A stretch of DNA of 64,000 bases, from the NCBI GenBank assembly GCA_030065615.1, contig JASJDR010000013.1, positions 1-64,000 on the forward strand, given 5' to 3'. Numbering within the stretch: the first letter of the stretch is position 1; each line of letters begins with the position of its first letter. Source of the DNA: Xenococcus sp. MO_188.B8 (GTDB taxonomy: Bacteria > Cyanobacteriota > Cyanobacteriia > Cyanobacteriales > Xenococcaceae). Below the pieces are notes generated by a model. The model made no database searches. It had not been told where the DNA came from and saw only the letters and a program-made list of their open reading frames with translations. The translations under genes were made by a program, and so were the position numbers. This document shows, piece after piece, positions 1-64,000 of the stretch.

Positions 1-37
1 TGGAGACTTGGGGACTAATTATCTCCCTACCTCCCTA

Positions 38-87
38 TCTTGGTGCGCGTTCCCTAGATGAGTAAAACTCATCGGGGTCGCACCGCT
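38..87 (+). repeat. Hairpin dispersed repeat, copy 1
   Basis: A conserved left flank (TTGGTGCGCGTTCCCTAG) is followed by a hairpin, ATGAG-taaaa-CTCAT (58-72), and a conserved right flank (CGGGGTCGCACCGCT). The same flanks surround different stems elsewhere in the window, so the stem is kept as a structure rather than as a sequence. Confidence 0.75.
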
Positions 88-547
88 ATTTCCCTACTTC
101 CCTATCTCTCTATTTACCACAGTAAATTTCGCTCACCCACAAGGAAGGGTGGGGGGAGTCACCGTTACTACCTCCCACTCTCGTCCTGGATAATGTTCCT
201 CATCAAAAATACTATTTTGTTAAGGATGTAGCTAGCTTTTTGGGTATTGAGCGTTGTATTTACCCTTATACTATCCCCATCTAAACTTAATTGAACGATT
301 TGATATCTTGGTTCAAAAACAACACCCAAGATTTAGCCAAAATATAGGAAATATAATCTTATATATTGTTAATCAGCTCTGAGTATTCAATATCTCTATA
401 ATACTTGATCATAGTTTTACAAGCTAACGTTGGGGGCGACGCCGATCCCCCCCCCGCTTACTTGTTTTGTACAGTGACCGCGGAATGCGGTCAGCGCAGC
501 GGGCAGACCCCGCGTTATGCGGAGCGGTATCCTTTAGGGCGGCGAAA

Positions 548-641
548 GACGCAAGGGCGGGAATGGGGGATAACAATTCAATTCCTGGTGTTGAACCAAT
601 AGAACCTAATAAAATACTCCCCCCTTCCCGGTGCTGCCCAA
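548..641 (+). repeat. Interspersed ~95-base repeat, copy 1
   Basis: This stretch is almost identical to the reverse complement of 29389-29480 and recognisably similar to 8930-9035. The shared core reads GATAACAATTCA, then CTGGTGTTGAACCAATAGAA, then a C-rich end. It has no protein-coding signal and occurs only in intergenic DNA here. Confidence 0.8.
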
Positions 642-655
642 GAAAGGCTCCGTCT

Positions 656-707
656 TCTCTTGGTGCGCGTTCCCTAGGTCGGGAGACCCGACCGGGGTCG
701 CACCGCT
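656..707 (+). repeat. Hairpin dispersed repeat, copy 2
   Basis: The flanks match those at 38-87, but the stem is now GTCGGG-aga-CCCGAC (678-692). Both arms differ from copy 1 and still pair perfectly. Confidence 0.8.
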
Positions 708-892
708 TTTACGGCGGAGTACCGCTGACTAATTATTTGTCTTGAGAGACAGCTTAATGTCATTGAACCAAAAGTGATCTTCTTCGGGTTCTTCGAGAAA
801 AATGTTAATAGGAAAAATATCGCTAACCATCATCTTCTCTTACATTAAAATCTACTGACTGACAAAATATTTACTAATAACTCTTTACTGAC

Positions 893-1282
893 CTAAAGAA
901 GTCCTTCTAATTGCTTACGAATCCGCTCCAATTCGCTTTCAGCCATCGAAGTCGATTCCGATTCTGAGGCAGCAGTTGCTGATTTGTCTTCTTCCTTTTG
1001 CCAATCAGTTTTTTCGATATTGGTTTCCGGTGGAAGTGCTAATTGCCCTGGTTCAATTAACTCACAGTCATAATCGGCTTTTTCACAAAAAGCTTTGACT
1101 TCCTCAGAATCAATCTCTTCTACTGTAGGTTCAGGAAAATCTTGAGCTTCTAACATCATCGCAAAACGAGTTGCATCATCCTCTTGTTGAAACATCAAGA
1201 TCTTTTGGCGATCGCCAATTTGAATAGTATGAATTCCTTCATTATTGGTTCCGGCATTAAAAAGTAAGATATATACACGCAT
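893..1282 (-). CDS. DUF3110 family protein
   Basis: Cyanobacterial protein of the DUF3110 family, 129 residues from the start used here (MRVYILLFNAG). The N-terminal ~80 residues form the conserved part (IHTIQ, then a run handling F-A-M-M-L-E-A). The C-terminal third is acidic and Ser-rich and ends in a short helix (ELERIRKQLEGLL). An upstream ATG at 1333 would add 17 residues that overlap the previous gene's end and do not look conserved, so I use 1282. It lies 22 bases after the DUF2996 gene and is probably co-transcribed. Biochemical function is unknown. Confidence 0.7.
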   Translation of the reverse strand: MRVYILLFNAGTNNEGIHTIQIGDRQKILMFQQEDDATRFAMMLEAQDFPEPTVEEIDSEEVKAFCEKADYDCELIEPGQLALPPETNIEKTDWQKEEDKSATAASESESTSMAESELERIRKQLEGLL

Positions 1283-1304
1283 TGCCACTAGAAATTGTGA
1301 AAAA

Positions 1305-1778
1305 TTAGTTCCCAAAAAGCCATTTTTGTCCATTTAAACGCTGGACGGTATACAATACCATCAAATCGAGGGTAACTCGGCGTTCATCGATCATAAAGGA
1401 TTCAATAGTGCTGGGATTTTTGCCACTGGTAGCAGCAGAGAAAGCTTTAGAGCCGGAAATATTCTCTTCTAAGAAATAAAGATTGAACTGACGTTGACCA
1501 TTTTGCCAATTACCAATTATCTGCCAACATTGCTCCTGAGGATCAGCACCTTCGATGGGCAGCCCCTGCTTGATAAACTGCAATTTCATATCTTCTAAAC
1601 CTTCGGAGTTAAAAGCTTCTTGCAGTGCAGGAGTAAAATGTTGTTCGATAAATTCCTTAAAAGGTTTATCTTCTAGCTTAGGTTTCTTCGCTTTTTTTGC
1701 TGGAGGCTTCCCTGCTGCAGGAGATTTTGCTGCTGCGGGAGTCTTTGCCGGGGGATTGGATTGTGTCTCTTCTGCCAT
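1305..1778 (-). CDS. DUF2996 family protein
   Basis: A 157-residue protein. It starts with a low-complexity Ala/Pro/Lys segment (about residues 8-40) and continues into the conserved DUF2996 domain (from KPFKEFIEQHF to the end), which contains an ENISGSKAFS motif and a Trp near the C-terminus (GQKWLFGN). The start is at MAEETQ because a purine-rich AAGAAG lies just before it; a longer frame begins at 1838. The family is conserved in cyanobacteria and plastid-bearing organisms, and its role is not known to me. It is the first gene of a two-gene unit with the DUF3110 gene. Confidence 0.7.
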   Translation of the reverse strand: MAEETQSNPPAKTPAAAKSPAAGKPPAKKAKKPKLEDKPFKEFIEQHFTPALQEAFNSEGLEDMKLQFIKQGLPIEGADPQEQCWQIIGNWQNGQRQFNLYFLEENISGSKAFSAATSGKNPSTIESFMIDERRVTLDLMVLYTVQRLNGQKWLFGN

Positions 1779-1920
1779 CTTCTTAAAAAATTTATCTAAA
1801 TTGCGATCGCCATTATTAATCGAGATTCTTAAGGGCAATCGCTACTGATTTTAATACAAAAAGAGAGATAATGCTGAAGCGAAAAGCGTTTACTGATAAC
1901 TAATAATTGATCGGGTGATT

Positions 1921-2889
1921 TTACCCTGCTTCTTCTTCGTATTCAGGAATTTTTTCCACCTGTTTTTCAGGAATATTTACCGGAGGGGGATTGTAGGGTT
2001 GAGGACTCTCATCATCATCCCACATATCCTCTGTGGAATCAATATATTGAGATTCCTTAACAGGAGCTTCTGGCTCATAAGGCACATACACTTTCTTATC
2101 TTCTATGTCAGTATCACCCCAGTTATCCTCTTCATATTCTTCATAAGCTAAAGTTTCAGCTTTTTGTTGTACTGGGGGAACAACCCTGGCTTCTGGCCAT
2201 TCATCCTCATCCCAGCGTTCTTCTTTGACGGGGATTTTCGCTTCTACCGGAGTACTAATAGGAGGGCGTTCAGGAACTCCTGTTCCTAACTGATTTTCTG
2301 CTTTAATAGTTGGTGGATAGTAATCTTCTTCTTCATTATCCAAGATCGAGCGCCCCAGACCAAGACGTTCTAAGATCCCTACCGTAATTTGAGTCAACCG
2401 TTCTTCCGACCCTTCAAAGACGATCAAGCGGTTTGGTCCACTAGTCACCACGTCATCGATAGATAACTCATAGGTACTGATTATTTGATCGGGAATCTGA
2501 GGAAGACCCAGAGAAGCTATGGTAATAGCATAGACCTTGCCATCTACAACATCAAATTGAAAATCTCTGACTTTTCCTAAAGGTTTATTGGCTTCGGTGA
2601 CAACTTCACAATTGACTAGACTACTATATGCTTCGATATCTATATCTTCAATCACATCTTCGTCTTCGACTAAAATCACATCCCCTGTTTGATAAACGCT
2701 ACTGATATACATGTATTTGGGGATACCCGAAACCGATAATAGATTGTCTCGCAAACCCAGAGCAACAATTTCTCTGCGATCCATATCAACTAAAATTTCT
2801 TTGACTACTCCGATTCTTTTGCCAGTGTTTCGGGCAATAACTTGAGTATTCATAAATTCAGAGCGGAGACGTATATTTTCTGTGGTCAT
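1921..2889 (-). CDS. PRC-barrel domain protein
   Basis: Two PRC-barrel modules can be seen. The first is at about residues 5-80 (IRLRSEFMNTQVIARNTGKR) and the second at about 88-165 (LVNCEVVTEANKPLGKVRDF). They are followed by a long acidic, Pro/Glu/Tyr-rich tail with little expected fold. PRC barrels are small beta-barrels found in RimM and in photosynthetic reaction-centre subunits, and they mediate protein or RNA contacts. In cyanobacteria this two-barrel form is common, but its partner is not defined by the sequence. There is no signal peptide or membrane segment. Confidence 0.75.
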   Translation of the reverse strand: MTTENIRLRSEFMNTQVIARNTGKRIGVVKEILVDMDRREIVALGLRDNLLSVSGIPKYMYISSVYQTGDVILVEDEDVIEDIDIEAYSSLVNCEVVTEANKPLGKVRDFQFDVVDGKVYAITIASLGLPQIPDQIISTYELSIDDVVTSGPNRLIVFEGSEERLTQITVGILERLGLGRSILDNEEEDYYPPTIKAENQLGTGVPERPPISTPVEAKIPVKEERWDEDEWPEARVVPPVQQKAETLAYEEYEEDNWGDTDIEDKKVYVPYEPEAPVKESQYIDSTEDMWDDDESPQPYNPPPVNIPEKQVEKIPEYEEEAG

Positions 2890-3248
2890 TTTGTTGTTTA
2901 ATTTACCGATGGCTGTAGCTTATAGCACTAATAGTGCAGTTTTAATTGAAAGCTCTACTGTTTGTTCATGGTTAATATAAGTCTAAAGAAAGTTTTAGGC
3001 TTAAAAATAAATTTACATATAAATCTACTATGAATCTTCTCTATGATCATTCTAGCTAATACCAAACTATTTGACTTATTTGAGCATGAATGATTTGTTT
3101 TGACAAGGTCGGGCGATCGTGATTACTTATTTCCTCATCGTTCATCCTTAATAAAAAATGATAGTTCCCAAAGGGAATTGGGTAATCTAAAATTGTAACT
3201 ATTCAAATCGTTAATTCCAAACGAGGCACAGTTCTCATTTTAGTAATT
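2890..3248. other. Intergenic region between divergent genes
   Basis: AT-rich spacer between the divergent PRC-barrel and PatA-like genes, which must hold both promoters. No repeat of the dispersed families and no RNA gene were recognised. Confidence 0.4.
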
Positions 3249-4514
3249 ATGGGGCAAGATCTTCAGCAGGCTTCAACCCTTGGGCTAGAAGATGTGCTGA
3301 AACAACTGGGAAAGCTTAATGCTAATGGTTGTTTGCAGATATCTGATAACTCTGTCGTTTTTTTCGTCTATTTAAATCAAGGAAAAATAGTCTATGCGAC
3401 TAATTCTCTAGCTCCTTTTGAAAGATTAGAACGTCATTTACGTCGTTTAAGTAATCAAAACAGTAAATTAACGAATGATATTATTAAGCTAGCACGCCAA
3501 AAATTTAGGCAAATCATCGAATCTTATGTGGAGATCCCCTCCGACTATCGTGGAGTTTTATGGTTATCAAAAGAAAATTATCTTAGTTCCCAAGAAGCCT
3601 TAACTTTGGTCAGAAGAATTAGCAGAGAGGTCTTTGAATCTATATTATGCTTACCAAAAGATGCCGCTTATCAATTTGCTGAACAATCTCAGCAATTACC
3701 TGAAATATGTCAATTTGAATTACCTTCATACATCAGACAATGCTATAGCCGCATCGAAGCCTGGCAAGCTTTTTGCGAGCAGATTAATTCTTCTTTCCAG
3801 CGTCTATATTTAGTGTCTGACAAGATAAATAATATTACTAATCTAACGTCAGAGCAAAATCAAACGATTAGTAAATTACTTAAAGGATTAAACTTTCGTC
3901 AAATTAGTGCTTTAATTGATAAGGACGAATTAATAGTTGCCAGGATTTTATATCCTTCGATTCTCAAAAATAATATTTTAGTGAGAAGTCCCAAAGCTCC
4001 TTTTGATAGATTACCTACTTTTCCTTTGCAGGATTCTAATAATTTGTTTAAAAATATTCCCTATGACTTGAAGGGAAATTTGCAAGTAACACAAGACAAG
4101 AATGATAAAAAAGAATTTAGTAGCAAACAAACCATTGAACTTTTAGAAAAAAAATGGAAGGTTGCTTGTGTAGATAATAACTTGACTACTAATGAAAATC
4201 TTGAAAGATTATTAAGTGGCAAAATGTTTGATTTCTACATGATTAATGAGCCGAGGGAAGCTCTTAGTAAATTGATAGAGTTTCAGCCAGAAGTAGTTTT
4301 CTTAGCTGTAGACATGCCAAATATTAATGGTTATGAATTATGTAGCTTACTGAGAAATCATAATAGTTTTACAACTACGCCAATCATTATGCTTTCAGAG
4401 GATAAAGGATTCGTTAATTTAAACAAATTAAAACTTTTGGGAGCAACAGATAATTTAATCAAACCTTTTACCCAAGAAAGCCTTTTAAGTATTATTTTAA
4501 AGTATCTTCAATAA
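3249..4514 (+). CDS. PatA-like response regulator (PATAN/DUF4388 plus receiver)
   Basis: The N-terminal ~130 residues fit the PATAN/DUF4388 module that defines the PatA subfamily of cyanobacterial regulators (GCLQISDNSVVFFVYLNQGKI). A linker follows, then a C-terminal receiver domain at about 303-421. Receiver residues seen are Asp309, phosphoacceptor Asp355 (AVDMPNINGYEL) and Lys405 (IKPF). The usual second acidic residue after Asp309 is Asn. It has no DNA-binding domain, so output is probably by protein-protein contact. Relatives act in heterocyst patterning, phototaxis or stress responses; the specific role here cannot be told. Confidence 0.8.
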   Translation: MGQDLQQASTLGLEDVLKQLGKLNANGCLQISDNSVVFFVYLNQGKIVYATNSLAPFERLERHLRRLSNQNSKLTNDIIKLARQKFRQIIESYVEIPSDYRGVLWLSKENYLSSQEALTLVRRISREVFESILCLPKDAAYQFAEQSQQLPEICQFELPSYIRQCYSRIEAWQAFCEQINSSFQRLYLVSDKINNITNLTSEQNQTISKLLKGLNFRQISALIDKDELIVARILYPSILKNNILVRSPKAPFDRLPTFPLQDSNNLFKNIPYDLKGNLQVTQDKNDKKEFSSKQTIELLEKKWKVACVDNNLTTNENLERLLSGKMFDFYMINEPREALSKLIEFQPEVVFLAVDMPNINGYELCSLLRNHNSFTTTPIIMLSEDKGFVNLNKLKLLGATDNLIKPFTQESLLSIILKYLQ

Positions 4515-4625
4515 TAGTGGTGATTAGGGAATGGAATGTATCTCATGACTCTGAGAATAGCTATGTGATTAATTTTGATTGTCTATTTGATAGGGGGTAA
4601 GAACAGCATTGTGATTCTCCATTGA

Positions 4626-5960
4626 TTAATTATTTAAATTACGTTTCTGAATCTTAATTTGATCGAGTTTATTCTCTTCGGCAAAGATGACTGTAAAATC
4701 GAGATTATTGTAACTAATAGTTTCTCCTTGAGTAGGAATCTTTTGCCATTGTTCGAGTAAAAAGCCACTTAAAGTATGATAATCTTCTGCTAAAGGTAAA
4801 TCTATATCTAGAGATTCGTTAACATCTTCTAAGCTCATTTGAGCAGGAACTAAAAAAGTTTTTTCATCAATTTTTTTGATCGATTTGATGGTTGTTTTTT
4901 GGGGCTCTCCTTCATCACCAATAATTTCTGTGATTAGATCTTGAAGTGTAACTAATCCTGATGTCCCTCCAAATTCATCAATTACAATCACCATGGCTTT
5001 CCGCGATCGCTGCATTAGAGATAATAATTCATTCAAAGGGGTCGTTTCTGAAATAAAATTAACATCTTCAATCCATTGGCTAATTTTAGTATCATTAGTT
5101 AACTTTCCTTCTGCTAAAGGAATCGCTAAACTTTTATAGTCAATAAGTCCTTTGATATCGTCTAATGATTTACCGATAATTGGGTAACGAAAAAAATGTT
5201 TGTCAGCAATTGTTTGGAGTAATTCCGCAAAATCGGCATCTTGAGGTAAAAAGACAATTTCAGTCCGGGGAATCATAATTTCTACGGCGGTAACATCCCC
5301 AAATTCAAATACATTATTCAGAATTTCTCTTTCTTCGGCTTCTAAGCCAATTGATTCTTTTTCTGTCGCGATGATCAATTGCAATTCTTCTGAGGTGACT
5401 TTTTTATCCCATTCTTGCCCAATATATTCAATATGAGCCAATTTTAGTAACCAGCGAGTTGATTGGTTTAAAATTCCGACAAAAGGACGAAAAATACGAG
5501 CAATCACGACACTAGGAGGGGCAAAAAATCGAGCTAATTTCTCAGGATACAACAGAGCCAAGGATTTAGGACATAATTCTCCTAAAACTATTTGTAAATA
5601 TGCCAAGCTAATAAAAGCAATGGGAATCGCTAAAGAATGAATTATGGCTTGAGTAATAAATCCTGGTAAGGGTAATTGGCCAATTAGTTGAGTGATCAAA
5701 ACTGCAACTGTGCGCTCGCCAATCCAACCTAAAGCTAAACTAGAAAGAGTAATACCTAGCTGTGTAGTTGATAAAAGACGATCTATACTTTTTTGCAGAT
5801 ATTGAACTGTTTCTGCAGCAATATCACCATCTTTAACTAACTGATTTATACGCGATCGCCTAACTGAAACAATGGAAAATTCCGCAGCAGTAAAAAAAGC
5901 ATTAATCGCAATTAATAAAAAAAGTCCAGAAAAAGATAGTAGAAAGTCTTGACTGCTCAT
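4626..5960 (-). CDS. CNNM/CorC-HlyC family membrane protein
   Basis: The order of domains is typical of the family: an N-terminal CNNM (DUF21) membrane domain with about three to four transmembrane segments (residues 5-180, with FTAAEFSIVSVRRSR), a CBS pair at about 205-330 (IMIPRTEIVFLP, DEFGGTSGLVTLQDLI) and a C-terminal CorC_HlyC domain at about 345-430. Members are linked to Mg2+/Co2+ efflux or ion homeostasis; the hemolysin label is historical. Its 444 residues are normal for the family. It is a single gene with no obvious operon partner. Confidence 0.85.
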   Translation of the reverse strand: MSSQDFLLSFSGLFLLIAINAFFTAAEFSIVSVRRSRINQLVKDGDIAAETVQYLQKSIDRLLSTTQLGITLSSLALGWIGERTVAVLITQLIGQLPLPGFITQAIIHSLAIPIAFISLAYLQIVLGELCPKSLALLYPEKLARFFAPPSVVIARIFRPFVGILNQSTRWLLKLAHIEYIGQEWDKKVTSEELQLIIATEKESIGLEAEEREILNNVFEFGDVTAVEIMIPRTEIVFLPQDADFAELLQTIADKHFFRYPIIGKSLDDIKGLIDYKSLAIPLAEGKLTNDTKISQWIEDVNFISETTPLNELLSLMQRSRKAMVIVIDEFGGTSGLVTLQDLITEIIGDEGEPQKTTIKSIKKIDEKTFLVPAQMSLEDVNESLDIDLPLAEDYHTLSGFLLEQWQKIPTQGETISYNNLDFTVIFAEENKLDQIKIQKRNLNN

Positions 5961-6066
5961 CGAAAGACATCAGCGATGACGAGTAAAAAATATTTAATCT
6001 AATACAAGATTCCCAGTATTAAGAATAATGAAGTTTCGGGAATCATCCCAATAGGAATGACAAGAA

Positions 6067-6777
6067 TTACCTGGTTACAGCAATTTTCTCTAATTTTAAT
6101 TCTAATTCCTGTTTAGGATAGTCCTTCAGAGTTAAAGATATGTTACGAGAATTATTCAGAACGCCCAGAGGAACAATTAAATTGCCATGAAATTTTTGTC
6201 CATTAGCAGGTAATTCTCCTGGTAAACCTTCGGTAATAATACTCAAAGGTCGATTTTGATCATCTCTGACATCCATAAAACTATAGAGGAACTTGACCGA
6301 GTTAGAGCTTTCATTTTTGAGATTGACTCCCAAAATTAAGGAACTACCTTGGAATTTAGCCTGGGAAACTTCCATGGTGACGCCACCAGCAGTATCTTTA
6401 ATGGGAGCAAAACCAGAAGGAACATTCTCTGGCTCGCCTTCTTGTGGCTCGCCTTCTTGAGTGACTAAACTAGATTTAGATTTAGTCAAAGATTGTTTAG
6501 AGTCAAGTTTTTTTTGGTCCTGATAGTGAATTTTATCGTAGACTTGTCTCAGGATTTCTTGCTCGTCAATGATCTTTAGGCCTTTGTGGTAGCCTGATCT
6601 GGCTTTGGTTTTAGATACTGGTTCTTGTGAGTTAGTATCTGGTTGTGTAACTACTTTCAAAGCTTCCGATCCCATCAAATAGCCAACATAAGCACTCGCA
6701 ATACCGCCAACTAACATCATCAACAAGAGGAGAAGAATTAGCAGGAAAGGTGATTGGAAATTAATGCGATCGCTCAT
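6067..6777 (-). CDS. Membrane-anchored protein, unknown function
   Basis: A 236-residue protein from the start at MSDRINFQSPF. A first ATG at 6822 adds 15 unconvincing residues. It has one strongly hydrophobic segment near the N-terminus (about residues 9-33), a polar linker of about 80 residues, and a beta-rich C-terminal domain (VSQAKFQGSSLILGVNLKN) that resembles an immunoglobulin-like or DUF4352-type fold. The likely topology is an N-terminal anchor with the rest outside the membrane. I do not recognise a specific family. Confidence 0.6.
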   Translation of the reverse strand: MSDRINFQSPFLLILLLLLMMLVGGIASAYVGYLMGSEALKVVTQPDTNSQEPVSKTKARSGYHKGLKIIDEQEILRQVYDKIHYQDQKKLDSKQSLTKSKSSLVTQEGEPQEGEPENVPSGFAPIKDTAGGVTMEVSQAKFQGSSLILGVNLKNESSNSVKFLYSFMDVRDDQNRPLSIITEGLPGELPANGQKFHGNLIVPLGVLNNSRNISLTLKDYPKQELELKLEKIAVTR

Positions 6778-6850
6778 ATTGTTAATTTTGTTTAATTTAC
6801 TGAAGTTACCAATTATAATCAATAATTAGTTAACATAATGTTAATTCCAA

Positions 6851-6923
6851 CCAGGGTTGGCCGAGCGGTTTAGGCAACGAACTCATAATTCGTGCAAGGC
6901 AGGTTCAACTCCTGCACCCTGGA
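6851..6923 (+). tRNA. tRNA with CAT anticodon (elongator Met or lysidine-type Ile)
   Basis: A complete 73-base cloverleaf can be drawn: acceptor CCAGGGT/ACCCTGG with discriminator A, D stem GCC/GGC, anticodon stem ACGAA/TTCGT with loop CTCATAA, and T stem GCAGG/CCTGC with loop TTCAACT. The anticodon is CAT. It is not the initiator, because the three GC pairs of the anticodon stem are missing. Choosing between tRNA-Met and tRNA-Ile2 (needing TilS lysidine modification) requires identity-element comparison. CCA is not encoded. Confidence 0.92.
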
Positions 6924-7169
6924 TTAAATTTTAGTAACAAGTAAAAAATTAATAGGTAAGAGGTAATTAGGTAAGGGTTAAGAGACTATGACTAATTGCT
7001 AAGGTATTTAATTATCAATTTTGCCTAGGTAATGTAGCTGATAAGATAATAATAAACTTAAAATAGGAATCTAATATCTTCCTTATTACCGATTCTCTAT
7101 GCCCTAACCTCACTATTTTATATTTAATTAAGTATAGAATTAAGTCTAGTTACTTTACTAGTTACTTAT
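6924..7169. other. AT-rich spacer after the tRNA
   Basis: Very AT-rich DNA with no gene or repeat of the dispersed families recognised. Confidence 0.35.
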
Positions 7170-7565
7170 TTAGTAACCGATATATCCAGGATTTTCCCGC
7201 AGAGAAGTATCATAGGGATTACCAAGATCTCTAGTTTTCATGGGAACGCCTCTTTCTGCTTGTTGTTTAAGACTATCTTGATAGAGAATATCCACTAACT
7301 CTCCATCTTTAGAGATTTGTATTTCGGGAAAACGATTAAACCCAAAAATATTATTCAGTTGGTCAATGTAACCATCGTTGCGAAAAGCATTACCACTATG
7401 TCGGAAAAAGGCATCTGTAAATACTTGTTGTACGGAAACTGGAGTTACTTCACTTTCTGTAACTTCATTTTTAGTAGTAGTTTGAGCCCATAACTTTAGG
7501 GGAAATAAACTAGCGATCGTAGTCAGGAAAACAATTGAACTTAATTTAGTAAATTTAATAGACAT
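7170..7565 (-). CDS. Secreted protein of unknown function
   Basis: 131 residues with a clear signal peptide: a basic start, a hydrophobic core at about residues 9-24, and a probable cleavage after LWA in LWAQ. The mature part is polar and contains VFTDAFFRHSGNAFRN and a C-terminal LRENPGYIGY. It probably sits in the periplasm or outer membrane. No enzyme motif or named family is recognised. It is divergent from pyrE. Confidence 0.65.
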   Translation of the reverse strand: MSIKFTKLSSIVFLTTIASLFPLKLWAQTTTKNEVTESEVTPVSVQQVFTDAFFRHSGNAFRNDGYIDQLNNIFGFNRFPEIQISKDGELVDILYQDSLKQQAERGVPMKTRDLGNPYDTSLRENPGYIGY

Positions 7566-7718
7566 TGCTCAACATTCTTAAACTTCTGCTTAATCTTAGC
7601 TAAAGAATCTGCAATCGAACAGAGGATAATTAAGTAATTAAGTAATTTAAGTGATAAGTAATAAATAATAAGAAATTAAGCATTAAACACCAGTAACTAC
7701 TAACCAGGAACCAAACTT

Positions 7719-8315
7719 ATGAGCGACTATCTTAAAAATACTTCTGCTTTGCTTGATGCCGATTTTGATGATTTACGTCAAATCTTATTAAAGTTAATAG
7801 CTAAATATGCTTATAAAGAAGGAGACTTTGTGCTTTCTTCAGGTGCTAGTAGTCCCTACTATATCAACTGTAAGCAGGTAACTCTGAGGGCTGATGGAGC
7901 CTTAGTTATTGGTCGCTTATTATGTAATTTATTATCTGAAGATACGGTGGCTGTTGCTGGTTTGACTTTAGGGGCAGATCCTATCGTTTCTGCGGTAAGT
8001 TTGGTATCGGCGTTAGAGAATAAGCCAATTCCTGGATTAATTATTCGTAAAAAGCCTAAAGGACATGGGACAAAAGCTTATATCGAAGGCCCAAGTTTAG
8101 AACCGGTCGCTAAAGTAGTCGTCCTCGAAGATGTGGTAACGACGGGTAAATCTGCCTTGCAGGCTGTAGAAAGGTTACAAGATGCTGGTTATCAAGTAAC
8201 AGAAATTATTTCTTTAGTAGATAGAAAGCAAGGAGGAGCAGAACTTTATCAATCCCAAGGATTGAAGTTTAGAGCTTTATTTGATATTACAGAAGTTCAA
8301 GGATACGCATCTTAA
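7719..8315 (+). CDS. pyrE: Orotate phosphoribosyltransferase
   Basis: Converts orotate and PRPP into orotidine 5'-phosphate in pyrimidine biosynthesis. The PRPP-binding motif VVVLEDVVTTGKS lies at about residues 131-143, and the substrate segment VLSSGASSPYYINCKQ at about 38-53. Its 198 residues are within the usual range. It stands alone, with an AT-rich upstream region. Confidence 0.93.
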   Translation: MSDYLKNTSALLDADFDDLRQILLKLIAKYAYKEGDFVLSSGASSPYYINCKQVTLRADGALVIGRLLCNLLSEDTVAVAGLTLGADPIVSAVSLVSALENKPIPGLIIRKKPKGHGTKAYIEGPSLEPVAKVVVLEDVVTTGKSALQAVERLQDAGYQVTEIISLVDRKQGGAELYQSQGLKFRALFDITEVQGYAS

Positions 8316-8402
8316 CTTTAGTTTGTTTTTTGTAATGTTCTAGGCCAAAGCAATCAGTTAGGGTAGGAATGGTATTTTAAATCATTTTTATCCATACATC
8401 TC

Positions 8403-8912
8403 ATGAATATGTTTTTCTCACGCCATGTCCAGCAGATCAACTGGTCGGCAATTATCATGTTTGCTCTGGGCTTTTGGCTCAGTAGTAGTTTAGTTTTTGA
8501 TTGTTTGGTGATTCCTGGCTTACTAAGTAGTGGCATGATGAGCCAAGACGGTTTTGCTAGTGCTGGATATACTATCTTTGGCACTTTTAACCATGTAGAA
8601 CTTATTTGTGCGGCAATTATCCTTGCTGGCAGTTTAGTTTGGAACTATAGCAGTAGCCTAGGTCAATTGAAAATTGATCGTTCTATTTGGTTTGCTGGCA
8701 TGTTACTTGCGATCGCAATAATCTATACTTATATCTTGACTCCTCAGATGAGTGCTTGGGGCATGTCTTTAACTAGCTCAGAATCTATGGAACGGATTAC
8801 AATGCCTATGAAAACTATGCATATCGCTTACTGGAGTTTGGAAGCTACTAAACTAATACTGGCTACTAGTCTTTTAAGCAAGTTTTATCGTAGTTCTTGT
8901 CGTTTAGTTTAA
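8403..8912 (+). CDS. Four-helix membrane protein (DUF4149-like)
   Basis: 169 residues with four hydrophobic segments, at about 15-38, 60-80, 95-115 and 137-158. The pattern (a first helix with F-D-...-P, then FNHVE, a third helix, then PMKTMH) resembles the DUF4149 membrane family, but I only see an overall likeness. A loop Met/Ser-rich segment (MSAWGMSLTSSESMERITMPM) separates helices 3 and 4. Function unknown. Confidence 0.6.
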   Translation: MNMFFSRHVQQINWSAIIMFALGFWLSSSLVFDCLVIPGLLSSGMMSQDGFASAGYTIFGTFNHVELICAAIILAGSLVWNYSSSLGQLKIDRSIWFAGMLLAIAIIYTYILTPQMSAWGMSLTSSESMERITMPMKTMHIAYWSLEATKLILATSLLSKFYRSSCRLV

Positions 8913-8929
8913 CGGGTTTCGCCTTTGAG

Positions 8930-9035
8930 GGCAGAAGGCAGCGGTGCCGGGATGGAGTATAACAATTCAGTTTCTGGTGTTGAACCAATAGAATCTTTGA
9001 ACCCTCTTCCCGGTGATGCCCAAGAGAGCAGGGCG
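8930..9035 (+). repeat. Interspersed ~95-base repeat, copy 2 (diverged)
   Basis: Shares TATAACAATTCA, CTGGTGTTGAACCAATAGAA and CTTCCCGGTG-TGCCCAAGA with 548-641, but carries several substitutions and a small deletion before the C-rich end. It is an older or decaying copy. Confidence 0.7.
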
Positions 9036-9148
9036 CTATCCTTATTTAGAGCTTAGAGCTGAAAGCTTATAGCTAATTGCGAAGCAATTTGGGGAATTCT
9101 AAGGCAGATAAACTTTCGCTCAAACCTAGGTTAATTCCCTTTAAAACT

Positions 9149-9922
9149 ATGAACCCGATTAGAGTTTTCACGATCGCTAAAAATAGTTTTCAAGAAGTAA
9201 TTCGCGATCGCATTTTGTATTTTATCGGCTTCTTTGCTCTCCTGCTAATTTTGGGGCACAAAATCATCCCAGAAATTGCCGCCGGTACTGATGAAAAAAT
9301 TTTATTAGATTTTGGCATCGGTGCGATCGCGATTTTAACTGTTGTGATTGCGATCTTTGTTGGTACGGCATTAATTAATAAAGAAATAGAAAAGCGTACC
9401 TTGCTAATGCTAATTCCCAAGCCAATTAGTAGAGCCGAATTGATTTTAGGTAAACATTTAGGTTTATGGGCAGTTTTAGCCATAACCATCTCGATTATGA
9501 TGGCATTATACCTGGGGATGCTCCAAGTTTCTGGAATTAGTTATCCCGCATCTGCCCTGATTATTTCTGCCGTCTATCTTTTAATAGAATTAGCCTTAAT
9601 GATTGCCGTTGCTATGGTTTTTGGGGTATTTACTAGTTCAATCCTAGCAACCCTACTCAGTTTTAGTGTCTATTTAATGGGGCATTTTAGTCAAGATTTA
9701 CTAGAGTTAGGAAAATTAAGCAAAAATTCTAACATCGAGAGTCTGACCACCAGTCTTTATCTCGTATTACCCGATTTATCCAGATTAGATTTGAAAAACA
9801 TGGCAGTATACGGTTTATTACCAAGTAGTGGCGATTTACTGGCTCATGCTCTTTACGGAGCTTTGTATACTATTCTTTTGTTAATAATTGCTATTACTAT
9901 ATTTGCGCAAAAAGAGTTTTAA
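9149..9922 (+). CDS. ABC-2 type transporter permease
   Basis: 257 residues with about six transmembrane segments. It begins MNPIRVFTIAKNSFQEVIRD, a typical opening of the ABC-2 permease family encoded in cyanobacteria. The start at 9149 is an ATG; the frame can be extended to a TTG at 9077, but that extension lies in repeat-flanking DNA. No ATP-binding subunit gene is adjacent, so the partner ATPase must be elsewhere. The substrate is unknown. Confidence 0.8.
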   Translation: MNPIRVFTIAKNSFQEVIRDRILYFIGFFALLLILGHKIIPEIAAGTDEKILLDFGIGAIAILTVVIAIFVGTALINKEIEKRTLLMLIPKPISRAELILGKHLGLWAVLAITISIMMALYLGMLQVSGISYPASALIISAVYLLIELALMIAVAMVFGVFTSSILATLLSFSVYLMGHFSQDLLELGKLSKNSNIESLTTSLYLVLPDLSRLDLKNMAVYGLLPSSGDLLAHALYGALYTILLLIIAITIFAQKEF

Positions 9923-10105
9923 TTTCCCCATTGCCAGTAATTGGATTCAAATAGTTCTCGCCATTTTCACCTAAGTTTAATAAGATTGTGTAATGTTTAC
10001 AGAAAATTAATCTGAAGTAAACAACTTGATAGATACTTTGGTTTAGAGTATCTTATTAAATCCTAACTAAGTCTTATTCGGTGATAGGGGAACTATACTT
10101 TGTCT

Positions 10106-11332
10106 ATGTCCAATCGTTCTGGATTGATTTTACAACGGGAAAAGAAACCTAGCACAGCAAGCGAAGTCAACCTGCTAATTGTGACAGATGACTTTGTGGG
10201 AACAGAGGAAATCATTAAAACTTTAAACGCAATGACAGTGGATATTCTATATGACACTGTCTTTTCTCATCAATTTCCGACCCAAGTATCTGAATATGAC
10301 TATGATGCAATTATTTATGATTATAGTTTATGCCCACATACAGCAACTATGGTAACACCTTTAAAGAAAATAGAAGGTTGGTATCGATTTCCTCGAAAAA
10401 TCCCCTTAATATTAATTACAGAAACTTTAGGGGACGAAATTGCTGTTGAATGCATTCAATCAGGAATTGATGGTTATATTTTGCGCCACAAGCTACATCA
10501 ATTACCAAAAATCTTAGAAAAAATTTTATTCTATACTGATAGCGAACAAAATAATGGACTTTGGAATCAAGTGGTCCAACTAAAAAAACACTTGGCAACT
10601 CTCAAGGCAGAAAAAGAACAACTAAAAGCCACAGCAGAAGCTAAAGAAGAATATTTTTCTCACTTAAATCATGAACTACGCAGTCCTATAGCCGCAATTT
10701 TAGGTTTTGCCCGAATGCTGAAAGATGAAATTTATGGGGCTTTAAATACCAAGCAGATGCAGTATGTCTGTGCAGCCTTAACTACAGCAGAACATCTTTT
10801 AGATTTGGTTAATGATTATCTTGATATTGCCAAAATTGATGCTAATCGGGAAGAGTTATTTTATGAAAACTTACCCGTAGAAGATATTTGTCAGGCCTCT
10901 CTGGCGATAGTACAAGAGAAAGCAAGAACTAAAGGATTGGATTTAATTCTCAATATTGCAGATAATATAGATTTTTGTTTCGCAGATAAGCTGCGCCTCA
11001 AGCAAATTTTAGTTAATTTATTGACCAATGCGGTTAAATTTACTGAATCAGGCTCAGTAACCTTAAAAGTAACCTTAGAGCAGAATATGCTTCGTTTTGC
11101 TATCATCGATACAGGCATTGGCATTTCAGAAGAAGATTGTCAAAAACTGTTCCAACCTTTTCAACAAATCAATAATAGCTCCAATCGGCGTAATAAAGGT
11201 ACTGGACTAGGTTTGGCTTTATCAAAAAAACTCGCACAACTTCACGGAGGAAATATTGTTCTCACCTCCAAAATTGGCAATGGTAGTTGCTTTTGTGTTT
11301 CGATTCCTCGTCATAAACTACAGAATCAGTAA
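10106..11332 (+). CDS. Receiver-histidine kinase hybrid
   Basis: 408 residues from the ATG at 10106; a TTG two codons earlier is possible. The order is receiver first, kinase second. The N-terminal receiver (about 20-140) has the acidic pair near residues 28-29, a phosphoacceptor Asp near 72 (IIYDYS) and Lys near 129. A coiled helix follows, then HisKA with the phosphorylated His near residue 189 (HLNHELRSPIAAILGFARML) and a HATPase domain with DTGIGIS and GTGLGLALSKK. It is a soluble sensor kinase whose signal probably arrives through the receiver, and no cognate regulator is adjacent. Confidence 0.85.
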   Translation: MSNRSGLILQREKKPSTASEVNLLIVTDDFVGTEEIIKTLNAMTVDILYDTVFSHQFPTQVSEYDYDAIIYDYSLCPHTATMVTPLKKIEGWYRFPRKIPLILITETLGDEIAVECIQSGIDGYILRHKLHQLPKILEKILFYTDSEQNNGLWNQVVQLKKHLATLKAEKEQLKATAEAKEEYFSHLNHELRSPIAAILGFARMLKDEIYGALNTKQMQYVCAALTTAEHLLDLVNDYLDIAKIDANREELFYENLPVEDICQASLAIVQEKARTKGLDLILNIADNIDFCFADKLRLKQILVNLLTNAVKFTESGSVTLKVTLEQNMLRFAIIDTGIGISEEDCQKLFQPFQQINNSSNRRNKGTGLGLALSKKLAQLHGGNIVLTSKIGNGSCFCVSIPRHKLQNQ

Positions 11333-11562
11333 TAAGTAATAGACTTCTCCGAAAACATCAATTCATCGAAAAAAAGCCCTAAAGGATACCGCTTCGCATA
11401 AGCTTCGCGTCACGGTAGTAAAACCAAATTAAAATAACCGCCTTGGCTTGGGAAGTTTTTCTTTTAGGTTAAAAAAACTGTGCTATTGATCTGAATAAAC
11501 CATTGCCTAAAGTCCCTATGAGTTGAACGTTTGACATTTAGGCATTAGTTATTAACCTCTAG
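11333..11562. other. Spacer with repeat fragment
   Basis: Contains a piece of the dispersed repeat vocabulary (CCTAAAGGATACCGCTTCGC followed by GCTTCGCGTC) at about 11379-11412. No gene seen. Confidence 0.4.
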
Positions 11563-12540
11563 TTAATATTCATAATCATTTCTCAGATTAGGATTGTTAG
11601 GCTCTCGTCTGTCGTATTCTCTATTACCTTGTTCCCTGTTATCTGCAAGCTCATCTTCTGGATAATCAGATGGATAATCAGAATCTTCAGATTCTAAAGG
11701 TTGATAATCTACATAATCGGTAGTGATTTCCTCTTCCTCATCATAACTTCTACCCAAACCTTCATCGTATGATCGACCAAGACCATCATCGTAACCTCTG
11801 GGTTCTTCGGGGCTCTGATAACCTCTCCCAAAATCTGGCGGACTAGAAGGTTTACTAGGAGGAGTAGGGCGAGAGTAATTGTCATAACGCTCACGATCTC
11901 GACTAGAGCGAGGGTCTTGAGGATAACTGGGTTCATCCCAACTATCTTCGCGATCCCATTCATCATAGGGATCGCGGGATGGCGAAGGCTTCTTGGTCAG
12001 CCGAGGACGGGGGACATTTCCTGTATTATATTGCTGAGAACGACTACGAGGAGCTCGACTGCGGTTTTCCTCTCGATTCACACTAGTTCTACGGGTCGGA
12101 CGAGGCTCAGTATCATCATAACCTCGCAACCTGGGACTATCATAATTCGGTCTGGCATTCTCGTAACCATAGGCTTCTGGAATGCTGCGATCAGTATCTT
12201 CTTCTCGATATACCCTAGTGCGACTTACTGGACGTTCTCGATCTACTGTGGGAGTATTCCGTCTGGCTTGTTCGGTAGCGACAGCTCGTAAACGAATACT
12301 TTCTACAGCAAAGAAAATTGCCGAACCTGTCAATAACAGCTGACCAAACTGAAGAATTGGGTCAAGCCGCCATCCCTGAAATATCATGATCAAACCACAT
12401 AACAAGCCAATAGCAGCAAAAAAGATGTCATGATCTCGGGATAATTCTGGGCGCACAGAACGTAAAAAATATAATGAAGCTCCCGCTACTGCTAGGAAGA
12501 TTCCTAGAATGCTGGCTGCGTTCAGCCCAAAATTTACCAT
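11563..12540 (-). CDS. ycf66: Ycf66 family protein
   Basis: The first ~95 residues are the Ycf66 domain, with three to four hydrophobic segments (MVNFGLNAASILGIFLAVAG, IFFAAIGLLCGLIMIFQGWR, ILQFGQLLLTGSAIFFAVES). The remaining ~230 residues are an extended Arg/Pro/Asp/Tyr-rich tail, as is usual in cyanobacterial members. Ycf66 is conserved in cyanobacteria and some plastids; its function is not firmly known. The tail holds short internal repeats (RSYDEGLGRSYDE). Confidence 0.9.
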   Translation of the reverse strand: MVNFGLNAASILGIFLAVAGASLYFLRSVRPELSRDHDIFFAAIGLLCGLIMIFQGWRLDPILQFGQLLLTGSAIFFAVESIRLRAVATEQARRNTPTVDRERPVSRTRVYREEDTDRSIPEAYGYENARPNYDSPRLRGYDDTEPRPTRRTSVNREENRSRAPRSRSQQYNTGNVPRPRLTKKPSPSRDPYDEWDREDSWDEPSYPQDPRSSRDRERYDNYSRPTPPSKPSSPPDFGRGYQSPEEPRGYDDGLGRSYDEGLGRSYDEEEEITTDYVDYQPLESEDSDYPSDYPEDELADNREQGNREYDRREPNNPNLRNDYEY

Positions 12541-12680
12541 TACTGCTCTCCTATGTTGGTTATCCTCTAGCTAAATTCTAACTACCAAAACATATATTAG
12601 CAGCTAGTCAATCATAAAAAATACGATGGACTGGCTGCTAAAGAAAAATTTTAAGATATTGAGATCTTAGAATCCTAATA

Positions 12681-12800
12681 TTAGGAGCGTTTAATTTTAT
12701 CGAATTGGCTAAATACGAGTAAGGCAACTGTGGCTGGAATTACCACAATTAGGGTTCCAGCAACTAAGCTCCAGAGAAAGTTAGCTAGAGAAGGAGTCAT
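12681..12800 (-). CDS. psbX: Photosystem II protein PsbX
   Basis: Small gene of 39 codons plus stop, reading MTPSLANFLWSLVAGT through VVIPATVALLVFSQFDK to KRS. The single transmembrane helix, the MTPSLANFLWSLV start and the IPATV and SQ-DKI-RS positions match PsbX, a one-helix subunit at the periphery of photosystem II near cytochrome b559 that affects plastoquinone turnover. A purine-rich AGGA lies 9-12 bases before the ATG. Confidence 0.93.
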   Translation of the reverse strand: MTPSLANFLWSLVAGTLIVVIPATVALLVFSQFDKIKRS

Positions 12801-12843
12801 ATTTTTTTTATCCTGTTTATTTACTATTGGGACATTAACTTAA

Positions 12844-12871
12844 TTTATAATTTTAAAAGTTTTTGTCACAA
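12844..12871 (-). promoter_or_regulatory. Possible sigma-70-type promoter of psbX
   Basis: Reading on the minus strand, TTGTGA (-35-like) and TATAAA (-10-like) are separated by 16 bases and end about 43 bases upstream of the psbX start. The region is AT-rich, so a chance match is possible. Confidence 0.35.
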
Positions 12872-12984
12872 AACTACAGTCATTATTCATTGACTGTTGA
12901 TCATTGTATCAATAGGCAATGTTTATAAGTCGTTAAAATTGGCAGCCGTCTCCTTGTACTCTTTTTATTGCTCCTTGTTTCCCC

Positions 12985-13278
12985 TTAGTTATGGTTGATC
13001 TTTTTCCAGCCTAAAATCTTGTTACCAACTCGAAAAATCACGGAATTGGTTAATCCCAACTGTTCTATCGCCGCAGCTACAAAACGGTTTTGTTTTGGGG
13101 TCATGGGGAATAAATGAGGACATCGCTCAAAATCAATACATAGCACAGTGGAACTTCCCCAAGGCTCACGGAAAATCTTAACGTCATGAGGCAGATGACG
13201 ACTTAAAGCGAAAAATTTTGAGAGGGCAATTTTCTCAAAATTTGTACTGGTACAATCTAGAGGTGATTCCATATCCAT
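12985..13278 (-). CDS. Conserved-looking protein of unknown function
   Basis: 97 residues from the ATG at 13278, which is preceded by AGGAAG at good spacing. A longer frame to 13383 adds a poorly convincing basic segment. The protein reads as a small soluble domain with FRVGNKILGWKK at the end and several Cys/His positions (DFERCPHLFPMTP). No family is recognised. Confidence 0.55.
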   Translation of the reverse strand: MDMESPLDCTSTNFEKIALSKFFALSRHLPHDVKIFREPWGSSTVLCIDFERCPHLFPMTPKQNRFVAAAIEQLGLTNSVIFRVGNKILGWKKINHN

Positions 13279-13462
13279 AAATCGTTGCTTCCTAGTTCTG
13301 ACAATCCTCTTAATGGGTCTTATCTTGAAACTGTTGGCGTGAATATTAATAAATTGTAATAATAGAGTGGATAATAGCTTCATTAGCTTATTAAAAATTC
13401 TCGATATTTTAGTTATTTAGTTAACCTAATTTATTTAATTTATACAAAACTTCTCACAAAAT

Positions 13463-14926
13463 ATGTCTAGTTTAATAAACCTAAAAAAAACAGCAGAAAA
13501 GCAGGATTGTGTTACTAGCTATCGACAAAAATTAGCTAATTTTTACATGAAAAACAGTTTAATTATCGGCATAGGATTGGGCTTATCGATTGCCTGGGGA
13601 GGGGCAAAATTAATCTCTCCCATAGCTAATGAAAAATCGATCGCGGCTTCGGAAACTCAGACTGTAGCTGAGCCATCTGGGGAGAAACCGAGCGGGGTCG
13701 CTCGTCACACTCGCGCGTTCCCTAGCTCGGGAAGCCCGAGCGGGGTCGCTCGTCAAGTTACGGTTACTGAGGTAGCTTCTAATACCGTAACGCGATCGCT
13801 GAAAGCTTCAGGAACCGTAGAAGCTTATGAGTTAATTCCAGTGATGTCCCAAGCGACTGGTTTGCAAATACAAGAAATCCTAGTAGATGAGGGCGATTAT
13901 GTAGAAAAAGGTCAAGTCCTAGCTAGGCTAAATAGTAATGCCCTAGAGGCTGAATATTTGCAAGCTCAAGGGACAGTTGCCCAAGCAGAAGCACGTTTAG
14001 CTGAGATCGAAGCCGGTACCAGGTTTGAAGAAATTGCGAGAGCTCAAGAAAGAGTGAAAAGTTTAGCTGCAGAAGTAGCTCGTGCTGAGTCAGATTTGGA
14101 CTTAGTTACTAAAAGAGTCGAACGAAATCAAACCTTAGAAACAGAAGGTGCGATTGCTCGCGATCTCTTGGATGAGATTTATAATGAGGAACGCATTAAT
14201 CGGGCGAATCTCGAACAAGCCCAAGCTAAGTTAGCAGAAGGCAAACAAGAATTGGCACAATTACAAGCAGGAGAGCGTCCTGAAGTAAAATTAGCTGCTA
14301 AAGCCGAATTATTACAGGCTCAAGGTCGATTAAAATTAGTTGAGACTCAGCTACAGGATGCTACCGTAACTGCCCCAGCTTCAGGAATTATTGCCGAACG
14401 CAATGGGACATTGGGTGAATTAACTTCTAACTCTGATAATTTATTTACAATTATAGAAAATGGACGCTTAGAGTTAAGGCTAAAAATTCCCGAAACTTCG
14501 ATTTCTCAAATTCAACCCCAACAAAAAGTGCAAATTATTAGTCAGTATAATTCTCAACCTCTGATCGGAACGGTTCGAGAAATTGATCCCGTTATAGATA
14601 GCCAATCTCGCCAAGCAACGGTCAATATCGATTTACCATCTCAAGTTGCTCTCAAGCCAGGAATGTTTTTGCGGGCAACTATTAGTACGGCGACAGCGCC
14701 AGGTAAAACTGTTTCAGTTAAGGCCCTATTACCCCAAGCTGATGGTAGCGCGATCGCTTTTGTCGTGCAAGATGATAATACGGTTAAAGCTCAATCGGTG
14801 GAAATTGGCGAAATTTTAGCCGATGAGAAAGTAGAAGTAATTCAGGGATTACAAGCAGGCGATCTGATTGTAGTTAAAGGAGCTGCCTATCTTAAAGACG
14901 GTGATGCCGTTTCCTTCGAGGAATAA
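13463..14926 (+). CDS. RND/HlyD-family periplasmic adaptor protein
   Basis: 487 residues: an N-terminal signal anchor (about 32-50), a lipoyl/biotinyl-like half (SGTVEAYELIPVMSQ; ILVDEGDYVEKGQVLARL at about 132-150), a long alpha-helical hairpin (about 155-290), the second lipoyl half (LQDATVTAPASGIIAERNG) and beta-barrel/membrane-proximal domains to the end. It links an inner-membrane pump to an outer-membrane channel, but neither partner gene is adjacent. Residues about 71-98 (EKPSGVARHTRAFPSSGSPS) are encoded by the hairpin dispersed repeat, inserted in frame in the linker between anchor and first domain. Confidence 0.85.
   Translation: MSSLINLKKTAEKQDCVTSYRQKLANFYMKNSLIIGIGLGLSIAWGGAKLISPIANEKSIAASETQTVAEPSGEKPSGVARHTRAFPSSGSPSGVARQVTVTEVASNTVTRSLKASGTVEAYELIPVMSQATGLQIQEILVDEGDYVEKGQVLARLNSNALEAEYLQAQGTVAQAEARLAEIEAGTRFEEIARAQERVKSLAAEVARAESDLDLVTKRVERNQTLETEGAIARDLLDEIYNEERINRANLEQAQAKLAEGKQELAQLQAGERPEVKLAAKAELLQAQGRLKLVETQLQDATVTAPASGIIAERNGTLGELTSNSDNLFTIIENGRLELRLKIPETSISQIQPQQKVQIISQYNSQPLIGTVREIDPVIDSQSRQATVNIDLPSQVALKPGMFLRATISTATAPGKTVSVKALLPQADGSAIAFVVQDDNTVKAQSVEIGEILADEKVEVIQGLQAGDLIVVKGAAYLKDGDAVSFEE
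13686..13757 (+). repeat. Hairpin dispersed repeat inside the adaptor gene
   Basis: Two copies of the right flank (GAGCGGGGTCGCTCGTCA) surround the left flank TCGCGCGTTCCCTAG and a hairpin CTCGGG-aag-CCCGAG (13726-13740). Both flanks match intergenic copies. The repeat keeps the reading frame and adds Ser/Gly/Pro/Arg residues to a flexible linker. Confidence 0.85.
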
Positions 14927-15067
14927 ATTCGGTGTAAGCGAATGAGGAAGTCAGTCCTGAAAAAGGTAACCAACTTCTTCTTCCTGAAGTTAAAAAATAT
15001 ATTTCAGATTGCTTGACGCTAGAATAGTTCTCCAGAGAAAAATTTTAAATCAATATTTTGTGTGGCT

Positions 15068-15586
15068 ATGACAATATTAGATATTGCCGAATTAGGAAAT
15101 CCCATTTTAAGATGCCAGGCTCAATCAATAGAGAAAGTGAGAGAGCCCAAAATTTTACAACTTATTGATGATTTAATCGCTACAGTCGAATTAAATAATG
15201 GGGTAGGGATTGCTGCGCCTCAAGTATCAGCATCTTATCGCTTATTTATTGTGGCTTCTCGCCCTAGCATTCGCTATCCCCAAGCACCAAAAATGAACCC
15301 GACAGCGATGATTAATCCGACTATCATTTCCCGTAGTAATGAAATCGTCAAAGATTGGGAAGGTTGCTTGAGTATTCCTGGTTTACGAGGTTTAGTCCCC
15401 AGAGATCGGGCAATTGAAGTTGAATATACTACCATAACAGGCGATCGCGTAAGGAAGATTTTTACAGATTTTATTGCCCGTATTTTCCAACATGAACTAG
15501 ATCATCTTGACGGCATAGTATTTTTAGATCGCCTAGAAAGTAATCAAGATTTATTTACTGAAGCAGAATATCAGAAGAGAATTTAA
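15068..15586 (+). CDS. def: Peptide deformylase
   Basis: Removes the formyl group from the N-terminal Met of new proteins. All three motifs are present: GVGIAAPQ (motif 1), EGCLSIPG with the metal-binding Cys (motif 2) and QHELDHLDG with the two metal His and catalytic Glu (motif 3). It has 172 residues from the ATG at 15068; a GTG two codons earlier is an alternative. It is a single gene. Confidence 0.93.
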   Translation: MTILDIAELGNPILRCQAQSIEKVREPKILQLIDDLIATVELNNGVGIAAPQVSASYRLFIVASRPSIRYPQAPKMNPTAMINPTIISRSNEIVKDWEGCLSIPGLRGLVPRDRAIEVEYTTITGDRVRKIFTDFIARIFQHELDHLDGIVFLDRLESNQDLFTEAEYQKRI

Positions 15587-15980
15587 GATGTAGTTGAAAT
15601 GCATTAAATTCTACTATTATGTTTAATAAATGTAAAAGTTGAGCAAGTATAAATTGGGCAATATATGGAAGACCAACCAATTTTTTCTCTTCAAAAAATA
15701 ACTTGGATCTTTCTAACTCTCATGAGATATAGCTTTTTGGGAGCAGGACTTAAGATTGATTATTGTTGGTAAGTTTTGGCTCTCAATGAAGCAGAGAAAA
15801 TTTCTTCTGCTTCAAAGCAATGGATATAATACTCAATCCAATTCATCAAGTATATTTTTGAGGTTGACCGGGGAATACGAAGATTTTTGTTCGGGTCTAA
15901 AATATGTTACTTCTCCCAACAGAATTTAGGATGATGCGTCGTTTTTAGTTACTATTTAGAGAGCTATCGAAAAACAATTT
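15587..15980. other. Intergenic region, no supported gene
   Basis: A 35-codon frame at 15665-15772 starts with ATG but has no ribosome site or recognised pattern. No dispersed repeat was recognised. Confidence 0.35.
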
Positions 15981-18320
15981 ATGGTTAAAACTGCGGCTTT
16001 ATTAACGACTCCTTCAAGCGTTATTGCTCTAGACGTGGAAGGGATGAAATGTGCAGGCTGCGTCAAAGCAGTAGAAAGACAATTACAACAAAATCCTGGA
16101 GTTATCTCAGCTTGCGTTAATCTGATCACAGAAGTCGCAGTAGTTGAGTATCAACCAGAACATGTACAACCAGCAACTTTAGCTGATAAGTTAACTCAAA
16201 CTGGTTTTCCGACGGAAATTCGGCCACAGAATCATAGCATCCTAGAGAAGGCGGAGCAAGCTAAAGAAAAACGCCAACAGCAGCAACAGCGACAATTATG
16301 GCAACTCATTACGGCTTCTATTTTACTGATTTTTTCCAGTATCGGTCATCTTAATCATTTAGGGTTGCCTAGTATCCCTATCCTGACGAATATCTGGTTT
16401 CATTGGGGATTAGCAACCCTGGCACTCTTGATTCCTGGACGTAATTTAATTATCGATGGTGCCAGAAGTTTTTACCATCGCATGCCCAATATGAATAGTT
16501 TGGTGGGGTTGGGGACAGTTAGCGCCTATACTGCTAGTTGTTTTGCGCTGTTATTGCCGGGATTAGGTTGGGAATGCTTTTTCGATGAGCCTGTAATGCT
16601 ACTGGGTTTTATCTTTTTGGGGCGCACTCTAGAAGCGAGAGCTCGCTCTCGGGCTTCTGCTGCTTTAGAGAAGTTGGTAGCTTTGCAACCAGCAACGGCT
16701 CGTTTGATCGGCAATCAGGTCGATGTCTCGGAAATTCCTAATATTAACATCCCGATAGCACAAGTTAGAGTTGGAGAATGGCTGAGGGTTTTGCCCGGGG
16801 AAAAGATTCCTACTGATGGCAAAATTGTTTCGGGTGCAACGACCATTGATGAATCCATGTTAACGGGTGAATCTATAGCTGTTGAGAAGCAAATAGGCGA
16901 TCGCGTTTTTGCAGGTACCATCAATCAAGAAGGGGTTTTCTCTTTCCAAGTTACTGATATCGGTAACTCGACAACTTTAGCGAGAATTATTGATTTAGTT
17001 GAATCGGCACAAACTCGCAAAGCCCCCGTCCAACAGTTAGCCGATACCGTAGCGGGTTATTTTGCCTATGGCGTAATGGCGATCGCGATTCTCACTTGGT
17101 TATTTTGGTATTTTGTCGGTACGGATCTTTGGCCGCAAGTTTTAATGGCAAGTTCTTCCCCCATGCATCAGGGAATGATGATGCCGACTTCTCCTTTGTT
17201 ATTAAGCTTACAATTAGCGATCGCGGTTTTGGTAATTGCTTGTCCCTGTGCCCTCGGTTTGGCAACGCCTACTGCTATTTTAGTGGGGACAGGAATTGGC
17301 GCAGGCAAAGGGATTTTAATTAAGGGAGGAGATATTTTAGAACAGGTTCAAAAACTGGATAAGATAGTTTTTGATAAGACAGGAACTCTGACTGAGGGAA
17401 AATTGCAGGTTAGCGATGTTGAAGTGCTCAATAGTTTGGATCAAGCTAGTTTGTTACAATTAGCAGCGACTCTAGAAGTTCAGAGTAATCATCCTCTAGC
17501 GACGGCAATCGTTCATCATGCTAGGCAAGAGGAATTATCTTTATTAACAGCGACCGAAATTGCCACCCAACCTGGGTTGGGAATCTCAGGCATTGTCGCA
17601 GGAGAAACTATTCTCTTAGGCAATCAAGATTGGTTAAGGCTACATCAAATCACTTGGGATCATCAGATTCAAGAGCGAGCTAACTCTTTAGCTGCTGATG
17701 GCAAAACGATAGTTTATCTGGCCAAATCAGGAAAGCTTGAGGGCTTGATTGCTTTTAAAGCTCAATTACGACCAAATGCTTATGCTACCGTTACTAAGCT
17801 ACAAGAAATGGGCTTAGAAACGATTCTCTTAACTGGTGATCGCGAAGAAATAGCACAACAAATTGCCACCGAAGTTGGAATCTCTCAAGTGTTTTCTCAA
17901 GTTAAACCCGCAGACAAAGCAAAAATTATCCAATCATTACAAAATAAATCCCAACTAGTGGCCATGATCGGTGATGGCATCAATGATGCGCCAGCTTTAG
18001 CCCAATCTGATATTGGCATATCTCTTCAAGGTAGTACCGATATCGCGATCGAAACTGCTGATATTATCTTGATGCAAAACAATCTTGCCGATGTGCTAAA
18101 AGCTATAGAATTAAGCAATGCTACAGTGCAGAAAATTAAGCAAAATCTTTTTTGGGCATTAGGCTATAATGCGATTGCCATTCCTCTAGCAGCAGGTGTA
18201 GCTTTACCCAGTTACGGTTTGTTGTTATCTCCTATCCTAGCAGCGATCGCTATGGCTTCTAGTTCCCTAATTGTGGTTACTAACTCACTACTTTTGAAAA
18301 ACTATCAAGCAAATAGTTAG
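15981..18320 (+). CDS. Heavy-metal (copper-type) P-type ATPase
   Basis: P1B-type ATPase of 779 residues. An N-terminal HMA domain carries the metal-binding Cys24 and Cys27 (GMKCAGC). Paired membrane helices precede the actuator domain (TGES), and the CPC metal site is at 421-423 ([12 protein letters not shown]). The phosphorylated Asp is residue 465 (DKTGTLTEG), the HP motif is SNHPLATAI, and [10 protein letters not shown] closes the P domain. CPC with one HMA domain points to Cu+ transport, as in the cyanobacterial CtaA/PacS pair that feeds plastocyanin and cytochrome oxidase. Which of the two cannot be decided here. A Met/His-rich loop (MHQGMMMP) lies before the CPC helix. Confidence 0.9.
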
Positions 18321-18442
18321 GGAGCCCGCTTTCTCCGCTATTTCCCTGGTCTCCCGCTACTTCCCGAGGACTCTGGAGACATCTCAGATAGTAAGTAGTA
18401 TGATATATAAAGCTTCTGTAAAGTTCAGTTTCTAGCTTCCTA

Positions 18443-18880
18443 ATGTCTGTAAAACCGGCAAAACATCGCGAAGAACATATATTAATAGTTTTTGATGGCA
18501 AAGGACAAAAAGAGGTTGTTCTTTCCGAAACCGCCTATTCTTTAGGGAGGGGACAAAATTGTGATATTCGCATTCAATCTCAATTTGTCTCCCGTCATCA
18601 TGCCACTTTAATCAAGCGATCGCATAATGATACCGAGGAATACTATCGAATTATTGATGGTGATTTAAAAGGGAAAACCAGTGTTAATGGTTTGCTAGTC
18701 AATCAGCGAAAAGTATCATTTCATGATCTCAAGAATGGCGATAAAGTAGTCTTTGGTCCTCAAGTATCGGCAGTTTATGAACATCGTCAATATGATGTTT
18801 TTCCCACTCTTCCCCCTGATGATCCGTTTGATATTACTTTGATCGATCCTGCCATGATCGATTTTGATGACGAAGAATAA
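18443..18880 (+). CDS. FHA domain protein
   Basis: 145 residues, essentially one forkhead-associated domain that binds phosphothreonine peptides: YSLGRGQNCDIRI, FVSRHHATL and a later VNG at the expected spacing (residues about 30-95). The acidic C-terminus (DPAMIDFDDEE) is unstructured. It probably works with one of the Ser/Thr kinases of this genome. It lies 19 bases before holB. Confidence 0.85.
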   Translation: MSVKPAKHREEHILIVFDGKGQKEVVLSETAYSLGRGQNCDIRIQSQFVSRHHATLIKRSHNDTEEYYRIIDGDLKGKTSVNGLLVNQRKVSFHDLKNGDKVVFGPQVSAVYEHRQYDVFPTLPPDDPFDITLIDPAMIDFDDEE

Positions 18881-18899
18881 GTTAATTAATGATTGAAAA

Positions 18900-19856
18900 T
18901 TGAAAATTGATTCTTCGTTTAAGAATATAATCGGTCAAAATCGAGCAATAACCTTATTGCAACAGGCAATATCTTTAAATCGTATTGCCCCAGCTTATTT
19001 GTTTGTGGGAGTTTCTGGTATTGGACGTAGTTTGGCAGCCCAAGGATTTGCCCAACTATTGCTCACTCAGAATTTGTCTGAAAAGCAGAAATCTCTGACG
19101 GTCAAGAAAATATTACATCATAATCATCCCGATTTCCGGTGGCTAGAACCGACTTATAGCGATCGCGGGGAGTTGCTAACCGTTTCTCAAGCCCTAGCTA
19201 AAGACTTGAAACGGAAAACTCCTCCCAAAATTAGGATCGAGCAAATTCGCCAACTTATTCAATTCCTCAACCGTCCTCCCCTAGAATCAGAACGATTAAT
19301 AGTCGTGATTGAAGATGCTCACACTATGGCAGAAGCACCAGCCAATGCCTTACTCAAAACTTTAGAAGAGCCAGGAAAAGCGACCTTAATCTTAATTGCA
19401 CCTAGTACCGAATCATTGCTATCTACTATTGTTTCGCGTTGCCAACCCATCCCCTTTCAGCGATTATCCCAACAGGATTTGCAGCAGGTTTTAGAAAATA
19501 CTGGAAATCAAGAAATATTAAACCATCCTGAACTCTTAAAAATTGCCCAAGGAAGTCCCGGAGAAGCGATCGCTGCTTGGTCACAGTTACAAGCTATTCC
19601 TCAAGATGTACTACAACAATTAAAACAAATTCCTAAAAATCATTTAGTAGCTTTAAGATTAGCGAAAACGATTACTCAAGAGTTAGATCTAGCCACACAA
19701 CTTTGGTTAGTAGATTACCTACAATATTGCTACTGGCAAAAAGACTATAATTCATCGACGATCAAACAATGGGAAGATACCAGAAAATATTTACTATCCT
19801 ATGTGCAACCTCGTTTAGTTTGGGAATGTACTCTTAGTAATCTAATCAATTTTTAA
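18900..19856 (+). CDS. holB: DNA polymerase III delta' subunit
   Basis: AAA+ clamp-loader subunit of 318 residues. FKNIIGQNRAITLLQQAIS opens the domain, followed by a P-loop-like GVSGIGRS in which the usual Lys is Arg, IEDAHTMAEAPANALLKTLE (Walker B region) and STIVSRC (SRC motif). The altered P-loop fits delta', which does not need to hydrolyse ATP. The start is a TTG, because no in-frame ATG lies upstream before a stop. Its 3' end overlaps the convergent sulfotransferase gene by four bases. Confidence 0.85.
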   Translation: MKIDSSFKNIIGQNRAITLLQQAISLNRIAPAYLFVGVSGIGRSLAAQGFAQLLLTQNLSEKQKSLTVKKILHHNHPDFRWLEPTYSDRGELLTVSQALAKDLKRKTPPKIRIEQIRQLIQFLNRPPLESERLIVVIEDAHTMAEAPANALLKTLEEPGKATLILIAPSTESLLSTIVSRCQPIPFQRLSQQDLQQVLENTGNQEILNHPELLKIAQGSPGEAIAAWSQLQAIPQDVLQQLKQIPKNHLVALRLAKTITQELDLATQLWLVDYLQYCYWQKDYNSSTIKQWEDTRKYLLSYVQPRLVWECTLSNLINF

Positions 19857-21496
19857 ATTGCTGCTTCAAAGGCAATTCCTTCATCAATATAGTTGGGACA
19901 ACTAGAACGAATACTATCTGCTTCAGCACCTGTGGCATAAATATAAGTTCCAGAGATCTCAGAATTTTGGAAACGAGAAAATGAGACTCCGATACCCGTT
20001 CCTGCACGATAAACATAAAAAGCAATCCCTTCATCGTTGAAAGCATTAGCTAAATTAGAATCGGCATTGATTAGATTGCGTTCTGTTTCTTCTACATATA
20101 GATAAGCTCCTGGGCGTTGATTGCTTTGAAAACGATATAAGGGAATTAAATTTTCATTTGGTGCGATCGCTGCATAAAAAGCAACACCTTCTTCGATCAA
20201 GTCAGGATAATTAGTCCGAATATTATGAGCCTCTTCTTCTGAGGCGAACAAGTAACTTCCTGGAATCTCAAGATTTTGGAAACGATATATAGGAGTATCA
20301 AGAATTTCTAACTTGTAATTTTCAGAAGAATCAATAACTTCCGATTCTTGATTTTCGGAAGAATTATGAGTCGCTGATTTTTGATTGTTAGGAAGCTCGA
20401 TATCCTCTAACTCTTGATGTTTTTGAAAAAAGACAGCGGATAATTTTTCTTGATCTAAACAGATAATATTTTTACAATAATCGTAGGCGAGCATCTTGAT
20501 ATTTTCATCTACTTCAGATATGATGTTCTTTAATTGTTCAAATTGCTGCTCCGACCAGTTGATTTCTCGTTCAGATAAGGGAAAATATGGCTTTTGATCA
20601 CAAAACGAAGCATCAAATTTATTCAATAAATATTGATTAACTTGATCTACGCCATCTCTAAATTTCTGGAATTCATTTTTATTAAGTTGAAATTTATCTC
20701 CATTTAATTTGTGAAGCTCAACAGTATCTCCGTCTTTTCTGAAAGGATTAATTTTTTCACTAATAAAAAGGGGTTGTTCTTTATTGATAAAAGAAATCAA
20801 TCTGGTTGCTTGCTCCGACATAGAATCATTAGCTCTGAAAAATTCCAAGCTAGAATAATCAGTGACCCCAATTATTTCAAAAAAATGACCAACAGGACCA
20901 TATTCATGGTGACATAGGTTTTTAAAAGAGAAAAATTCAACTTGAGGGAATACAGATTCAATAGTTTTTATTTTGGTTACTATTATACTTTCTTTTTTAT
21001 TTTGACTTCCGTTGTTATTGTGATTTAAATTTATACTTTCAAGAGAATAACCATTTTTTACCATTTCTTGTATGGAACTATTAATAGAAGAAAGAGGAGG
21101 TCTTACAACAACAATTACCCGAATATCATAACCGTAAGACTGTATTTTAGTTCTCATTTTCTCAAGTTCTGTTGCACAAAGCTTGGAAATATCTTCTCCT
21201 GATATGAGAACTTTTTCATACTCTTGGTTTAAAATATGGTTTAACTGCTCCTCATATTGTTTATTGGCTGCGCCAGGATCTACTTTCCAGCGAACATTCA
21301 TATGATATTTATCTGGCTCACTGGTGAACAAGCTATAAAATGGTATGGAATGATTTGTAATAACTCTATGGTCTAGATTAAATAATGGATAATAAAATCC
21401 CAGTTCTTCCAACTTCTCTTTATTGACAGCGCAGGTTGTTTGAATAGATGTTGTTGCGGTTTTGTGAAAACCCATGTGTATTATAAATTGTTTCAT
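19853..21496 (-). CDS. Sulfotransferase-like domain fused to three DUF5648-like repeats
   Basis: 547 residues. The N-terminus (FIIHMGFHKTATTSIQ) is a PAPS-binding P-loop of the sulfotransferase family, and IRVIVVVRPPLSSINSSIQE resembles its 3'-phosphate-binding segment (about residues 120-150). After a Ser/Glu/Asn linker, three repeats of about 47 residues end the protein. Each contains RFQN or RFQS, then G-(S/A/T)-Y-(L/I)-(F/Y), then an Ala/Glu-rich helix and EG(I/V)AF. This matches the DUF5648-type repeat, often attached to surface enzymes. No signal peptide is visible. I infer sulfation of a glycan or other surface substrate. It is a single gene flanked by repeat-bearing DNA and is a candidate for horizontal gain. 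Confidence 0.7.
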   Translation of the reverse strand: MKQFIIHMGFHKTATTSIQTTCAVNKEKLEELGFYYPLFNLDHRVITNHSIPFYSLFTSEPDKYHMNVRWKVDPGAANKQYEEQLNHILNQEYEKVLISGEDISKLCATELEKMRTKIQSYGYDIRVIVVVRPPLSSINSSIQEMVKNGYSLESINLNHNNNGSQNKKESIIVTKIKTIESVFPQVEFFSFKNLCHHEYGPVGHFFEIIGVTDYSSLEFFRANDSMSEQATRLISFINKEQPLFISEKINPFRKDGDTVELHKLNGDKFQLNKNEFQKFRDGVDQVNQYLLNKFDASFCDQKPYFPLSEREINWSEQQFEQLKNIISEVDENIKMLAYDYCKNIICLDQEKLSAVFFQKHQELEDIELPNNQKSATHNSSENQESEVIDSSENYKLEILDTPIYRFQNLEIPGSYLFASEEEAHNIRTNYPDLIEEGVAFYAAIAPNENLIPLYRFQSNQRPGAYLYVEETERNLINADSNLANAFNDEGIAFYVYRAGTGIGVSFSRFQNSEISGTYIYATGAEADSIRSSCPNYIDEGIAFEAAI

Positions 21497-22477
21497 TAAG
21501 CTCTTGAGGATATTTTTAATAAATTACTGTTAGATATATTAGAACCTTAGTCATCTAAAATACTAATAGATATCGCTCCATACTTAAAAAAAATCTTGGT
21601 GCAAAGACCAAATTAAGTAGGAGAAATTATTTCTTGGAGAATAGAATCATAGAGCTAGTAAAAACTTTTCCCTATCTTGGTACGTGTTCCCTGTCTTGAT
21701 TCGCAGAGGCTAAAGACCTTTCGTATCTACCCATTGAATATATGTGGGAATATATGGTAAGACCTGCGGTTTTTATTTGGAATGACTATACATTTAATTT
21801 TAGGACTGAGTAGCTCAACCATTCGAACTCCCATGCCGGCATTGCTTTTCCCAAACAATTCCTAACACTATAGTTTTCATCAAAGAAATTGAGTAATTTT
21901 CTTGAGGTTCTCACTGTACTTCCCCTCTGACAAAGGCAAGAGCAACTATGATGCATTAAGGCTTCTCCAAATGGCAGTTTCTTCAGCCTTTTTACCCGAT
22001 AACCTTTACCTATTTGGGGTTTGCCAGACCATAGCTCAAGGAGTCTAAATAATTTCATTAGTGCCAGACTATACAATACTGGCCAATAGTTTAACGATAT
22101 ATACAGTAATTTTACAATTCTCAATCACTTAAAAAACAATTAATATTATTTTCTAAATTCAATATATATTATAGATAGAGCATAATATATTCGCTGGGGC
22201 AATCGGAAACAAGCTACTTGCAACAGCGGTGCAATCCTTTGAATTTTGGCAAGCAAATCCAATGAGGTTTTACTCATCCTTATTATTCCGCTTGATATAA
22301 TCTTACCTTCCTAAATCCCTCCTTTAAGGAGGGACATAATTTAATATCCTCTCCTAGGGGATATAAAGAGGCAGGACGAATATCGGGAAATGCTAACTGA
22401 CCAAGAGACACGCACCAACAAAGTAGCAAAAAGCTTGAGTAGCGACTTACATTGTCCCATGTATGGAGGTGACAATC
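21497..22477. other. Long intergenic region with repeats and hairpins
   Basis: No supported gene. A 112-codon minus-strand frame at 21786-22124 has no recognised pattern. A degraded copy of the dispersed repeat (CTTGGTACGTGTTCCCT) lies near 21678. A hairpin related to the ATGAG-TAAAA-CTCAT stem is at 22260-22279. A perfect palindrome TCCCTCCTTTAAGGAGGGA is at about 22316-22334. Just before the next gene, ATTGTC (22451-22456) can pair with GACAAT (22471-22476) around its GGAGGT ribosome site. Confidence 0.5.
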
Positions 22478-22876
22478 ATGGATTCCCAATTTTTCAGCAG
22501 CACAGTCAAAACTACCGTCAGTTTACTATTGATGGGATTAGCAGGGCTTTCGACAACGCCTGCTATGGCGCAAGAGGAAGTTCCTACTACCGAGGGCCAA
22601 GTTCAGCAGCTAGAAGAAGTTATCATTCCTAAAGGCACAATTCAACAGCTAGAGGGAGTTGAGGCTAGAACAGTGTCTGAATCACCTTGGGCTGTTGGTG
22701 GGGATTTTAATAACGATTCCGAAATTGACCCAGCTTATCTTGACTTAGATTATGAAGCAAAGTATTCCATATTCGGTTTAGAAGTAAGAGTTAATCCTCA
22801 CAGTGAAGACTGGGTGCATCTTAATCATGGAGATGGAACTAGAGGTTACTCCGAAATTGTTCTGGTTCGATTTTAA
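22478..22876 (+). CDS. Secreted protein of unknown function
   Basis: 132 residues. The start at 22478 is chosen because GGAGGT lies seven bases before it. A signal peptide is clear (hydrophobic segment about 10-28, probable cleavage AMA-Q). The mature protein has a short internal repeat (VQQLEEVIIPKGTIQQLEGV) and an acidic C-terminal part with DFNNDSEIDPAYLDLDYEAK. No family recognised. It may bind calcium through the Asp/Asn-rich stretch, which is only a guess. Confidence 0.6.
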   Translation: MDSQFFSSTVKTTVSLLLMGLAGLSTTPAMAQEEVPTTEGQVQQLEEVIIPKGTIQQLEGVEARTVSESPWAVGGDFNNDSEIDPAYLDLDYEAKYSIFGLEVRVNPHSEDWVHLNHGDGTRGYSEIVLVRF

Positions 22877-22932
22877 AATCGTGATCAGTAGTTGAAGAAT
22901 TATTGATTTTGGATGTCGATAAATCTATTAAT

Positions 22933-22960
22933 GTAGAGACTTAGGAGCTTACGTCTCTAC
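22933..22960. repeat. Perfect-arm hairpin after the secreted-protein gene
   Basis: GTAGAGAC (22933-22940) and GTCTCTAC (22953-22960) form an 8-bp stem with a 12-base loop, 57 bases after the stop codon. It has no following T run, so it is more likely a dispersed palindrome than a terminator. Confidence 0.5.
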
Positions 22961-23259
22961 AGCGTATCTGATTGCGTGGCAAAAGAATTTAATAGGTCTA
23001 AATTAACAAGATTATATTGTACTTGCGAGATCGCGTCAGCGACTACCGAAGATCTCCCTAATGGAGCTAGCTGGGGGATTAGAGTTGAACATATAAGATT
23101 AAATTAATTTTTATGTATTATCTAATACATAAAGTCTTTTTGTTATATGTTTATAAGTAGGAGGCTCATCAGGATTACTGAGCTCCATATTCTCTAATCT
23201 CTAAGATTTTGAGGGGAGAAGATTTTGAAGTAAAAAGTTTTCTTAACTAGGTTGTCGCC

Positions 23260-23685
23260 ATGCTCGAAGCTAAACTAGATTTTTGTGCCAGTCTCCTCTA
23301 TCACTGGATTGAATTACATAGTGGTACCAATAAAACAATCACTTTTAATCTAGATAATTTCCAAACTTGGACTGGTGAATTTTTAGAACATAAAGCGAGT
23401 CGAGATGAGATACAGACTGCTTTATTTGAATTACAGAATTTTGATTTGATTACTGTTGAAGGGAATGAAATTAGTTTACGCGATCGCATAAGTAAATTTC
23501 AGCCTCAAATTGAATCATTGCCTACTTTTCCCTTAACTCGTAGTAAAAATAATTATCCTTGGCTGGGGGCAGTCATTCTAATTCTATGTTTTTTAGGATT
23601 GGGTTTAGGCTCTATGTTGTTTCCTGCTAACACAAATCAACAAAATAGAGAAAACATTGAAAACCTTGACAACATTGGACATTAA
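23260..23685 (+). CDS. Small C-terminally anchored protein, unknown
   Basis: 141 residues. The first ~85 are predicted helical and resemble a small winged-helix-like fold (WTGEFLEHKASRDEIQTALFELQNFDLITVEGNEISL). A single membrane helix follows near the C-terminus (WLGAVILILCFLGLGLGSML), with a short polar tail. The probable topology is a cytosolic domain with a tail anchor. No family name can be given. Confidence 0.6.
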   Translation: MLEAKLDFCASLLYHWIELHSGTNKTITFNLDNFQTWTGEFLEHKASRDEIQTALFELQNFDLITVEGNEISLRDRISKFQPQIESLPTFPLTRSKNNYPWLGAVILILCFLGLGLGSMLFPANTNQQNRENIENLDNIGH

Positions 23686-23940
23686 ACATTGATCTTTTTA
23701 CTTTCGAGCTAGGGTCTAGTCTAATTTTGAAAACAGTTATCTTTGTTCTTTATCAGCTATACTTCCATTTAAAAGAAATATCTTAAGCGTATTGACAGAT
23801 AACGACAAAAATGTAACAATGATTACAGAAATCAAACAATCGTTCATCTTTCAAGAACTTAATCAAGAGAGACGGAAGTAGGGGATAACCCGAAGGAACG
23901 CGCCTCATTATAATCACGCTAAATTCTGGAGGCGAACCTT

Positions 23941-24117
23941 ATGAAACTTTCTTATCGCGGAATACAATACAATCAAGAACCTAACGCAGTAAATGTGCAT
24001 TCTGGTAGAGTTGTAGGCAAATATCGAGGAGCCGATTGGCAAGCTCATAACTTAGAGAGAGTACCTGTAAGACAATCTCATCCCCATTTAACTTATCGCG
24101 GTGTTAGCTACAGATAG
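23941..24117 (+). CDS. DUF4278 small protein
   Basis: 58 codons. It opens MKLSYRGIQYN, contains VVGKYRGADWQ and ends HLTYRGVSYR, the pattern of the DUF4278 family of short cyanobacterial proteins. GGAGG lies 11 bases upstream of the ATG. The terminator-like hairpin at 24174-24198 follows, so it is probably a one-gene transcript. Function unknown, though members are often stress-responsive. Confidence 0.82.
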   Translation: MKLSYRGIQYNQEPNAVNVHSGRVVGKYRGADWQAHNLERVPVRQSHPHLTYRGVSYR

Positions 24118-24173
24118 TTCTTCTGTCGCAAATCAAAAGATTTCAAGATTTAATTTTTATACCACCTTAAATG

Positions 24174-24198
24174 CCATGGCTTATCACCATGGTTTTTT
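24174..24198 (+). terminator. Rho-independent terminator after the DUF4278 gene
   Basis: CCATGG (24174-24179), loop CTTATCA, CCATGG (24187-24192), then TTTTTT. It is 57 bases downstream of the stop codon. Confidence 0.7.
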
Positions 24199-24280
24199 AT
24201 GGAAGGCTCTCAAAGTTTTAGGAGCAAACCCTATCACGTAGCGCCAGGGTTCGCCTGATCTCATTATAAGATAGAGGGCG

Positions 24281-24577
24281 TTAATGAATTGTTTCCGAGC
24301 GAATTTCGGCTAAGATTTGGGAAATTTCTGCTTCCGATTGAATATGCTGAGACAAAACTTGTTTAGTAACTTCTAAGACTCGATTAGAAAATAATTTGGC
24401 TAAATCTTGTCTTAGTTCTTGCCCAATATAAAATTTGAGTAAGGCTTCAACAGACATATCTCGACTAGCCGCAACTTTTTTGAGAGATTCCAAAGTATCT
24501 GTGGGAATTTCCAGGGATACTGTTTCTTTAGGGCGAGAATGCAATTGTAATGTATATTCTGGTTCAGGCTTGTTCAT
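24281..24577 (-). CDS. BrnT-associated antitoxin-like protein (ribbon-helix-helix type)
   Basis: 98 residues from MNKPEPEYTL; a longer start at 24592 is possible but would overlap the toxin reading frame further. TVSLEIPTDTLESLKKVAAS followed by MSVEALLKFYIGQ fits a ribbon-helix-helix DNA-binding antitoxin that represses its own operon. The ATG overlaps the stop of the brnT remnant, the usual toxin-then-antitoxin order. The frame is intact although its toxin gene is dead. Confidence 0.7.
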   Translation of the reverse strand: MNKPEPEYTLQLHSRPKETVSLEIPTDTLESLKKVAASRDMSVEALLKFYIGQELRQDLAKLFSNRVLEVTKQVLSQHIQSEAEISQILAEIRSETIH

Positions 24578-24971
24578 AGAGTTTCCTTTCATTCCGAGTA
24601 GCAGGGCGAGCAGAAATTATGCGGTTGCGCTTACCTCTTTCAAGATAAACAACTAACAAGAGACGTTACTCTTTAGAGTAACCAAGAATAAACTCTCGTC
24701 TTTCACTATTAGAAAGCTTCTGCGGAATATAGCAATCCTATGTGAGTCATGAAAACCGATAGTAGTGTGAGTATCTTGCTCACGCGAGCGAGACGCTCGC
24801 ACTTTTTCACAAATGATTTAGGATTGCTATAGCATCAGCAATTTGATAGAAAGGATCAAAGAAAACCTCTGCTGCTTCTTCAAAGGTAATACCATATTTG
24901 TCAAAATTACTCTGGGCTTTGTTACTATCCCACTCAAATTCAACGTCTTGCAGTTGATAAACAATATTCAT
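24564..24971 (-). pseudogene. brnT: Disrupted BrnT-type toxin gene
   Basis: Reading on the minus strand, the N-terminal half (FEWDSNKAQSNFDKYGITF, then EEAAEVFFDPFYQIADA) and the C-terminal half (RLLLVVYLERGKRNRIISAR, then PATRNERKLYE) match the BrnT ribonuclease toxin family. They are separated by the inserted element at 24728-24831, which brings in a stop. Independently, the codon expected to be Gln after GYSKE is TAA. Removing the insert with one copy of its TA target joins the two halves in frame, leaving only this nonsense codon. Confidence 0.85.
24728..24831. mobile_element. MITE-like element inserted in brnT
   Basis: Terminal inverted repeats TAGCAATCCTA and TAGGATTGCTA are flanked by TA on both sides, as expected for an IS630/Tc1-mariner-type element with a TA target duplication. 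Internal palindromes GTGAG/CTCAC and GCGAGCG-aga-CGCTCGC are present. There is no coding capacity, so any movement would need a transposase from elsewhere. Confidence 0.8.
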
Positions 24972-25201
24972 GGATTTATTCTATTGCCATGATCGCTTTT
25001 TTGAGAAAAACCTCGGTTAAAAGCAGTCGCTTTGTATCGTGCGATCGCGTAAACTGATCTCATCCTTAATGATTATCTCGCGAAATTTTCTCTTGAATTG
25101 CCTTTTCCATGATGCGAATATTTTCTTCAATTGGGATACCTTCTTCGGTGCAAACAGAAGGATATCATCTAACTTCTACTCCTGGTGGAACACGAGATTA
25201 A
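24972..25201. other. Spacer with possible gene remnant
   Basis: A minus-strand stretch near 25066-25150 reads CTEEGIPIEENIRIMEKAIQ and continues to a stop, with no start in frame. It looks like the tail of a lost small gene but cannot be assigned. Confidence 0.3.
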
Positions 25202-25522
25202 TCATTCACATCCAGAAGCAGGATTCATCGTGGCATTACGCCGTAAATCTGCTAAATACTGCTCTATAACAACAAATTGCGGTAAATTCAAACTATAGTA
25301 CATCCAACGTCCTGACTGACGAGCACGAATTAATTTTGCTTCTTTGAGAGTTTTGAGATGGAAAGATAACTTAGATTGACTTACGTTCAAGCGATCGCAT
25401 AATTCACAAACACATAATTCCTGTTTTTGGAGTAGCTCCACGATCGCCAACCTTAAAGGATCGGATAAACCATGACAACCTGCCATAATAAGAATTGTAT
25501 CGGGGGATGAACTAACTACCAT
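25202..25522 (-). CDS. arsR: ArsR-family transcriptional regulator (arsenite-type site)
   Basis: 106 residues with a winged helix-turn-helix (about residues 20-90: LSDPLRLAIVELLQ, NVSQSKLSFHLKTLKEAKLI, GRWMYYSLN). ELCVCEL at about residues 35-41 matches the ELCVCDL metal-binding motif of As(III)/Sb(III)-sensing ArsR proteins, and another Cys lies near the C-terminus (SGCE). No arsB, arsC or acr3 gene is nearby. The tnpB element sits 29 bases upstream of its start and may have separated it from its promoter or partners. Confidence 0.85.
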   Translation of the reverse strand: MVVSSSPDTILIMAGCHGLSDPLRLAIVELLQKQELCVCELCDRLNVSQSKLSFHLKTLKEAKLIRARQSGRWMYYSLNLPQFVVIEQYLADLRRNATMNPASGCE

Positions 25523-25550
25523 CAGGTTTTACTAAAGCAACATCCCCATT

Positions 25551-25650
25551 TTGACATACTCCCCAGCCTAAAAGCGTGGGGATTCTAGTACCTCACGATA
25601 CTAGTTTTCTGCTTCTATCTGTGCTAACTAGAATATCGTTGCCGATACTC
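25551..25650 (-). ncRNA. Probable 3' part of the TnpB guide RNA (reRNA/omegaRNA)
   Basis: In this family the guide RNA scaffold comes from the end of tnpB and the right end, and the guide is copied from the flanking DNA. The hairpin at 25561-25583 and the terminal GTCAA fit. The guide would start at 25550 and read on the minus strand as AATGGGGATGTTGC, running towards arsR. The 5' limit is not determined. Confidence 0.35.
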
Positions 25651-26834
25651 CCCGTCGCATCCAGTCCACAGACATTTTGGAACACGCTATGCCCTAGCGC
25701 GTTTACACCACGATTCCTAATTTCTTGAGCGGCAGCTACATCTCTGGTGGTGGTGTATCCACAATCAATACAATTATGTACTCTGACATCTAAAGTCTTC
25801 TTCCCAGTATGCGCTCCACAATTGGGACAAGTTTGAGAAGTTCCATTTTTATCTATCTTGGCAAAGTAAGTATCCGTTTTCCAACAAACCCATTGCAAGA
25901 TATTCACAAACTGACCAAAACCAGCATCTGCTGAAGAACTAGAAAGCATTCCTCTAGCCCAAATAACAAAATTAAGATCTTCGAAAAATATCATGCCAGC
26001 TCCTGCACAAAGTTGATGGGCTAACTTAAAATGCCAATCCTTTCTAGTATCAGAGATTCTTTGATGTAACCTAGCTATTTTCTGGTTGAGCTTCTGTCGA
26101 TTATTTGAACCCTTTTGCTTGTTCCTTAATCTACGTTGCAGCAATTTCAGCTTGCGCTGTAATGTTTTAAGGAATCGAGGTCGCTTAATCTCTTGGCCGT
26201 CACTAGTTACTACAAACTTATCAAAGCCCAAATCCAAACCTCTGGGATGTCCATGAGGTAAAGGATTAGCAACTGTAACATCTAACTGTAGTGACAAGAT
26301 AACAAAATAACCAGAGGCTTTTCTAACTATTCTTGCTTGCTTCGGAGTAAAACCATCAGGAATGGGACGAGACATTCTCCACCTAACTTCTTTTAGCCCT
26401 GGAAGCTTAATGGTTTTGGTGCTTATGGGATTTTTGCCTAACTGAGGAAAGACAAAAGAACGCATCCGATATTTATTCTTAAAGCGCGGCAGTCCAAATC
26501 CCCTAGCTTTCATGTCATCCCAAGCTCTATCTAATGTTCTTAATGTCTGTTGTAGAACCTGTGAATGAACTGATTTCAGTATAGGATGTTGTTTCTTAGC
26601 CTCAGTCAGTTGTTTGGCTTGACGATGATAGTTCGGAAATGGCTCATCAACAGGAATAATGTATTCTTTTTCAATTGAGCAAGCATTCAGAGGAGACTTA
26701 CGAGAAGCACACCAGTCTTTGCGCTGTCTCAGCGCAAAATTCCACACAGAACTACAAACATCTAGCGTTTGCTCTATGATGTCAATTTGCTCTATTGTGG
26801 GCTCTAGTTTGTACTCGTAGTTCATTGTTAGCAT
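25593..26834 (-). CDS. tnpB: TnpB RNA-guided nuclease
   Basis: 413 residues and apparently intact. The three RuvC acidic residues are present: Asp in GLDLGFDKFVV (about 197), Glu in MIFFEDLNFV (about 286) and Asp in TTTRDVAAAQEI (about 371). The zinc finger between the second and third motifs has CPNCG and CIDCG. The N-terminal helix-turn-helix-like region (NYEYKLEPTIEQIDIIEQTL) is normal. TnpB proteins use a guide RNA to cut donor sites and so retain the element. An internal start at 26825 is possible. Confidence 0.9.
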   Translation of the reverse strand: MLTMNYEYKLEPTIEQIDIIEQTLDVCSSVWNFALRQRKDWCASRKSPLNACSIEKEYIIPVDEPFPNYHRQAKQLTEAKKQHPILKSVHSQVLQQTLRTLDRAWDDMKARGFGLPRFKNKYRMRSFVFPQLGKNPISTKTIKLPGLKEVRWRMSRPIPDGFTPKQARIVRKASGYFVILSLQLDVTVANPLPHGHPRGLDLGFDKFVVTSDGQEIKRPRFLKTLQRKLKLLQRRLRNKQKGSNNRQKLNQKIARLHQRISDTRKDWHFKLAHQLCAGAGMIFFEDLNFVIWARGMLSSSSADAGFGQFVNILQWVCWKTDTYFAKIDKNGTSQTCPNCGAHTGKKTLDVRVHNCIDCGYTTTRDVAAAQEIRNRGVNALGHSVFQNVCGLDATGSIGNDILVSTDRSRKLVS

Positions 26835-26996
26835 GCCAATATTTTACCTTACATACGGTACAATATTGTGTAAAATTAATATTAACTATACTTAATTTAG
26901 CCTTACGCTTTGAAGGACAAGGTTTTAGACCCGTGAGCATAAGGATAAGTAATAAAAATACTTGGCAAACCGCTAATCATCAATTAATCATTAATT

Positions 26997-27398
26997 ATGA
27001 GTGTTACTGATTCCCCAAATTCCGTCAATTATCCTCAAGCTACTATATTTAGAGCAACCAGAGCCTTATCCTGCTCTCCCTTTAAGTTAAACCTATTTAC
27101 GGCCATGCAGAACCAGGGTATTTCCTTACAAATTATTGCGGGAGAGCCAGGAATTAACAAAAACTATGTCACGAAAAACCTCACAGAAAATCAAGCAGAA
27201 TCTTATCTTGTGTGGTTGATTAATGTCGGACTATTAAGGCGAGAAGTAGATGGACAGGGGCTTACAGACAGTTTTCGCCTTACCCCACTAGGAAGACAAC
27301 TGATTGCCCAATGGGAATCTGGAGGTGATTTTCCCACACCTAAGCTCAAAGATAGACTCTACAATTTTATCAATCGTTGGTTACAATGGTCACTTTAA
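26997..27398 (+). CDS. Npun_F0494-like conserved cyanobacterial protein
   Basis: 133 residues. The region LSCSPFKLNLFTAMQNQGIS, later ESYLVWLINVGLLRREVDGQ and then SFRLTPLGRQLIAQW read like a winged-helix domain without an obvious DNA-contact helix. It resembles the family annotated after Npun_F0494 in Nostoc, by memory of its pattern only. It lies 69 bases before cobQ on the same strand and may be co-transcribed. Confidence 0.6.
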   Translation: MSVTDSPNSVNYPQATIFRATRALSCSPFKLNLFTAMQNQGISLQIIAGEPGINKNYVTKNLTENQAESYLVWLINVGLLRREVDGQGLTDSFRLTPLGRQLIAQWESGGDFPTPKLKDRLYNFINRWLQWSL

Positions 27399-27466
27399 AT
27401 ATAGCTGTATATGATTGCTATAACAGACAGTAAGTGTCTGAGTGTCTTGCATTAAGGGAAATATAG

Positions 27467-28960
27467 ATGAAAGCAATTATGGTGGTGGGGACAACCTCCC
27501 ATGCAGGAAAATCTTTTATGACGGCTGCATTATGCAGAATTCTGGCAAAACAAGGATGGCGTGTTGCTCCTTTTAAAGGACAAAACATGGCGTTAAATTC
27601 CTATGTAACATCCACAGGAGGCGAAATCGGTTATGCTCAAGCAGTACAGTCTTGGGCAGCAGGAGTTAATCCTCGGGTAGAAATGAATCCGATTCTACTC
27701 AAACCCCAAGGCAATATGACTTCCCAAATAGTACTTCGAGGTAAAGCTGTTGGCGTAGTTTCCGCCGCAGATTACTACGATAAATATTTTGATTTAGGTT
27801 GGGAAATCATACAAGAAGCTCTTTATCGTCTATCTTTGGAATTTGATTTAGTGATTTGTGAAGGTGCTGGTAGTCCTGCCGAAATAAATCTGAAACATCG
27901 CGACTTGACTAATATGCGAGTTGCTAAACATCTTAATGCTACCACTATCTTAGTTGTAGATATCGAAAGAGGTGGTGCTTTTGCCCATGTTGTCGGTACT
28001 TTAGAATTACTCGAACCAAGTGAGCGATCATTGGTTAAAGGGATTGTAATCAATAAATTTCGTGGAGATAAAAAATTATTAAGATCTGGAGTGGAATGGC
28101 TCGAACAACATACAGGCATTCCTGTTCTGGGGATAATTCCTTGGAGTGACCATATATTTCCCGCAGAAGACTCTCTAGATTTGTTCGAGCAACGGAAAAG
28201 TAAATTTCATAGTGAATTAGATATCAAAATAATTCGGTTACCAAGAATCTCCAACTTTACAGATTTTGATCCTCTAGAAGCAGAACCTACAGTTAACGTT
28301 CAATATCTCAATTTAAAAGACTCTCTAGGCCATCCTGACGCAGTTATTATCCCAGGAACTAAAACTACTGTTGCCGATCTAGTTGCTATGGAAAATAGTG
28401 GTTTGGCTGAACAATTACGGGAATATGCGGCTGCAGGAGGCACAATTTTCGGAATTTGTGGTGGGTTTCAGATTTTAGGTCAAAGAGTTATTGATCCTGA
28501 AGGATTTGAAGGGGAACCAGGAGAACACAAAGGATTGAATTTGCTACCTATAACTACCATTCTGACTCAAAATAAAATAGCCCGGCAACGGCAAGTATTT
28601 TCCCAATATCCTCAAGCAGGATTACCTGTAGATGGTTACGAAATACACCAAGGGCGAAGTCGCATCAACCAAAAATTAAAAATTTCAGACCAAGAATATC
28701 ACAATATATTTGATGATCCAGGGTTAGGACTAGTTAATAGTAGTCAGTCAATTTGGGGTTGTTACTTACACGGTATTTTTGATAATGGTCCTTGGCGAAG
28801 ATCTTGGCTCAATTATTTGCGTAAACAAAGAGGAATGTCTTCTCTAGCTACAGGCATTGCCAATTATCGAGAAGAAAGAGAAGCAGGACTAAATTCCTTG
28901 GCCGATATAGTAAACAAGAATTTAAATTTAAAATTACTTTTTCCTAGTCAAGCCTATTAA
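27467..28960 (+). CDS. cobQ: Cobyric acid synthase
   Basis: Amidates four carboxyl side chains of adenosylcobyrinic a,c-diamide using glutamine and ATP in cobalamin (or pseudocobalamin) synthesis. The N-terminal dethiobiotin-synthetase-like ATP domain (VVGTTSHAGKSFMTAALCRI, FKGQNMALNS, CEGAGSPAEINL) is followed by a type-I glutamine amidotransferase domain with nucleophile Cys in FGICGGFQILG and His in YEIHQGRS. Full length at 497 residues. The 2Fe-2S gene follows after five bases. Confidence 0.93.
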   Translation: MKAIMVVGTTSHAGKSFMTAALCRILAKQGWRVAPFKGQNMALNSYVTSTGGEIGYAQAVQSWAAGVNPRVEMNPILLKPQGNMTSQIVLRGKAVGVVSAADYYDKYFDLGWEIIQEALYRLSLEFDLVICEGAGSPAEINLKHRDLTNMRVAKHLNATTILVVDIERGGAFAHVVGTLELLEPSERSLVKGIVINKFRGDKKLLRSGVEWLEQHTGIPVLGIIPWSDHIFPAEDSLDLFEQRKSKFHSELDIKIIRLPRISNFTDFDPLEAEPTVNVQYLNLKDSLGHPDAVIIPGTKTTVADLVAMENSGLAEQLREYAAAGGTIFGICGGFQILGQRVIDPEGFEGEPGEHKGLNLLPITTILTQNKIARQRQVFSQYPQAGLPVDGYEIHQGRSRINQKLKISDQEYHNIFDDPGLGLVNSSQSIWGCYLHGIFDNGPWRRSWLNYLRKQRGMSSLATGIANYREEREAGLNSLADIVNKNLNLKLLFPSQAY

Positions 28961-28965
28961 TACCC

Positions 28966-29205
28966 GTGAGTATCAAAATCCGTTTCTTACCAGATAATAT
29001 AGTCATAGAAGCTGAACCTGGAGAACCCATGTTAGAAGTAGCCACAAGAGCTGGAGTGTTTATTCCCACAGGTTGCTTAATGGGTTCTTGTCATGCTTGT
29101 GAAGTAGAATTAGACGATGGCAATCCTGTTTGTGCTTGTATTAGTTCTATTCCAGAAGTTCAATCAGAGTTGACGATTACTCTTTATGACGATCCCACTT
29201 GGTAA
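28966..29205 (+). CDS. Short 2Fe-2S ferredoxin-like protein
   Basis: 79 residues, GTG start, five bases after cobQ. Cys37, Cys42 and Cys45 (GCLMGSCHAC) and a fourth ligand at Cys56 or Cys58 (PVCAC) fit a plant-type 2Fe-2S cluster, but the long segment normally before the last Cys is missing, so this is the short form. It is probably an electron carrier. Translational coupling to cobQ suggests a link with corrin metabolism, which is inference. Confidence 0.82.
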   Translation: MSIKIRFLPDNIVIEAEPGEPMLEVATRAGVFIPTGCLMGSCHACEVELDDGNPVCACISSIPEVQSELTITLYDDPTW

Positions 29206-29388
29206 ACTATTCCCAGATCCTGAATTTCCAGTCCCTAATTCTCAATTGAGATCAACAAATACAAAGAAATTGCGATAGTTATCGCTTTAGTTAACGATCC
29301 TCTGCTAAAATACCGAGGGTCAAACTCGAGCGTTCCTTCTCTTGGTCAGCATTTCTTTGCGTCTCTCTTGGTGCGCGTTCCCTCTCTT

Positions 29389-29480
29389 GGTCAGCACTGG
29401 GAAGGGGGGAGTATTTTGTTAGGTTCTATTGGTTCAACACCAGGAATTGAATTGTTATCCCCCATTCCCGCCCTTGCGTC
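29389..29480 (-). repeat. Interspersed ~95-base repeat, copy 3
   Basis: Reverse complement of 548-641 with only a few differences, including the flanking GACGCAAGGGCGGGAATGGG. This is the best-conserved pair of copies in the window. Confidence 0.82.
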
Positions 29481-29493
29481 TTACGCCGACGCG

Positions 29494-29620
29494 GGGTCTG
29501 ACCGCTAGGTCGGAAAACCCGACCGGGGTCGCACCGCTTACGCCGATATGCGGAGCGGTATCCTTTAGGACGCAGGTTCTGACCGCTAAGTCGGAAAACC
29601 CGAGCGTGGTCGCTCGTCAA
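29494..29620 (+). repeat. Hairpin dispersed repeats, two adjacent copies
   Basis: The first copy has stem GTCGG/CCGAC (29509-29523) before CGGGGTCGCACCGCT. The second has stem TCGG/CCGA near 29591-29603 before a diverged right flank (GAGCGTGGTCGCTCGTCA). Between them lies GATATGCGGAGCGGTATCCT, also seen near 510-540. Confidence 0.75.
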
Positions 29621-29641
29621 TTACGATTAAATTGAAAATCT

Positions 29642-30145
29642 TTGAGTCAATCCTTAAATCTTCCTACTTTAGACACTTTAACCCAAGAGCTAGCCGCAAT
29701 TCAGCAGACTGGTTCTCGGCGTATTGCCTTACTCGGTTCTCGCCATGTGCCTATCATGCATCAACAATTGATAGAAATGATGAGCTATGCCTTGGTACTG
29801 GCAGGCAATCGCATAGTGACATCTGGTGCAACTGGTACTAATTCCGCTGCGATTAAAGGTGCAATGCGTGCCGATCCTAATTTATTGACTGTAATCTTGC
29901 CCCAAAGTTTAGAATTACAACCTCGGGAATCTCAAGAACAATTAAAACAGGTCATGAATTTAGTGATTAAGTCAGAAAATGATCATCTTTCCCTAGGGGA
30001 TGCTAGTGCAATTTGCAACCGAGAAATTATCACGAGATCTCAACAATTAATTTGTTTTGCTTTCCATCATAGTGATACTCTGTTGCAAACCTGCCAAGAA
30101 GCTGAAGAAAAAAGAAAGATCGTTACTTTGTTTTATTTCGATTAG
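29642..30145 (+). CDS. DprA-like (Rossmann) DNA recombination-mediator family protein
   Basis: 167 residues. RRIALLGSRHVP, AGNRIVTSGATGTNSAAIKG and VILPQSLELQP match the DprA/LOG-type Rossmann fold that cyanobacterial genomes annotate as DNA recombination-mediator protein A. It is much shorter than true DprA, so a role in DNA uptake is not certain. The start is a TTG, because an in-frame TGA lies just upstream and the next ATG is well inside the fold. A dispersed repeat ends right before the gene. Confidence 0.7.
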   Translation: MSQSLNLPTLDTLTQELAAIQQTGSRRIALLGSRHVPIMHQQLIEMMSYALVLAGNRIVTSGATGTNSAAIKGAMRADPNLLTVILPQSLELQPRESQEQLKQVMNLVIKSENDHLSLGDASAICNREIITRSQQLICFAFHHSDTLLQTCQEAEEKRKIVTLFYFD

Positions 30146-30149
30146 ATTT

Positions 30150-30563
30150 ATGAATTTTTCTGTGAGTGCTGTGCTGCTTTATTCGATTGTGGGAGCAGTG
30201 ATTTTAGTATATGCGCCTTTCCTCGTAGTTGGTTGGGCTCGTTTCCAAATCGGCTACGATCAATCTGCTCCTCGTGCCATGTTCGATCAGTTACCAGACT
30301 ATGCCAAAAGGGCTACTTGGGCCCATCAAAATTGTTTCGAAGCTTTAACTATTTATTCTGCAGCTGCCTTAATGGCCTATGTTACAGGCGTAGAATCTAA
30401 TTGGGCGCTAATTTGCGCGATCGCGTTTCTGATTTCTCGTCTCTTCTATTCAGTTTTTTATGTTCTAGATATCCCTCTTTTACGCTCTCTAATGTTTGCG
30501 GTGGGTTCAATTTCTGGTTATGTACTATTTGGTCTAAGTTTAGTTGCTGTCAATCAGCTCTAG
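30150..30563 (+). CDS. MAPEG family membrane protein
   Basis: 137 residues with four transmembrane helices. ARFQIGYDQSAPRAMF and RATWAHQNCFEALTIYSAAA follow the MAPEG pattern (membrane-associated eicosanoid and glutathione metabolism proteins). Cyanobacterial members may have glutathione transferase activity. It begins four bases after the previous stop, which suggests co-transcription. Confidence 0.82.
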   Translation: MNFSVSAVLLYSIVGAVILVYAPFLVVGWARFQIGYDQSAPRAMFDQLPDYAKRATWAHQNCFEALTIYSAAALMAYVTGVESNWALICAIAFLISRLFYSVFYVLDIPLLRSLMFAVGSISGYVLFGLSLVAVNQL

Positions 30564-30979
30564 AAGTCCATTAGCTTAATTTAAAGTTATGAGCGCTAAT
30601 TCCTTTGCTATTCAAAGTTTTAACAAGAAAGACAACAGACACTAGTGGACGGAGGCTGATGAAGTAGCAGGAATGTTTAATTTTTTTATGGCGATCTCTC
30701 TACATTTAAAGGGAGAAAAGCTGACTCATAATTTTGTTTTCATAAGCTAACTCTACTGCAATATTAGTCATTTGAATCGCAGGTTTATTACCTAAAATAT
30801 TAATGGTAAAAACTTATACCTAACAAAAAGATTAGACGTTAGGTAAAACGCGATCGCAAGTATCGTTAATTGTTCCAGAAGTGACCAGAATTTTCTAATA
30901 TTAGTACTACATTTTGTATCGCTATTGAGATTATTCTGTAAAATACTTAATAACAGAACCTCAAGTTTCAGAGTTAAAG
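30564..30979. other. Intergenic region holding a gene remnant
   Basis: Apart from the guanine deaminase tail remnant at 30706-30815 no feature is recognised. One HIP1 site lies near 30850. The promoter of the large caspase gene must lie in the last ~150 bases. Confidence 0.4.
30706..30815 (-). pseudogene. Remnant of a guanine deaminase C-terminus
   Basis: The minus strand reads VFTINILGNKPAIQMTNIAV then ELAYENKI. It aligns with the end of the intact guanine deaminase at 35991-37316 (FAMMILGDERTVQATYVAGK then LAYENSIG). Nothing of the rest of the enzyme is present. It is a degraded second copy. Confidence 0.7.
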
Positions 30980-33900
30980 ATGGCTAGGAATTGGGCGATC
31001 GCGATCGGGATAAATCAGTACGATAATCTACCAAATCTTAAATATGCTGTGCGTGATGCTGAGTCAATGAAAGATTGGTTTGAGTCGGAAGCAGGATTTG
31101 ACAAGGTTTATCTGTTTACTGATACTTCGCCACCAATCACAGATGGAACTAAGCCCTATAGCTCTCAGCCGAGTCGTGCCACGTTACGCAGATTTTTGCG
31201 AGTCAGATTTGAACAACCTTTCCTGTCGGCAGGGGATAATTTATGGTTCTTTTTTAGCGGTCATGGAATGCGCTATGCCAATCGTGATTATTTGATGCCC
31301 TCGCATGTCGATCCCCATCCTGAGGAGCTAGAAAGTTCAGCAATTCCTTTAGCATATGTCACCGAACGCCTCAGAAGATGTGGTGCAGATAATATCGTTT
31401 TGATACTGGATGCCTGTCGGGATGAAGAAGGCTCGAAGGGATTGGGAGTAGGAGAAGAGAAGCAACAAGGAGTTATTACCATTGTTTCCTGTAGTCCAGC
31501 AGAAAGATCCTATGAAATTGAGGAATTGCAACAGGGTTCTTTTACCTATAGTTTATTGCGAGGATTGAGAATTCAAGGGGAAGGTAACTGTGCAACGGTA
31601 GAAAGGCTATCTCACTATTTGAGACATCAAGTTCCTGAGATTAATCGCATTTATCAGAAACCAAGACAAACTCCCTATGCTATAGCTGAACCAGCAACTA
31701 AATATCATCTAATTTTATTGCCTGAATACGCCACTCTCAAGGATGCAGAAACTTTGAAGTGGGATGCCTCTAATGCTGAATTAAATAAAAACTATTCTAT
31801 GGCAGAACAATTATGGATTCGGGTTTTAGTGGTTTCACCAGGGGATCAAGATGCGATTGCTGGAATTCGTCGATTGGGTCCAGAAACAACTATTGTAGAG
31901 CCTCAAGTTGTTAGACCTAGAATAGATAAAATATGTAATTTACTAAATCGTAATTTTTTTCCTACGTTCAATTTAAAAAGACGGCGTTTACTACAAATTA
32001 TTGGTTTTGCTGGAACAGGAATTGGCGTAGCTTTTTTGGTCAGAACGATACCAAAGTTGAAACCTAAGTCTCAAGCTAGAACAATCAATGATTTAGTCAA
32101 ACAAACTGCACTGCAAAATATTAACGTTCCACAAGCGATTGAAGAATCTGGCTCCAATCCTGTAAAAATTGCGATTCTTGCTGATGGGGTATCACCTTAT
32201 TTGATAGAAGTTCTTGGCGATCGTATTCTTGAAGGTAAAAGTTTTATCTCTGGAGAAACAATTTTTAATTCAGAAAATGATCATGGTACATTAGTATCTT
32301 CAATAGTCGCGGCAATTGCCCCTAAAGCAATAATTCTTCCTGTAAAAGTTCTGGCAAATAAGGGATCTGGAGCTGATGGTGGAATACTTTCGGGAATTAG
32401 ATACGCAATAGAAGACAAAGCAGATATATTGCTAATGGCTTTTGGCGCATCGGTGGGAGAAGAAGCTCCAGAATCAATAGCTTACAAGCAAATATTTCAG
32501 GAAGCTCAAGAAGAAAAGATTTTGCCTATTGCTCCTGCGGGAAGTCATTCACCCTCTCAAAAATTTCGTAAATATCGTCCTGCTTTTTTCCCAAATGTAC
32601 TAGCAGTAGCAGCAACAGATAATCAAGGTCAACTTGCTGATTTATCCAATTTTGGAGAATGGGTTTCTCTAGCAGCTCCCGGCGTTAATATTACTTCTTT
32701 TGGTTTAAATTGGAAACCTCAATCTTTTTCTAGTAGTAATATTAGTGCTGCGATCGCTGCTGGGGTAGTAGCACTAATGCTATCTGTTAACCCTAATTTA
32801 ACTCCTGATGAAATAGAAGAAATATTACAAGAAACCAGTACTAATAAATCAGAACTAAAACAAAAAATTGCTTCGGGTCAAATTGATGCTCTAGCAGCTG
32901 TAAAAAAAGTCAAATCTGAGTTTCCAACTCGAGTCATATATGATTTAGTAAAGCAGACAGCATTGCAAAATATTAATATTCCAAAAGCAATAGAAGAATC
33001 TGGCTCCAATCCTGTAAAAATTGCGATTCTTGCTGATGGCGTATCATCTTATTTGATAGAAGTTATTGGTGATCGTATTCTTGAGGGTAAAAGTTTTATC
33101 TCTGGAGAAACAATTATTAACTCAGAAAATAATCATGGTCTATTAGTACATTCTATAGTCGCGGCAGTTGCGCCAAAAGCAACAATTCTTCCTGTGATAG
33201 TTCTGGGAAATAGTAGAGGTGGTCATTTTGAGGAAATACTTGAGGGAATTAAATACGCAATAGAAGAACAAGCAGATATATTGCTAATGCCATTTGGAGC
33301 AACTCTGAAAGAAGAAGACCTGGCATCATTATCAACAGTTTACAAGAGAATTTTTAAGAAAGCTAAAACCGCAAAGAGTTTGTCTATTGCTGCTGCGGGT
33401 ATTAATTCATCCTCTGAAAGAGAATACCCTGCTGCTGTACCAGATGTGCTAGCAGTAACAGCAACGGATAATCAAGGTCAACTTGCTAATTTTTCCAGTT
33501 ATGGAGAATGGGTTTCTATCGCAGTTCCTGGCGTTAATATTACTTCTATTGGGTTAGATGGAAAGCCCCAATCTATTTCTGGTAGTAGCTATTCTGCTGC
33601 GATCGCTGCTGGGGTAGCAGCACTGATGCTATCTGTTAACCCTGATTTAACTCCTGATGAAATAGAAGAAATATTACAAGAAACTAGTACTAACAAATCA
33701 GAACTACAACAAAAAATTGCTTCTGGTCAAATTGATGCTCTAGCAGCCGTGAAAAAAGTCAAATCTCAGTTACCAGCTCAAGCCGTATATGATTTAGTAA
33801 AACAACCAGAATTACAAAATATTAACATTCCACAAGCAATTGCAGAATCTGCCTCCAATCCTGTAAAAATTGCGATTCTTGCGGAGGGAGTATCATCATC

Positions 33901-35452
33901 TTTCAAACAAATTCTTGGTGCTCGTATTCTAGAAGGCAAAAGTTTTGTATATGGGGAAACAGCTACCGATTCGCAAAGTATTCATGGTACTTCGCTATCA
34001 TCAATAGTCGTAGCGGTTGCTCCTAAGGCAACAATTCTTCCAGTGAAAGTTCTTAAAGATAATGGCTCTGGTAGTAATTCTGTAATACTTCAAGGAATTG
34101 AATACGCAATAGAAGAACAAGCAGATATATTGCTAATGCCTATTGGAGGACGTGGCGTAGAATCAACATCTTTCGATAGCATTTTTAAGAAAGCTAAAAC
34201 AGCAAAGAGTTTGTCTATTGCTGCTGCGGGCATTAATTCATCTTCTAAAAAAGAATATCCTGCCGCTCTTCCCTATGTTCTAGCGTTGGCAGCAACAGAT
34301 AATCAAGGTCAACTTGCTGATTTTTCCAATTATGGAGAATGGGTTTCTCTGGCAGCTCCTGGTGTTGATATTACTTGTATTGGTTTAGATGGGAAAACTG
34401 AAACATCTATTTCTGGTAGTAGCTATTCTGCTGCGATCGCTGCTGGGGTAGCAGCTCTAATGCTATCTATTAACCCCGATTTAACTCCTAATGAAATAGA
34501 AAAAATATTACAAGAAACCAGTACTAACAAATCAGAACTACAACAAAAAATTGCTTCTGGTCAAATTGATGCTCTAGCAGCCGTGAAAAAAGCTAAATCC
34601 GAGTTTCCATCTCGACGAGCTATTTCTGAATTAGTCCAACAACCAGCATTACAAAATATTAAAATCCCGCAAGCAATTGCAGAATCTGGCTCAAATTCGG
34701 TAAAAATTGCGATTCTCGCTGATGGGGTATCGCCTTTTTTCATAGAAGTTCTTGGTGATCGTATTCTTGAAGGTAAAAGTTTTATCTCTGGAGAAACAAT
34801 TATTAATTCAGAAAATGATCATGGTACATTAGTCTCCTCAATAGTCGCGGCAGTTGCTCCCAAAGCAACAATACTTCCTGTAAAAGTTCTCGCAAATAAG
34901 GGATTTGGGGGTGATTCAGGCATACGTGACGGGATTGAATATGCAATGGAAGAACAAGCAGATATATTGCTAATGCCTTTTGGAGCACCTTCTGGAGAAT
35001 TAGGAAAATCACCAGCTTTCGATAGCACTTTTCAGAAAGCTGAACTAGCCAAAATCCTTTCCATTAGTACTGCGGGGGATGATTCATCTTTTAATAAATT
35101 TAGACCTGCTGCTAGACCATATGTACTAGCAGTAACAGCAACAGATAATCAAGGTCAACTTGCTGATTTTTCCAATTTTGGAAAATGGGTTTCTCTAGCA
35201 GCTCCTGGCGTTAATATTACTTCTTTTGGTTTAAATTGGAAACCTCAATCTTTTTCTAGTAGTAACATTAGTGCTGCGATCGCTGCTGGGGTAGCAGCAC
35301 TGATGCTATCTGTTAACCCTGATTTAACTCCTGATGAAATAGAAAAAATATTACAAGAAACCAGTACTAACAAATCAGAACTACAACAAAAAATTGCTTC
35401 TGGTCAAATTGATGCTCTAGCAGCTGTAAAAAAAGCCAAAAATTATAAATGA
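30980..35452 (+). CDS. Caspase-like protease fused to four subtilisin-like domains
   Basis: 1490 residues. Residues 1-250 are a C14 caspase-like domain with the His95 (FFFSGHG) and Cys146 (ILDACRDEE) dyad. A linker follows to one membrane helix (about 335-357, LLQIIGFAGTGIGVAFLV). The rest is four tandem S8 subtilisin-like domains of about 280 residues. Triad positions are D1: Asp402/His435/Asn587; D2: Asp686/His719/Ser870; D3: Glu969/His1002/Ser1148; D4: Asp1248/His1281/Asn1429. Only domain 2 keeps Asp-His-Ser. The others are probably inactive and may act as binding or inhibitory modules. There is no signal peptide; the single helix leaves caspase and S8 domains on opposite membrane sides if it is inserted. 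It may form a two-gene unit with the next gene. Confidence 0.85.
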   Translation: MARNWAIAIGINQYDNLPNLKYAVRDAESMKDWFESEAGFDKVYLFTDTSPPITDGTKPYSSQPSRATLRRFLRVRFEQPFLSAGDNLWFFFSGHGMRYANRDYLMPSHVDPHPEELESSAIPLAYVTERLRRCGADNIVLILDACRDEEGSKGLGVGEEKQQGVITIVSCSPAERSYEIEELQQGSFTYSLLRGLRIQGEGNCATVERLSHYLRHQVPEINRIYQKPRQTPYAIAEPATKYHLILLPEYATLKDAETLKWDASNAELNKNYSMAEQLWIRVLVVSPGDQDAIAGIRRLGPETTIVEPQVVRPRIDKICNLLNRNFFPTFNLKRRRLLQIIGFAGTGIGVAFLVRTIPKLKPKSQARTINDLVKQTALQNINVPQAIEESGSNPVKIAILADGVSPYLIEVLGDRILEGKSFISGETIFNSENDHGTLVSSIVAAIAPKAIILPVKVLANKGSGADGGILSGIRYAIEDKADILLMAFGASVGEEAPESIAYKQIFQEAQEEKILPIAPAGSHSPSQKFRKYRPAFFPNVLAVAATDNQGQLADLSNFGEWVSLAAPGVNITSFGLNWKPQSFSSSNISAAIAAGVVALMLSVNPNLTPDEIEEILQETSTNKSELKQKIASGQIDALAAVKKVKSEFPTRVIYDLVKQTALQNINIPKAIEESGSNPVKIAILADGVSSYLIEVIGDRILEGKSFISGETIINSENNHGLLVHSIVAAVAPKATILPVIVLGNSRGGHFEEILEGIKYAIEEQADILLMPFGATLKEEDLASLSTVYKRIFKKAKTAKSLSIAAAGINSSSEREYPAAVPDVLAVTATDNQGQLANFSSYGEWVSIAVPGVNITSIGLDGKPQSISGSSYSAAIAAGVAALMLSVNPDLTPDEIEEILQETSTNKSELQQKIASGQIDALAAVKKVKSQLPAQAVYDLVKQPELQNINIPQAIAESASNPVKIAILAEGVSSSFKQILGARILEGKSFVYGETATDSQSIHGTSLSSIVVAVAPKATILPVKVLKDNGSGSNSVILQGIEYAIEEQADILLMPIGGRGVESTSFDSIFKKAKTAKSLSIAAAGINSSSKKEYPAALPYVLALAATDNQGQLADFSNYGEWVSLAAPGVDITCIGLDGKTETSISGSSYSAAIAAGVAALMLSINPDLTPNEIEKILQETSTNKSELQQKIASGQIDALAAVKKAKSEFPSRRAISELVQQPALQNIKIPQAIAESGSNSVKIAILADGVSPFFIEVLGDRILEGKSFISGETIINSENDHGTLVSSIVAAVAPKATILPVKVLANKGFGGDSGIRDGIEYAMEEQADILLMPFGAPSGELGKSPAFDSTFQKAELAKILSISTAGDDSSFNKFRPAARPYVLAVTATDNQGQLADFSNFGKWVSLAAPGVNITSFGLNWKPQSFSSSNISAAIAAGVAALMLSVNPDLTPDEIEKILQETSTNKSELQQKIASGQIDALAAVKKAKNYK
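32090..35449 (+). repeat. Four tandem ~840-base coding repeats
   Basis: Units begin at 32090, 32942, 33791 and 34628 (spacing 852, 849 and 837). Their last ~170 bases are nearly identical at the DNA level (for example GCTGCGATCGCTGCTGGGGT in all four). Units 1 and 4 share the SSSNISAA version of the active-site loop, while units 2 and 3 share SGSSYSAA. Confidence 0.9.
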
Positions 35453-35590
35453 TTCTTTATAGAAGAGTCTAGAAAGTTAGAAATATGAACAGTATTAATA
35501 TTAATTTTTTCATTTTGCGTAAGTCCTATTGATCTTATTTATAAAAGAAAATAAGCTTTGATATTATGCCCAGCATTAAATTTTAAAATT

Positions 35591-35974
35591 ATGTCAAAAG
35601 AAAAAGGAATATGGTTGATTACCGAAGAAACCGAAGAAGCAGTTGCAGAAGAACCTGTTAGAGGCGGGAAAGGGGGCAGAGATACGGGAGCAGAATATAA
35701 CGACCCCTACGCTGATACAGAAAAAATTAAAAAAATACATCGCAAACGAACTCGGCTCAAATCAGAAGACTTAAAAAATAATATGAGTGAGTTCCTCGAA
35801 GTAGTAGAAGAAACTTTTGAAAAAGCCGAAAAACCTTCTTCAAGAATGCGCCTCGAAGAACTAGAGCTAGCAGTAGAAATTAATGGTGAAGCCGAGGTAA
35901 GTTTATTGGGTAACGGAGGTAAAGCTGGGGCAAAAGGCGCAATTATTCTCAAATTCAAGCGGAAAGATAGCTAG
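35591..35974 (+). CDS. Small protein with peptidase-co-occurring (Trypco/Pepco-like) domain
   Basis: 127 residues from MSKEKGIWLI; an earlier ATG at 35558 is possible. The N-terminal part is charged (TEETEEAVAEEP, then a Gly-rich RGGKGGRD). The C-terminal part reads RLEELELAVEINGEAEVSLL, then GNGGKAGAKGAIILKFKRK. This glycine-rich beta pattern resembles the short domains that travel with trypsin, subtilisin or caspase genes in bacterial conflict systems (Trypco/Pepco-type). Its place after the caspase-subtilisin gene supports a role as its partner or regulator. The assignment is from memory of the pattern. Confidence 0.6.
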   Translation: MSKEKGIWLITEETEEAVAEEPVRGGKGGRDTGAEYNDPYADTEKIKKIHRKRTRLKSEDLKNNMSEFLEVVEETFEKAEKPSSRMRLEELELAVEINGEAEVSLLGNGGKAGAKGAIILKFKRKDS

Positions 35975-35990
35975 GAAAAGTTAAAAATTT

Positions 35991-37316
35991 TTAGCCAATA
36001 CTATTTTCATAAGCTAATTTTCCTGCAACATAAGTCGCTTGAACTGTGCGCTCATCACCTAAAATCATCATGGCAAAAGCTTTTTCGGCTAACTCTGCCA
36101 AATTCTCGGATTTAGCATGAGGATTCCTCAGTTTCATTAAAGGTGTAGCTTGCAAGTCCAAAACTACAAAATCCGCTTCTTTCCCTACCTCAAAACTACC
36201 AATTTTATCTTCTAAAGAGAGAGCTTTAGCTGCACCTAGAGTAGCCAAATAAAAAGCCTGAAATACTGATAAACTCTTACCTTGCAATTGCATAATTTTG
36301 TAGGCATCGCTCATAGTTTTTAGTTGGGAAAAGCTTGTCCCTCCACCCACATCAGTGGCTAATCCGACTTTGATGGGATAGTTAGTCGATTTTGCTTGAT
36401 CCAGTTTAAACAAACCACTACCTAAAAAAAGATTAGAAGTAGGACAAAAAGCGATCGCAGCACCAGCATCAGATAACCTTTGAAACGCCGAATCATCTAA
36501 TTGAATACAATGGGCAAAAATACTGCGATCGCTAACTAAATCAAACTGTTCATAAACATTCAAATAATCTTTACTTTCAGGGAACAGTTCGGCGGTAAAC
36601 TGCACTTCTTGGACATTTTCCGCCAAATGGGTATGGACATAAACATCGGGGAATTCTGCTTTTAATTTACCTGCTAGAGTTAATTCTTTGGGAGTTGAAG
36701 TAATGGCAAAGCGAGGCGTAATGGCATAGAGTAAACGATCTAAGCCGTGCCATTTTTGAATCTGTTCTCTAGTTTGAGCATAGGCAGTTTGCGCATCATT
36801 GATTAAAAAGTCTGGTGCGTTGCGGGTCATTAAAACTTGTCCAGCAATAAGCCTCATTCGGCGATCGCGAGCCTCTTCAAACAATACTTCTACTGACTGG
36901 GGAAAGATCGTGGTCAGAACTACAGCAGTTGTCGTACCATTGCGCAATAGTTCGTCGAGGAAAAAAGCGGCAATAGTGCGGGCATATTCAGGATCTTTAA
37001 ATTTAGCTTCGGTAGGAAAAGTATATTTTTCTAGCCATTGCAGTAATTGTTCTCCATAAGCGGCGATCATTTCTGTTTGAGGATAATGAACATGGAGATC
37101 GATTAATCCTGGAGTGATTAGTTTATCGGAATAGTTAATTATTTCGGAATCAGCATATTTTTCTTGTAAAGTCTCATAAGCTCCGAAAGCAGTGATTTTG
37201 CCATCTTCTATTACCAATAACCCATCAGGAAGATAACGCACACTGTCAGAGTCCGATTTATGAAAAGGATCTTCAACAAAGTCGAGAAAAGAACCACGAA
37301 TAATTTGAGTAGACAT
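35991..37316 (-). CDS. guaD: Guanine deaminase
   Basis: 441 residues, amidohydrolase superfamily. The metal ligands are seen in GLIDLHVHYPQTEMIAA (HxH), VYVHTHLAEN and FAHCIQLDD, and Asp in GLATDVGGGT. It turns guanine into xanthine plus ammonia, the entry to purine catabolism. The ATG lies inside the first unit of a heptamer array (37314-37341). Downstream steps in this window are decayed. Confidence 0.92.
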   Translation of the reverse strand: MSTQIIRGSFLDFVEDPFHKSDSDSVRYLPDGLLVIEDGKITAFGAYETLQEKYADSEIINYSDKLITPGLIDLHVHYPQTEMIAAYGEQLLQWLEKYTFPTEAKFKDPEYARTIAAFFLDELLRNGTTTAVVLTTIFPQSVEVLFEEARDRRMRLIAGQVLMTRNAPDFLINDAQTAYAQTREQIQKWHGLDRLLYAITPRFAITSTPKELTLAGKLKAEFPDVYVHTHLAENVQEVQFTAELFPESKDYLNVYEQFDLVSDRSIFAHCIQLDDSAFQRLSDAGAAIAFCPTSNLFLGSGLFKLDQAKSTNYPIKVGLATDVGGGTSFSQLKTMSDAYKIMQLQGKSLSVFQAFYLATLGAAKALSLEDKIGSFEVGKEADFVVLDLQATPLMKLRNPHAKSENLAELAEKAFAMMILGDERTVQATYVAGKLAYENSIG

Positions 37317-37341
37317 TAAACATTAAACATTAAACATTAAA
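37314..37341 (+). repeat. Tandem heptamer CATTAAA x4
   Basis: Four perfect CATTAAA units followed by CATTGAC. The first contains the guaD start codon on the other strand. Confidence 0.9.
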
Positions 37342-37470
37342 CATTGACGAGCGACCCTGATGCCCTAAACCTAAAGGGTACCGCTGCCCCTTCGGATAGA
37401 GCTTCGCAAACGCAAGCGCATAAGGATACCCCTTCGGATAAGTTTTACTCATCTAAGGAACGCGCGAGTT
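37342..37470 (-). repeat. Hairpin dispersed repeat (long form) between heptamer arrays
   Basis: On the minus strand it reads ACTCGCGCGTTCCTTAG, then a hairpin ATGAG-taaaa-CTTAT (37438-37452, with one G-T pair), then CCGAAGGGGTATCC units and ends in GGGTCGCTCGTCAATG. It is followed on the plus strand by about three TGAACAT heptamers (37471-37491). Thus it is bracketed by heptamers on both sides. Confidence 0.75.
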
Positions 37471-37491
37471 TGAACATTGAACATTGAACAC

Positions 37492-37766
37492 AGAGTATCT
37501 AGTTAGCTTGGAACAAGAAGTAGTTGAAATTACAGAATCTTAGAAAATGCGATCAGAAAAAGTTTATTCTTATATCAAGAACAAAAAGTGTCGCCAGTCC
37601 TTCACGAGCCAAAATTAAGATGGCAGTGGATGAGAATGTAATGGACAAAACTAGATAGTTGCGAAAATCACCTTAAGTGAGTAATTTCGTGACTGGAGAT
37701 TGATAGTCAGAGATGCTCATTAAGTAAAGTAGAATTCTCTTATTAGATTATCTCGATTGAACTTAT
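37492..37766. other. Spacer before the monooxygenase gene
   Basis: No gene or known repeat recognised. It should hold the promoter of the two-gene unit at 37767-39251. Confidence 0.35.
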
Positions 37767-38060
37767 ATGGTTGTTACAATTGTTCACGTTAAAGTAAAAA
37801 CCGAATACATTCAAGACTTCATTGAAGCTACTAAACTAAATCATCAACACTCGATTCAAGAACCAGAGAATTTGCGTTTTGATGTTTTGCAAGCTCCTGA
37901 AGATCCCACCAAATTCATTCTCTATGAAGCCTATCAAAACGAAGCAGGAGCTAAAGCCCATAAGCAAACTCAACATTATTTAACTTGGCGAGAAACCGTT
38001 GCCGATTGGATGGCCGAACCTCGTCAAGGTGTCCCCTATAACGTAATCGCACCTGTTTAG
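37767..38060 (+). CDS. Antibiotic biosynthesis monooxygenase (ABM) domain protein
   Basis: 97 residues forming one ABM/LsrG-type ferredoxin-like barrel: VVTIVHVKVKTEYIQDFIEA, RFDVLQAPEDPTKFILYE and HKQTQHYLTWRETV. Such proteins are small quinol or phospho-sugar monooxygenase-like enzymes. Seven bases separate it from the dehydrogenase gene, so they form an operon. Confidence 0.82.
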   Translation: MVVTIVHVKVKTEYIQDFIEATKLNHQHSIQEPENLRFDVLQAPEDPTKFILYEAYQNEAGAKAHKQTQHYLTWRETVADWMAEPRQGVPYNVIAPV

Positions 38061-38066
38061 AGAGTT

Positions 38067-39251
38067 ATGGTTATTTCACCGTTCCTGTTTGCTAAAGTTC
38101 CTCCGATTCATTTTGGCACGGGAAAAATACAGCAACTGCCTTCTCTGCTCAAGTCACTCAAGGCTCATAAGGTCTTAGTTGTGACAGGAGGGAAATCCCT
38201 AGATCATTCTGGTAATTGGTCAGTAATTCAGTCTCTGCTCGAACAGCATCAGATCAATATGAAGAGAATTTCTTATTCAGGAGAGCCTTCAACTACTGAT
38301 TTAGATCGATTGTGCCAAGAATATCGACCTCAACAAATTGAAGCTGTAGTGGGTATTGGCGGCGGCAGTGTTATTGATTTAGGCAAAGCGCTTTCGGCAA
38401 TGTTACCGCATCATAATTCGATCTTTGACCATTTAGAAGGAGTGGGTAAGGGAATTCCCCACAGTGGAGTCAAATTGCCTTATCTAGCTATTGCTACTAC
38501 CTCCGGTACCGGGGGAGAAGTCACCAAAAATGCCGTTATTAGTGAAGTCGGCCCCAATGGTTATAAAAAATCATTACGTCATAATAACTTAATTCCCGAC
38601 GGAATTATTATTGATGGCAACTTACTCACATCTTGTCCGCGACAGATCACTGCTGCCTGTGGTCTCGATGCTTTTACCCAACTTTTAGAACCTTTTTTGT
38701 CTCCTACTGCTTCCCCCTTAACTGATGCGATCGCTCTAAGTGGTATCGAAAAATTGGCCGAATATTTTCTCCCAGCTTGTGGTTCAGAAGCTCATAATCC
38801 CCAGGTAAGAGAAGGAATGGCTTATGCTTCTTTGTGTTCGGGAATTTGCCTCGCTAATGCTGGGTTGGGAATTGTCCATGGTTTTGCTTCTCCTGTGGGT
38901 GGTTTATTTCCCATTCCCCACGGAGTAGTTTGTGGAACTTTAGTGGCGATCGCAAATAAAGTGACGTTAGAAGCGATCAGAGCCAGAGAACCGCAAAATC
39001 CCGCTCTAGCCAAGATGAGTCGGGTGGGTCAGATACTCTCAACTGAAACGGGAAAATCAGAGCATTACTATGCAGATTTCTTAATTCATACTCTCGAAGA
39101 ATGGACAGAACAATTAGAGATTCCTAAATTAAGTGATTATGGAGTCAAGACAGGGGATCTAGAGACTATTGTTGAGCGAACTTCTAATCGTAATAATCCG
39201 ATTCAACTTACTCGGGAAGAAATATTTGCTATTTTGCGATCGCAGTTTTAA
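38067..39251 (+). CDS. Iron-containing alcohol dehydrogenase
   Basis: 394 residues, group III (Fe-ADH). The nucleotide site is GIGGGSVIDLGKA (about 94-106), and TTSGTGGEVTKNAVI lies near 150. Metal ligands are in GLDAFTQLLEP (Asp) and GIVHGFASPVGGLFPIPHG (His residues). The substrate is unknown. Pairing with an ABM protein recurs in bacteria and suggests detoxification of a small aldehyde or quinone-linked compound, which is inference. Confidence 0.87.
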   Translation: MVISPFLFAKVPPIHFGTGKIQQLPSLLKSLKAHKVLVVTGGKSLDHSGNWSVIQSLLEQHQINMKRISYSGEPSTTDLDRLCQEYRPQQIEAVVGIGGGSVIDLGKALSAMLPHHNSIFDHLEGVGKGIPHSGVKLPYLAIATTSGTGGEVTKNAVISEVGPNGYKKSLRHNNLIPDGIIIDGNLLTSCPRQITAACGLDAFTQLLEPFLSPTASPLTDAIALSGIEKLAEYFLPACGSEAHNPQVREGMAYASLCSGICLANAGLGIVHGFASPVGGLFPIPHGVVCGTLVAIANKVTLEAIRAREPQNPALAKMSRVGQILSTETGKSEHYYADFLIHTLEEWTEQLEIPKLSDYGVKTGDLETIVERTSNRNNPIQLTREEIFAILRSQF

Positions 39252-39276
39252 GCTCTGAGAAAAGCGCACTCGCTCT

Positions 39277-39723
39277 TTAGTTATTTATGATGATTGAATC
39301 TAAACGAAAACAAGCAATTTTACTAATTTCTGCTAGGGCTTGGGGTTTTTCTCTTTCGATAGAGTTTTCTAAACGATCTTCAAAAGCCAACAAAATACTT
39401 TCTTTGGTATGACTTTTCACGGCAATGATAAAATGAGCTTCGCGATCGCTAATCCCAAAACGAATCGGTATTTGATCCAAAAAAAGCGGTTCAGGATAAG
39501 GTGAATACTGGGCAAAATAATTACCCACAGTAAAAACTAATTCGTATACTCCCACTTCCAGCTCTTTCCCAACCAATAATGCTTCATCTGTGCGTCCGTC
39601 ATGGTTAGTAACTGTCTCTTTTAATAAGACTTGAGGATCGAGTTGCCATAACGCGATCGCAATTACAACCGCAGAGCAACCATGAGCCGTATCCAAAACA
39701 TGAGTCGTTAATTTTCCTGGCAT
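39277..39723 (-). CDS. Hybrid of 5-hydroxyisourate hydrolase and OHCU decarboxylase tail
   Basis: 148 residues from MPGKLTTHVLDTAHG; the frame upstream to 39819 is read-through of a dispersed repeat. Residues 1-95 are 5-hydroxyisourate hydrolase (catalytic His in THVLDTAHG, Arg in HDGRTDE, end at IPIRFGISDREAHF). The conserved C-terminal YRGS-type segment is missing. In its place are about 50 residues that match the end of OHCU decarboxylase (IIAVKSHTKESILLAFEDRL, then ISKIACFRLDS). The hybrid lacks essential residues of both enzymes and is probably inactive. It looks like a deletion joining two neighbouring purine-catabolism genes. Confidence 0.75.
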   Translation of the reverse strand: MPGKLTTHVLDTAHGCSAVVIAIALWQLDPQVLLKETVTNHDGRTDEALLVGKELEVGVYELVFTVGNYFAQYSPYPEPLFLDQIPIRFGISDREAHFIIAVKSHTKESILLAFEDRLENSIEREKPQALAEISKIACFRLDSIIINN

Positions 39724-39733
39724 TACTGTCAAA

Positions 39734-39827
39734 TGTTTAATGTTTAAACTCGCGCGTTCCTTAGCGGATTCAAAATCCGCAGGGTCGAGACCCTTCGGGT
39801 AGAGCTGCGCAAGCGTCAATGTTTAGT
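39734..39827 (+). repeat. Heptamer pair plus hairpin dispersed repeat
   Basis: Two TGTTTAA heptamers (39734-39747) lead into ACTCGCGCGTTCCTTA, a hairpin GCGGATT-caa-AATCCGC (39764-39780), then AGGGTCGAGACCC, CTTCGGGTAGAGCTGCGCAA and GCGTCAATG. The stem sequence is different again from the other copies. Confidence 0.82.
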
Positions 39828-40026
39828 GCAAAGGGCCACCTAGAATGATTTTCGCGATCGCATTTGTCACATCAGCCTCATCTTCTTGTTTTAATTGTTC
39901 GTACCATTGTTTAGTTAAATCTGGTTCTTTGTTATAGATAGTATCGTTACGTTTACGAGCTTTTAAGACTAACTGTTTGACTCGTTCTTTCCGTTCGGTT
40001 TCATAACGCTTGAGAGCATCTTCCAC
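39823..40026 (-). pseudogene. C-terminal fragment of FAD-dependent urate hydroxylase
   Basis: 67 codons, beginning with GTG: ALKRYETERKERVKQLVLKA, then RKRNDTIYNKEPDLTKQWY and AIAKIILGGPLH. This is the end of HpxO-type urate hydroxylases (about 380-400 residues). The FAD-binding N-terminus is absent, and a stop lies in frame just upstream. The deletion end lies close to a dispersed repeat piece (GACCCCGTCGTTTTACGGCGG) at about 40073. Confidence 0.72.
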
Positions 40027-40116
40027 ACTAATATTAGTAGTAATCAGCTAGAGTGTTTCTGTTCGTCAGAAAGACCCCGTCGTTTTACGGCGGAGCTTTC
40101 TTTAGCTTAGTCAAAA

Positions 40117-41646
40117 TTACTGAGCAAGATTTACAACCACAGACTTTACCTCTAGATAATCTTCTAATCCTTTAGCGCCACCTTCGCGACCGAGACCAGA
40201 CTCTTTAAAGCCGCCAAAAGGAATTTCGTGGGTATAACCAGCCGCATCATTAACTCCAATCAAACCGTATTCTAAGGCTTCAGATACTCGGACGACTCGC
40301 CCCAAATCGCGAGTATACAAATAGCTAGCAAGACCATAGTTTGTATGATTAGCTCGTGCGACTACTTCTTCTTCGGTCTGAAAAGTCAAGATAGGCGCAA
40401 CTGGGCCAAATACCTCTTCTTGACAAATTGGCCAGAGATCTTCAACCTTCAGCAAAACTGTCGGTGCGTAGAAAGAACCTGAGGCATAGTCCCCTTTAGT
40501 TAGATAACTAGCTCCAAGAGCGATCTCACCACCTCTTGCTACTGCATCTTCTACTAATTGATGTACTTTATTCCTCGCCGTCTCATTAATCAAAGGACCC
40601 AAATCAACTCCTGGTTCAAATCCTGAGCCGATTTTTAACTTTTTAGCTTTAGCGACAAATGCCGCAATAAATTCTTCGGCAATAGCTTCCTGGACATAAA
40701 TCCGATTAGCACAAATGCAAGATTGTCCTCCGACCCGCAGATATTTAATTGCGATCGCACCATCGACAGCAGCTTCGAGATCCGCGTCTTCAAAGACAAT
40801 GAAAGGAGCATTGCCACCTAATTCAAAAGAGACGCGTTTCAAAGATTGAGCAGCTTTTGCCATGAGCAGTTTGCCGACTTCAGTAGAACCAGTAAAGCCA
40901 ATTTTTTTCACTTTCGGGTTGTTCAACATTTCCTCAGAGATCGGAATCGGGTTGGAGCCGAGTACCACGTTTAATACTCCAGGAGGAACACCCGCATCGT
41001 GACATACCTTAGCAATAGCTAAAGCCGTTAATGGTGTTTGCTCTGCTGGCTTGAGAACCACTGTGCAGCCAGCAGCTAAAGCTGGCGCGATCTTCCTGAC
41101 AATCATGGCGGCAGGAAAATTCCAAGGGGTGATCGCGGCGACTACTCCTAAAGGCTGAGATTGCACCCATAATCGCTTGTGGGGGAAAGGGGAAGGCACT
41201 AGAGTTCCATAGGCGCGACGCGCTTCTTCGGCAAACCAATCAAAGTAATCTAAAGCAAAATTAACCTCGCCTTTGGCTTCTTTAAAAGGTTTTCCATTTT
41301 CTAGCACGACCAGCTTAGCAATTTCATCTGCTCTTTCTTGCATGATTTGCTGAGCTTTTTTGAGGATCTTGCCCCGTTCCTTGGCTGAGGTGACTGCCCA
41401 TTCTTTAAAAGCTAGATGAGCTGCATCGATCGCCTGTTTAGTCTCGATTCCGCTACCATCAGCTACTTTCGCTACCAGTTCTCCCGTAGCTGGATTGCAG
41501 ACTTCGAAGGTCTGTCCCGTATCTGCGCTGATCCATTGCCCATCGATATACATTTTCTCCAATCTTTCTTGACTCTCAGACAGATTGATATTTTTTGCTT
41601 CCTGTAGCTTTTGGTTTAATCCCACTGACATATTGATTTCTTTCAT
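40117..41646 (-). CDS. gabD: Aldehyde dehydrogenase, succinate-semialdehyde type
   Basis: 509 residues; a start at 41631 (MSVGLNQ) is also possible. NAD(P) motifs ITPWNFPAAMIVRKIAPAL, LKPAEQTPLTA and FTGSTEVGK are present, with catalytic Glu in SFELGGNAPF and Cys in GGQSCICANR. The Cys-x-Cys of the active-site loop is characteristic of succinate-semialdehyde dehydrogenases. It would oxidise succinic semialdehyde to succinate, part of the GABA shunt and the alternative cyanobacterial TCA route. Confidence 0.87.
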   Translation of the reverse strand: MKEINMSVGLNQKLQEAKNINLSESQERLEKMYIDGQWISADTGQTFEVCNPATGELVAKVADGSGIETKQAIDAAHLAFKEWAVTSAKERGKILKKAQQIMQERADEIAKLVVLENGKPFKEAKGEVNFALDYFDWFAEEARRAYGTLVPSPFPHKRLWVQSQPLGVVAAITPWNFPAAMIVRKIAPALAAGCTVVLKPAEQTPLTALAIAKVCHDAGVPPGVLNVVLGSNPIPISEEMLNNPKVKKIGFTGSTEVGKLLMAKAAQSLKRVSFELGGNAPFIVFEDADLEAAVDGAIAIKYLRVGGQSCICANRIYVQEAIAEEFIAAFVAKAKKLKIGSGFEPGVDLGPLINETARNKVHQLVEDAVARGGEIALGASYLTKGDYASGSFYAPTVLLKVEDLWPICQEEVFGPVAPILTFQTEEEVVARANHTNYGLASYLYTRDLGRVVRVSEALEYGLIGVNDAAGYTHEIPFGGFKESGLGREGGAKGLEDYLEVKSVVVNLAQ

Positions 41647-41803
41647 CTGCTTACCTTATGTTAAAGAACGCAATATTTTTTGATAATTCTTCATTGTCCT
41701 TGATTCTTATTTACAATATAGGGTTTACAGAAATAACTTTTTTGTTATGTTTGCTACTTTGTGATGCTTGCTACTAATGAGATTAATTGTATAAATCTAT
41801 TGT

Positions 41804-41861
41804 TAGCGATCGCGAAGCGACTACCGAAGGTCTCGCGCAGCGAATCTCTTCGAGATCGCAA
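41804..41861 (+). repeat. GC-rich dispersed repeat with HIP1-like core
   Basis: TAGCGATCGCGAAGCGACTA, then CCGAAGGTCTCGCGCAGCGA and CTTCGAGATCGC. A related stretch (GCGTCAGCGACTACCGAAGA) lies at about 23033-23052. It is part of the same GC-rich repeat vocabulary as elsewhere in the window. Confidence 0.5.
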
Positions 41862-41894
41862 AAAGAGAAATCAATAGATAAAAATACCTAAAAA

Positions 41895-42356
41895 TCACTC
41901 AGTGAGATAAGCGTATTGCAGGTCTTCTAAGCTATTCATAGAAGGATTGATCGTAATTTTATTACTTATTACTTGATCCTTTGCAATCAGTCTACTTAAC
42001 TTCTTTCTCATGACAATTCCTGGCTGATCGGTCATCATATGTTGTTCCAGTTTTAGATCGAGAGGAACATTATAATCAGTAGTTTCTAATATGGCTTTAT
42101 CTTCTAAAGTTACGGCACGATCAAATGCCACTACATCTGCGGTTGTAGTATCGGCTTTGGTGTCGTTACGGAGGCAAAATTGAACGATCTGGGAAGACCA
42201 ATCATTAATCGGCGTAGCAGTATTAACCACAATATGAACCAACCCATTAGGGTAATTAATCCGCAACTTGCAGGTAAAGGGTTGTTCTAATAAATGGGAT
42301 TTCGGAATTACTGGATACCAAAATCTTTGAAACACTGCTTCCTGGGTGACGAGCAT
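41895..42356 (-). pseudogene. Rieske oxygenase gene with in-frame internal deletion
   Basis: 153 codons, open throughout. The first ~26 residues (VFQRFWYPVIPKSHLLEQPF) are the start of a Rieske-type ring-hydroxylating oxygenase. From about residue 45 (TPINDWSSQIVQFCLRND, then VVAFDRAVTLEDKAIL) it is the C-terminal part of the same family. The Rieske CxH...CxxH centre and the mononuclear iron site, roughly 200 residues, are missing. The product cannot be an oxygenase. Confidence 0.75.
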
Positions 42357-42836
42357 AATATCTAACCCTTAGTTTTTGATCGTTAAATTAGTAAGCATTG
42401 CATACTGTATACAGTTTGGCAAAAAAAAATTGTATCTTTAATCACTAGTTTGCTTTTGTTACAAAACTATACTTTTTGGCTCTCACCAATATGAGAACTG
42501 CTATGCTGCCGCAGCCACGACCTTTGAAGAACATTTAGGTACCAATGTTTTATGTCTCAGAACTTCAGAAAGCAACGAATATAAAATTATTAATATCAAA
42601 ACAACGGTAACTTTTAGCTCCGAAAAATTAGGAATTTTACTTTAATTTCATGAATTTGAGGGGTAATCTTATATGTATTCAACTAATATTTTATATACTA
42701 TTTAAGTTAGACAATGAATTCACTAATTTTTTTACCAAAAAAATATAATAAATTAAGTATAATTATCGCTGTTTATAGAATATATATTATTTAATATAAA
42801 ATTATCTTCAGAAAAAAAAATAAATTAACTTTTATC
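42357..42836. other. AT-rich intergenic region with an open remnant
   Basis: A plus-strand frame without a start ends at 42645 and reads AAATTFEEHLGTNVLCLRTS then EYKIINIKTTVTF. It could be the tail of a lost gene, but I cannot assign it. The rest is extremely AT-rich. Confidence 0.35.
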
Positions 42837-43268
42837 ATGTATACAAGTGAAGTCCAATTATACGATTTAGCAAAAGAGCTCAAAAATATTCATAATATAG
42901 ATAAAGATATTTCTCATTATTTGACTGATTCCCAGAAAGCTGAATTGCTATATGTTTTGGAAAATAATCAAGCAGTATTAAAACTTATCAAGTTACTTAC
43001 TGCCAAGAATCAAACCCTGCGGAAAAATAATCGAAGAATTGGAAGACAAAGAAATGTTGCAGAAAAAGACCTAAAAAAACAAAAAGATAAAAATGAGGAA
43101 TTAAACCGAGAAATTTCTCAACTTAAATATGAATTAATAGAATTACAGTCTCAGATTGGCGGTGGTCTGGCTTCATTTCAGGAAATGCTGCTAGCTGATA
43201 TCTTGGAGAGAAGTGAAATTCTAAAATTCATTCAGGAATTAATCAATGCCGTACAAGAAAGCAAATAA
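42837..43268 (+). CDS. Coiled-coil protein, unknown
   Basis: 143 residues, Lys/Glu/Asn-rich. A long coiled coil is likely at about residues 60-115 (QRNVAEKDLKKQKDKNEELN, REISQLKYELIELQSQI). The N-terminal part is helical and polar. No enzyme motif, no membrane segment. It overlaps the next gene by 23 bases. AT content is higher than in neighbouring genes, which suggests acquisition. Confidence 0.55.
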   Translation: MYTSEVQLYDLAKELKNIHNIDKDISHYLTDSQKAELLYVLENNQAVLKLIKLLTAKNQTLRKNNRRIGRQRNVAEKDLKKQKDKNEELNREISQLKYELIELQSQIGGGLASFQEMLLADILERSEILKFIQELINAVQESK

Positions 43269-43587
43269 GCTTAGGCAATATCAGAAAATATTAGAGATCA
43301 AGCAGGAAGTTTATCGACTAACTTTAACTAAATCAACTAAGCAACTCAAAAAGAATAATCCTCTATTGACAATAAACAAGGATTTAAGAAGAAATGAAAA
43401 CTGGATTTCTATTCACAACACGCTTAAGTTAGTCGATGATTTCCAACAAGAACAAACTAGCAAACAACTACAAAAAGACTTTGGTTTTAAACTTCTGAAT
43501 AAGGAGTCTACTTTTCAAGATTTACTCAATCATGTTCAATCGATAAGAAAGTTTGTCGAGTCTCTTAGCGAAAGAATAAACTGTTAG
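43246..43587 (+). CDS. Helical protein, unknown, overlapping partner
   Basis: 113 residues, helical and Lys-rich (LRQYQKILEIKQEVYRLTLT, then LVDDFQQEQTSKQLQKDFGF). The start lies inside the preceding gene, so translation is probably coupled and the two products may form a complex. No family recognised. Confidence 0.5.
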   Translation: MPYKKANKLRQYQKILEIKQEVYRLTLTKSTKQLKKNNPLLTINKDLRRNENWISIHNTLKLVDDFQQEQTSKQLQKDFGFKLLNKESTFQDLLNHVQSIRKFVESLSERINC

Positions 43588-44451
43588 CTAAAAAGTTAAA
43601 TTTCAGAAGTTAACTGGATAATACGCAGCCCTTGATCTTAGCTCTAATGGAAATTGCGGCAGCTTCAATTAAATTGCGATCGCAGAAGCTGAAATTCAGT
43701 CCCATGCTATCACTGGCGATCGCTTATTCTAATTTTTTCTATCAGCAATTTGCTCAACAACTTTTTAAACAATTTTAAATCGTGATGACGGTAGCAGTAA
43801 GGGGCGCGACCGCGATTGGAGCTCTTCTTTGTAGCAAACTATACGATTCATATATTTCTATATGGTAATTTGAAATATTATCAAGAGGCGAAGTGATAAT
43901 AATTTAATCGGAAGGTCAGAGAGACCCCGCCGTAAAAGCGGTCAGACCCCGCGGAGGTTTACTCCGTTTATCCAGAGCACCGATCTGTTTACCCAGCTCC
44001 GTGTTCTGGGGACAAGCCCAGCTCCGTGTTCTGGGCAAGCGGTCAGACCCCGCGCCGCCGAGAGGCGTTTACCCAGCTCCGTGTTCTGGGCAAGGGAATG
44101 CTGACCAAGAGAGGGAACGCTGACCAAGAGAGCGGTGCGACCCTGCTGTTTACCCAGCTCCGTGTTCTGGGCTTTGTAAGCAGCTAAGGAACGCGCACCA
44201 AGAGAAGGCAACGCGCACCAAGAGACGACGGACGGGGCGTACGAGTTCCGCCGTGCGACGACGGAATCAGCCCCTTGGCTTCCTCTAACTTCGTGAAAAA
44301 TTGCGATTAAGTGCAGATTGCAATTTGCAACAACCTAACGTGATTTTAGGCAACAAAATCAACCAATTAGCAATGCCAATTTAAAAAAGTTTAGGCGAAG
44401 GTCAGTTCAACCCGACAAATGTTAGACGGTCAATTATGACCAGGAGAAATT
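43588..44451. other. Long intergenic region containing a GC-rich hairpin array
   Basis: Apart from the repeat array at 43921-44230 and two HIP1 sites near 43677 and 43717, no gene is seen. AGGAGA before 44452 is the ribosome site of the symporter gene. Confidence 0.5.
43921..44230. repeat. GC-rich array with four copies of a 19-base stem-loop
   Basis: CCCAGCTCCGTGTTCTGGG occurs at 43992-44010, 44017-44035, 44072-44090 and 44153-44171, with a CCCAG/CTGGG stem. Between and after the copies are GGTCAGACCCCGC, GACCAAGAGAG and GCGCACCAAGAGA units, which are reverse complements of the TCTCTTGGT(GCGC/CAGC) units elsewhere. Spacing is irregular, so it is not a CRISPR array. Confidence 0.8.
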
Positions 44452-45981
44452 GTGACGGAAAAACTTCTGTTCTGGGGAATTTTAGTATTTTTGTTTGCCA
44501 CCCTGGGGATTGGGATGTGGGCAGCAAAACAAGTCAAAGGAGATAGTGAAAACTATCTTGTCGCTGGACGAGGGTTGGTTTTACCCCTGGCAGCAGCAAC
44601 ATTAATGGCACAGTCGGTAGATTCTAACGCTACCTTGGGCAATACAGATTTGGTGGCGGAATTTGGCTTCTGGGCTGGTGCATCTTTACCTATTGGGTTA
44701 GCGCTGTGCTTATTTTTAACCGCACTCTTTTTTGCCAAACCGATGAATCGTATGGGTTTAATTACCCTACCAGATTTTTATCGGGTTAAATACAATCGCC
44801 AAACCGAAGTAGTAGCATCGTTCCTGATGGTATTGAGTTTTTCTTTTCTCTTAGCTGGAAACTTAGTGGCGGGGGGTTACTTATTTCAAGCCTTCTTAGG
44901 TACAACTTACACGGCTGGGGTAATGCTGTTGGCAATTGTGGTCTTTATTTATACTGCCAGCGGTGGGTTGTTTGCCGTTGCCTATACCGATGCGATCCAA
45001 GTTGCGATCGCTTTTCTAGGTTCGATGGGATTACTGGCTTTTATGGCTTTTAACTTTGGCTTAGCTATACCTGCCGATACTGGACCTTTAGCTTTAGCAC
45101 AACTAACTGACCCGGCTGCTGGTGCAGCAATTAACTGGGCAACGTTATTGGCATTGGGATTGGGAGATATTGTGGCGATTGACTTTATGGCACGGATATT
45201 TGCCGCCGAAAATCCAGCAACTGCCCAAAGAGCTTGTTTAATCGGCAGCGCCGGAACTATAATCATCGGCGTTCCCTTTTCGTTGATAGCCCTCTCTACA
45301 CCCCAAATTCTCGCCGATGCAGGAATTACAGCCGATGGGCCAATTCTTTATGCTTTACTTAATGGCATTGTTCCTCCCTTAATCGGGTTGTTAGTGATTG
45401 TGGCAATTCTTTCCGCTTCTCTTTCTACCGCAGACGGAGCAATTCTTGGTACTTCTTCAGTTATTGCTCACAATATTATTGGTATCCGCCATGATGACCA
45501 TAATGCAGCAGGAGACAGATTGTTATTATTGACCCGCGTCATGGCTTTTGTAATCACAATGTTAGGTGTTTTATTTGCCTTAAAAGTACCGCAAACTGGA
45601 GTTTTATTACTATTAGCTTTCGATTTGGGGTTTGCAGGTCTTTTAGTGCCTCTGGCTGGAGGACTTTACTGGTCAAAAGCAACTTGGCAAGGTGCGCTTT
45701 CTTGTATTATTCTTGGTTCTCTAACTAGACTAATATTATTTATTTTGATGCCAACTACATTTGGTATTGACAACACTCTTCTATATATTCCTAATAGCAT
45801 TTTTACTGCAGATTTTGACGGCTTCCCTACTTTGATAAGTCCTTTAGTAGGATTAGCTGCATTTATTATTATTTCTAATATGACAGGAGGAAGTAAAATT
45901 ACTAGACAGAGAGTTCCATCTATAGAGCGAGAAAATCAACTCCAAGCTTCCTCACAAATTGAGTTTAAAGACCATGTTTAG
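44452..45981 (+). CDS. Sodium:solute symporter (SSS family)
   Basis: 509 residues, about 13 transmembrane segments. GTG start with CAGGAGA ten bases upstream. Family features: SENYLVAGRGLVLPLAAATL at the first helix pair, TLPDFYRVKYN, YTASGGLFAVAYTDAIQVAI (SSS signature region) and SASLSTADGAILGTSSV. The substrate is not predictable; the neighbouring catabolic genes hint at an organic solute. Confidence 0.85.
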   Translation: MTEKLLFWGILVFLFATLGIGMWAAKQVKGDSENYLVAGRGLVLPLAAATLMAQSVDSNATLGNTDLVAEFGFWAGASLPIGLALCLFLTALFFAKPMNRMGLITLPDFYRVKYNRQTEVVASFLMVLSFSFLLAGNLVAGGYLFQAFLGTTYTAGVMLLAIVVFIYTASGGLFAVAYTDAIQVAIAFLGSMGLLAFMAFNFGLAIPADTGPLALAQLTDPAAGAAINWATLLALGLGDIVAIDFMARIFAAENPATAQRACLIGSAGTIIIGVPFSLIALSTPQILADAGITADGPILYALLNGIVPPLIGLLVIVAILSASLSTADGAILGTSSVIAHNIIGIRHDDHNAAGDRLLLLTRVMAFVITMLGVLFALKVPQTGVLLLLAFDLGFAGLLVPLAGGLYWSKATWQGALSCIILGSLTRLILFILMPTTFGIDNTLLYIPNSIFTADFDGFPTLISPLVGLAAFIIISNMTGGSKITRQRVPSIERENQLQASSQIEFKDHV

Positions 45982-46064
45982 CATTAAAAGTTGATAATTT
46001 TCACTAACAATAGAATTTAAGATACTGGCGAGAACTAGTGCCGCTGGGCGGAAGTCAAGAGTCA

Positions 46065-46115
46065 GTACAGACGTTGCCCTAAAGGATTAGCTTCGCGTCC
46101 ATGCAACGTCTGTAC
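46065..46115. repeat. Palindrome with a 25-base insert in its loop
   Basis: GTACAGACGTTGC (46065-46077) and GCAACGTCTGTAC (46103-46115) are perfect 13-base arms. The loop holds CCTAAAGGATTAGCTTCGCG and TCCAT, which shares CCTAAAGGAT and GCTTCGCGTC with repeats at 11379-11412. One repeat appears to have entered another. Confidence 0.7.
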
Positions 46116-46338
46116 AAAAGTCAAAAGTCTTTTAGCACAAAGGTTTCAAGCTTTTTGAATGGGTGTTGTATTTACGCCCAAGTTCACTAGAGTAATCCAA
46201 ATCTTCCGATTCGGTCATCATTCAAATGTTCTGGCAAGATTCCTTTTCCTAGAGAGCCGGTTCAGTAGAAGTACTTGACCTAACACGCAAGACCTGACTG
46301 TTGTCAAACCAAGGTTACTAATCAGAAATTTTTGGGTT

Positions 46339-46439
46339 ATACCAATTTGAATAAAGAATACAGCAGATAATGTAGGGGTTTAGCAGTGCCAAACCCCTAC
46401 CTAAATTGTATGTGTTGCCAACATTATTTAATTTGGTAT
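46339..46439. repeat. MITE-like palindromic element
   Basis: Imperfect ends ATACCAATTTGAATAA and ATTATTTAATTTGGTAT surround a strong internal hairpin (GTAGGGGTTT / AAACCCCTAC). No coding capacity. Confidence 0.6.
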
Positions 46440-46560
46440 TACGTTTTTGTGTGATCGCTAATAATCATACCTAAATTATTTATATAGCATAGGCGATTTA
46501 TCGCAATTCATATACTTTAGTTTTTGCCAATATATATTAGTGGACTGACTCTCTAGAGCG

Positions 46561-46728
46561 TCGATTCAGTATTTATAAATTACTAGTTAGGTGAGAGGGG
46601 GGAGTGTGAGAAGAAAGGAAGAAAGAGAAGGCAAAAAGCTTAACTTATCTTGATTCTCCCCACACCTCCGTTGCCCCCACACTTCCCTATCCCTCCCAAT
46701 TAATGATTGCTCTTGATTACTGAATCGA
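46561..46728. repeat. Inverted-repeat element of 168 bases
   Basis: TCGATTCAGTA (46561-46571) and TACTGAATCGA (46718-46728) are perfect 11-base ends. The interior is strand-biased: purine-rich (GTGAGAGGGGGGAGTGTGAG) in its first half and pyrimidine-rich (CTCCCCACACCTCC) in its second, so the two halves can pair. Confidence 0.6.
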
Positions 46729-47109
46729 TGTCCTAGGGAACTTTAGAAATCATTCGGTAAGTATCTGGACAAAATTAATTGTATTTAAACATTTTAGGGG
46801 ATCGTAGCTCGGGGCTTTGGAACATTTTTTAGATCCGTTAGTCCCTTATTTTCGTTTGTTTTACATATTTATTTAAAGATATAAAATCCTGAAAAGAAAT
46901 TTGCTTAATTTTTTAAAATTAGAAGTTAAAATTGACGAGCGATTTTACGCAATACTTCTTGAATTAGCCTTTTTACTAATAAGTACCTAGGCAAAATTGT
47001 TGACAAATTTTGTTCCCCTCGCACCTGATCTCAAGTCCGCTTGAATAGTTATCAATCAAGGTTGATGGGCTCGTCAATTTATTTGGCATAGCTACTTACT
47101 TTCTGGTCT

Positions 47110-49755
47110 ATGAAATATCCACATCTAAGAAAAATTATTTCAATCGTAATATTAATTTTACTAGGATTTTTATCGAGCTTATTCATGGAAAATCTAAGTG
47201 TTAATTCGGTTAGGGCTCAAGTAGCTTATCAAAGTAATATTGAAATTGCTATGGAGCAAAATGACATTCTTAGTTTAGAAAGAAAAGGTCAAAAATTCTA
47301 TCATCAAGGTAATTATCAAGATGCAATTCAATGGTGGCAAAAAGCCCAAGAAACTTATCAAAGTCAGGGCGCTACGCTCTTAGAAGCTAGAGTTTTAGGT
47401 AATTTGGGATTAGCTTATTATCAAATGGGTAATTGGCAAGAAGCAAACTTGAAGATTGAAGCTGCTTATAATTTGCTAGTCAATCAAGACAGTGCAGATG
47501 CTAATCGAGTTTTAGCCCAAATTCTTAATAATCAGGGTATTTTACAATTAGCGTCAGGAGAGGCCGCAAAAGCGATCGCCAACTGGCAAATCGCTAGCGA
47601 ATTATACGATAATCTTGATCATGAAACAGGTTTTATTCGCTCAACTCTTAATCAAGCTAATGGCTTGAAAAGTTTAGGATTTTATAATCGGGCTTTAAAA
47701 ATTCTGTCAGAGGTGGCCACTAGACTAGAAAAGCAGCCTGATTCCTGGCTTAAATCGATGGGATTGCGTAATTATGGCGATTTACTTCGTTTATCGGGGG
47801 ATTTGTCCCAAGCAAAATCAATTTTAGCAAGAAGTTTAGCGATCGCAGAATCATTAGATTTCCCCCAGGAGCGAGTGAAAACTTTACTAGCTTTGGGTAA
47901 ACTGGCACTGGCACAATCTAATTACTCAGACAAGATTGGCAAAGAACAAGCATTGGAATTGTATCAACAAGCTCTTAAGCTCTGCCAAGTTAGCGGAAAT
48001 TGTTTGGCAACTGAAATTCCTTCACAAATTAATTTAGCTCAGTTTAATTTATTATTAAATACTAAATATTGGTGGCGAGCCGATCTTTTGATTCCTGAAA
48101 TTAAAGAAGATTTTAATTACATAGTTAGTCGCCGAGATTTTATTCACAAAAAGATTAGTTTTGCCTATAGTTTACTCAAGCTTTATCGAAGAGCAATTCA
48201 TAGTGACCGACAACTCAAAAATATTTCTTCATTATCAGAGATTGAGCTCATGGTTACAGATGCGATCACCTCAGCCCGAACTGTACAAGATGCTAGATTA
48301 GAATCCTATGGCTTAGGGTTACAAGGTCAAATCAAGGAAGAATTACAAGAATGGCAGTTGGCTAGTGATTTGACCAAAACAGCTTTAAAAATTGCGCAAG
48401 TGATCGATGCTCCAGAAATTAGTTATCTCTGGGAATGGCAACTGGCGAGAATCAATCGAGCATTGGGCAATCGACCGACGGCGATCGCTCATTATGAACA
48501 ATCCATTAGTCTGCTCGAATCTTTGAGTCAAGATTTAGTCACCATCGATCCCAATATTCAATATTCTTTCCGGGAGACGGTAGAACCAGTTTACCGACAA
48601 TCTTTAGACTTATTACTAACCTCTGACACTGGGCAGCCTATAAGTCAATTTAACCTTAAAAAAGCGATCAATACTATCGAATCTTTGCAATTAGCAGAGT
48701 TACATAATTTTTTCCGTAAAGCTTGTTTAAACGCTCATCCAGTGGAAATTGATAGTATAGATCGTCATGCTGCTGCTATTTATACGATTATCTTACGCGA
48801 TCGCTTAGAAGTAATCGTTAGTTTACCAAAACAGCCTTTAATTCACTACTCAACTAATATTAAGCGATCACAACTTGAAGAAGTTGTCGATGAACTACGT
48901 TATGGCATTGTGATTCGCAGTCGCCGAGATTATTATCAATCAGCAGCCCAGCTCTATGATTATATAATTCGCCCAGTAATTCAAGATTTACAGCAAAATC
49001 AGATCAATACTCTGGTCTTTGTATCTGATGGCGTGTTACGGAATATTCCTTTAGCAACTTTATATGATGGAGAACATTACCTAATTGAAAACTATAATGT
49101 AGTCCTCAACCCCGGATTGCAACTATTGGAACCGCGCTCTCTAACGGAAGTATCCCTCAGTAGTTTAGCATTAGGCATAACTCAAGAAAGACAAGGCTTT
49201 GAGGCTTTAGATTTTGTTGATTTGGAGTTAGCAGAAATTCAAAATTTAGTTGACAGCATAGTATTAGTTGATGACGAATTTACGACTAGTTCCTTTAGGG
49301 AAGAAATTAAAGTTTCTGACTATCCCATAGTTCATATTGCCACTCATGGTCAATTTAGCTCTTCCTTAGAAAATACTTTTTTATTAGCCTGGGATAATAG
49401 AATTAAAATCAATCAACTCAATACAATTTTACAATCTAGGACTTTGTCTGAAGAACAGGCGCTAGAACTATTGGTATTGAGTGCTTGCGAAACTGCGGCA
49501 GGCGACAAATGGGCAGCTTTAGGCTTAGCAGGAATGGCAGTCAGAGCAGGGGCTAAAAGTACAATTGCTACTTTATGGTCAGTTAATGATCAAGCAACAG
49601 CTTCATTAATGAGTCAATTTTACGAAGAATTAGTTATTAATCACCAAGAAAAGTCGCAAGCCATCCGAGAAGCTCAGCTAGCTTTATTAAAAAACCCTCG
49701 ATACCAACATCCCTTTTATTGGGCTCCCTATGTATTAGTGGGAAATTGGCTTTAG
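47110..49755 (+). CDS. Secreted TPR-CHAT protein
   Basis: 881 residues. The N-terminus is a signal peptide or anchor (about 10-27, probable cleavage near VRAQV). TPR repeats fill about 45-480 (GQKFYHQGNYQDAIQWWQKA; ARVLGNLGLAYYQMGNWQEA). The C-terminal CHAT domain (about 560-881) has the caspase-like dyad His746 (HIATHGQFSS) and Cys793 (VLSACETAAG). The family is very common in cyanobacteria; secreted members are of unknown substrate. It is 214 bases before the next TPR-CHAT gene and may be separately expressed. Confidence 0.87.
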   Translation: MKYPHLRKIISIVILILLGFLSSLFMENLSVNSVRAQVAYQSNIEIAMEQNDILSLERKGQKFYHQGNYQDAIQWWQKAQETYQSQGATLLEARVLGNLGLAYYQMGNWQEANLKIEAAYNLLVNQDSADANRVLAQILNNQGILQLASGEAAKAIANWQIASELYDNLDHETGFIRSTLNQANGLKSLGFYNRALKILSEVATRLEKQPDSWLKSMGLRNYGDLLRLSGDLSQAKSILARSLAIAESLDFPQERVKTLLALGKLALAQSNYSDKIGKEQALELYQQALKLCQVSGNCLATEIPSQINLAQFNLLLNTKYWWRADLLIPEIKEDFNYIVSRRDFIHKKISFAYSLLKLYRRAIHSDRQLKNISSLSEIELMVTDAITSARTVQDARLESYGLGLQGQIKEELQEWQLASDLTKTALKIAQVIDAPEISYLWEWQLARINRALGNRPTAIAHYEQSISLLESLSQDLVTIDPNIQYSFRETVEPVYRQSLDLLLTSDTGQPISQFNLKKAINTIESLQLAELHNFFRKACLNAHPVEIDSIDRHAAAIYTIILRDRLEVIVSLPKQPLIHYSTNIKRSQLEEVVDELRYGIVIRSRRDYYQSAAQLYDYIIRPVIQDLQQNQINTLVFVSDGVLRNIPLATLYDGEHYLIENYNVVLNPGLQLLEPRSLTEVSLSSLALGITQERQGFEALDFVDLELAEIQNLVDSIVLVDDEFTTSSFREEIKVSDYPIVHIATHGQFSSSLENTFLLAWDNRIKINQLNTILQSRTLSEEQALELLVLSACETAAGDKWAALGLAGMAVRAGAKSTIATLWSVNDQATASLMSQFYEELVINHQEKSQAIREAQLALLKNPRYQHPFYWAPYVLVGNWL

Positions 49756-49969
49756 GTAGAAATCACTTAAACAAGTTTTAATCCTCAAGTTACAAACGCG
49801 ATCGCTAGCTGAGGAAACCTATCTATAGGTACAAAACAGCGATCGCCGTAACGAAGATTAAATGGTGTTAGTCAGCTTAGACGCGATCGCCACAGAACAA
49901 TGTTGTGTTTGGCTCTTCTGATCGCAGGGCGATTGCTCGCCATGTGTATATGCCTTATGTCTTGCAAAA

Positions 49970-52933
49970 ATGTTGATATATGTAAAGGTACCCCTAGATT
50001 GGGCAACCACTCAAAATAATCTGGCAATTGCCTACCGTGAGAGAATCGCAGGGGACAGAAGGGAGAATCTGGAAAATGCCATCGCCTGTTACGAGTTAGC
50101 ATTACAAGAAAGGCGACAAGATAAGGTACCTCTAGAGTGGGCAGCCACTCAAAATAATCTGGGAATTGCCTACCGTGAGAGAATCGCAGGGGACAGAAGG
50201 GAGAATCTAGAAAGAGCGATCGCCTGTTACGAGTTAGCTTTACTAGAATGGCGACAAGATAAGGTACCCCTATATTGGGCAATGACTAAACATAATCTGG
50301 GTGAACCCTACAGAAACAGAATCGCAGGGGACAGAAGGGAGAATCTGGAAAAAGCGATCTCCTGTTACGAGTTAGCTTTACAAGAAAGGCGACAAGATAA
50401 GGTACCCCTAGATTGGGCAGCCACTCAAAATAATCTGGGAAATGTGTACCGTGAGAGAATCGCAGGGGACAGAAGGGAGAATCTGGAAAGAGCGATCTCC
50501 TGTTACGAGTTAGCTTTGCAAGCAAGGCGACAAGATGAGGTACCCCTAGAGTGGGCAATGACTCACAATAATCTGGGAAATGCTTACCGTGAGAGAATTG
50601 CAGGGGACAGAAGGGAGAATCTGGAAAGAGCGATCTCCTGTTACGAGTTAGCTTTACAAGAAAGGCGACAAGATAAGGTACCCCTAGATTGGGCAATGAC
50701 TCACAATAATCTGGGAAATGCCTACAGTGAGAGAATCGAAGGGGACAAGGGTGAGAATCTGGAAAGAGCGATCGCCTGTTATGAGTTGGCATTACAAGAA
50801 TGGCGACAAGATAAGGTACCCCTAGATTGGGCAACCATTCAAAATAATCTGGGTGAAGCCTACAGAAACAGAACCGAAGGGGAGAGAAGGGAGAATCTTG
50901 AAAAAGCGATCGCCTGTTACGAATTGGTCTTACAAGAAAGGCGACAAGATAACGTCCCCCTAGATTGGGCAGCCACTCAAAATAATCTGGGAATTGCGTA
51001 CTTTTACAGAATTAAAGGGGAGAGAAGGGAGAATCTGGAAAATGCCATTGACTGCTATGAGTTGGCATTACAGGAAAGGCGACAAGATAACGTCCCCTTA
51101 GATTGGGCAGCCACTCAAAATAATCTGGGTCTTGCTTACAGTGACCGCATCCGAGGCGAGAAAGCTGAGAATCTGGAACGGGTGATCGCTTGTTACCAAG
51201 AGGCTCTAAAAGTCAGAACTCGCAAAGCCTTTCCCCAAAACCACGCCGAAACTTTATTGAACTTGGGTACTACTCACCAAAGGTCAAAACAGTTCGCCTC
51301 AGCTTACAATACCTTTGAATCTGCCATTGATACCGTAGAATCTTTGCGGGAGGGAATAGTTTCTGGAGAAGAAACCAAACGCAAACAGGCAGAAGAATGG
51401 AACAAACTTTATAGCCAGATGGTAGAAGTTTGCCTGGAATTGAGTAAGACTACGGAAGCGATTGAATATGTTGAACGTAGCAAAACCCGCAATTTAGTTG
51501 AACAAATTCTCAACCGCGACCTGAAAACTATCTTTCCCGCAGAAGTTGCCACTCAGCTAGAAAAATACAGGGATGACATAGCCGAAAGACAATATCAAAT
51601 CCAGTATGGCAAAGCAGAAAATCTAACAGCCCTAGAACAACATCTCCAACAGTTGCGACAGCAGCGCAACGAATTGCAAAACCGCTACTTACCCGTTGGG
51701 TATAGTTTTAAATTTGACTCATTCCAAGCTACTTTGGATGATCGTACAGCCATTATCGAGTGGTATATTCTCAACGATAAAATTCTAGCGTTTATTGTTA
51801 AAACTCAAGGAGAAGTCACTGTTTGGCAATCCCAACCAAAAGACTTAAAAGCTTTTATTGATTTGGTAAGTCAATATTTGCAAAACTACTACAATCAAAA
51901 AGAAAAAGACCAGTGGCAGAATAGCTTAGGGGAAGAATTTAAAAAATTAGCCTCGATTCTGCACATTGATGAAATATTAACCCAGATTCCAAACCACTGC
52001 GATCAACTCATCTTAATTCCCCATCGCTTCCTGCACTTGTTACCCCTTCATGCACTCCCGGTAACAAATCAAGATTCTGAAAATTCGCCTTGTCTTCTAG
52101 ATTTATTTGCTAGTGGTTTAGGTTATGCACCCAGTTGTCAACTACTGCAACAGGTACAAAAGCGTAAACGTCCTAATTTTAAATCCCTGTTTGCGATTCA
52201 AAACCCAACAGAAGACTTATACCAAGATTATGAAAAAGATTTAGGAGCAGTCTCAGCGATCAAAAAACAATTTACTGACAAGGATATTTTAAAACAAGCC
52301 AATGCCAAAAAAACCAAAATCATCCATTATGATGAAAACACAAAACTTTTTACATTAAATGAAAAATTAGCTCAAGCTCACAATATATTTTTCTTTTGTC
52401 ACGGTTTCTTTAATCCTAATTCTTCTTTAGATTCTGGTTTACAGTTAGCCGATGCAAGCCTTTCCTTGGCAGATATCATTACTCACTTCAAGTTAAACAA
52501 ATGTCGCTTAGTCACTCTTGCTGCTTGCGAAACAGGTATTATTGATTCCAATAATGTGAGTGATGAATACATTGGCTTACCCTATGGTTTCCTCTTAGCT
52601 GGGAGCACAAATGTAGTTAGTAGTCTGTGGACTGTAAGTGCTACTGCTACTGCTTTATTGATGATTAAATTTTACGAAGAATTACAGACACAAAGTAGGA
52701 TCACAGTAGCTCTAAATACAACCCAACGCTGGTTAAGGGATACGACGACACAAGGATTTCAAACCTGGCTGAAGAACTCAAAACTAATAAATGAACTAGG
52801 TAGGGCTGAGCGAACGCAACTTAAAATAAGACTTAATCAATATTTTACTGATAAGAACTGCGGTTCAAACACCAAACCCTTTGAGTTACCTTTTTATTGG
52901 TCAGCTTTTTTTGTTACAGGTAAAGGAGTATGA
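49970..52933 (+). CDS. Cytoplasmic TPR-CHAT protease, first gene of a CATRA-like operon
   Basis: 987 residues without signal peptide. Nine TPR units of exactly 46 residues begin at residue 6 (KVPLDWATTQNNLA, then YRERIAGDRRENLE); a last diverged unit begins near 420. A coiled linker (about 520-600) follows, then the CHAT domain (about 650-985) with His811 (FFFCHGFF) and Cys853 (LAACETG). The first repeat starts almost at the initiator Met, and a stop lies 16 codons upstream in frame, so an N-terminal domain may have been lost. The next gene begins four bases after its stop. The role is probably a protease triggered by partner binding to the TPRs. Confidence 0.85.
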   Translation: MLIYVKVPLDWATTQNNLAIAYRERIAGDRRENLENAIACYELALQERRQDKVPLEWAATQNNLGIAYRERIAGDRRENLERAIACYELALLEWRQDKVPLYWAMTKHNLGEPYRNRIAGDRRENLEKAISCYELALQERRQDKVPLDWAATQNNLGNVYRERIAGDRRENLERAISCYELALQARRQDEVPLEWAMTHNNLGNAYRERIAGDRRENLERAISCYELALQERRQDKVPLDWAMTHNNLGNAYSERIEGDKGENLERAIACYELALQEWRQDKVPLDWATIQNNLGEAYRNRTEGERRENLEKAIACYELVLQERRQDNVPLDWAATQNNLGIAYFYRIKGERRENLENAIDCYELALQERRQDNVPLDWAATQNNLGLAYSDRIRGEKAENLERVIACYQEALKVRTRKAFPQNHAETLLNLGTTHQRSKQFASAYNTFESAIDTVESLREGIVSGEETKRKQAEEWNKLYSQMVEVCLELSKTTEAIEYVERSKTRNLVEQILNRDLKTIFPAEVATQLEKYRDDIAERQYQIQYGKAENLTALEQHLQQLRQQRNELQNRYLPVGYSFKFDSFQATLDDRTAIIEWYILNDKILAFIVKTQGEVTVWQSQPKDLKAFIDLVSQYLQNYYNQKEKDQWQNSLGEEFKKLASILHIDEILTQIPNHCDQLILIPHRFLHLLPLHALPVTNQDSENSPCLLDLFASGLGYAPSCQLLQQVQKRKRPNFKSLFAIQNPTEDLYQDYEKDLGAVSAIKKQFTDKDILKQANAKKTKIIHYDENTKLFTLNEKLAQAHNIFFFCHGFFNPNSSLDSGLQLADASLSLADIITHFKLNKCRLVTLAACETGIIDSNNVSDEYIGLPYGFLLAGSTNVVSSLWTVSATATALLMIKFYEELQTQSRITVALNTTQRWLRDTTTQGFQTWLKNSKLINELGRAERTQLKIRLNQYFTDKNCGSNTKPFELPFYWSAFFVTGKGV
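49985..51226 (+). repeat. Nine 138-base tandem repeats in the TPR-coding region
   Basis: Units start at 49985 and recur every 138 bases (50123, 50261, 50399 and so on). They are highly similar at DNA level, for example GAGAATCGCAGGGGACAGAA in several units, which indicates recent expansion or gene conversion. The similarity also opens long frames on the opposite strand. Confidence 0.92.
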
Positions 52934-52936
52934 TTA

Positions 52937-53314
52937 GTGTCAATTTACCAAAATAGCATTCAGGCTTTTATTCAAGTGATCGAATCTGAATCTAATTTGA
53001 TTTCCCATCAAGATTGGGTTGATTTGAATCAATTAGTTAGTGATCTTTCAGAAGATGCAGAGGAAATCTCAAAAATTATTGAAGATTGGTTAGAACTCAA
53101 TTCCCGTAATCAAATTCTCCAAGCTTACGAACGGCAACCGGAAGTAATCATTTCTTCATCCTCCATCGACTCGGATAAAAATTTAGGTCCAGGTAATACT
53201 AAATCTCCCACTAAACCCAATCAACCTAGCCAATCTGATAAAGAATTGTTAGATAATGCCATTAAAAAGAACTCGCCTTTGTTTAATTCCCCACCACCCA
53301 AACAGCAGCCGTGA
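52937..53314 (+). CDS. Small protein of the CATRA-like operon
   Basis: 125 residues, GTG start with AAAGGAG upstream. The N-terminal ~65 residues are helical and acidic (WVDLNQLVSDLSEDAEEISK, IIEDWLELNSRNQILQAYE). The rest is Ser/Pro/Asn-rich and probably disordered. Position, size and helical-then-disordered build fit the CATRA-associated small protein (CATASP) described for caspase/TPR conflict systems. It overlaps the next gene by four bases (GTGA), so translation is coupled. Confidence 0.65.
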   Translation: MSIYQNSIQAFIQVIESESNLISHQDWVDLNQLVSDLSEDAEEISKIIEDWLELNSRNQILQAYERQPEVIISSSSIDSDKNLGPGNTKSPTKPNQPSQSDKELLDNAIKKNSPLFNSPPPKQQP

Positions 53315-54699
53315 AGAATTTCACCATCAGCCTCTATGCTTTCCATCTGCGCCACACCCTCACTGATGCTCCCGATGAAGTTGACGCAGATGCTAATCTT
53401 TTATGGGAGAATCTAGCAAAACTGGGTGAAGCTTCACTTCCATTTCCTGATTTGAAAGAATTACGGTCAAAATTAATTTGTTATCAAAATGGCAATTACT
53501 ACCCCAAGGGGGAGCAAGGTAGACAAACCGAATGGTTAACAGATTCTGGCAGGGTAGATTTAGGGAGTATTTCTACAACAGAAGGTTTTAAAATCAACGC
53601 CAATATTCAGCCTTTTCTACTGAATGATACCTACGCGGCAGATCTCACTCTTTCCCCAGAATCACCCAACATATCCATTGATATACAGCAACTGCAACAT
53701 TTCCAGCCAGGTTTTTTACTACCATCTAAAATTCAAGCATCTTTAGGACAAACTTTATGGATTTATGGGGAAGTAGATGCAAATGAAAACTGTCAAGAAC
53801 TTGCTAACAAATATTCAGTTGCATTGCTTGCAGGAACAAACTTAAATCCTGTTTTAGTGAATTATGGCGAAATTTTTGGTAGTTTACTATTTGAATACCA
53901 AGCGACTGACCCTAACGAACCTCAAAACTTGACTAAAAAATCTCATATTTTGATATACCTGAATAATAGTCAAGCTCAAAAACCAGAATTAGAAGATAAA
54001 GCCTATGACTGGCTATTAAATTTACTTTGTTGTCGTCATAAAATACTCTATATTTATCAGCAAGCTTGCGATCGCTACCCAGAAGCAAGAGGCATTTATA
54101 GCTATTTAGAAAAAAAGATAAAAGAATTTCCCAATTTGATAGCTGACTCCCAGGTACAGCTACCAAAACTCAAAGAATTACTAGCAGAAATGCCACAAAA
54201 AAGCCTTGACTATGCTCGTTGTCTACAAGACTTAGAATCACACCACACAGCTATTACTACAAATATCAGTAATTACAAAACGTGTTTAGAACAAATTACC
54301 GCGATAGGGGGAGATAGCCCCAAATTATGGCAAGATTTTCTAAATCGCGCCGAAAACCAATGGCAGGAACAAATAAAAACCTATCTCAAATATCTTACCC
54401 CTGGTCAAAACCTTTTTGAACAGATGATTGGCACAATTCGCGGCATAGTAGAGGTAGAACAAGCCAAACGCGATCAACGTTTAGAAAGAACAGTTCAGAT
54501 AATTGGTACTGGTCTAGCTGTGGGCGCACTTGTTGCTTCTAGCTCCCCTAATTCTCTTCGGGAGAAACCTATTCTCCCTCCCTTTGCTTCTAATACCCTT
54601 CATCCTTTTTTCTTCTCTTTTCTAGTAAGCTTTAGTGCCGCCGTAATAGCTGGGATAATAGCTGGATTTTTAGGTTGGTTATGGACTCGAGGGAAATAG
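53311..54699 (+). CDS. CATRA-like two-TM protein
   Basis: 462 residues. The N-terminal ~160 residues form a globular domain starting ISLYAFHLRHTLTDAPDEVD and including FLLNDTYAADLTLSPE and IQASLGQTLWIYGEV. The middle is helical, probably coiled coil (about 255-390). Two membrane segments end the protein (VQIIGTGLAVGALVASS and FSAAVIAGIIAGFLGWLWTR). Domain order and neighbours fit the CATRA-N/CATRA-C proteins that co-occur with caspase or CHAT-TPR genes in predicted conflict systems. I infer a membrane effector released or opened after cleavage by the upstream protease. Confidence 0.65.
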   Translation: MKNFTISLYAFHLRHTLTDAPDEVDADANLLWENLAKLGEASLPFPDLKELRSKLICYQNGNYYPKGEQGRQTEWLTDSGRVDLGSISTTEGFKINANIQPFLLNDTYAADLTLSPESPNISIDIQQLQHFQPGFLLPSKIQASLGQTLWIYGEVDANENCQELANKYSVALLAGTNLNPVLVNYGEIFGSLLFEYQATDPNEPQNLTKKSHILIYLNNSQAQKPELEDKAYDWLLNLLCCRHKILYIYQQACDRYPEARGIYSYLEKKIKEFPNLIADSQVQLPKLKELLAEMPQKSLDYARCLQDLESHHTAITTNISNYKTCLEQITAIGGDSPKLWQDFLNRAENQWQEQIKTYLKYLTPGQNLFEQMIGTIRGIVEVEQAKRDQRLERTVQIIGTGLAVGALVASSSPNSLREKPILPPFASNTLHPFFFSFLVSFSAAVIAGIIAGFLGWLWTRGK

Positions 54700-54991
54700 C
54701 TTTCTTAGCAGACTTTAATCAAAACATCGCTACTCAACCCTTGCCTGATTTACGGCGTTGCATATGTATTGTTTCATATTGCGGGCGTTGCTGAATCAAG
54801 CTATGAAAAGCAAATTTATCATATTATGTCATATGTTCTCAAAAAGCTAATAGCCAAGAGCCAAGAACCAAGAGCCATATTCGTATTACTATTTAATTCA
54901 TGTTTTAAATCAGCAACGCCATATTGCGTTAGGCGCGATCGCTGCTTTACTTGTCGGTCTAATTATCTGGTTGAGCTCAAAAGGAAAATAA
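54681..54991 (+). pseudogene. Fourth operon gene, small membrane protein, broken by a MITE
   Basis: An ATG at 54681, 19 bases inside the end of the previous gene, opens MDSREIAFLADFNQNIATQP LPDLRR. After removal of the MITE and one TSD copy, another frame continues AYVLFHIALGAIAALLVGLI then IWLSSKGK and stop. That tail resembles the membrane segment at the end of the preceding protein. Besides the insertion, a frame change between the two parts is needed, so the gene is dead by at least two events. Confidence 0.62.
54784..54920. mobile_element. MITE with 8-bp target duplication
   Basis: Ends GGCGTTGCTGAATCA and AAATCAGCAACGCC are inverted repeats of a type widespread in cyanobacterial IS elements and MITEs. 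The 137-base element is flanked by ATATTGCG on both sides (54776-54783 and 54921-54928). It has no transposase gene. Confidence 0.88.
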
Positions 54992-55323
54992 ACAACAGTC
55001 AACATCAAGATCTAGCAAAGAGTGTTAGTAAGTAATGCGATCGCTCTAATTAAAAAGTACCAGTGCGATCTTACGACCCAAAGGCGTTAAATACGCGATC
55101 ATCTTGGTCAGTAAGGATTGATAAATTAATAAATTAATCAAGCTTTAACCAGAGAAACTTTTTGCTATTTGAAAAATCTGGGCTGCTGAAACTTTTGCGA
55201 AACATGTAAGATTACAATTTGATTTGTTTAAATTTGTATTTCCGATGTCATTATACTAGGTATAACCCCGTATAATAAATCTAACTCTTTGCTTAGCCCA
55301 TAGCGGTTCAACTTAGTTATGAA
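54992..55323. other. Spacer before the kinase-AAA gene
   Basis: AT-rich with one HIP1-like site and no repeat of the dispersed families. It likely carries the promoter for the two-gene unit 55324-59553. Confidence 0.35.
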
Positions 55324-57432
55324 ATGAGAGAACGTCGACCTTCGTTATGCAAGTTTATTAAAAGCTTTATTAATACAATATTCAGAGGATTTTTCTCCAG
55401 CAACCCCCAAAACTTACCAAGAGAATCCCCAGAAAGGATTTATGGAGCTCCAGCGAATCTAAGACTACCGAATCAGAATGAGGAGCAGTCTAACATCCCA
55501 GAAACAGGAGCAGTCGGTCAGCAAAATAATACGAATAATACTCTTACCTGGCAGCCTGGTTACCAACTAAAGAGCGGTGAATTTATTATTGAAAGAGAAC
55601 TAGGTCGGGGGGGATTTGGGATTACTTATCTGGCTCAAGATAAAAATGGTAGTCGATTTGTGCTCAAAACTATTATTAACCAAGTTGAAGAACAAAGTAG
55701 GGAGAAATGGGCCGAGTTTTGGGAAAATTTAGCTAATGAAGCCGTTAAATTAGCTCAGTGTGGGGGGCGCAATCCTCATATCGTCAAATTATATAAAATC
55801 ATTAGAGAAAGAGAATTCCCTTGTATTGTTATGGAATATATTGAGGGTTTAACTTTAGACTCGATAGTAGAAGCAAGGGGCAAGTTAGAGCAAAAAGAAG
55901 CGATCGAATATATTACACAAATCGGGACTGCTTTAACAGAAATTCACCGCCAAGGATTACTTCATCGAGATGTAAAACCACTCAATATTATAGTACGTCA
56001 AGATGGTTCGGGAGCAGTCTTAATTGATTTTGGCATTGCGAGAAAGTTTGCCTCGGGAGTAACCAAAACCTATCTTCCGGCTGTCAGTCCAGGATTTGCC
56101 CCGATTGAGCAATATCGATGGCGTTCTATACAAGATACTTATACTGATGTTTATGGCTTAGCTGCTACCTTATATTTCGCCTTAACCGGACAAAAACCAG
56201 TAACAGCAGAGCGGAGGTTCAATGGAATTCCCTTAACGCCACCTAACCAGATTAATAGCAAGATTAGCCAGCGAGTAAATTGGGCAATCATGCAGGGGAT
56301 GCAATTAAAGGGCAGAGAAAGACCTCGTTCCATAGAAGCTTTTTTGGGGGAACTGCTTGGGGACTCAGGGAAAGTTGCTACGGTAATCTTGAATGATCGA
56401 TCATCAAGTAATCACAGTCGTGCTCTAGAATATCCTGAGGGGCCAGTCGGAATTGATTCTTCTTTTTATATTGAGCGTCCTGAAGTCGATCCTCTTTGTT
56501 ACCAAGCAATTCTTAAACCGGGAGCCTTAATTCGGATTAAAGCACCGAAGTTAATGGGGAAAACTTCTTTGATCAATAGAATACTCAATGTAGCTGATCG
56601 AGAGCTTGATTGTCGGACTGTACAGTTAAATCTCTTGGAAACTAATGAAGAGGTATTGAGCAGTCTCAAAAATTTTTTACAATGGTTTTGCGCCAGCACA
56701 GCTCGGGCACTGAAATTGCCTCATCAGCTTAATGAACTTTGGGATGATGATTTTCTCACTTCTACTTCTAATTGCACTAATTATTTTGAGGATTATTTAT
56801 TAACGCAAATCGATTGTCCCTTAGTCTTAAGTTTAGATGAAGTAGATCGGATTTTTCCCTATGAGAAAATTGCGCCTGATTTTTTTGCTCTGCTGCGATT
56901 TTGGCATGAAAAAGGAAAAAATCACGCGGTTTGGCAACAGCTGCGGTTGGTTGTGGCTCATTCAACGGAAGTTTATCTGAAGCTAAAAACTACCCAATCT
57001 CCCTTTAATGTAGGAATACCTGTGGAATTACCTGAGTTGACACCAGGACAAGTCCAGGAGTTAGCTAGTCGCCATCAATTAGTTTGGGATGATACCCAGG
57101 TCAGAGCCTTAATGAAACTGGTGGGAGGACATCCCCATTTGCTGCGACGGGCAATGTATAGTATTGCCCGTGAGAAGGTAACTTTGGAGGATTTATTATC
57201 CAATACTGCTACTAGTGAAGGGATCTATAAAGATCATCTACGCCGATTTGACTGGAGTTTGAAGCAAGATCCCCATTTAGCCAGCGTGTTTAAAAAAGTG
57301 GTGACTACGGAGTCCGGCTTGGAATTAGATTCTTCCCAGCAACTAAGGTTAGCTCGTATGGGTTTAATTAAGGTTATAGGAAATTTAGCTGTACCCAGAT
57401 GTAATTTGTATCGTCAGTATTTTAGTCATTAG
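55324..57432 (+). CDS. Ser/Thr protein kinase fused to an AAA-like (AAA_35) ATPase domain
   Basis: 702 residues. A Ser/Thr kinase spans about 84-345: Gly loop LGRGGFGITYLAQD, Lys in FVLKTI, catalytic Asp216 (LLHRDVKPLNI) and DFG Asp235 (LIDFGIA). The second half (about 365-700) is an AAA-like domain with Walker A Lys413 (LMGKTSLINRIL), Walker B LVLSLDEVDRIF and a winged-helix-like end (LKQDPHLASVFKKVVTTE). No membrane segment. Such kinase-ATPase fusions are cyanobacterial signalling proteins. It lies 18 bases before a second AAA_35 protein. Confidence 0.85.
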   Translation: MRERRPSLCKFIKSFINTIFRGFFSSNPQNLPRESPERIYGAPANLRLPNQNEEQSNIPETGAVGQQNNTNNTLTWQPGYQLKSGEFIIERELGRGGFGITYLAQDKNGSRFVLKTIINQVEEQSREKWAEFWENLANEAVKLAQCGGRNPHIVKLYKIIREREFPCIVMEYIEGLTLDSIVEARGKLEQKEAIEYITQIGTALTEIHRQGLLHRDVKPLNIIVRQDGSGAVLIDFGIARKFASGVTKTYLPAVSPGFAPIEQYRWRSIQDTYTDVYGLAATLYFALTGQKPVTAERRFNGIPLTPPNQINSKISQRVNWAIMQGMQLKGRERPRSIEAFLGELLGDSGKVATVILNDRSSSNHSRALEYPEGPVGIDSSFYIERPEVDPLCYQAILKPGALIRIKAPKLMGKTSLINRILNVADRELDCRTVQLNLLETNEEVLSSLKNFLQWFCASTARALKLPHQLNELWDDDFLTSTSNCTNYFEDYLLTQIDCPLVLSLDEVDRIFPYEKIAPDFFALLRFWHEKGKNHAVWQQLRLVVAHSTEVYLKLKTTQSPFNVGIPVELPELTPGQVQELASRHQLVWDDTQVRALMKLVGGHPHLLRRAMYSIAREKVTLEDLLSNTATSEGIYKDHLRRFDWSLKQDPHLASVFKKVVTTESGLELDSSQQLRLARMGLIKVIGNLAVPRCNLYRQYFSH

Positions 57433-57450
57433 TCTCCAGTTTTTCTGTCC

Positions 57451-59553
57451 ATGAACCAACAACCATCAACCAGGTACGAATATCAATTAGGTGGTAGTTT
57501 ACCCGCTGATTCCTGTCTTTATGTCCAGCGACAGGCAGATGAGCAACTCTACAAAGCCTTAAAAGCCGGGGAATTTTGCTATGTGCTTAACTGTCGGCAG
57601 ATGGGTAAGTCTAGCTTGCGAGTTCGTACCATGCGTCGACTACAGAAAGATGGTCTTGCCTGTGCTGATATAGATATCACCGAAATTGGTTGTGGATCTG
57701 TGACCCCAAAGCAGTGGTATGCAGGGATTATCAACAGTTTGGCTAGAGGTTTTGGGTTAAGAGCAGAGTTTGAACTACGAACTTGGTTGAAAAAACAGAC
57801 ACATCTTTCCTCAATTCAGCAGTTGACCGAGTTTGTTGAGTCGGTGTTGTTAGTTCAAGTTAAGCAAAATCTGGTAATCTTTATCGATGAAATAGATAGT
57901 GTTCTCGGTCTGGACTTCTCTCTGGATGACTTCTTTGCTTGGATTAGGGCTTGTTACAATAAGCGAGTAGATGAAATTGAATATAATCGTCTCACTTTTT
58001 GTTTATTGGGGGTGGCTACTCCTGGAGATTTGATTCAGGATAAAAGACGAACTCCTTTTAATATTGGTAAAGCTATTGAACTGAATGGTTTTCGACTCGG
58101 CGAAGCACAACCTTTAGTTCTCGGTTTAAAAGATCATGTAGCTAAACCTCAGGAAGTTCTCCAGCAGATCTTATCCTGGACTGGGGGTCAACCTTTTCTG
58201 ACCCAAAAACTTTGTCGGCTAGTAGTGGGGGAGTGGGAATCTCCCCTCACCCCCCTCAATCTCAATAAGAAAGAGACTTCAGTTGCACAGGTCGTCCAGA
58301 AGAGAATCATTGAAAATTGGGAAACCCAGGATGAACCGGAACATTTAAAGACAATACGCGATCGCATACTGAGAAATGAGCAACGGGCTGGTAAGCTGTT
58401 GGGACTATATCAGCAGATCTTGAATCAGGGGAGTATCGTCGCTGATGGTAGTGAGGAACAGACAGAATTAAGGCTTTCGGGGTTGGTTGTTAAAAAAGAT
58501 GGATGTTTAAAGGTTAGTAACCGAATTTATCAGGCTGTTTTCCAGAGAGCTTGGTTGAAGAAGGCTTTTGCGAAGCTACGTCCTTATTCGGAAGCTTTTA
58601 CTGCTTGGGTTGATTCTGGATGTTCAGATGAATCTCGTTTGTTACGGGGGGAAGCCTTAAAAGATGCTCAGGATTGGGCGAGAGGTAAAAGTTTGAGTGG
58701 TTTCGATTATCAGTTTTTGGCCGCGGGACAAGAATTGGATATGCGAGAAGTTCAACTTGCTTTGGCTGCTGAGAAAGAGTCTGCTGAGATATTAGCCAAG
58801 GCGAATGAGACTTTAATTAAGGCTCAAGAAAAAGCCAAGCGGATGAGACGTAGATCGCTGGTTTTTTCATCTGTTGTAATAAGTCTTGCTGTAGGAATTT
58901 CTCTTGTCATTCCGATTATTTGGGGAGCGATAATAGCTTATAGACATTATAATCGAGGACTACAACTAACTGATGCAGGAGACTATAGAACAGCCATAGC
59001 TGAATACAATAAAGCAATTTCAATTAGGCCAGATCTTGCGCCCGCTTTGACTAATCGAGGATATGCTCAGGGCAAATTAGGCAGACATCCAGATAAGTAT
59101 TATTCCTGCGCCCAAGCGACTTATGTTGCTCCAAATTTTGCCGAAGCTTGGAATTGTAAAGGATTAGCCCTCTTTGATCTTCAGAGATACGAACTTGCAT
59201 TAAAGGATTATGATCGAGCGATCGCTGTTTCTAAAGAACAGGGTGATGAGCAAGAATCCTATCGAGCTTGGTATAACAAAGGTGAAGCTCTAATTAAATT
59301 AGGGCGATATGAAGAAGCAATTGCTGAAACCCAAAAAGTGCTTGCTATTAAGCCAGGCTATTTTTTTGCTTGGACCCAAATATGTAGTGCCCTATTCGAG
59401 TTGCAGCGATATCATGATGCGAAAAGAAACTGTCAACAGTCGAAGGCTATTAAACCAGACTATTGGCTGACGATTAAACTATTGGCGGAAATTCAACAGA
59501 AAATTGAGCCCAAAAAGGAAGCCCAAAAGCTCAAAAAGCTCAATCCTAACTAA
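57451..59553 (+). CDS. AAA-like (AAA_35) ATPase with membrane helix and TPR domain
   Basis: 700 residues. AAA-like domain at about 10-350: Walker A CRQMGKSSLRVRT, Walker B LVIFIDEIDSVL, then a segment on peptidase/winged-helix level (LSGLVVKKDGCLKVSNRIYQ). A helical region and one transmembrane helix follow (about 470-492, VVISLAVGISLVIPIIWGAI), then about four TPR units to the end. The topology would leave the ATPase in the cytosol and the TPRs across the membrane. The same ATPase type in the upstream gene and the small 18-base gap suggest they act together. Confidence 0.85.
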   Translation: MNQQPSTRYEYQLGGSLPADSCLYVQRQADEQLYKALKAGEFCYVLNCRQMGKSSLRVRTMRRLQKDGLACADIDITEIGCGSVTPKQWYAGIINSLARGFGLRAEFELRTWLKKQTHLSSIQQLTEFVESVLLVQVKQNLVIFIDEIDSVLGLDFSLDDFFAWIRACYNKRVDEIEYNRLTFCLLGVATPGDLIQDKRRTPFNIGKAIELNGFRLGEAQPLVLGLKDHVAKPQEVLQQILSWTGGQPFLTQKLCRLVVGEWESPLTPLNLNKKETSVAQVVQKRIIENWETQDEPEHLKTIRDRILRNEQRAGKLLGLYQQILNQGSIVADGSEEQTELRLSGLVVKKDGCLKVSNRIYQAVFQRAWLKKAFAKLRPYSEAFTAWVDSGCSDESRLLRGEALKDAQDWARGKSLSGFDYQFLAAGQELDMREVQLALAAEKESAEILAKANETLIKAQEKAKRMRRRSLVFSSVVISLAVGISLVIPIIWGAIIAYRHYNRGLQLTDAGDYRTAIAEYNKAISIRPDLAPALTNRGYAQGKLGRHPDKYYSCAQATYVAPNFAEAWNCKGLALFDLQRYELALKDYDRAIAVSKEQGDEQESYRAWYNKGEALIKLGRYEEAIAETQKVLAIKPGYFFAWTQICSALFELQRYHDAKRNCQQSKAIKPDYWLTIKLLAEIQQKIEPKKEAQKLKKLNPN

Positions 59554-59818
59554 TAAATTTTGAGCTGATTTACCAACCGATTAACTCTAAAAAAACGAAA
59601 ATCAACTATCCATTTTGTAAAAGCGATCGCCCTAACCGAAAAGCCCAAGTGCGTGTTTAGTTTTGTCCGTCAAACTCGCGCGACGCGAAGCTAGTCCTTT
59701 AGGGCGTTCCTTAGCGGAGACCCTTCGGGTAGAGCTGCGCAAGCGTCAAAAATTTTGAACTTTGAATTTTGAATTTTGAATTCAAAAAATGGTCAGGAGC
59801 CCCAACAGAGTTCGCTCG
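59554..59818. other. Repeat-bearing intergenic region
   Basis: Contains a variant of the hairpin repeat (59681-59749: ACTCGCGCG, GCGTTCCTTAGCGGAGACCC, TTCGGGTAGAGCTGCGCAAG) and four heptamers (TTTTGAA, CTTTGAA, TTTTGAA, TTTTGAA; 59753-59780). It is the region between two convergent genes. Confidence 0.7.
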
Positions 59819-60904
59819 TCAATTATTGCCAAACCCTTTACTACGGTTAGTGGTAGGAAGAGTAAAACAATTTTCAATTTGTTGTCGTAATTTTTCCCGA
59901 TCAAGGTTTTGACCAATTAAAACTAATTGGTTTTTCTTCTCACCATTCCATTCTTCATCTTCGATACTAAATCTCTTGCCACTTAAATGGAAAATATGGC
60001 GTTTAGGACTTTCATTAAACCAAAGAATCCCTTTAGCACGAAAGACATTTTCCGGCAGTTGATTATCAAGAAAATATTGAAACTTTCTAATATTTAAAGG
60101 CTTATTACTTTGAATCGAAATAGAGGTAAAACCATCGTTTTCTAAATGATTGGAATGGTGGTCATGATGTTCATGATCGTGATCGTGGTGGTCGTGATGA
60201 TCATGGTCATGATCGTGACTGTGCTCATGTTCAGATGAAGTATCACCAAAATACTTATCAGACTCGAATAGACCAACACTCAATATTAGAGGTAAAGCAA
60301 CTTGGGACTTTTGAGTACGCAGAATTCTGGCATCATTCTTAAAATCTCGAACTCTAATTTCTAAAGCATCAACATCTGCTTCATCTACCAAGTCAGTTTT
60401 GTTAAGAATAATCACATCCCCATACTGAATTTGACTATGAGCAGCTTGGGAATTAAACAAATCCAGACTATAGTTAGCACAATCTACCATAGTGACAATA
60501 GAGTCAAGACGGGTCATATCTCGTAACTCTGTACCCAAGAAAGTCAAAGCAATAGGAAGAGGATCGGCAATTCCCGTAGTTTCTACCACTAAATAATCAA
60601 TTTTATCTTCCCGCTCAAGTATGCTATAAACTGCTTTTACTAAGTCCTCGTTAATGGTGCAGCAAACACAACCATTGTTGAGCTCTACCATATTGTCATC
60701 AGTGGAGACAATCAATTCATTATCAATCCCAATTTCGCCAAACTCATTTACCAGGACAGCCGTTTTGAGACCTTCTTGGTTAGTTAAAATATGGTTGAGG
60801 AGTGTTGTTTTTCCGCTACCTAAGAAACCTGTAATGATAGTAACGGGTAAACCTTTTTTTTGTACATCCATAGTGATGGTAGTTTGAGTATCAACTTTTG
60901 CCAT
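59819..60904 (-). CDS. CobW/COG0523-type metal chaperone GTPase
   Basis: 361 residues of the G3E family. Walker A is TGFLGSGKTTLLNHIL (about 25-40), the metal motif GCVCC is Cys79/Cys81/Cys82, NKTDLVDEADV is the guanine-specificity motif, and a CobW C-terminal domain ends the protein. A long His/Asp-rich stretch (about 223-255, repeats of HDHDH) can bind Zn2+ or Co2+. No CobN partner or clear Zur box is seen nearby, so zinc or cobalt remains open. Confidence 0.87.
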   Translation of the reverse strand: MAKVDTQTTITMDVQKKGLPVTIITGFLGSGKTTLLNHILTNQEGLKTAVLVNEFGEIGIDNELIVSTDDNMVELNNGCVCCTINEDLVKAVYSILEREDKIDYLVVETTGIADPLPIALTFLGTELRDMTRLDSIVTMVDCANYSLDLFNSQAAHSQIQYGDVIILNKTDLVDEADVDALEIRVRDFKNDARILRTQKSQVALPLILSVGLFESDKYFGDTSSEHEHSHDHDHDHHDHHDHDHEHHDHHSNHLENDGFTSISIQSNKPLNIRKFQYFLDNQLPENVFRAKGILWFNESPKRHIFHLSGKRFSIEDEEWNGEKKNQLVLIGQNLDREKLRQQIENCFTLPTTNRSKGFGNN

Positions 60905-61249
60905 AGTGATTGCTTGTAATAGAAATTTTCAAAAACAGCAAATTTGCAGCTTGGTTTGTCATAACCTGCATTGTCCAGATTCTTTACTATTATGACGTAT
61001 TGGCAACATAAACCGTGTCTAGTTTGAAACCTATAGTTTTGAATATAGTAACACTACCAGAGGACGCAACAAAATAACTATCCGTAGTGCCAGACATGAT
61101 AGAATTATGTCAATAAAATCATTACATTCATATCATTAAATCTATTATCCAGACATAAACAACCATAGTTATTCGTAGATTAACTAGAGTGGAACTAATT
61201 TTTTACAGCAAAAACAATCTTTAAATTAAGCGGTGAGAGTTGGAATATC
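60905..61249. other. Intergenic region between divergent genes
   Basis: AT-rich, holds the promoters of the GTPase and the kinase genes. No inverted repeat matching a Zur box was recognised and no dispersed repeat of the families above. Confidence 0.35.
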
Positions 61250-62695
61250 ATGTCAGATTCAAATTATCTAATTAATCAAGAACAAATCCCTGGTGGAACA
61301 GTTATTAATAATCGCTACTTGATTAAAAAGGTTCTAGGACAAGGAGGTTTAGGTCGGACTTATCTGGCTTTCGACACCCATCGTTTCAATGAACCTTGCG
61401 TTCTCAAAGAATTTGCCCCTCTAGGTTCGGGGTTATATGATCTAGAAAAATCGAGAGATTTATTTAAAAGGGAAGCAAAAATACTTCATCATATTACTCA
61501 TCCTCAAATACCCAAATTCTTAGCCTGTTTTGAAGGAAAAGGACGATTATTCTTGGTTCAAGAATATGTTAAAGGGAAAACCTACTCTGCTTTACTTCAG
61601 GAACGTCAACGCAACCAAATGGTATTTAGCGAAATAGAAGTTGTTAAATGGTTGATAAGTTTATTGCCAATTTTAGAATATATTCATGATTTAGGGATTA
61701 TTCATCGTGATATTTCTCCTGATAATATTATGCAACCTGATGGCCAAGAACTCCCTGTATTAATAGATTTTGGCGTGGGGAAACTAACTAATACAACTTC
61801 CCCAGAATATGCTCAAGGAAGTTTTCCAGGTCATTCCTATGTGGGAAAAATGTCCTTTGTCGGGAAAATTGGTTATGCACCTCGGGAACAAATTAGTATG
61901 GGTCGTTGTTCTCCTAGTAGTGATATCTATGCTTTAGGAGTCACTGCTTTAGTGATGCTGACAGGAAAAGAACCTACTGCTTTACTAGATCAATACTCTT
62001 TAGAGTGGCAATGGCATAAATTTGTCGATGTCAGTCCCAAATTAAGCAAAATACTCAATAAAATGATTGAGGAAAGACCATTACAACGATATCAATCCGC
62101 ACAAGAAACTCTACTAAATATTCAAGAAAGCTATCCTGTCTCTCAATACCCTTCTGTAGCAATAGCTGCTCCCCATCAAACTTCACAGGTACAAACCGCT
62201 TCTGAGGATGATGATGAGGATGAGACCGTGATTGTCCCTCATTCGGTGCATCGTTCATCGCCTTCTGCAGTAGAGCCAGTAAATCCTCAACCTCGAAGAT
62301 CATCGAATGCTAATAATTCTGCTGCCAGAGAAGTTGATCATAGAGAGGAAACAATACAAGAGACCATGATTGTCAGTAATGATTATCGTGCAAGGAAGCC
62401 TCAAAGTTCTTCTAGCTCACAGAATCAAAAATCACGCCAAAATCCTAATTCACGCTCACATTATGCTCCCCAATCCCATAACTCATTTTCTGTAAATAGG
62501 ATCGATCCTGATTTTGTCAGACGTTGTGAACAAGAATTAGCCTATTGTATTGGACCGATGGCTAGCTTGATTATCGAGGAGATTTTAGAAGAAGAAAGAC
62601 CATCATCTCATAATGCCTTAATGGAAGCCATAGCACTACAAATTCCTGATATCAAAAAAGCGATGGAATTTCGTCAACGACTTATGAAAAATTAA
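61250..62695 (+). CDS. Soluble Ser/Thr protein kinase
   Basis: 481 residues. The kinase domain spans about 20-290: VLGQGGLGRTYLAFD, Lys in CVLKEFAPLG, catalytic Asp154 (IIHRDISPDNIM) and LIDFGVGKL. A disordered Ser/Asn/Gln-rich linker (about 300-405) precedes a helical C-terminal domain (FVRRCEQELAYCIGPMASLI), which is conserved in several cyanobacterial kinases. No membrane helix. Its substrate is unknown. Confidence 0.87.
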   Translation: MSDSNYLINQEQIPGGTVINNRYLIKKVLGQGGLGRTYLAFDTHRFNEPCVLKEFAPLGSGLYDLEKSRDLFKREAKILHHITHPQIPKFLACFEGKGRLFLVQEYVKGKTYSALLQERQRNQMVFSEIEVVKWLISLLPILEYIHDLGIIHRDISPDNIMQPDGQELPVLIDFGVGKLTNTTSPEYAQGSFPGHSYVGKMSFVGKIGYAPREQISMGRCSPSSDIYALGVTALVMLTGKEPTALLDQYSLEWQWHKFVDVSPKLSKILNKMIEERPLQRYQSAQETLLNIQESYPVSQYPSVAIAAPHQTSQVQTASEDDDEDETVIVPHSVHRSSPSAVEPVNPQPRRSSNANNSAAREVDHREETIQETMIVSNDYRARKPQSSSSSQNQKSRQNPNSRSHYAPQSHNSFSVNRIDPDFVRRCEQELAYCIGPMASLIIEEILEEERPSSHNALMEAIALQIPDIKKAMEFRQRLMKN

Positions 62696-62744
62696 TAATT
62701 GCCAATACTATCCATTTTAAACTGGTCGTCAATCCATTAGGACT

Positions 62745-63302
62745 TTAACTAAATTTCTGCCTGATAAAATTAATCAACTGATTCATTTGCTTTCTCATTT
62801 GTTCCATATCTTTTTCCATTTTCTCAACTTGAGACTTGAGAGATTCAATCTCAGCTGTCATCACAGATGCATCAACAACATGAGAACTCGATGAATCGCC
62901 CCCCACTTGAGTTAAATGAGACTGTTTCTTCGATTTTACCATCGCCTCACGAATAGCATCTACTAATTGCTTTCCGTCAAAGGGTTTTTCTACAAAAGCA
63001 AAATACTCAAAAGGTTCGGGGAGTTTATCTGTAACTTCCTCTTTGCGTCCTGACATTAAAACTAGAGGAATATTTCTGAGTCTTTTTTCCTTTTGGATTG
63101 CTTGGTAAACTTCCCAACCACTCATTTTAGGAAGTAGAAAATCTAACATGATTAGATTAGGGTTTTCAGTTCTAATCAAGTTAAATCCTTCCAAACCATC
63201 TTTGGCTTCAATGATTTCAAAGTTACCCTCTGGTAACATATCCTTGACTCGCATTCTAATAACTTTGCTATCGTCAATAACCAAAATTTTCTGATTGGAC
63301 AC
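62745..63302 (-). CDS. Response regulator with C-terminal coiled coil
   Basis: 185 residues. Receiver domain at 1-120: Asp10/Asp11 (VIDDSKV), phosphoacceptor Asp54 (IMLDFLLPKMSG), Lys106 (VEKPF). After a Ser-rich linker comes a coiled coil (about 148-180, EIESLKSQVEKMEKDMEQMR) and no DNA-binding domain. Output is probably through oligomerisation or partner binding. Confidence 0.86.
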   Translation of the reverse strand: MSNQKILVIDDSKVIRMRVKDMLPEGNFEIIEAKDGLEGFNLIRTENPNLIMLDFLLPKMSGWEVYQAIQKEKRLRNIPLVLMSGRKEEVTDKLPEPFEYFAFVEKPFDGKQLVDAIREAMVKSKKQSHLTQVGGDSSSSHVVDASVMTAEIESLKSQVEKMEKDMEQMRKQMNQLINFIRQKFS

Positions 63303-63468
63303 AGTTAACTCCTTAGTGACTACTCTCTCTTCCTAACTATAGAGATTTACTTAGTTTATTTAGCAATATTATGGCGCGTTCATTTTTTAGAATTCCCGTT
63401 AACACTGTCAAAATCACTATAACTACCATTAATATTTTTAATATTGCCATCTTCTCTTCTCAATAATT

Positions 63469-64000
63469 ATGAATCAAATTAAACCCTTGAACTCTACTAA
63501 AACTGATTTACGTCGGGAAGTAACTAAACTACCATCTTGGCTAAAAGCAACCATTGGCAAGGCTAGTGATATCTCTACTGTACAAAAAATTATTAAAAAA
63601 AGAGAAATCCATACGATTTGTGAAGAAGGAAGATGTCCTAACCGAGGAGAATGCTATGCTAATAAAACAGCTACTTTTCTTTTAATGGGTCAAGTTTGCA
63701 CCCGAGCTTGCGCTTTTTGTCAGGTAGATAAAGGAAAAGCGCCTATGATTTTAGATCCTGAGGAGCCAAGAAAAGTTGCTGAAGCTATATCTTTATTGGG
63801 GCTGCACTATGTTGTTTTAACTTCTGTCGCTCGTGATGATTTGGCTGATGGTGGTGCAGCATGGTTTGTAAAGGTGATGGACGCGATTCGCCAAACTAGT
63901 CCACAAACAGAGATTGAAGTTTTAACGCCAGATTTTTGGAGTGGTAAAGCAGGAAGTGTTTCCCAAAAAGCCAGAGTTGCTACTGTGGTCGCGGCTAAAC
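63469..64000 (+). CDS. lipA: Lipoyl synthase, 5' part
   Basis: Runs off the window end; 177 codons are visible. Radical SAM enzyme that adds sulfur to octanoyl groups to form lipoate. The auxiliary cluster motif [12 protein letters not shown] (CX4CX5C) and the radical SAM motif CTRACAFC (CX3CX2C) are both present, and [14 protein letters not shown] fits. Start ATG at 63469. A 31-codon frame at 63372-63467 upstream is not supported. Confidence 0.92.

Follow-up and report, generated by a model that had tools for sequence, protein, structure and literature searches.

An open reading frame in a contig of the cyanobacterium Xenococcus sp. MO_188.B8 encodes a caspase-like peptidase and four subtilisin-like (S8) domains in one chain and is followed by a gene for a small protein, which raises the question of what an array of subtilisin domains does behind a caspase. 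A sequence-only reading of the 64,000-nucleotide stretch of DNA that we analysed (hereafter the window) had answered that one S8 domain is active among three degenerate ones and that the two genes form a proteolytic defence or cell-death module. We took up this question by asking which of the predicted peptidases carry the residues that catalysis would require, with which genes the small protein is usually associated, and which known conflict systems the locus resembles.

Parts of the locus

The large gene is a single open frame on the forward strand (30980-35452; 1490 amino acids) that has no internal stop, and its parts are listed in Table 1 together with the small gene downstream. Pfam matches Peptidase_C14 at residues 3 to 232, and the caspase dyad proposed from the sequence is fully borne out: His95 (codon 31262-31264) and Cys146 (31415-31417) occupy sites at which His and Cys are the sole letters in the 128 and 127 aligned caspases of Pepco loci, respectively, in which these sites are not gapped. 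The four S8 domains are equally real, with Peptidase_S8 (PF00082) matching in four stretches (E 6e-113) that follow each other head to tail with a period of 837-852 nucleotides, and at the protein level repeat 2 shares 74% identity with each of repeats 1, 3 and 4. The membrane helix noted earlier holds up less well, as a segment of this kind is present at residues 337-355 but is only borderline hydrophobic on the Kyte-Doolittle scale and no more so than segments buried in the S8 domains of this chain. Scanning the locus for promoters and terminators gave signals near chance.

The small protein, which had been likened to the peptidase-co-occurring domains of conflict systems, indeed belongs to the Pepco family of Pfam (105.7 bits against a cut-off of 27), a name known from that database; our literature search found no paper on the domain. 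Its AlphaFold model (mean pLDDT 74) comprises one long helix and five strands, and a comparison of this predicted fold with the PDB gave no match (best Foldseek E 1.3; best VIA-align Z 2.2). Trypco1 is only weakly matched, with a Pfam E of 0.12 and an hhalign probability of 13% over 35 columns.

Table 1. Features of the caspase-S8 gene and its Pepco neighbour (positions in the window).
Feature	Positions	Strand	Remarks
C14 caspase-like peptidase domain	30980..31714	+	residues 1-245; PF00656 E 6e-20; dyad intact
Remainder of constant N-terminal part, to residue ~299	31715..31876	+	61-67% identity to FGE-bearing caspases ends here
Possible membrane helix, residues 337-355	31988..32044	+	Kyte-Doolittle mean 1.69, borderline
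S8 repeat 1, pseudo-protease	32090..32935	+	Asp32>Ala, Asn155>Ser, Ser221>Asn, Pro225>Ala; His kept
S8 repeat 2, pseudo-protease	32936..33787	+	Asp32>Ala685, Asn155>Ile, Pro225>Ala; His719 and Ser870 kept
S8 repeat 3, pseudo-protease	33788..34621	+	Asp32>Ala, then Glu; Asn155>Ile, Pro225>Ala; His and Ser kept
S8 repeat 4, pseudo-protease	34622..35449	+	Asp32>Ala, Asn155>Asp, Ser221>Asn, Pro225>Ala; His kept
Pepco small protein, 127 aa	35591..35974	+	PF24393 E 2.4e-30; recurrent C14 partner

Catalytic state of the S8 repeats

The idea of a caspase-subtilisin cascade depended on repeat 2, to which a full Asp686-His719-Ser870 triad had been ascribed. All letters were read correctly, including the Asn that repeats 1 and 4 have at the Ser site and the Glu of repeat 3, but the triad itself does not stand. 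Repeat 2 matches subtilisin BPN' in the PDB with an E of 3e-27 (phmmer), and its Asp motif aligns to that of BPN' free of gaps (VKIAILADGV versus VKVAVIDSGI), so that the position of the catalytic Asp32 is taken by Ala685 while Asp686 lies one residue downstream at the position of Ser33. The two best PDB matches of repeat 2 are subtilisin chains that likewise have Ala at the Asp32 site.

This pattern extends to the whole array. We aligned 46 S8 sequences, comprising 41 comparison proteins and five copies of the module (the four repeats studied here and one on another contig of the same genome, C169). While D32, H64, N155, S221 and P225 are present in 41/41 comparison proteins, the five module copies have Ala at position 32, Ser, Ile, Ile, Asp and Asp at position 155, Asn, Ser, Ser, Asn and Ser at position 221, and Ala at position 225; His64 is the only one of these five residues that all copies retain. 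Despite membership in the S8 family by sequence, the Asp32-His64-Ser221 triad with Asn155 is absent as a set from all four repeats, each of which has an acidic residue adjoining the catalytic Asp site. The five copies form one group with full support and a long stem, and because the losses of Asp and Pro are common to all of them, inactivation is most simply older than the duplications. An AlphaFold model of repeat 2, computed from an alignment of the four repeats only, has a pLDDT of 36, at which the geometry of the shifted Asp is not readable.

Judged by these alignments, no S8 repeat is a credible protease, since the catalytic Asp, the oxyanion Asn and the conserved Pro are gone in all four, and we have little doubt about the domain identities or about the S8 domains being catalytically dead. 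An active repeat 2 that would use the Asp one residue downstream within a caspase-subtilisin cascade, for which His719 and Ser870 in register and the acidic residue beside the Asp site might speak, is barely credible and rejected on the alignment register, with Ala at Asp32, Ile at the oxyanion Asn and the Pro lost against 41/41 intact relatives and with the sequence flanking the Asp motif aligning without a gap. The active subtilisin, the zymogen-like arrangement and the cascade built on them accordingly find no support. Activity probably resides in the caspase as the sole working protease of this locus, given that its dyad is intact, as are those of the aligned relatives.

The Pepco-caspase pair in cyanobacteria

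We sampled Pepco loci in two overlapping sets, 71 from genomes of the phylum and 80 from a scan of genome contigs that are all cyanobacterial by title. A same-strand C14 gene adjoins Pepco at 56 of the 71 loci (Pepco upstream in 55, plus the window itself in reversed order) and at 64 of the 80 (Pepco upstream in 60, reversed in 4 with gaps of 97-252 bases). Overall, Pepco has a C14 neighbour at roughly 80% of the approximately 150 loci sampled. These neighbour statistics, found in both samples, support the view that the caspase gene and the small gene form a real, recurrent pair. The window has the caspase first and Pepco second on the same strand, separated by 138 bases; this order is the rare one, the usual order being Pepco first, and is a point against the reading preferred below.

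What varies among the partners of Pepco is the tail. All 48 scanned partner proteins (48/48) contain C14, and their tails are mostly FGE-sulfatase (32) or GUN4 (12), with DnaJ_C, nSTAND5, iHD-CE with wHTH-HSP90, RDD and HTH as singleton types. At one Pepco locus (L106 7878-13271), the neighbouring caspase is 1797 aa long and continues into iHD-CE and wHTH-HSP90-associated domains. The genome of the window carries a second Pepco-caspase pair on contig C180 (L125 / L001), whose 319-aa caspase has a short FGE-like tail and is apparently shortened. A profile search detected no S8 gene at any other sampled Pepco locus, and among the genomes sampled, the S8-tailed caspase was seen in a single one. 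For the S8 module as such, a search limited to scoring a few top candidates in each genome found no close relatives in the other sampled genomes of the class, with none above about 114 bits versus more than 500 for its own copies. The architecture expected to recur in other genomes therefore does so in its Pepco-caspase core, which is common, but not in its S8 tail, which was found at no other sampled Pepco locus.

The constant part of the window caspase (residues 1-299) is 67% identical to that of locus L187, 64% to L194 and 61% each to L114 and L247, over spans from residues 1-299 to 1-308, and the caspases of L187 and L114 end in FGE-type tails. As the window Pepco is also closest to those of L114 and L187 (54-60% identity), it appears that Pepco and the constant half have travelled together while the tail has been replaced. 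Across 119 pairs, the similarity matrices of Pepco and caspase correlate with an r of 0.70 (best of 999 permutations: 0.20), a correlation that is partly due to shared species ancestry. The window locus has a Pepco domain, an adjacent same-strand C14 gene and an intact His/Cys dyad, and we assign it with high confidence to the Pepco-caspase family.

Genomic setting and possible role of the S8 array

The fifth copy of the S8 module lies on contig C169 (L158 3966-8925), where an iSTAND gene (PF19995, E 4e-17), a MoxR-type AAA ATPase gene and a gene for a protein of at least 959 amino acids with predicted membrane helices stand in a row. We regard the latter protein as vWA-like by its sequence and context, and Pfam reported no vWA match in it. 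Its C-terminal end is a dead S8 module with a DNA identity of 84-86% to repeats 1, 2 and 4 and 81% to repeat 3, and the contig stops inside this repeat. With the protein read in this way, the set agrees with the MoxR-vWA-iSTAND ternary systems described earlier (PMC7159879), of which this genome would thus have one whose vWA-like protein ends in the S8 module. The window locus differs from these systems by having no MoxR, vWA or iSTAND gene next to it, and its checked neighbours are metabolic or without family assignment. One flank holds cobyric acid synthase-like, DprA-like and MAPEG genes, and genes of the amidohydrolase, iron-type alcohol dehydrogenase, HIUase/OHCU, aldehyde dehydrogenase and sodium-solute symporter types lie in the other. 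Most nearest neighbours were assigned by Pfam to families other than gasdermin. The defence-island location considered before was not seen, the neighbours being mostly metabolic plus a TnpB gene. In a congener (G001), we found no Pepco; both flanks of the locus are about 85% conserved there and lie on different contigs, so that an empty-site comparison is not readable.

Two features of this neighbourhood are noted for their own sake. The TnpB-family gene (25593-26834, reverse strand; NF040570) encodes a stand-alone RNA-guided endonuclease, and the gene at 39277-39819 (reverse strand) combines an HIUase/transthyretin domain with a subsequent partial OHCU decarboxylase match and, near the amidohydrolase and sodium-solute symporter genes, is perhaps part of a purine breakdown cluster.

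Several described systems offer points of comparison. In EACC1-caspase systems (System 4), a small constant partner, usually encoded 5', accompanies a protein with an N-terminal caspase and a variable C-terminus, and activation by auto-proteolysis has been proposed (PMC7159879). The window locus shares the layout of a small constant partner and an N-terminal caspase with a variable C-terminus, but this partner is Pepco and not the membrane protein EACC1 (no EACC1 match by Pfam), its caspase reaches only 65 bits with NF047832 ("caspase, EACC1-associated type"; cut-off 140), and EACC1 systems are mostly actinobacterial (PMC7159879), unlike the scanned Pepco loci (80/80 cyanobacterial by title). 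It shares a caspase half of 61-67% identity and an adjacent Pepco with the cyanobacterial caspase-FGE-sulfatase and caspase-GUN4 orthocaspases (PMC3501461, PMC7517822, PMC10907252), but has four dead S8 repeats in the place of the FGE domain. Subtilisin domains that lack the triad and are kept as sensors or regulators are known from Clostridioides difficile CspC and CspA (PMC6636752), in another context with neither a caspase nor a tandem array; for the pseudo-subtilase CspC, ligand sensing has been proposed (PMC6636752). Inactive enzymes in the variable position of conflict systems, deployed as decoys, have been described as well (PMC7159879). The earlier statement that no such system was known thus needs to be narrowed: caspases with a small partner and a variable tail, and inactive enzymes in that position, had already been described, and what is particular here is an S8-tailed form present at no other sampled Pepco locus. 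The proposed two-gene defence or death module keeps its basis in the recurrent pair and in the domain vocabulary of predicted conflict systems and loses its active-subtilisin part.

We consider it reasonably likely that the locus represents a Pepco-caspase two-gene system in which four tandem, catalytically inactive subtilisin domains have been swapped in at the variable C-terminal position, with a proposed role in sensing. How this might work can be outlined tentatively. The S8 array would be a binding surface and, as sensor or decoy, recognise the substrate of a protease, a propeptide or an inhibitor, for example one of a phage or of a host S8 protease, and Pepco would serve as an adaptor or brake. 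Binding would set the caspase free to cut cellular proteins or the tail attached to it, and growth arrest or cell death would follow. We prefer a sensor role because the tail slot is elsewhere filled by FGE-type or GUN4 domains and because orthocaspase domains are N-terminal in DGR-diversified variable proteins of cyanobacteria (PMC7517822).

The main rival is that the tail could be an effector. The S8 array would then be a payload, with the caspase cleaving the chain and the freed dead subtilisins acting as dominant-negative decoys or substrate traps. This fits the account of Kaur et al., in which modules are acquired "typically in inactive form" and caspase auto-proteolysis releases effectors (PMC7159879), as well as the C-terminal place of the module in the vWA-like protein, which is the effector position of MoxR-vWA systems; S8 proteins with intact residues in the same genome (L159, L160 and L161) might be targets of mimicry. 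Nevertheless, we think it rather unlikely, as the slot beside Pepco mostly holds FGE and GUN4, which are more naturally ligand-binding sensors, and no cleavage site was identified. The sensor reading can also be taken further, to dead subtilisins as an exchangeable antigen- or inhibitor-sensing cassette that was amplified in tandem, moved between the Pepco-caspase and iSTAND-MoxR-vWA cores of one genome, and would report proteases, propeptides or inhibitors of phages or predators to trigger caspase-mediated cell death; this extension is speculative and, in our view, doubtful.

A decaying S8 array might also have recombined behind the caspase by chance and have no function. Its detection in one genome only and the long exact stretches common to the repeats, which favour recombination, would suit this idea, and dN/dS values of 0.42-0.66 among the repeats and the C169 copy are not very low, indicating weak to moderate constraint that is above the expectation for a dead gene but not strong. 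However, dN is below dS in 10/10 comparisons, 1490 codons run without a stop, and this genome has the module in two conflict-system contexts, all of which makes a chance fusion improbable.

Even less probable is an assembly artefact by which the true neighbour of Pepco would be the vWA-S8 gene of C169 and the caspase-S8 gene would continue elsewhere. The array of four repeats is probably right, with exact repeats inside it of at most 91 bp and none of 101 bases or more. Its join to Pepco is the one doubtful point, where adjacency could be affected by assembly, as C169 ends within a 119-bp exact match to window positions 35272-35390 that would be a typical branch point. The pairing is nevertheless argued to be genuine because the caspase and Pepco of the window match the same foreign pairs best (L187 and L114), and Pepco pairs with C14 elsewhere, too.

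The analysis of this locus sets right the claim of a caspase-subtilisin cascade, which was plausible but wrong. It also directs attention to the Pepco-caspase pair, in which, as neighbour statistics document, the core is constant and the tail exchangeable, and of which our literature search found no description. Finally, with one dead-enzyme module in two predicted conflict systems of a single genome, the idea that inactive enzymes serve as sensors or decoys can be tested on one and the same cassette.
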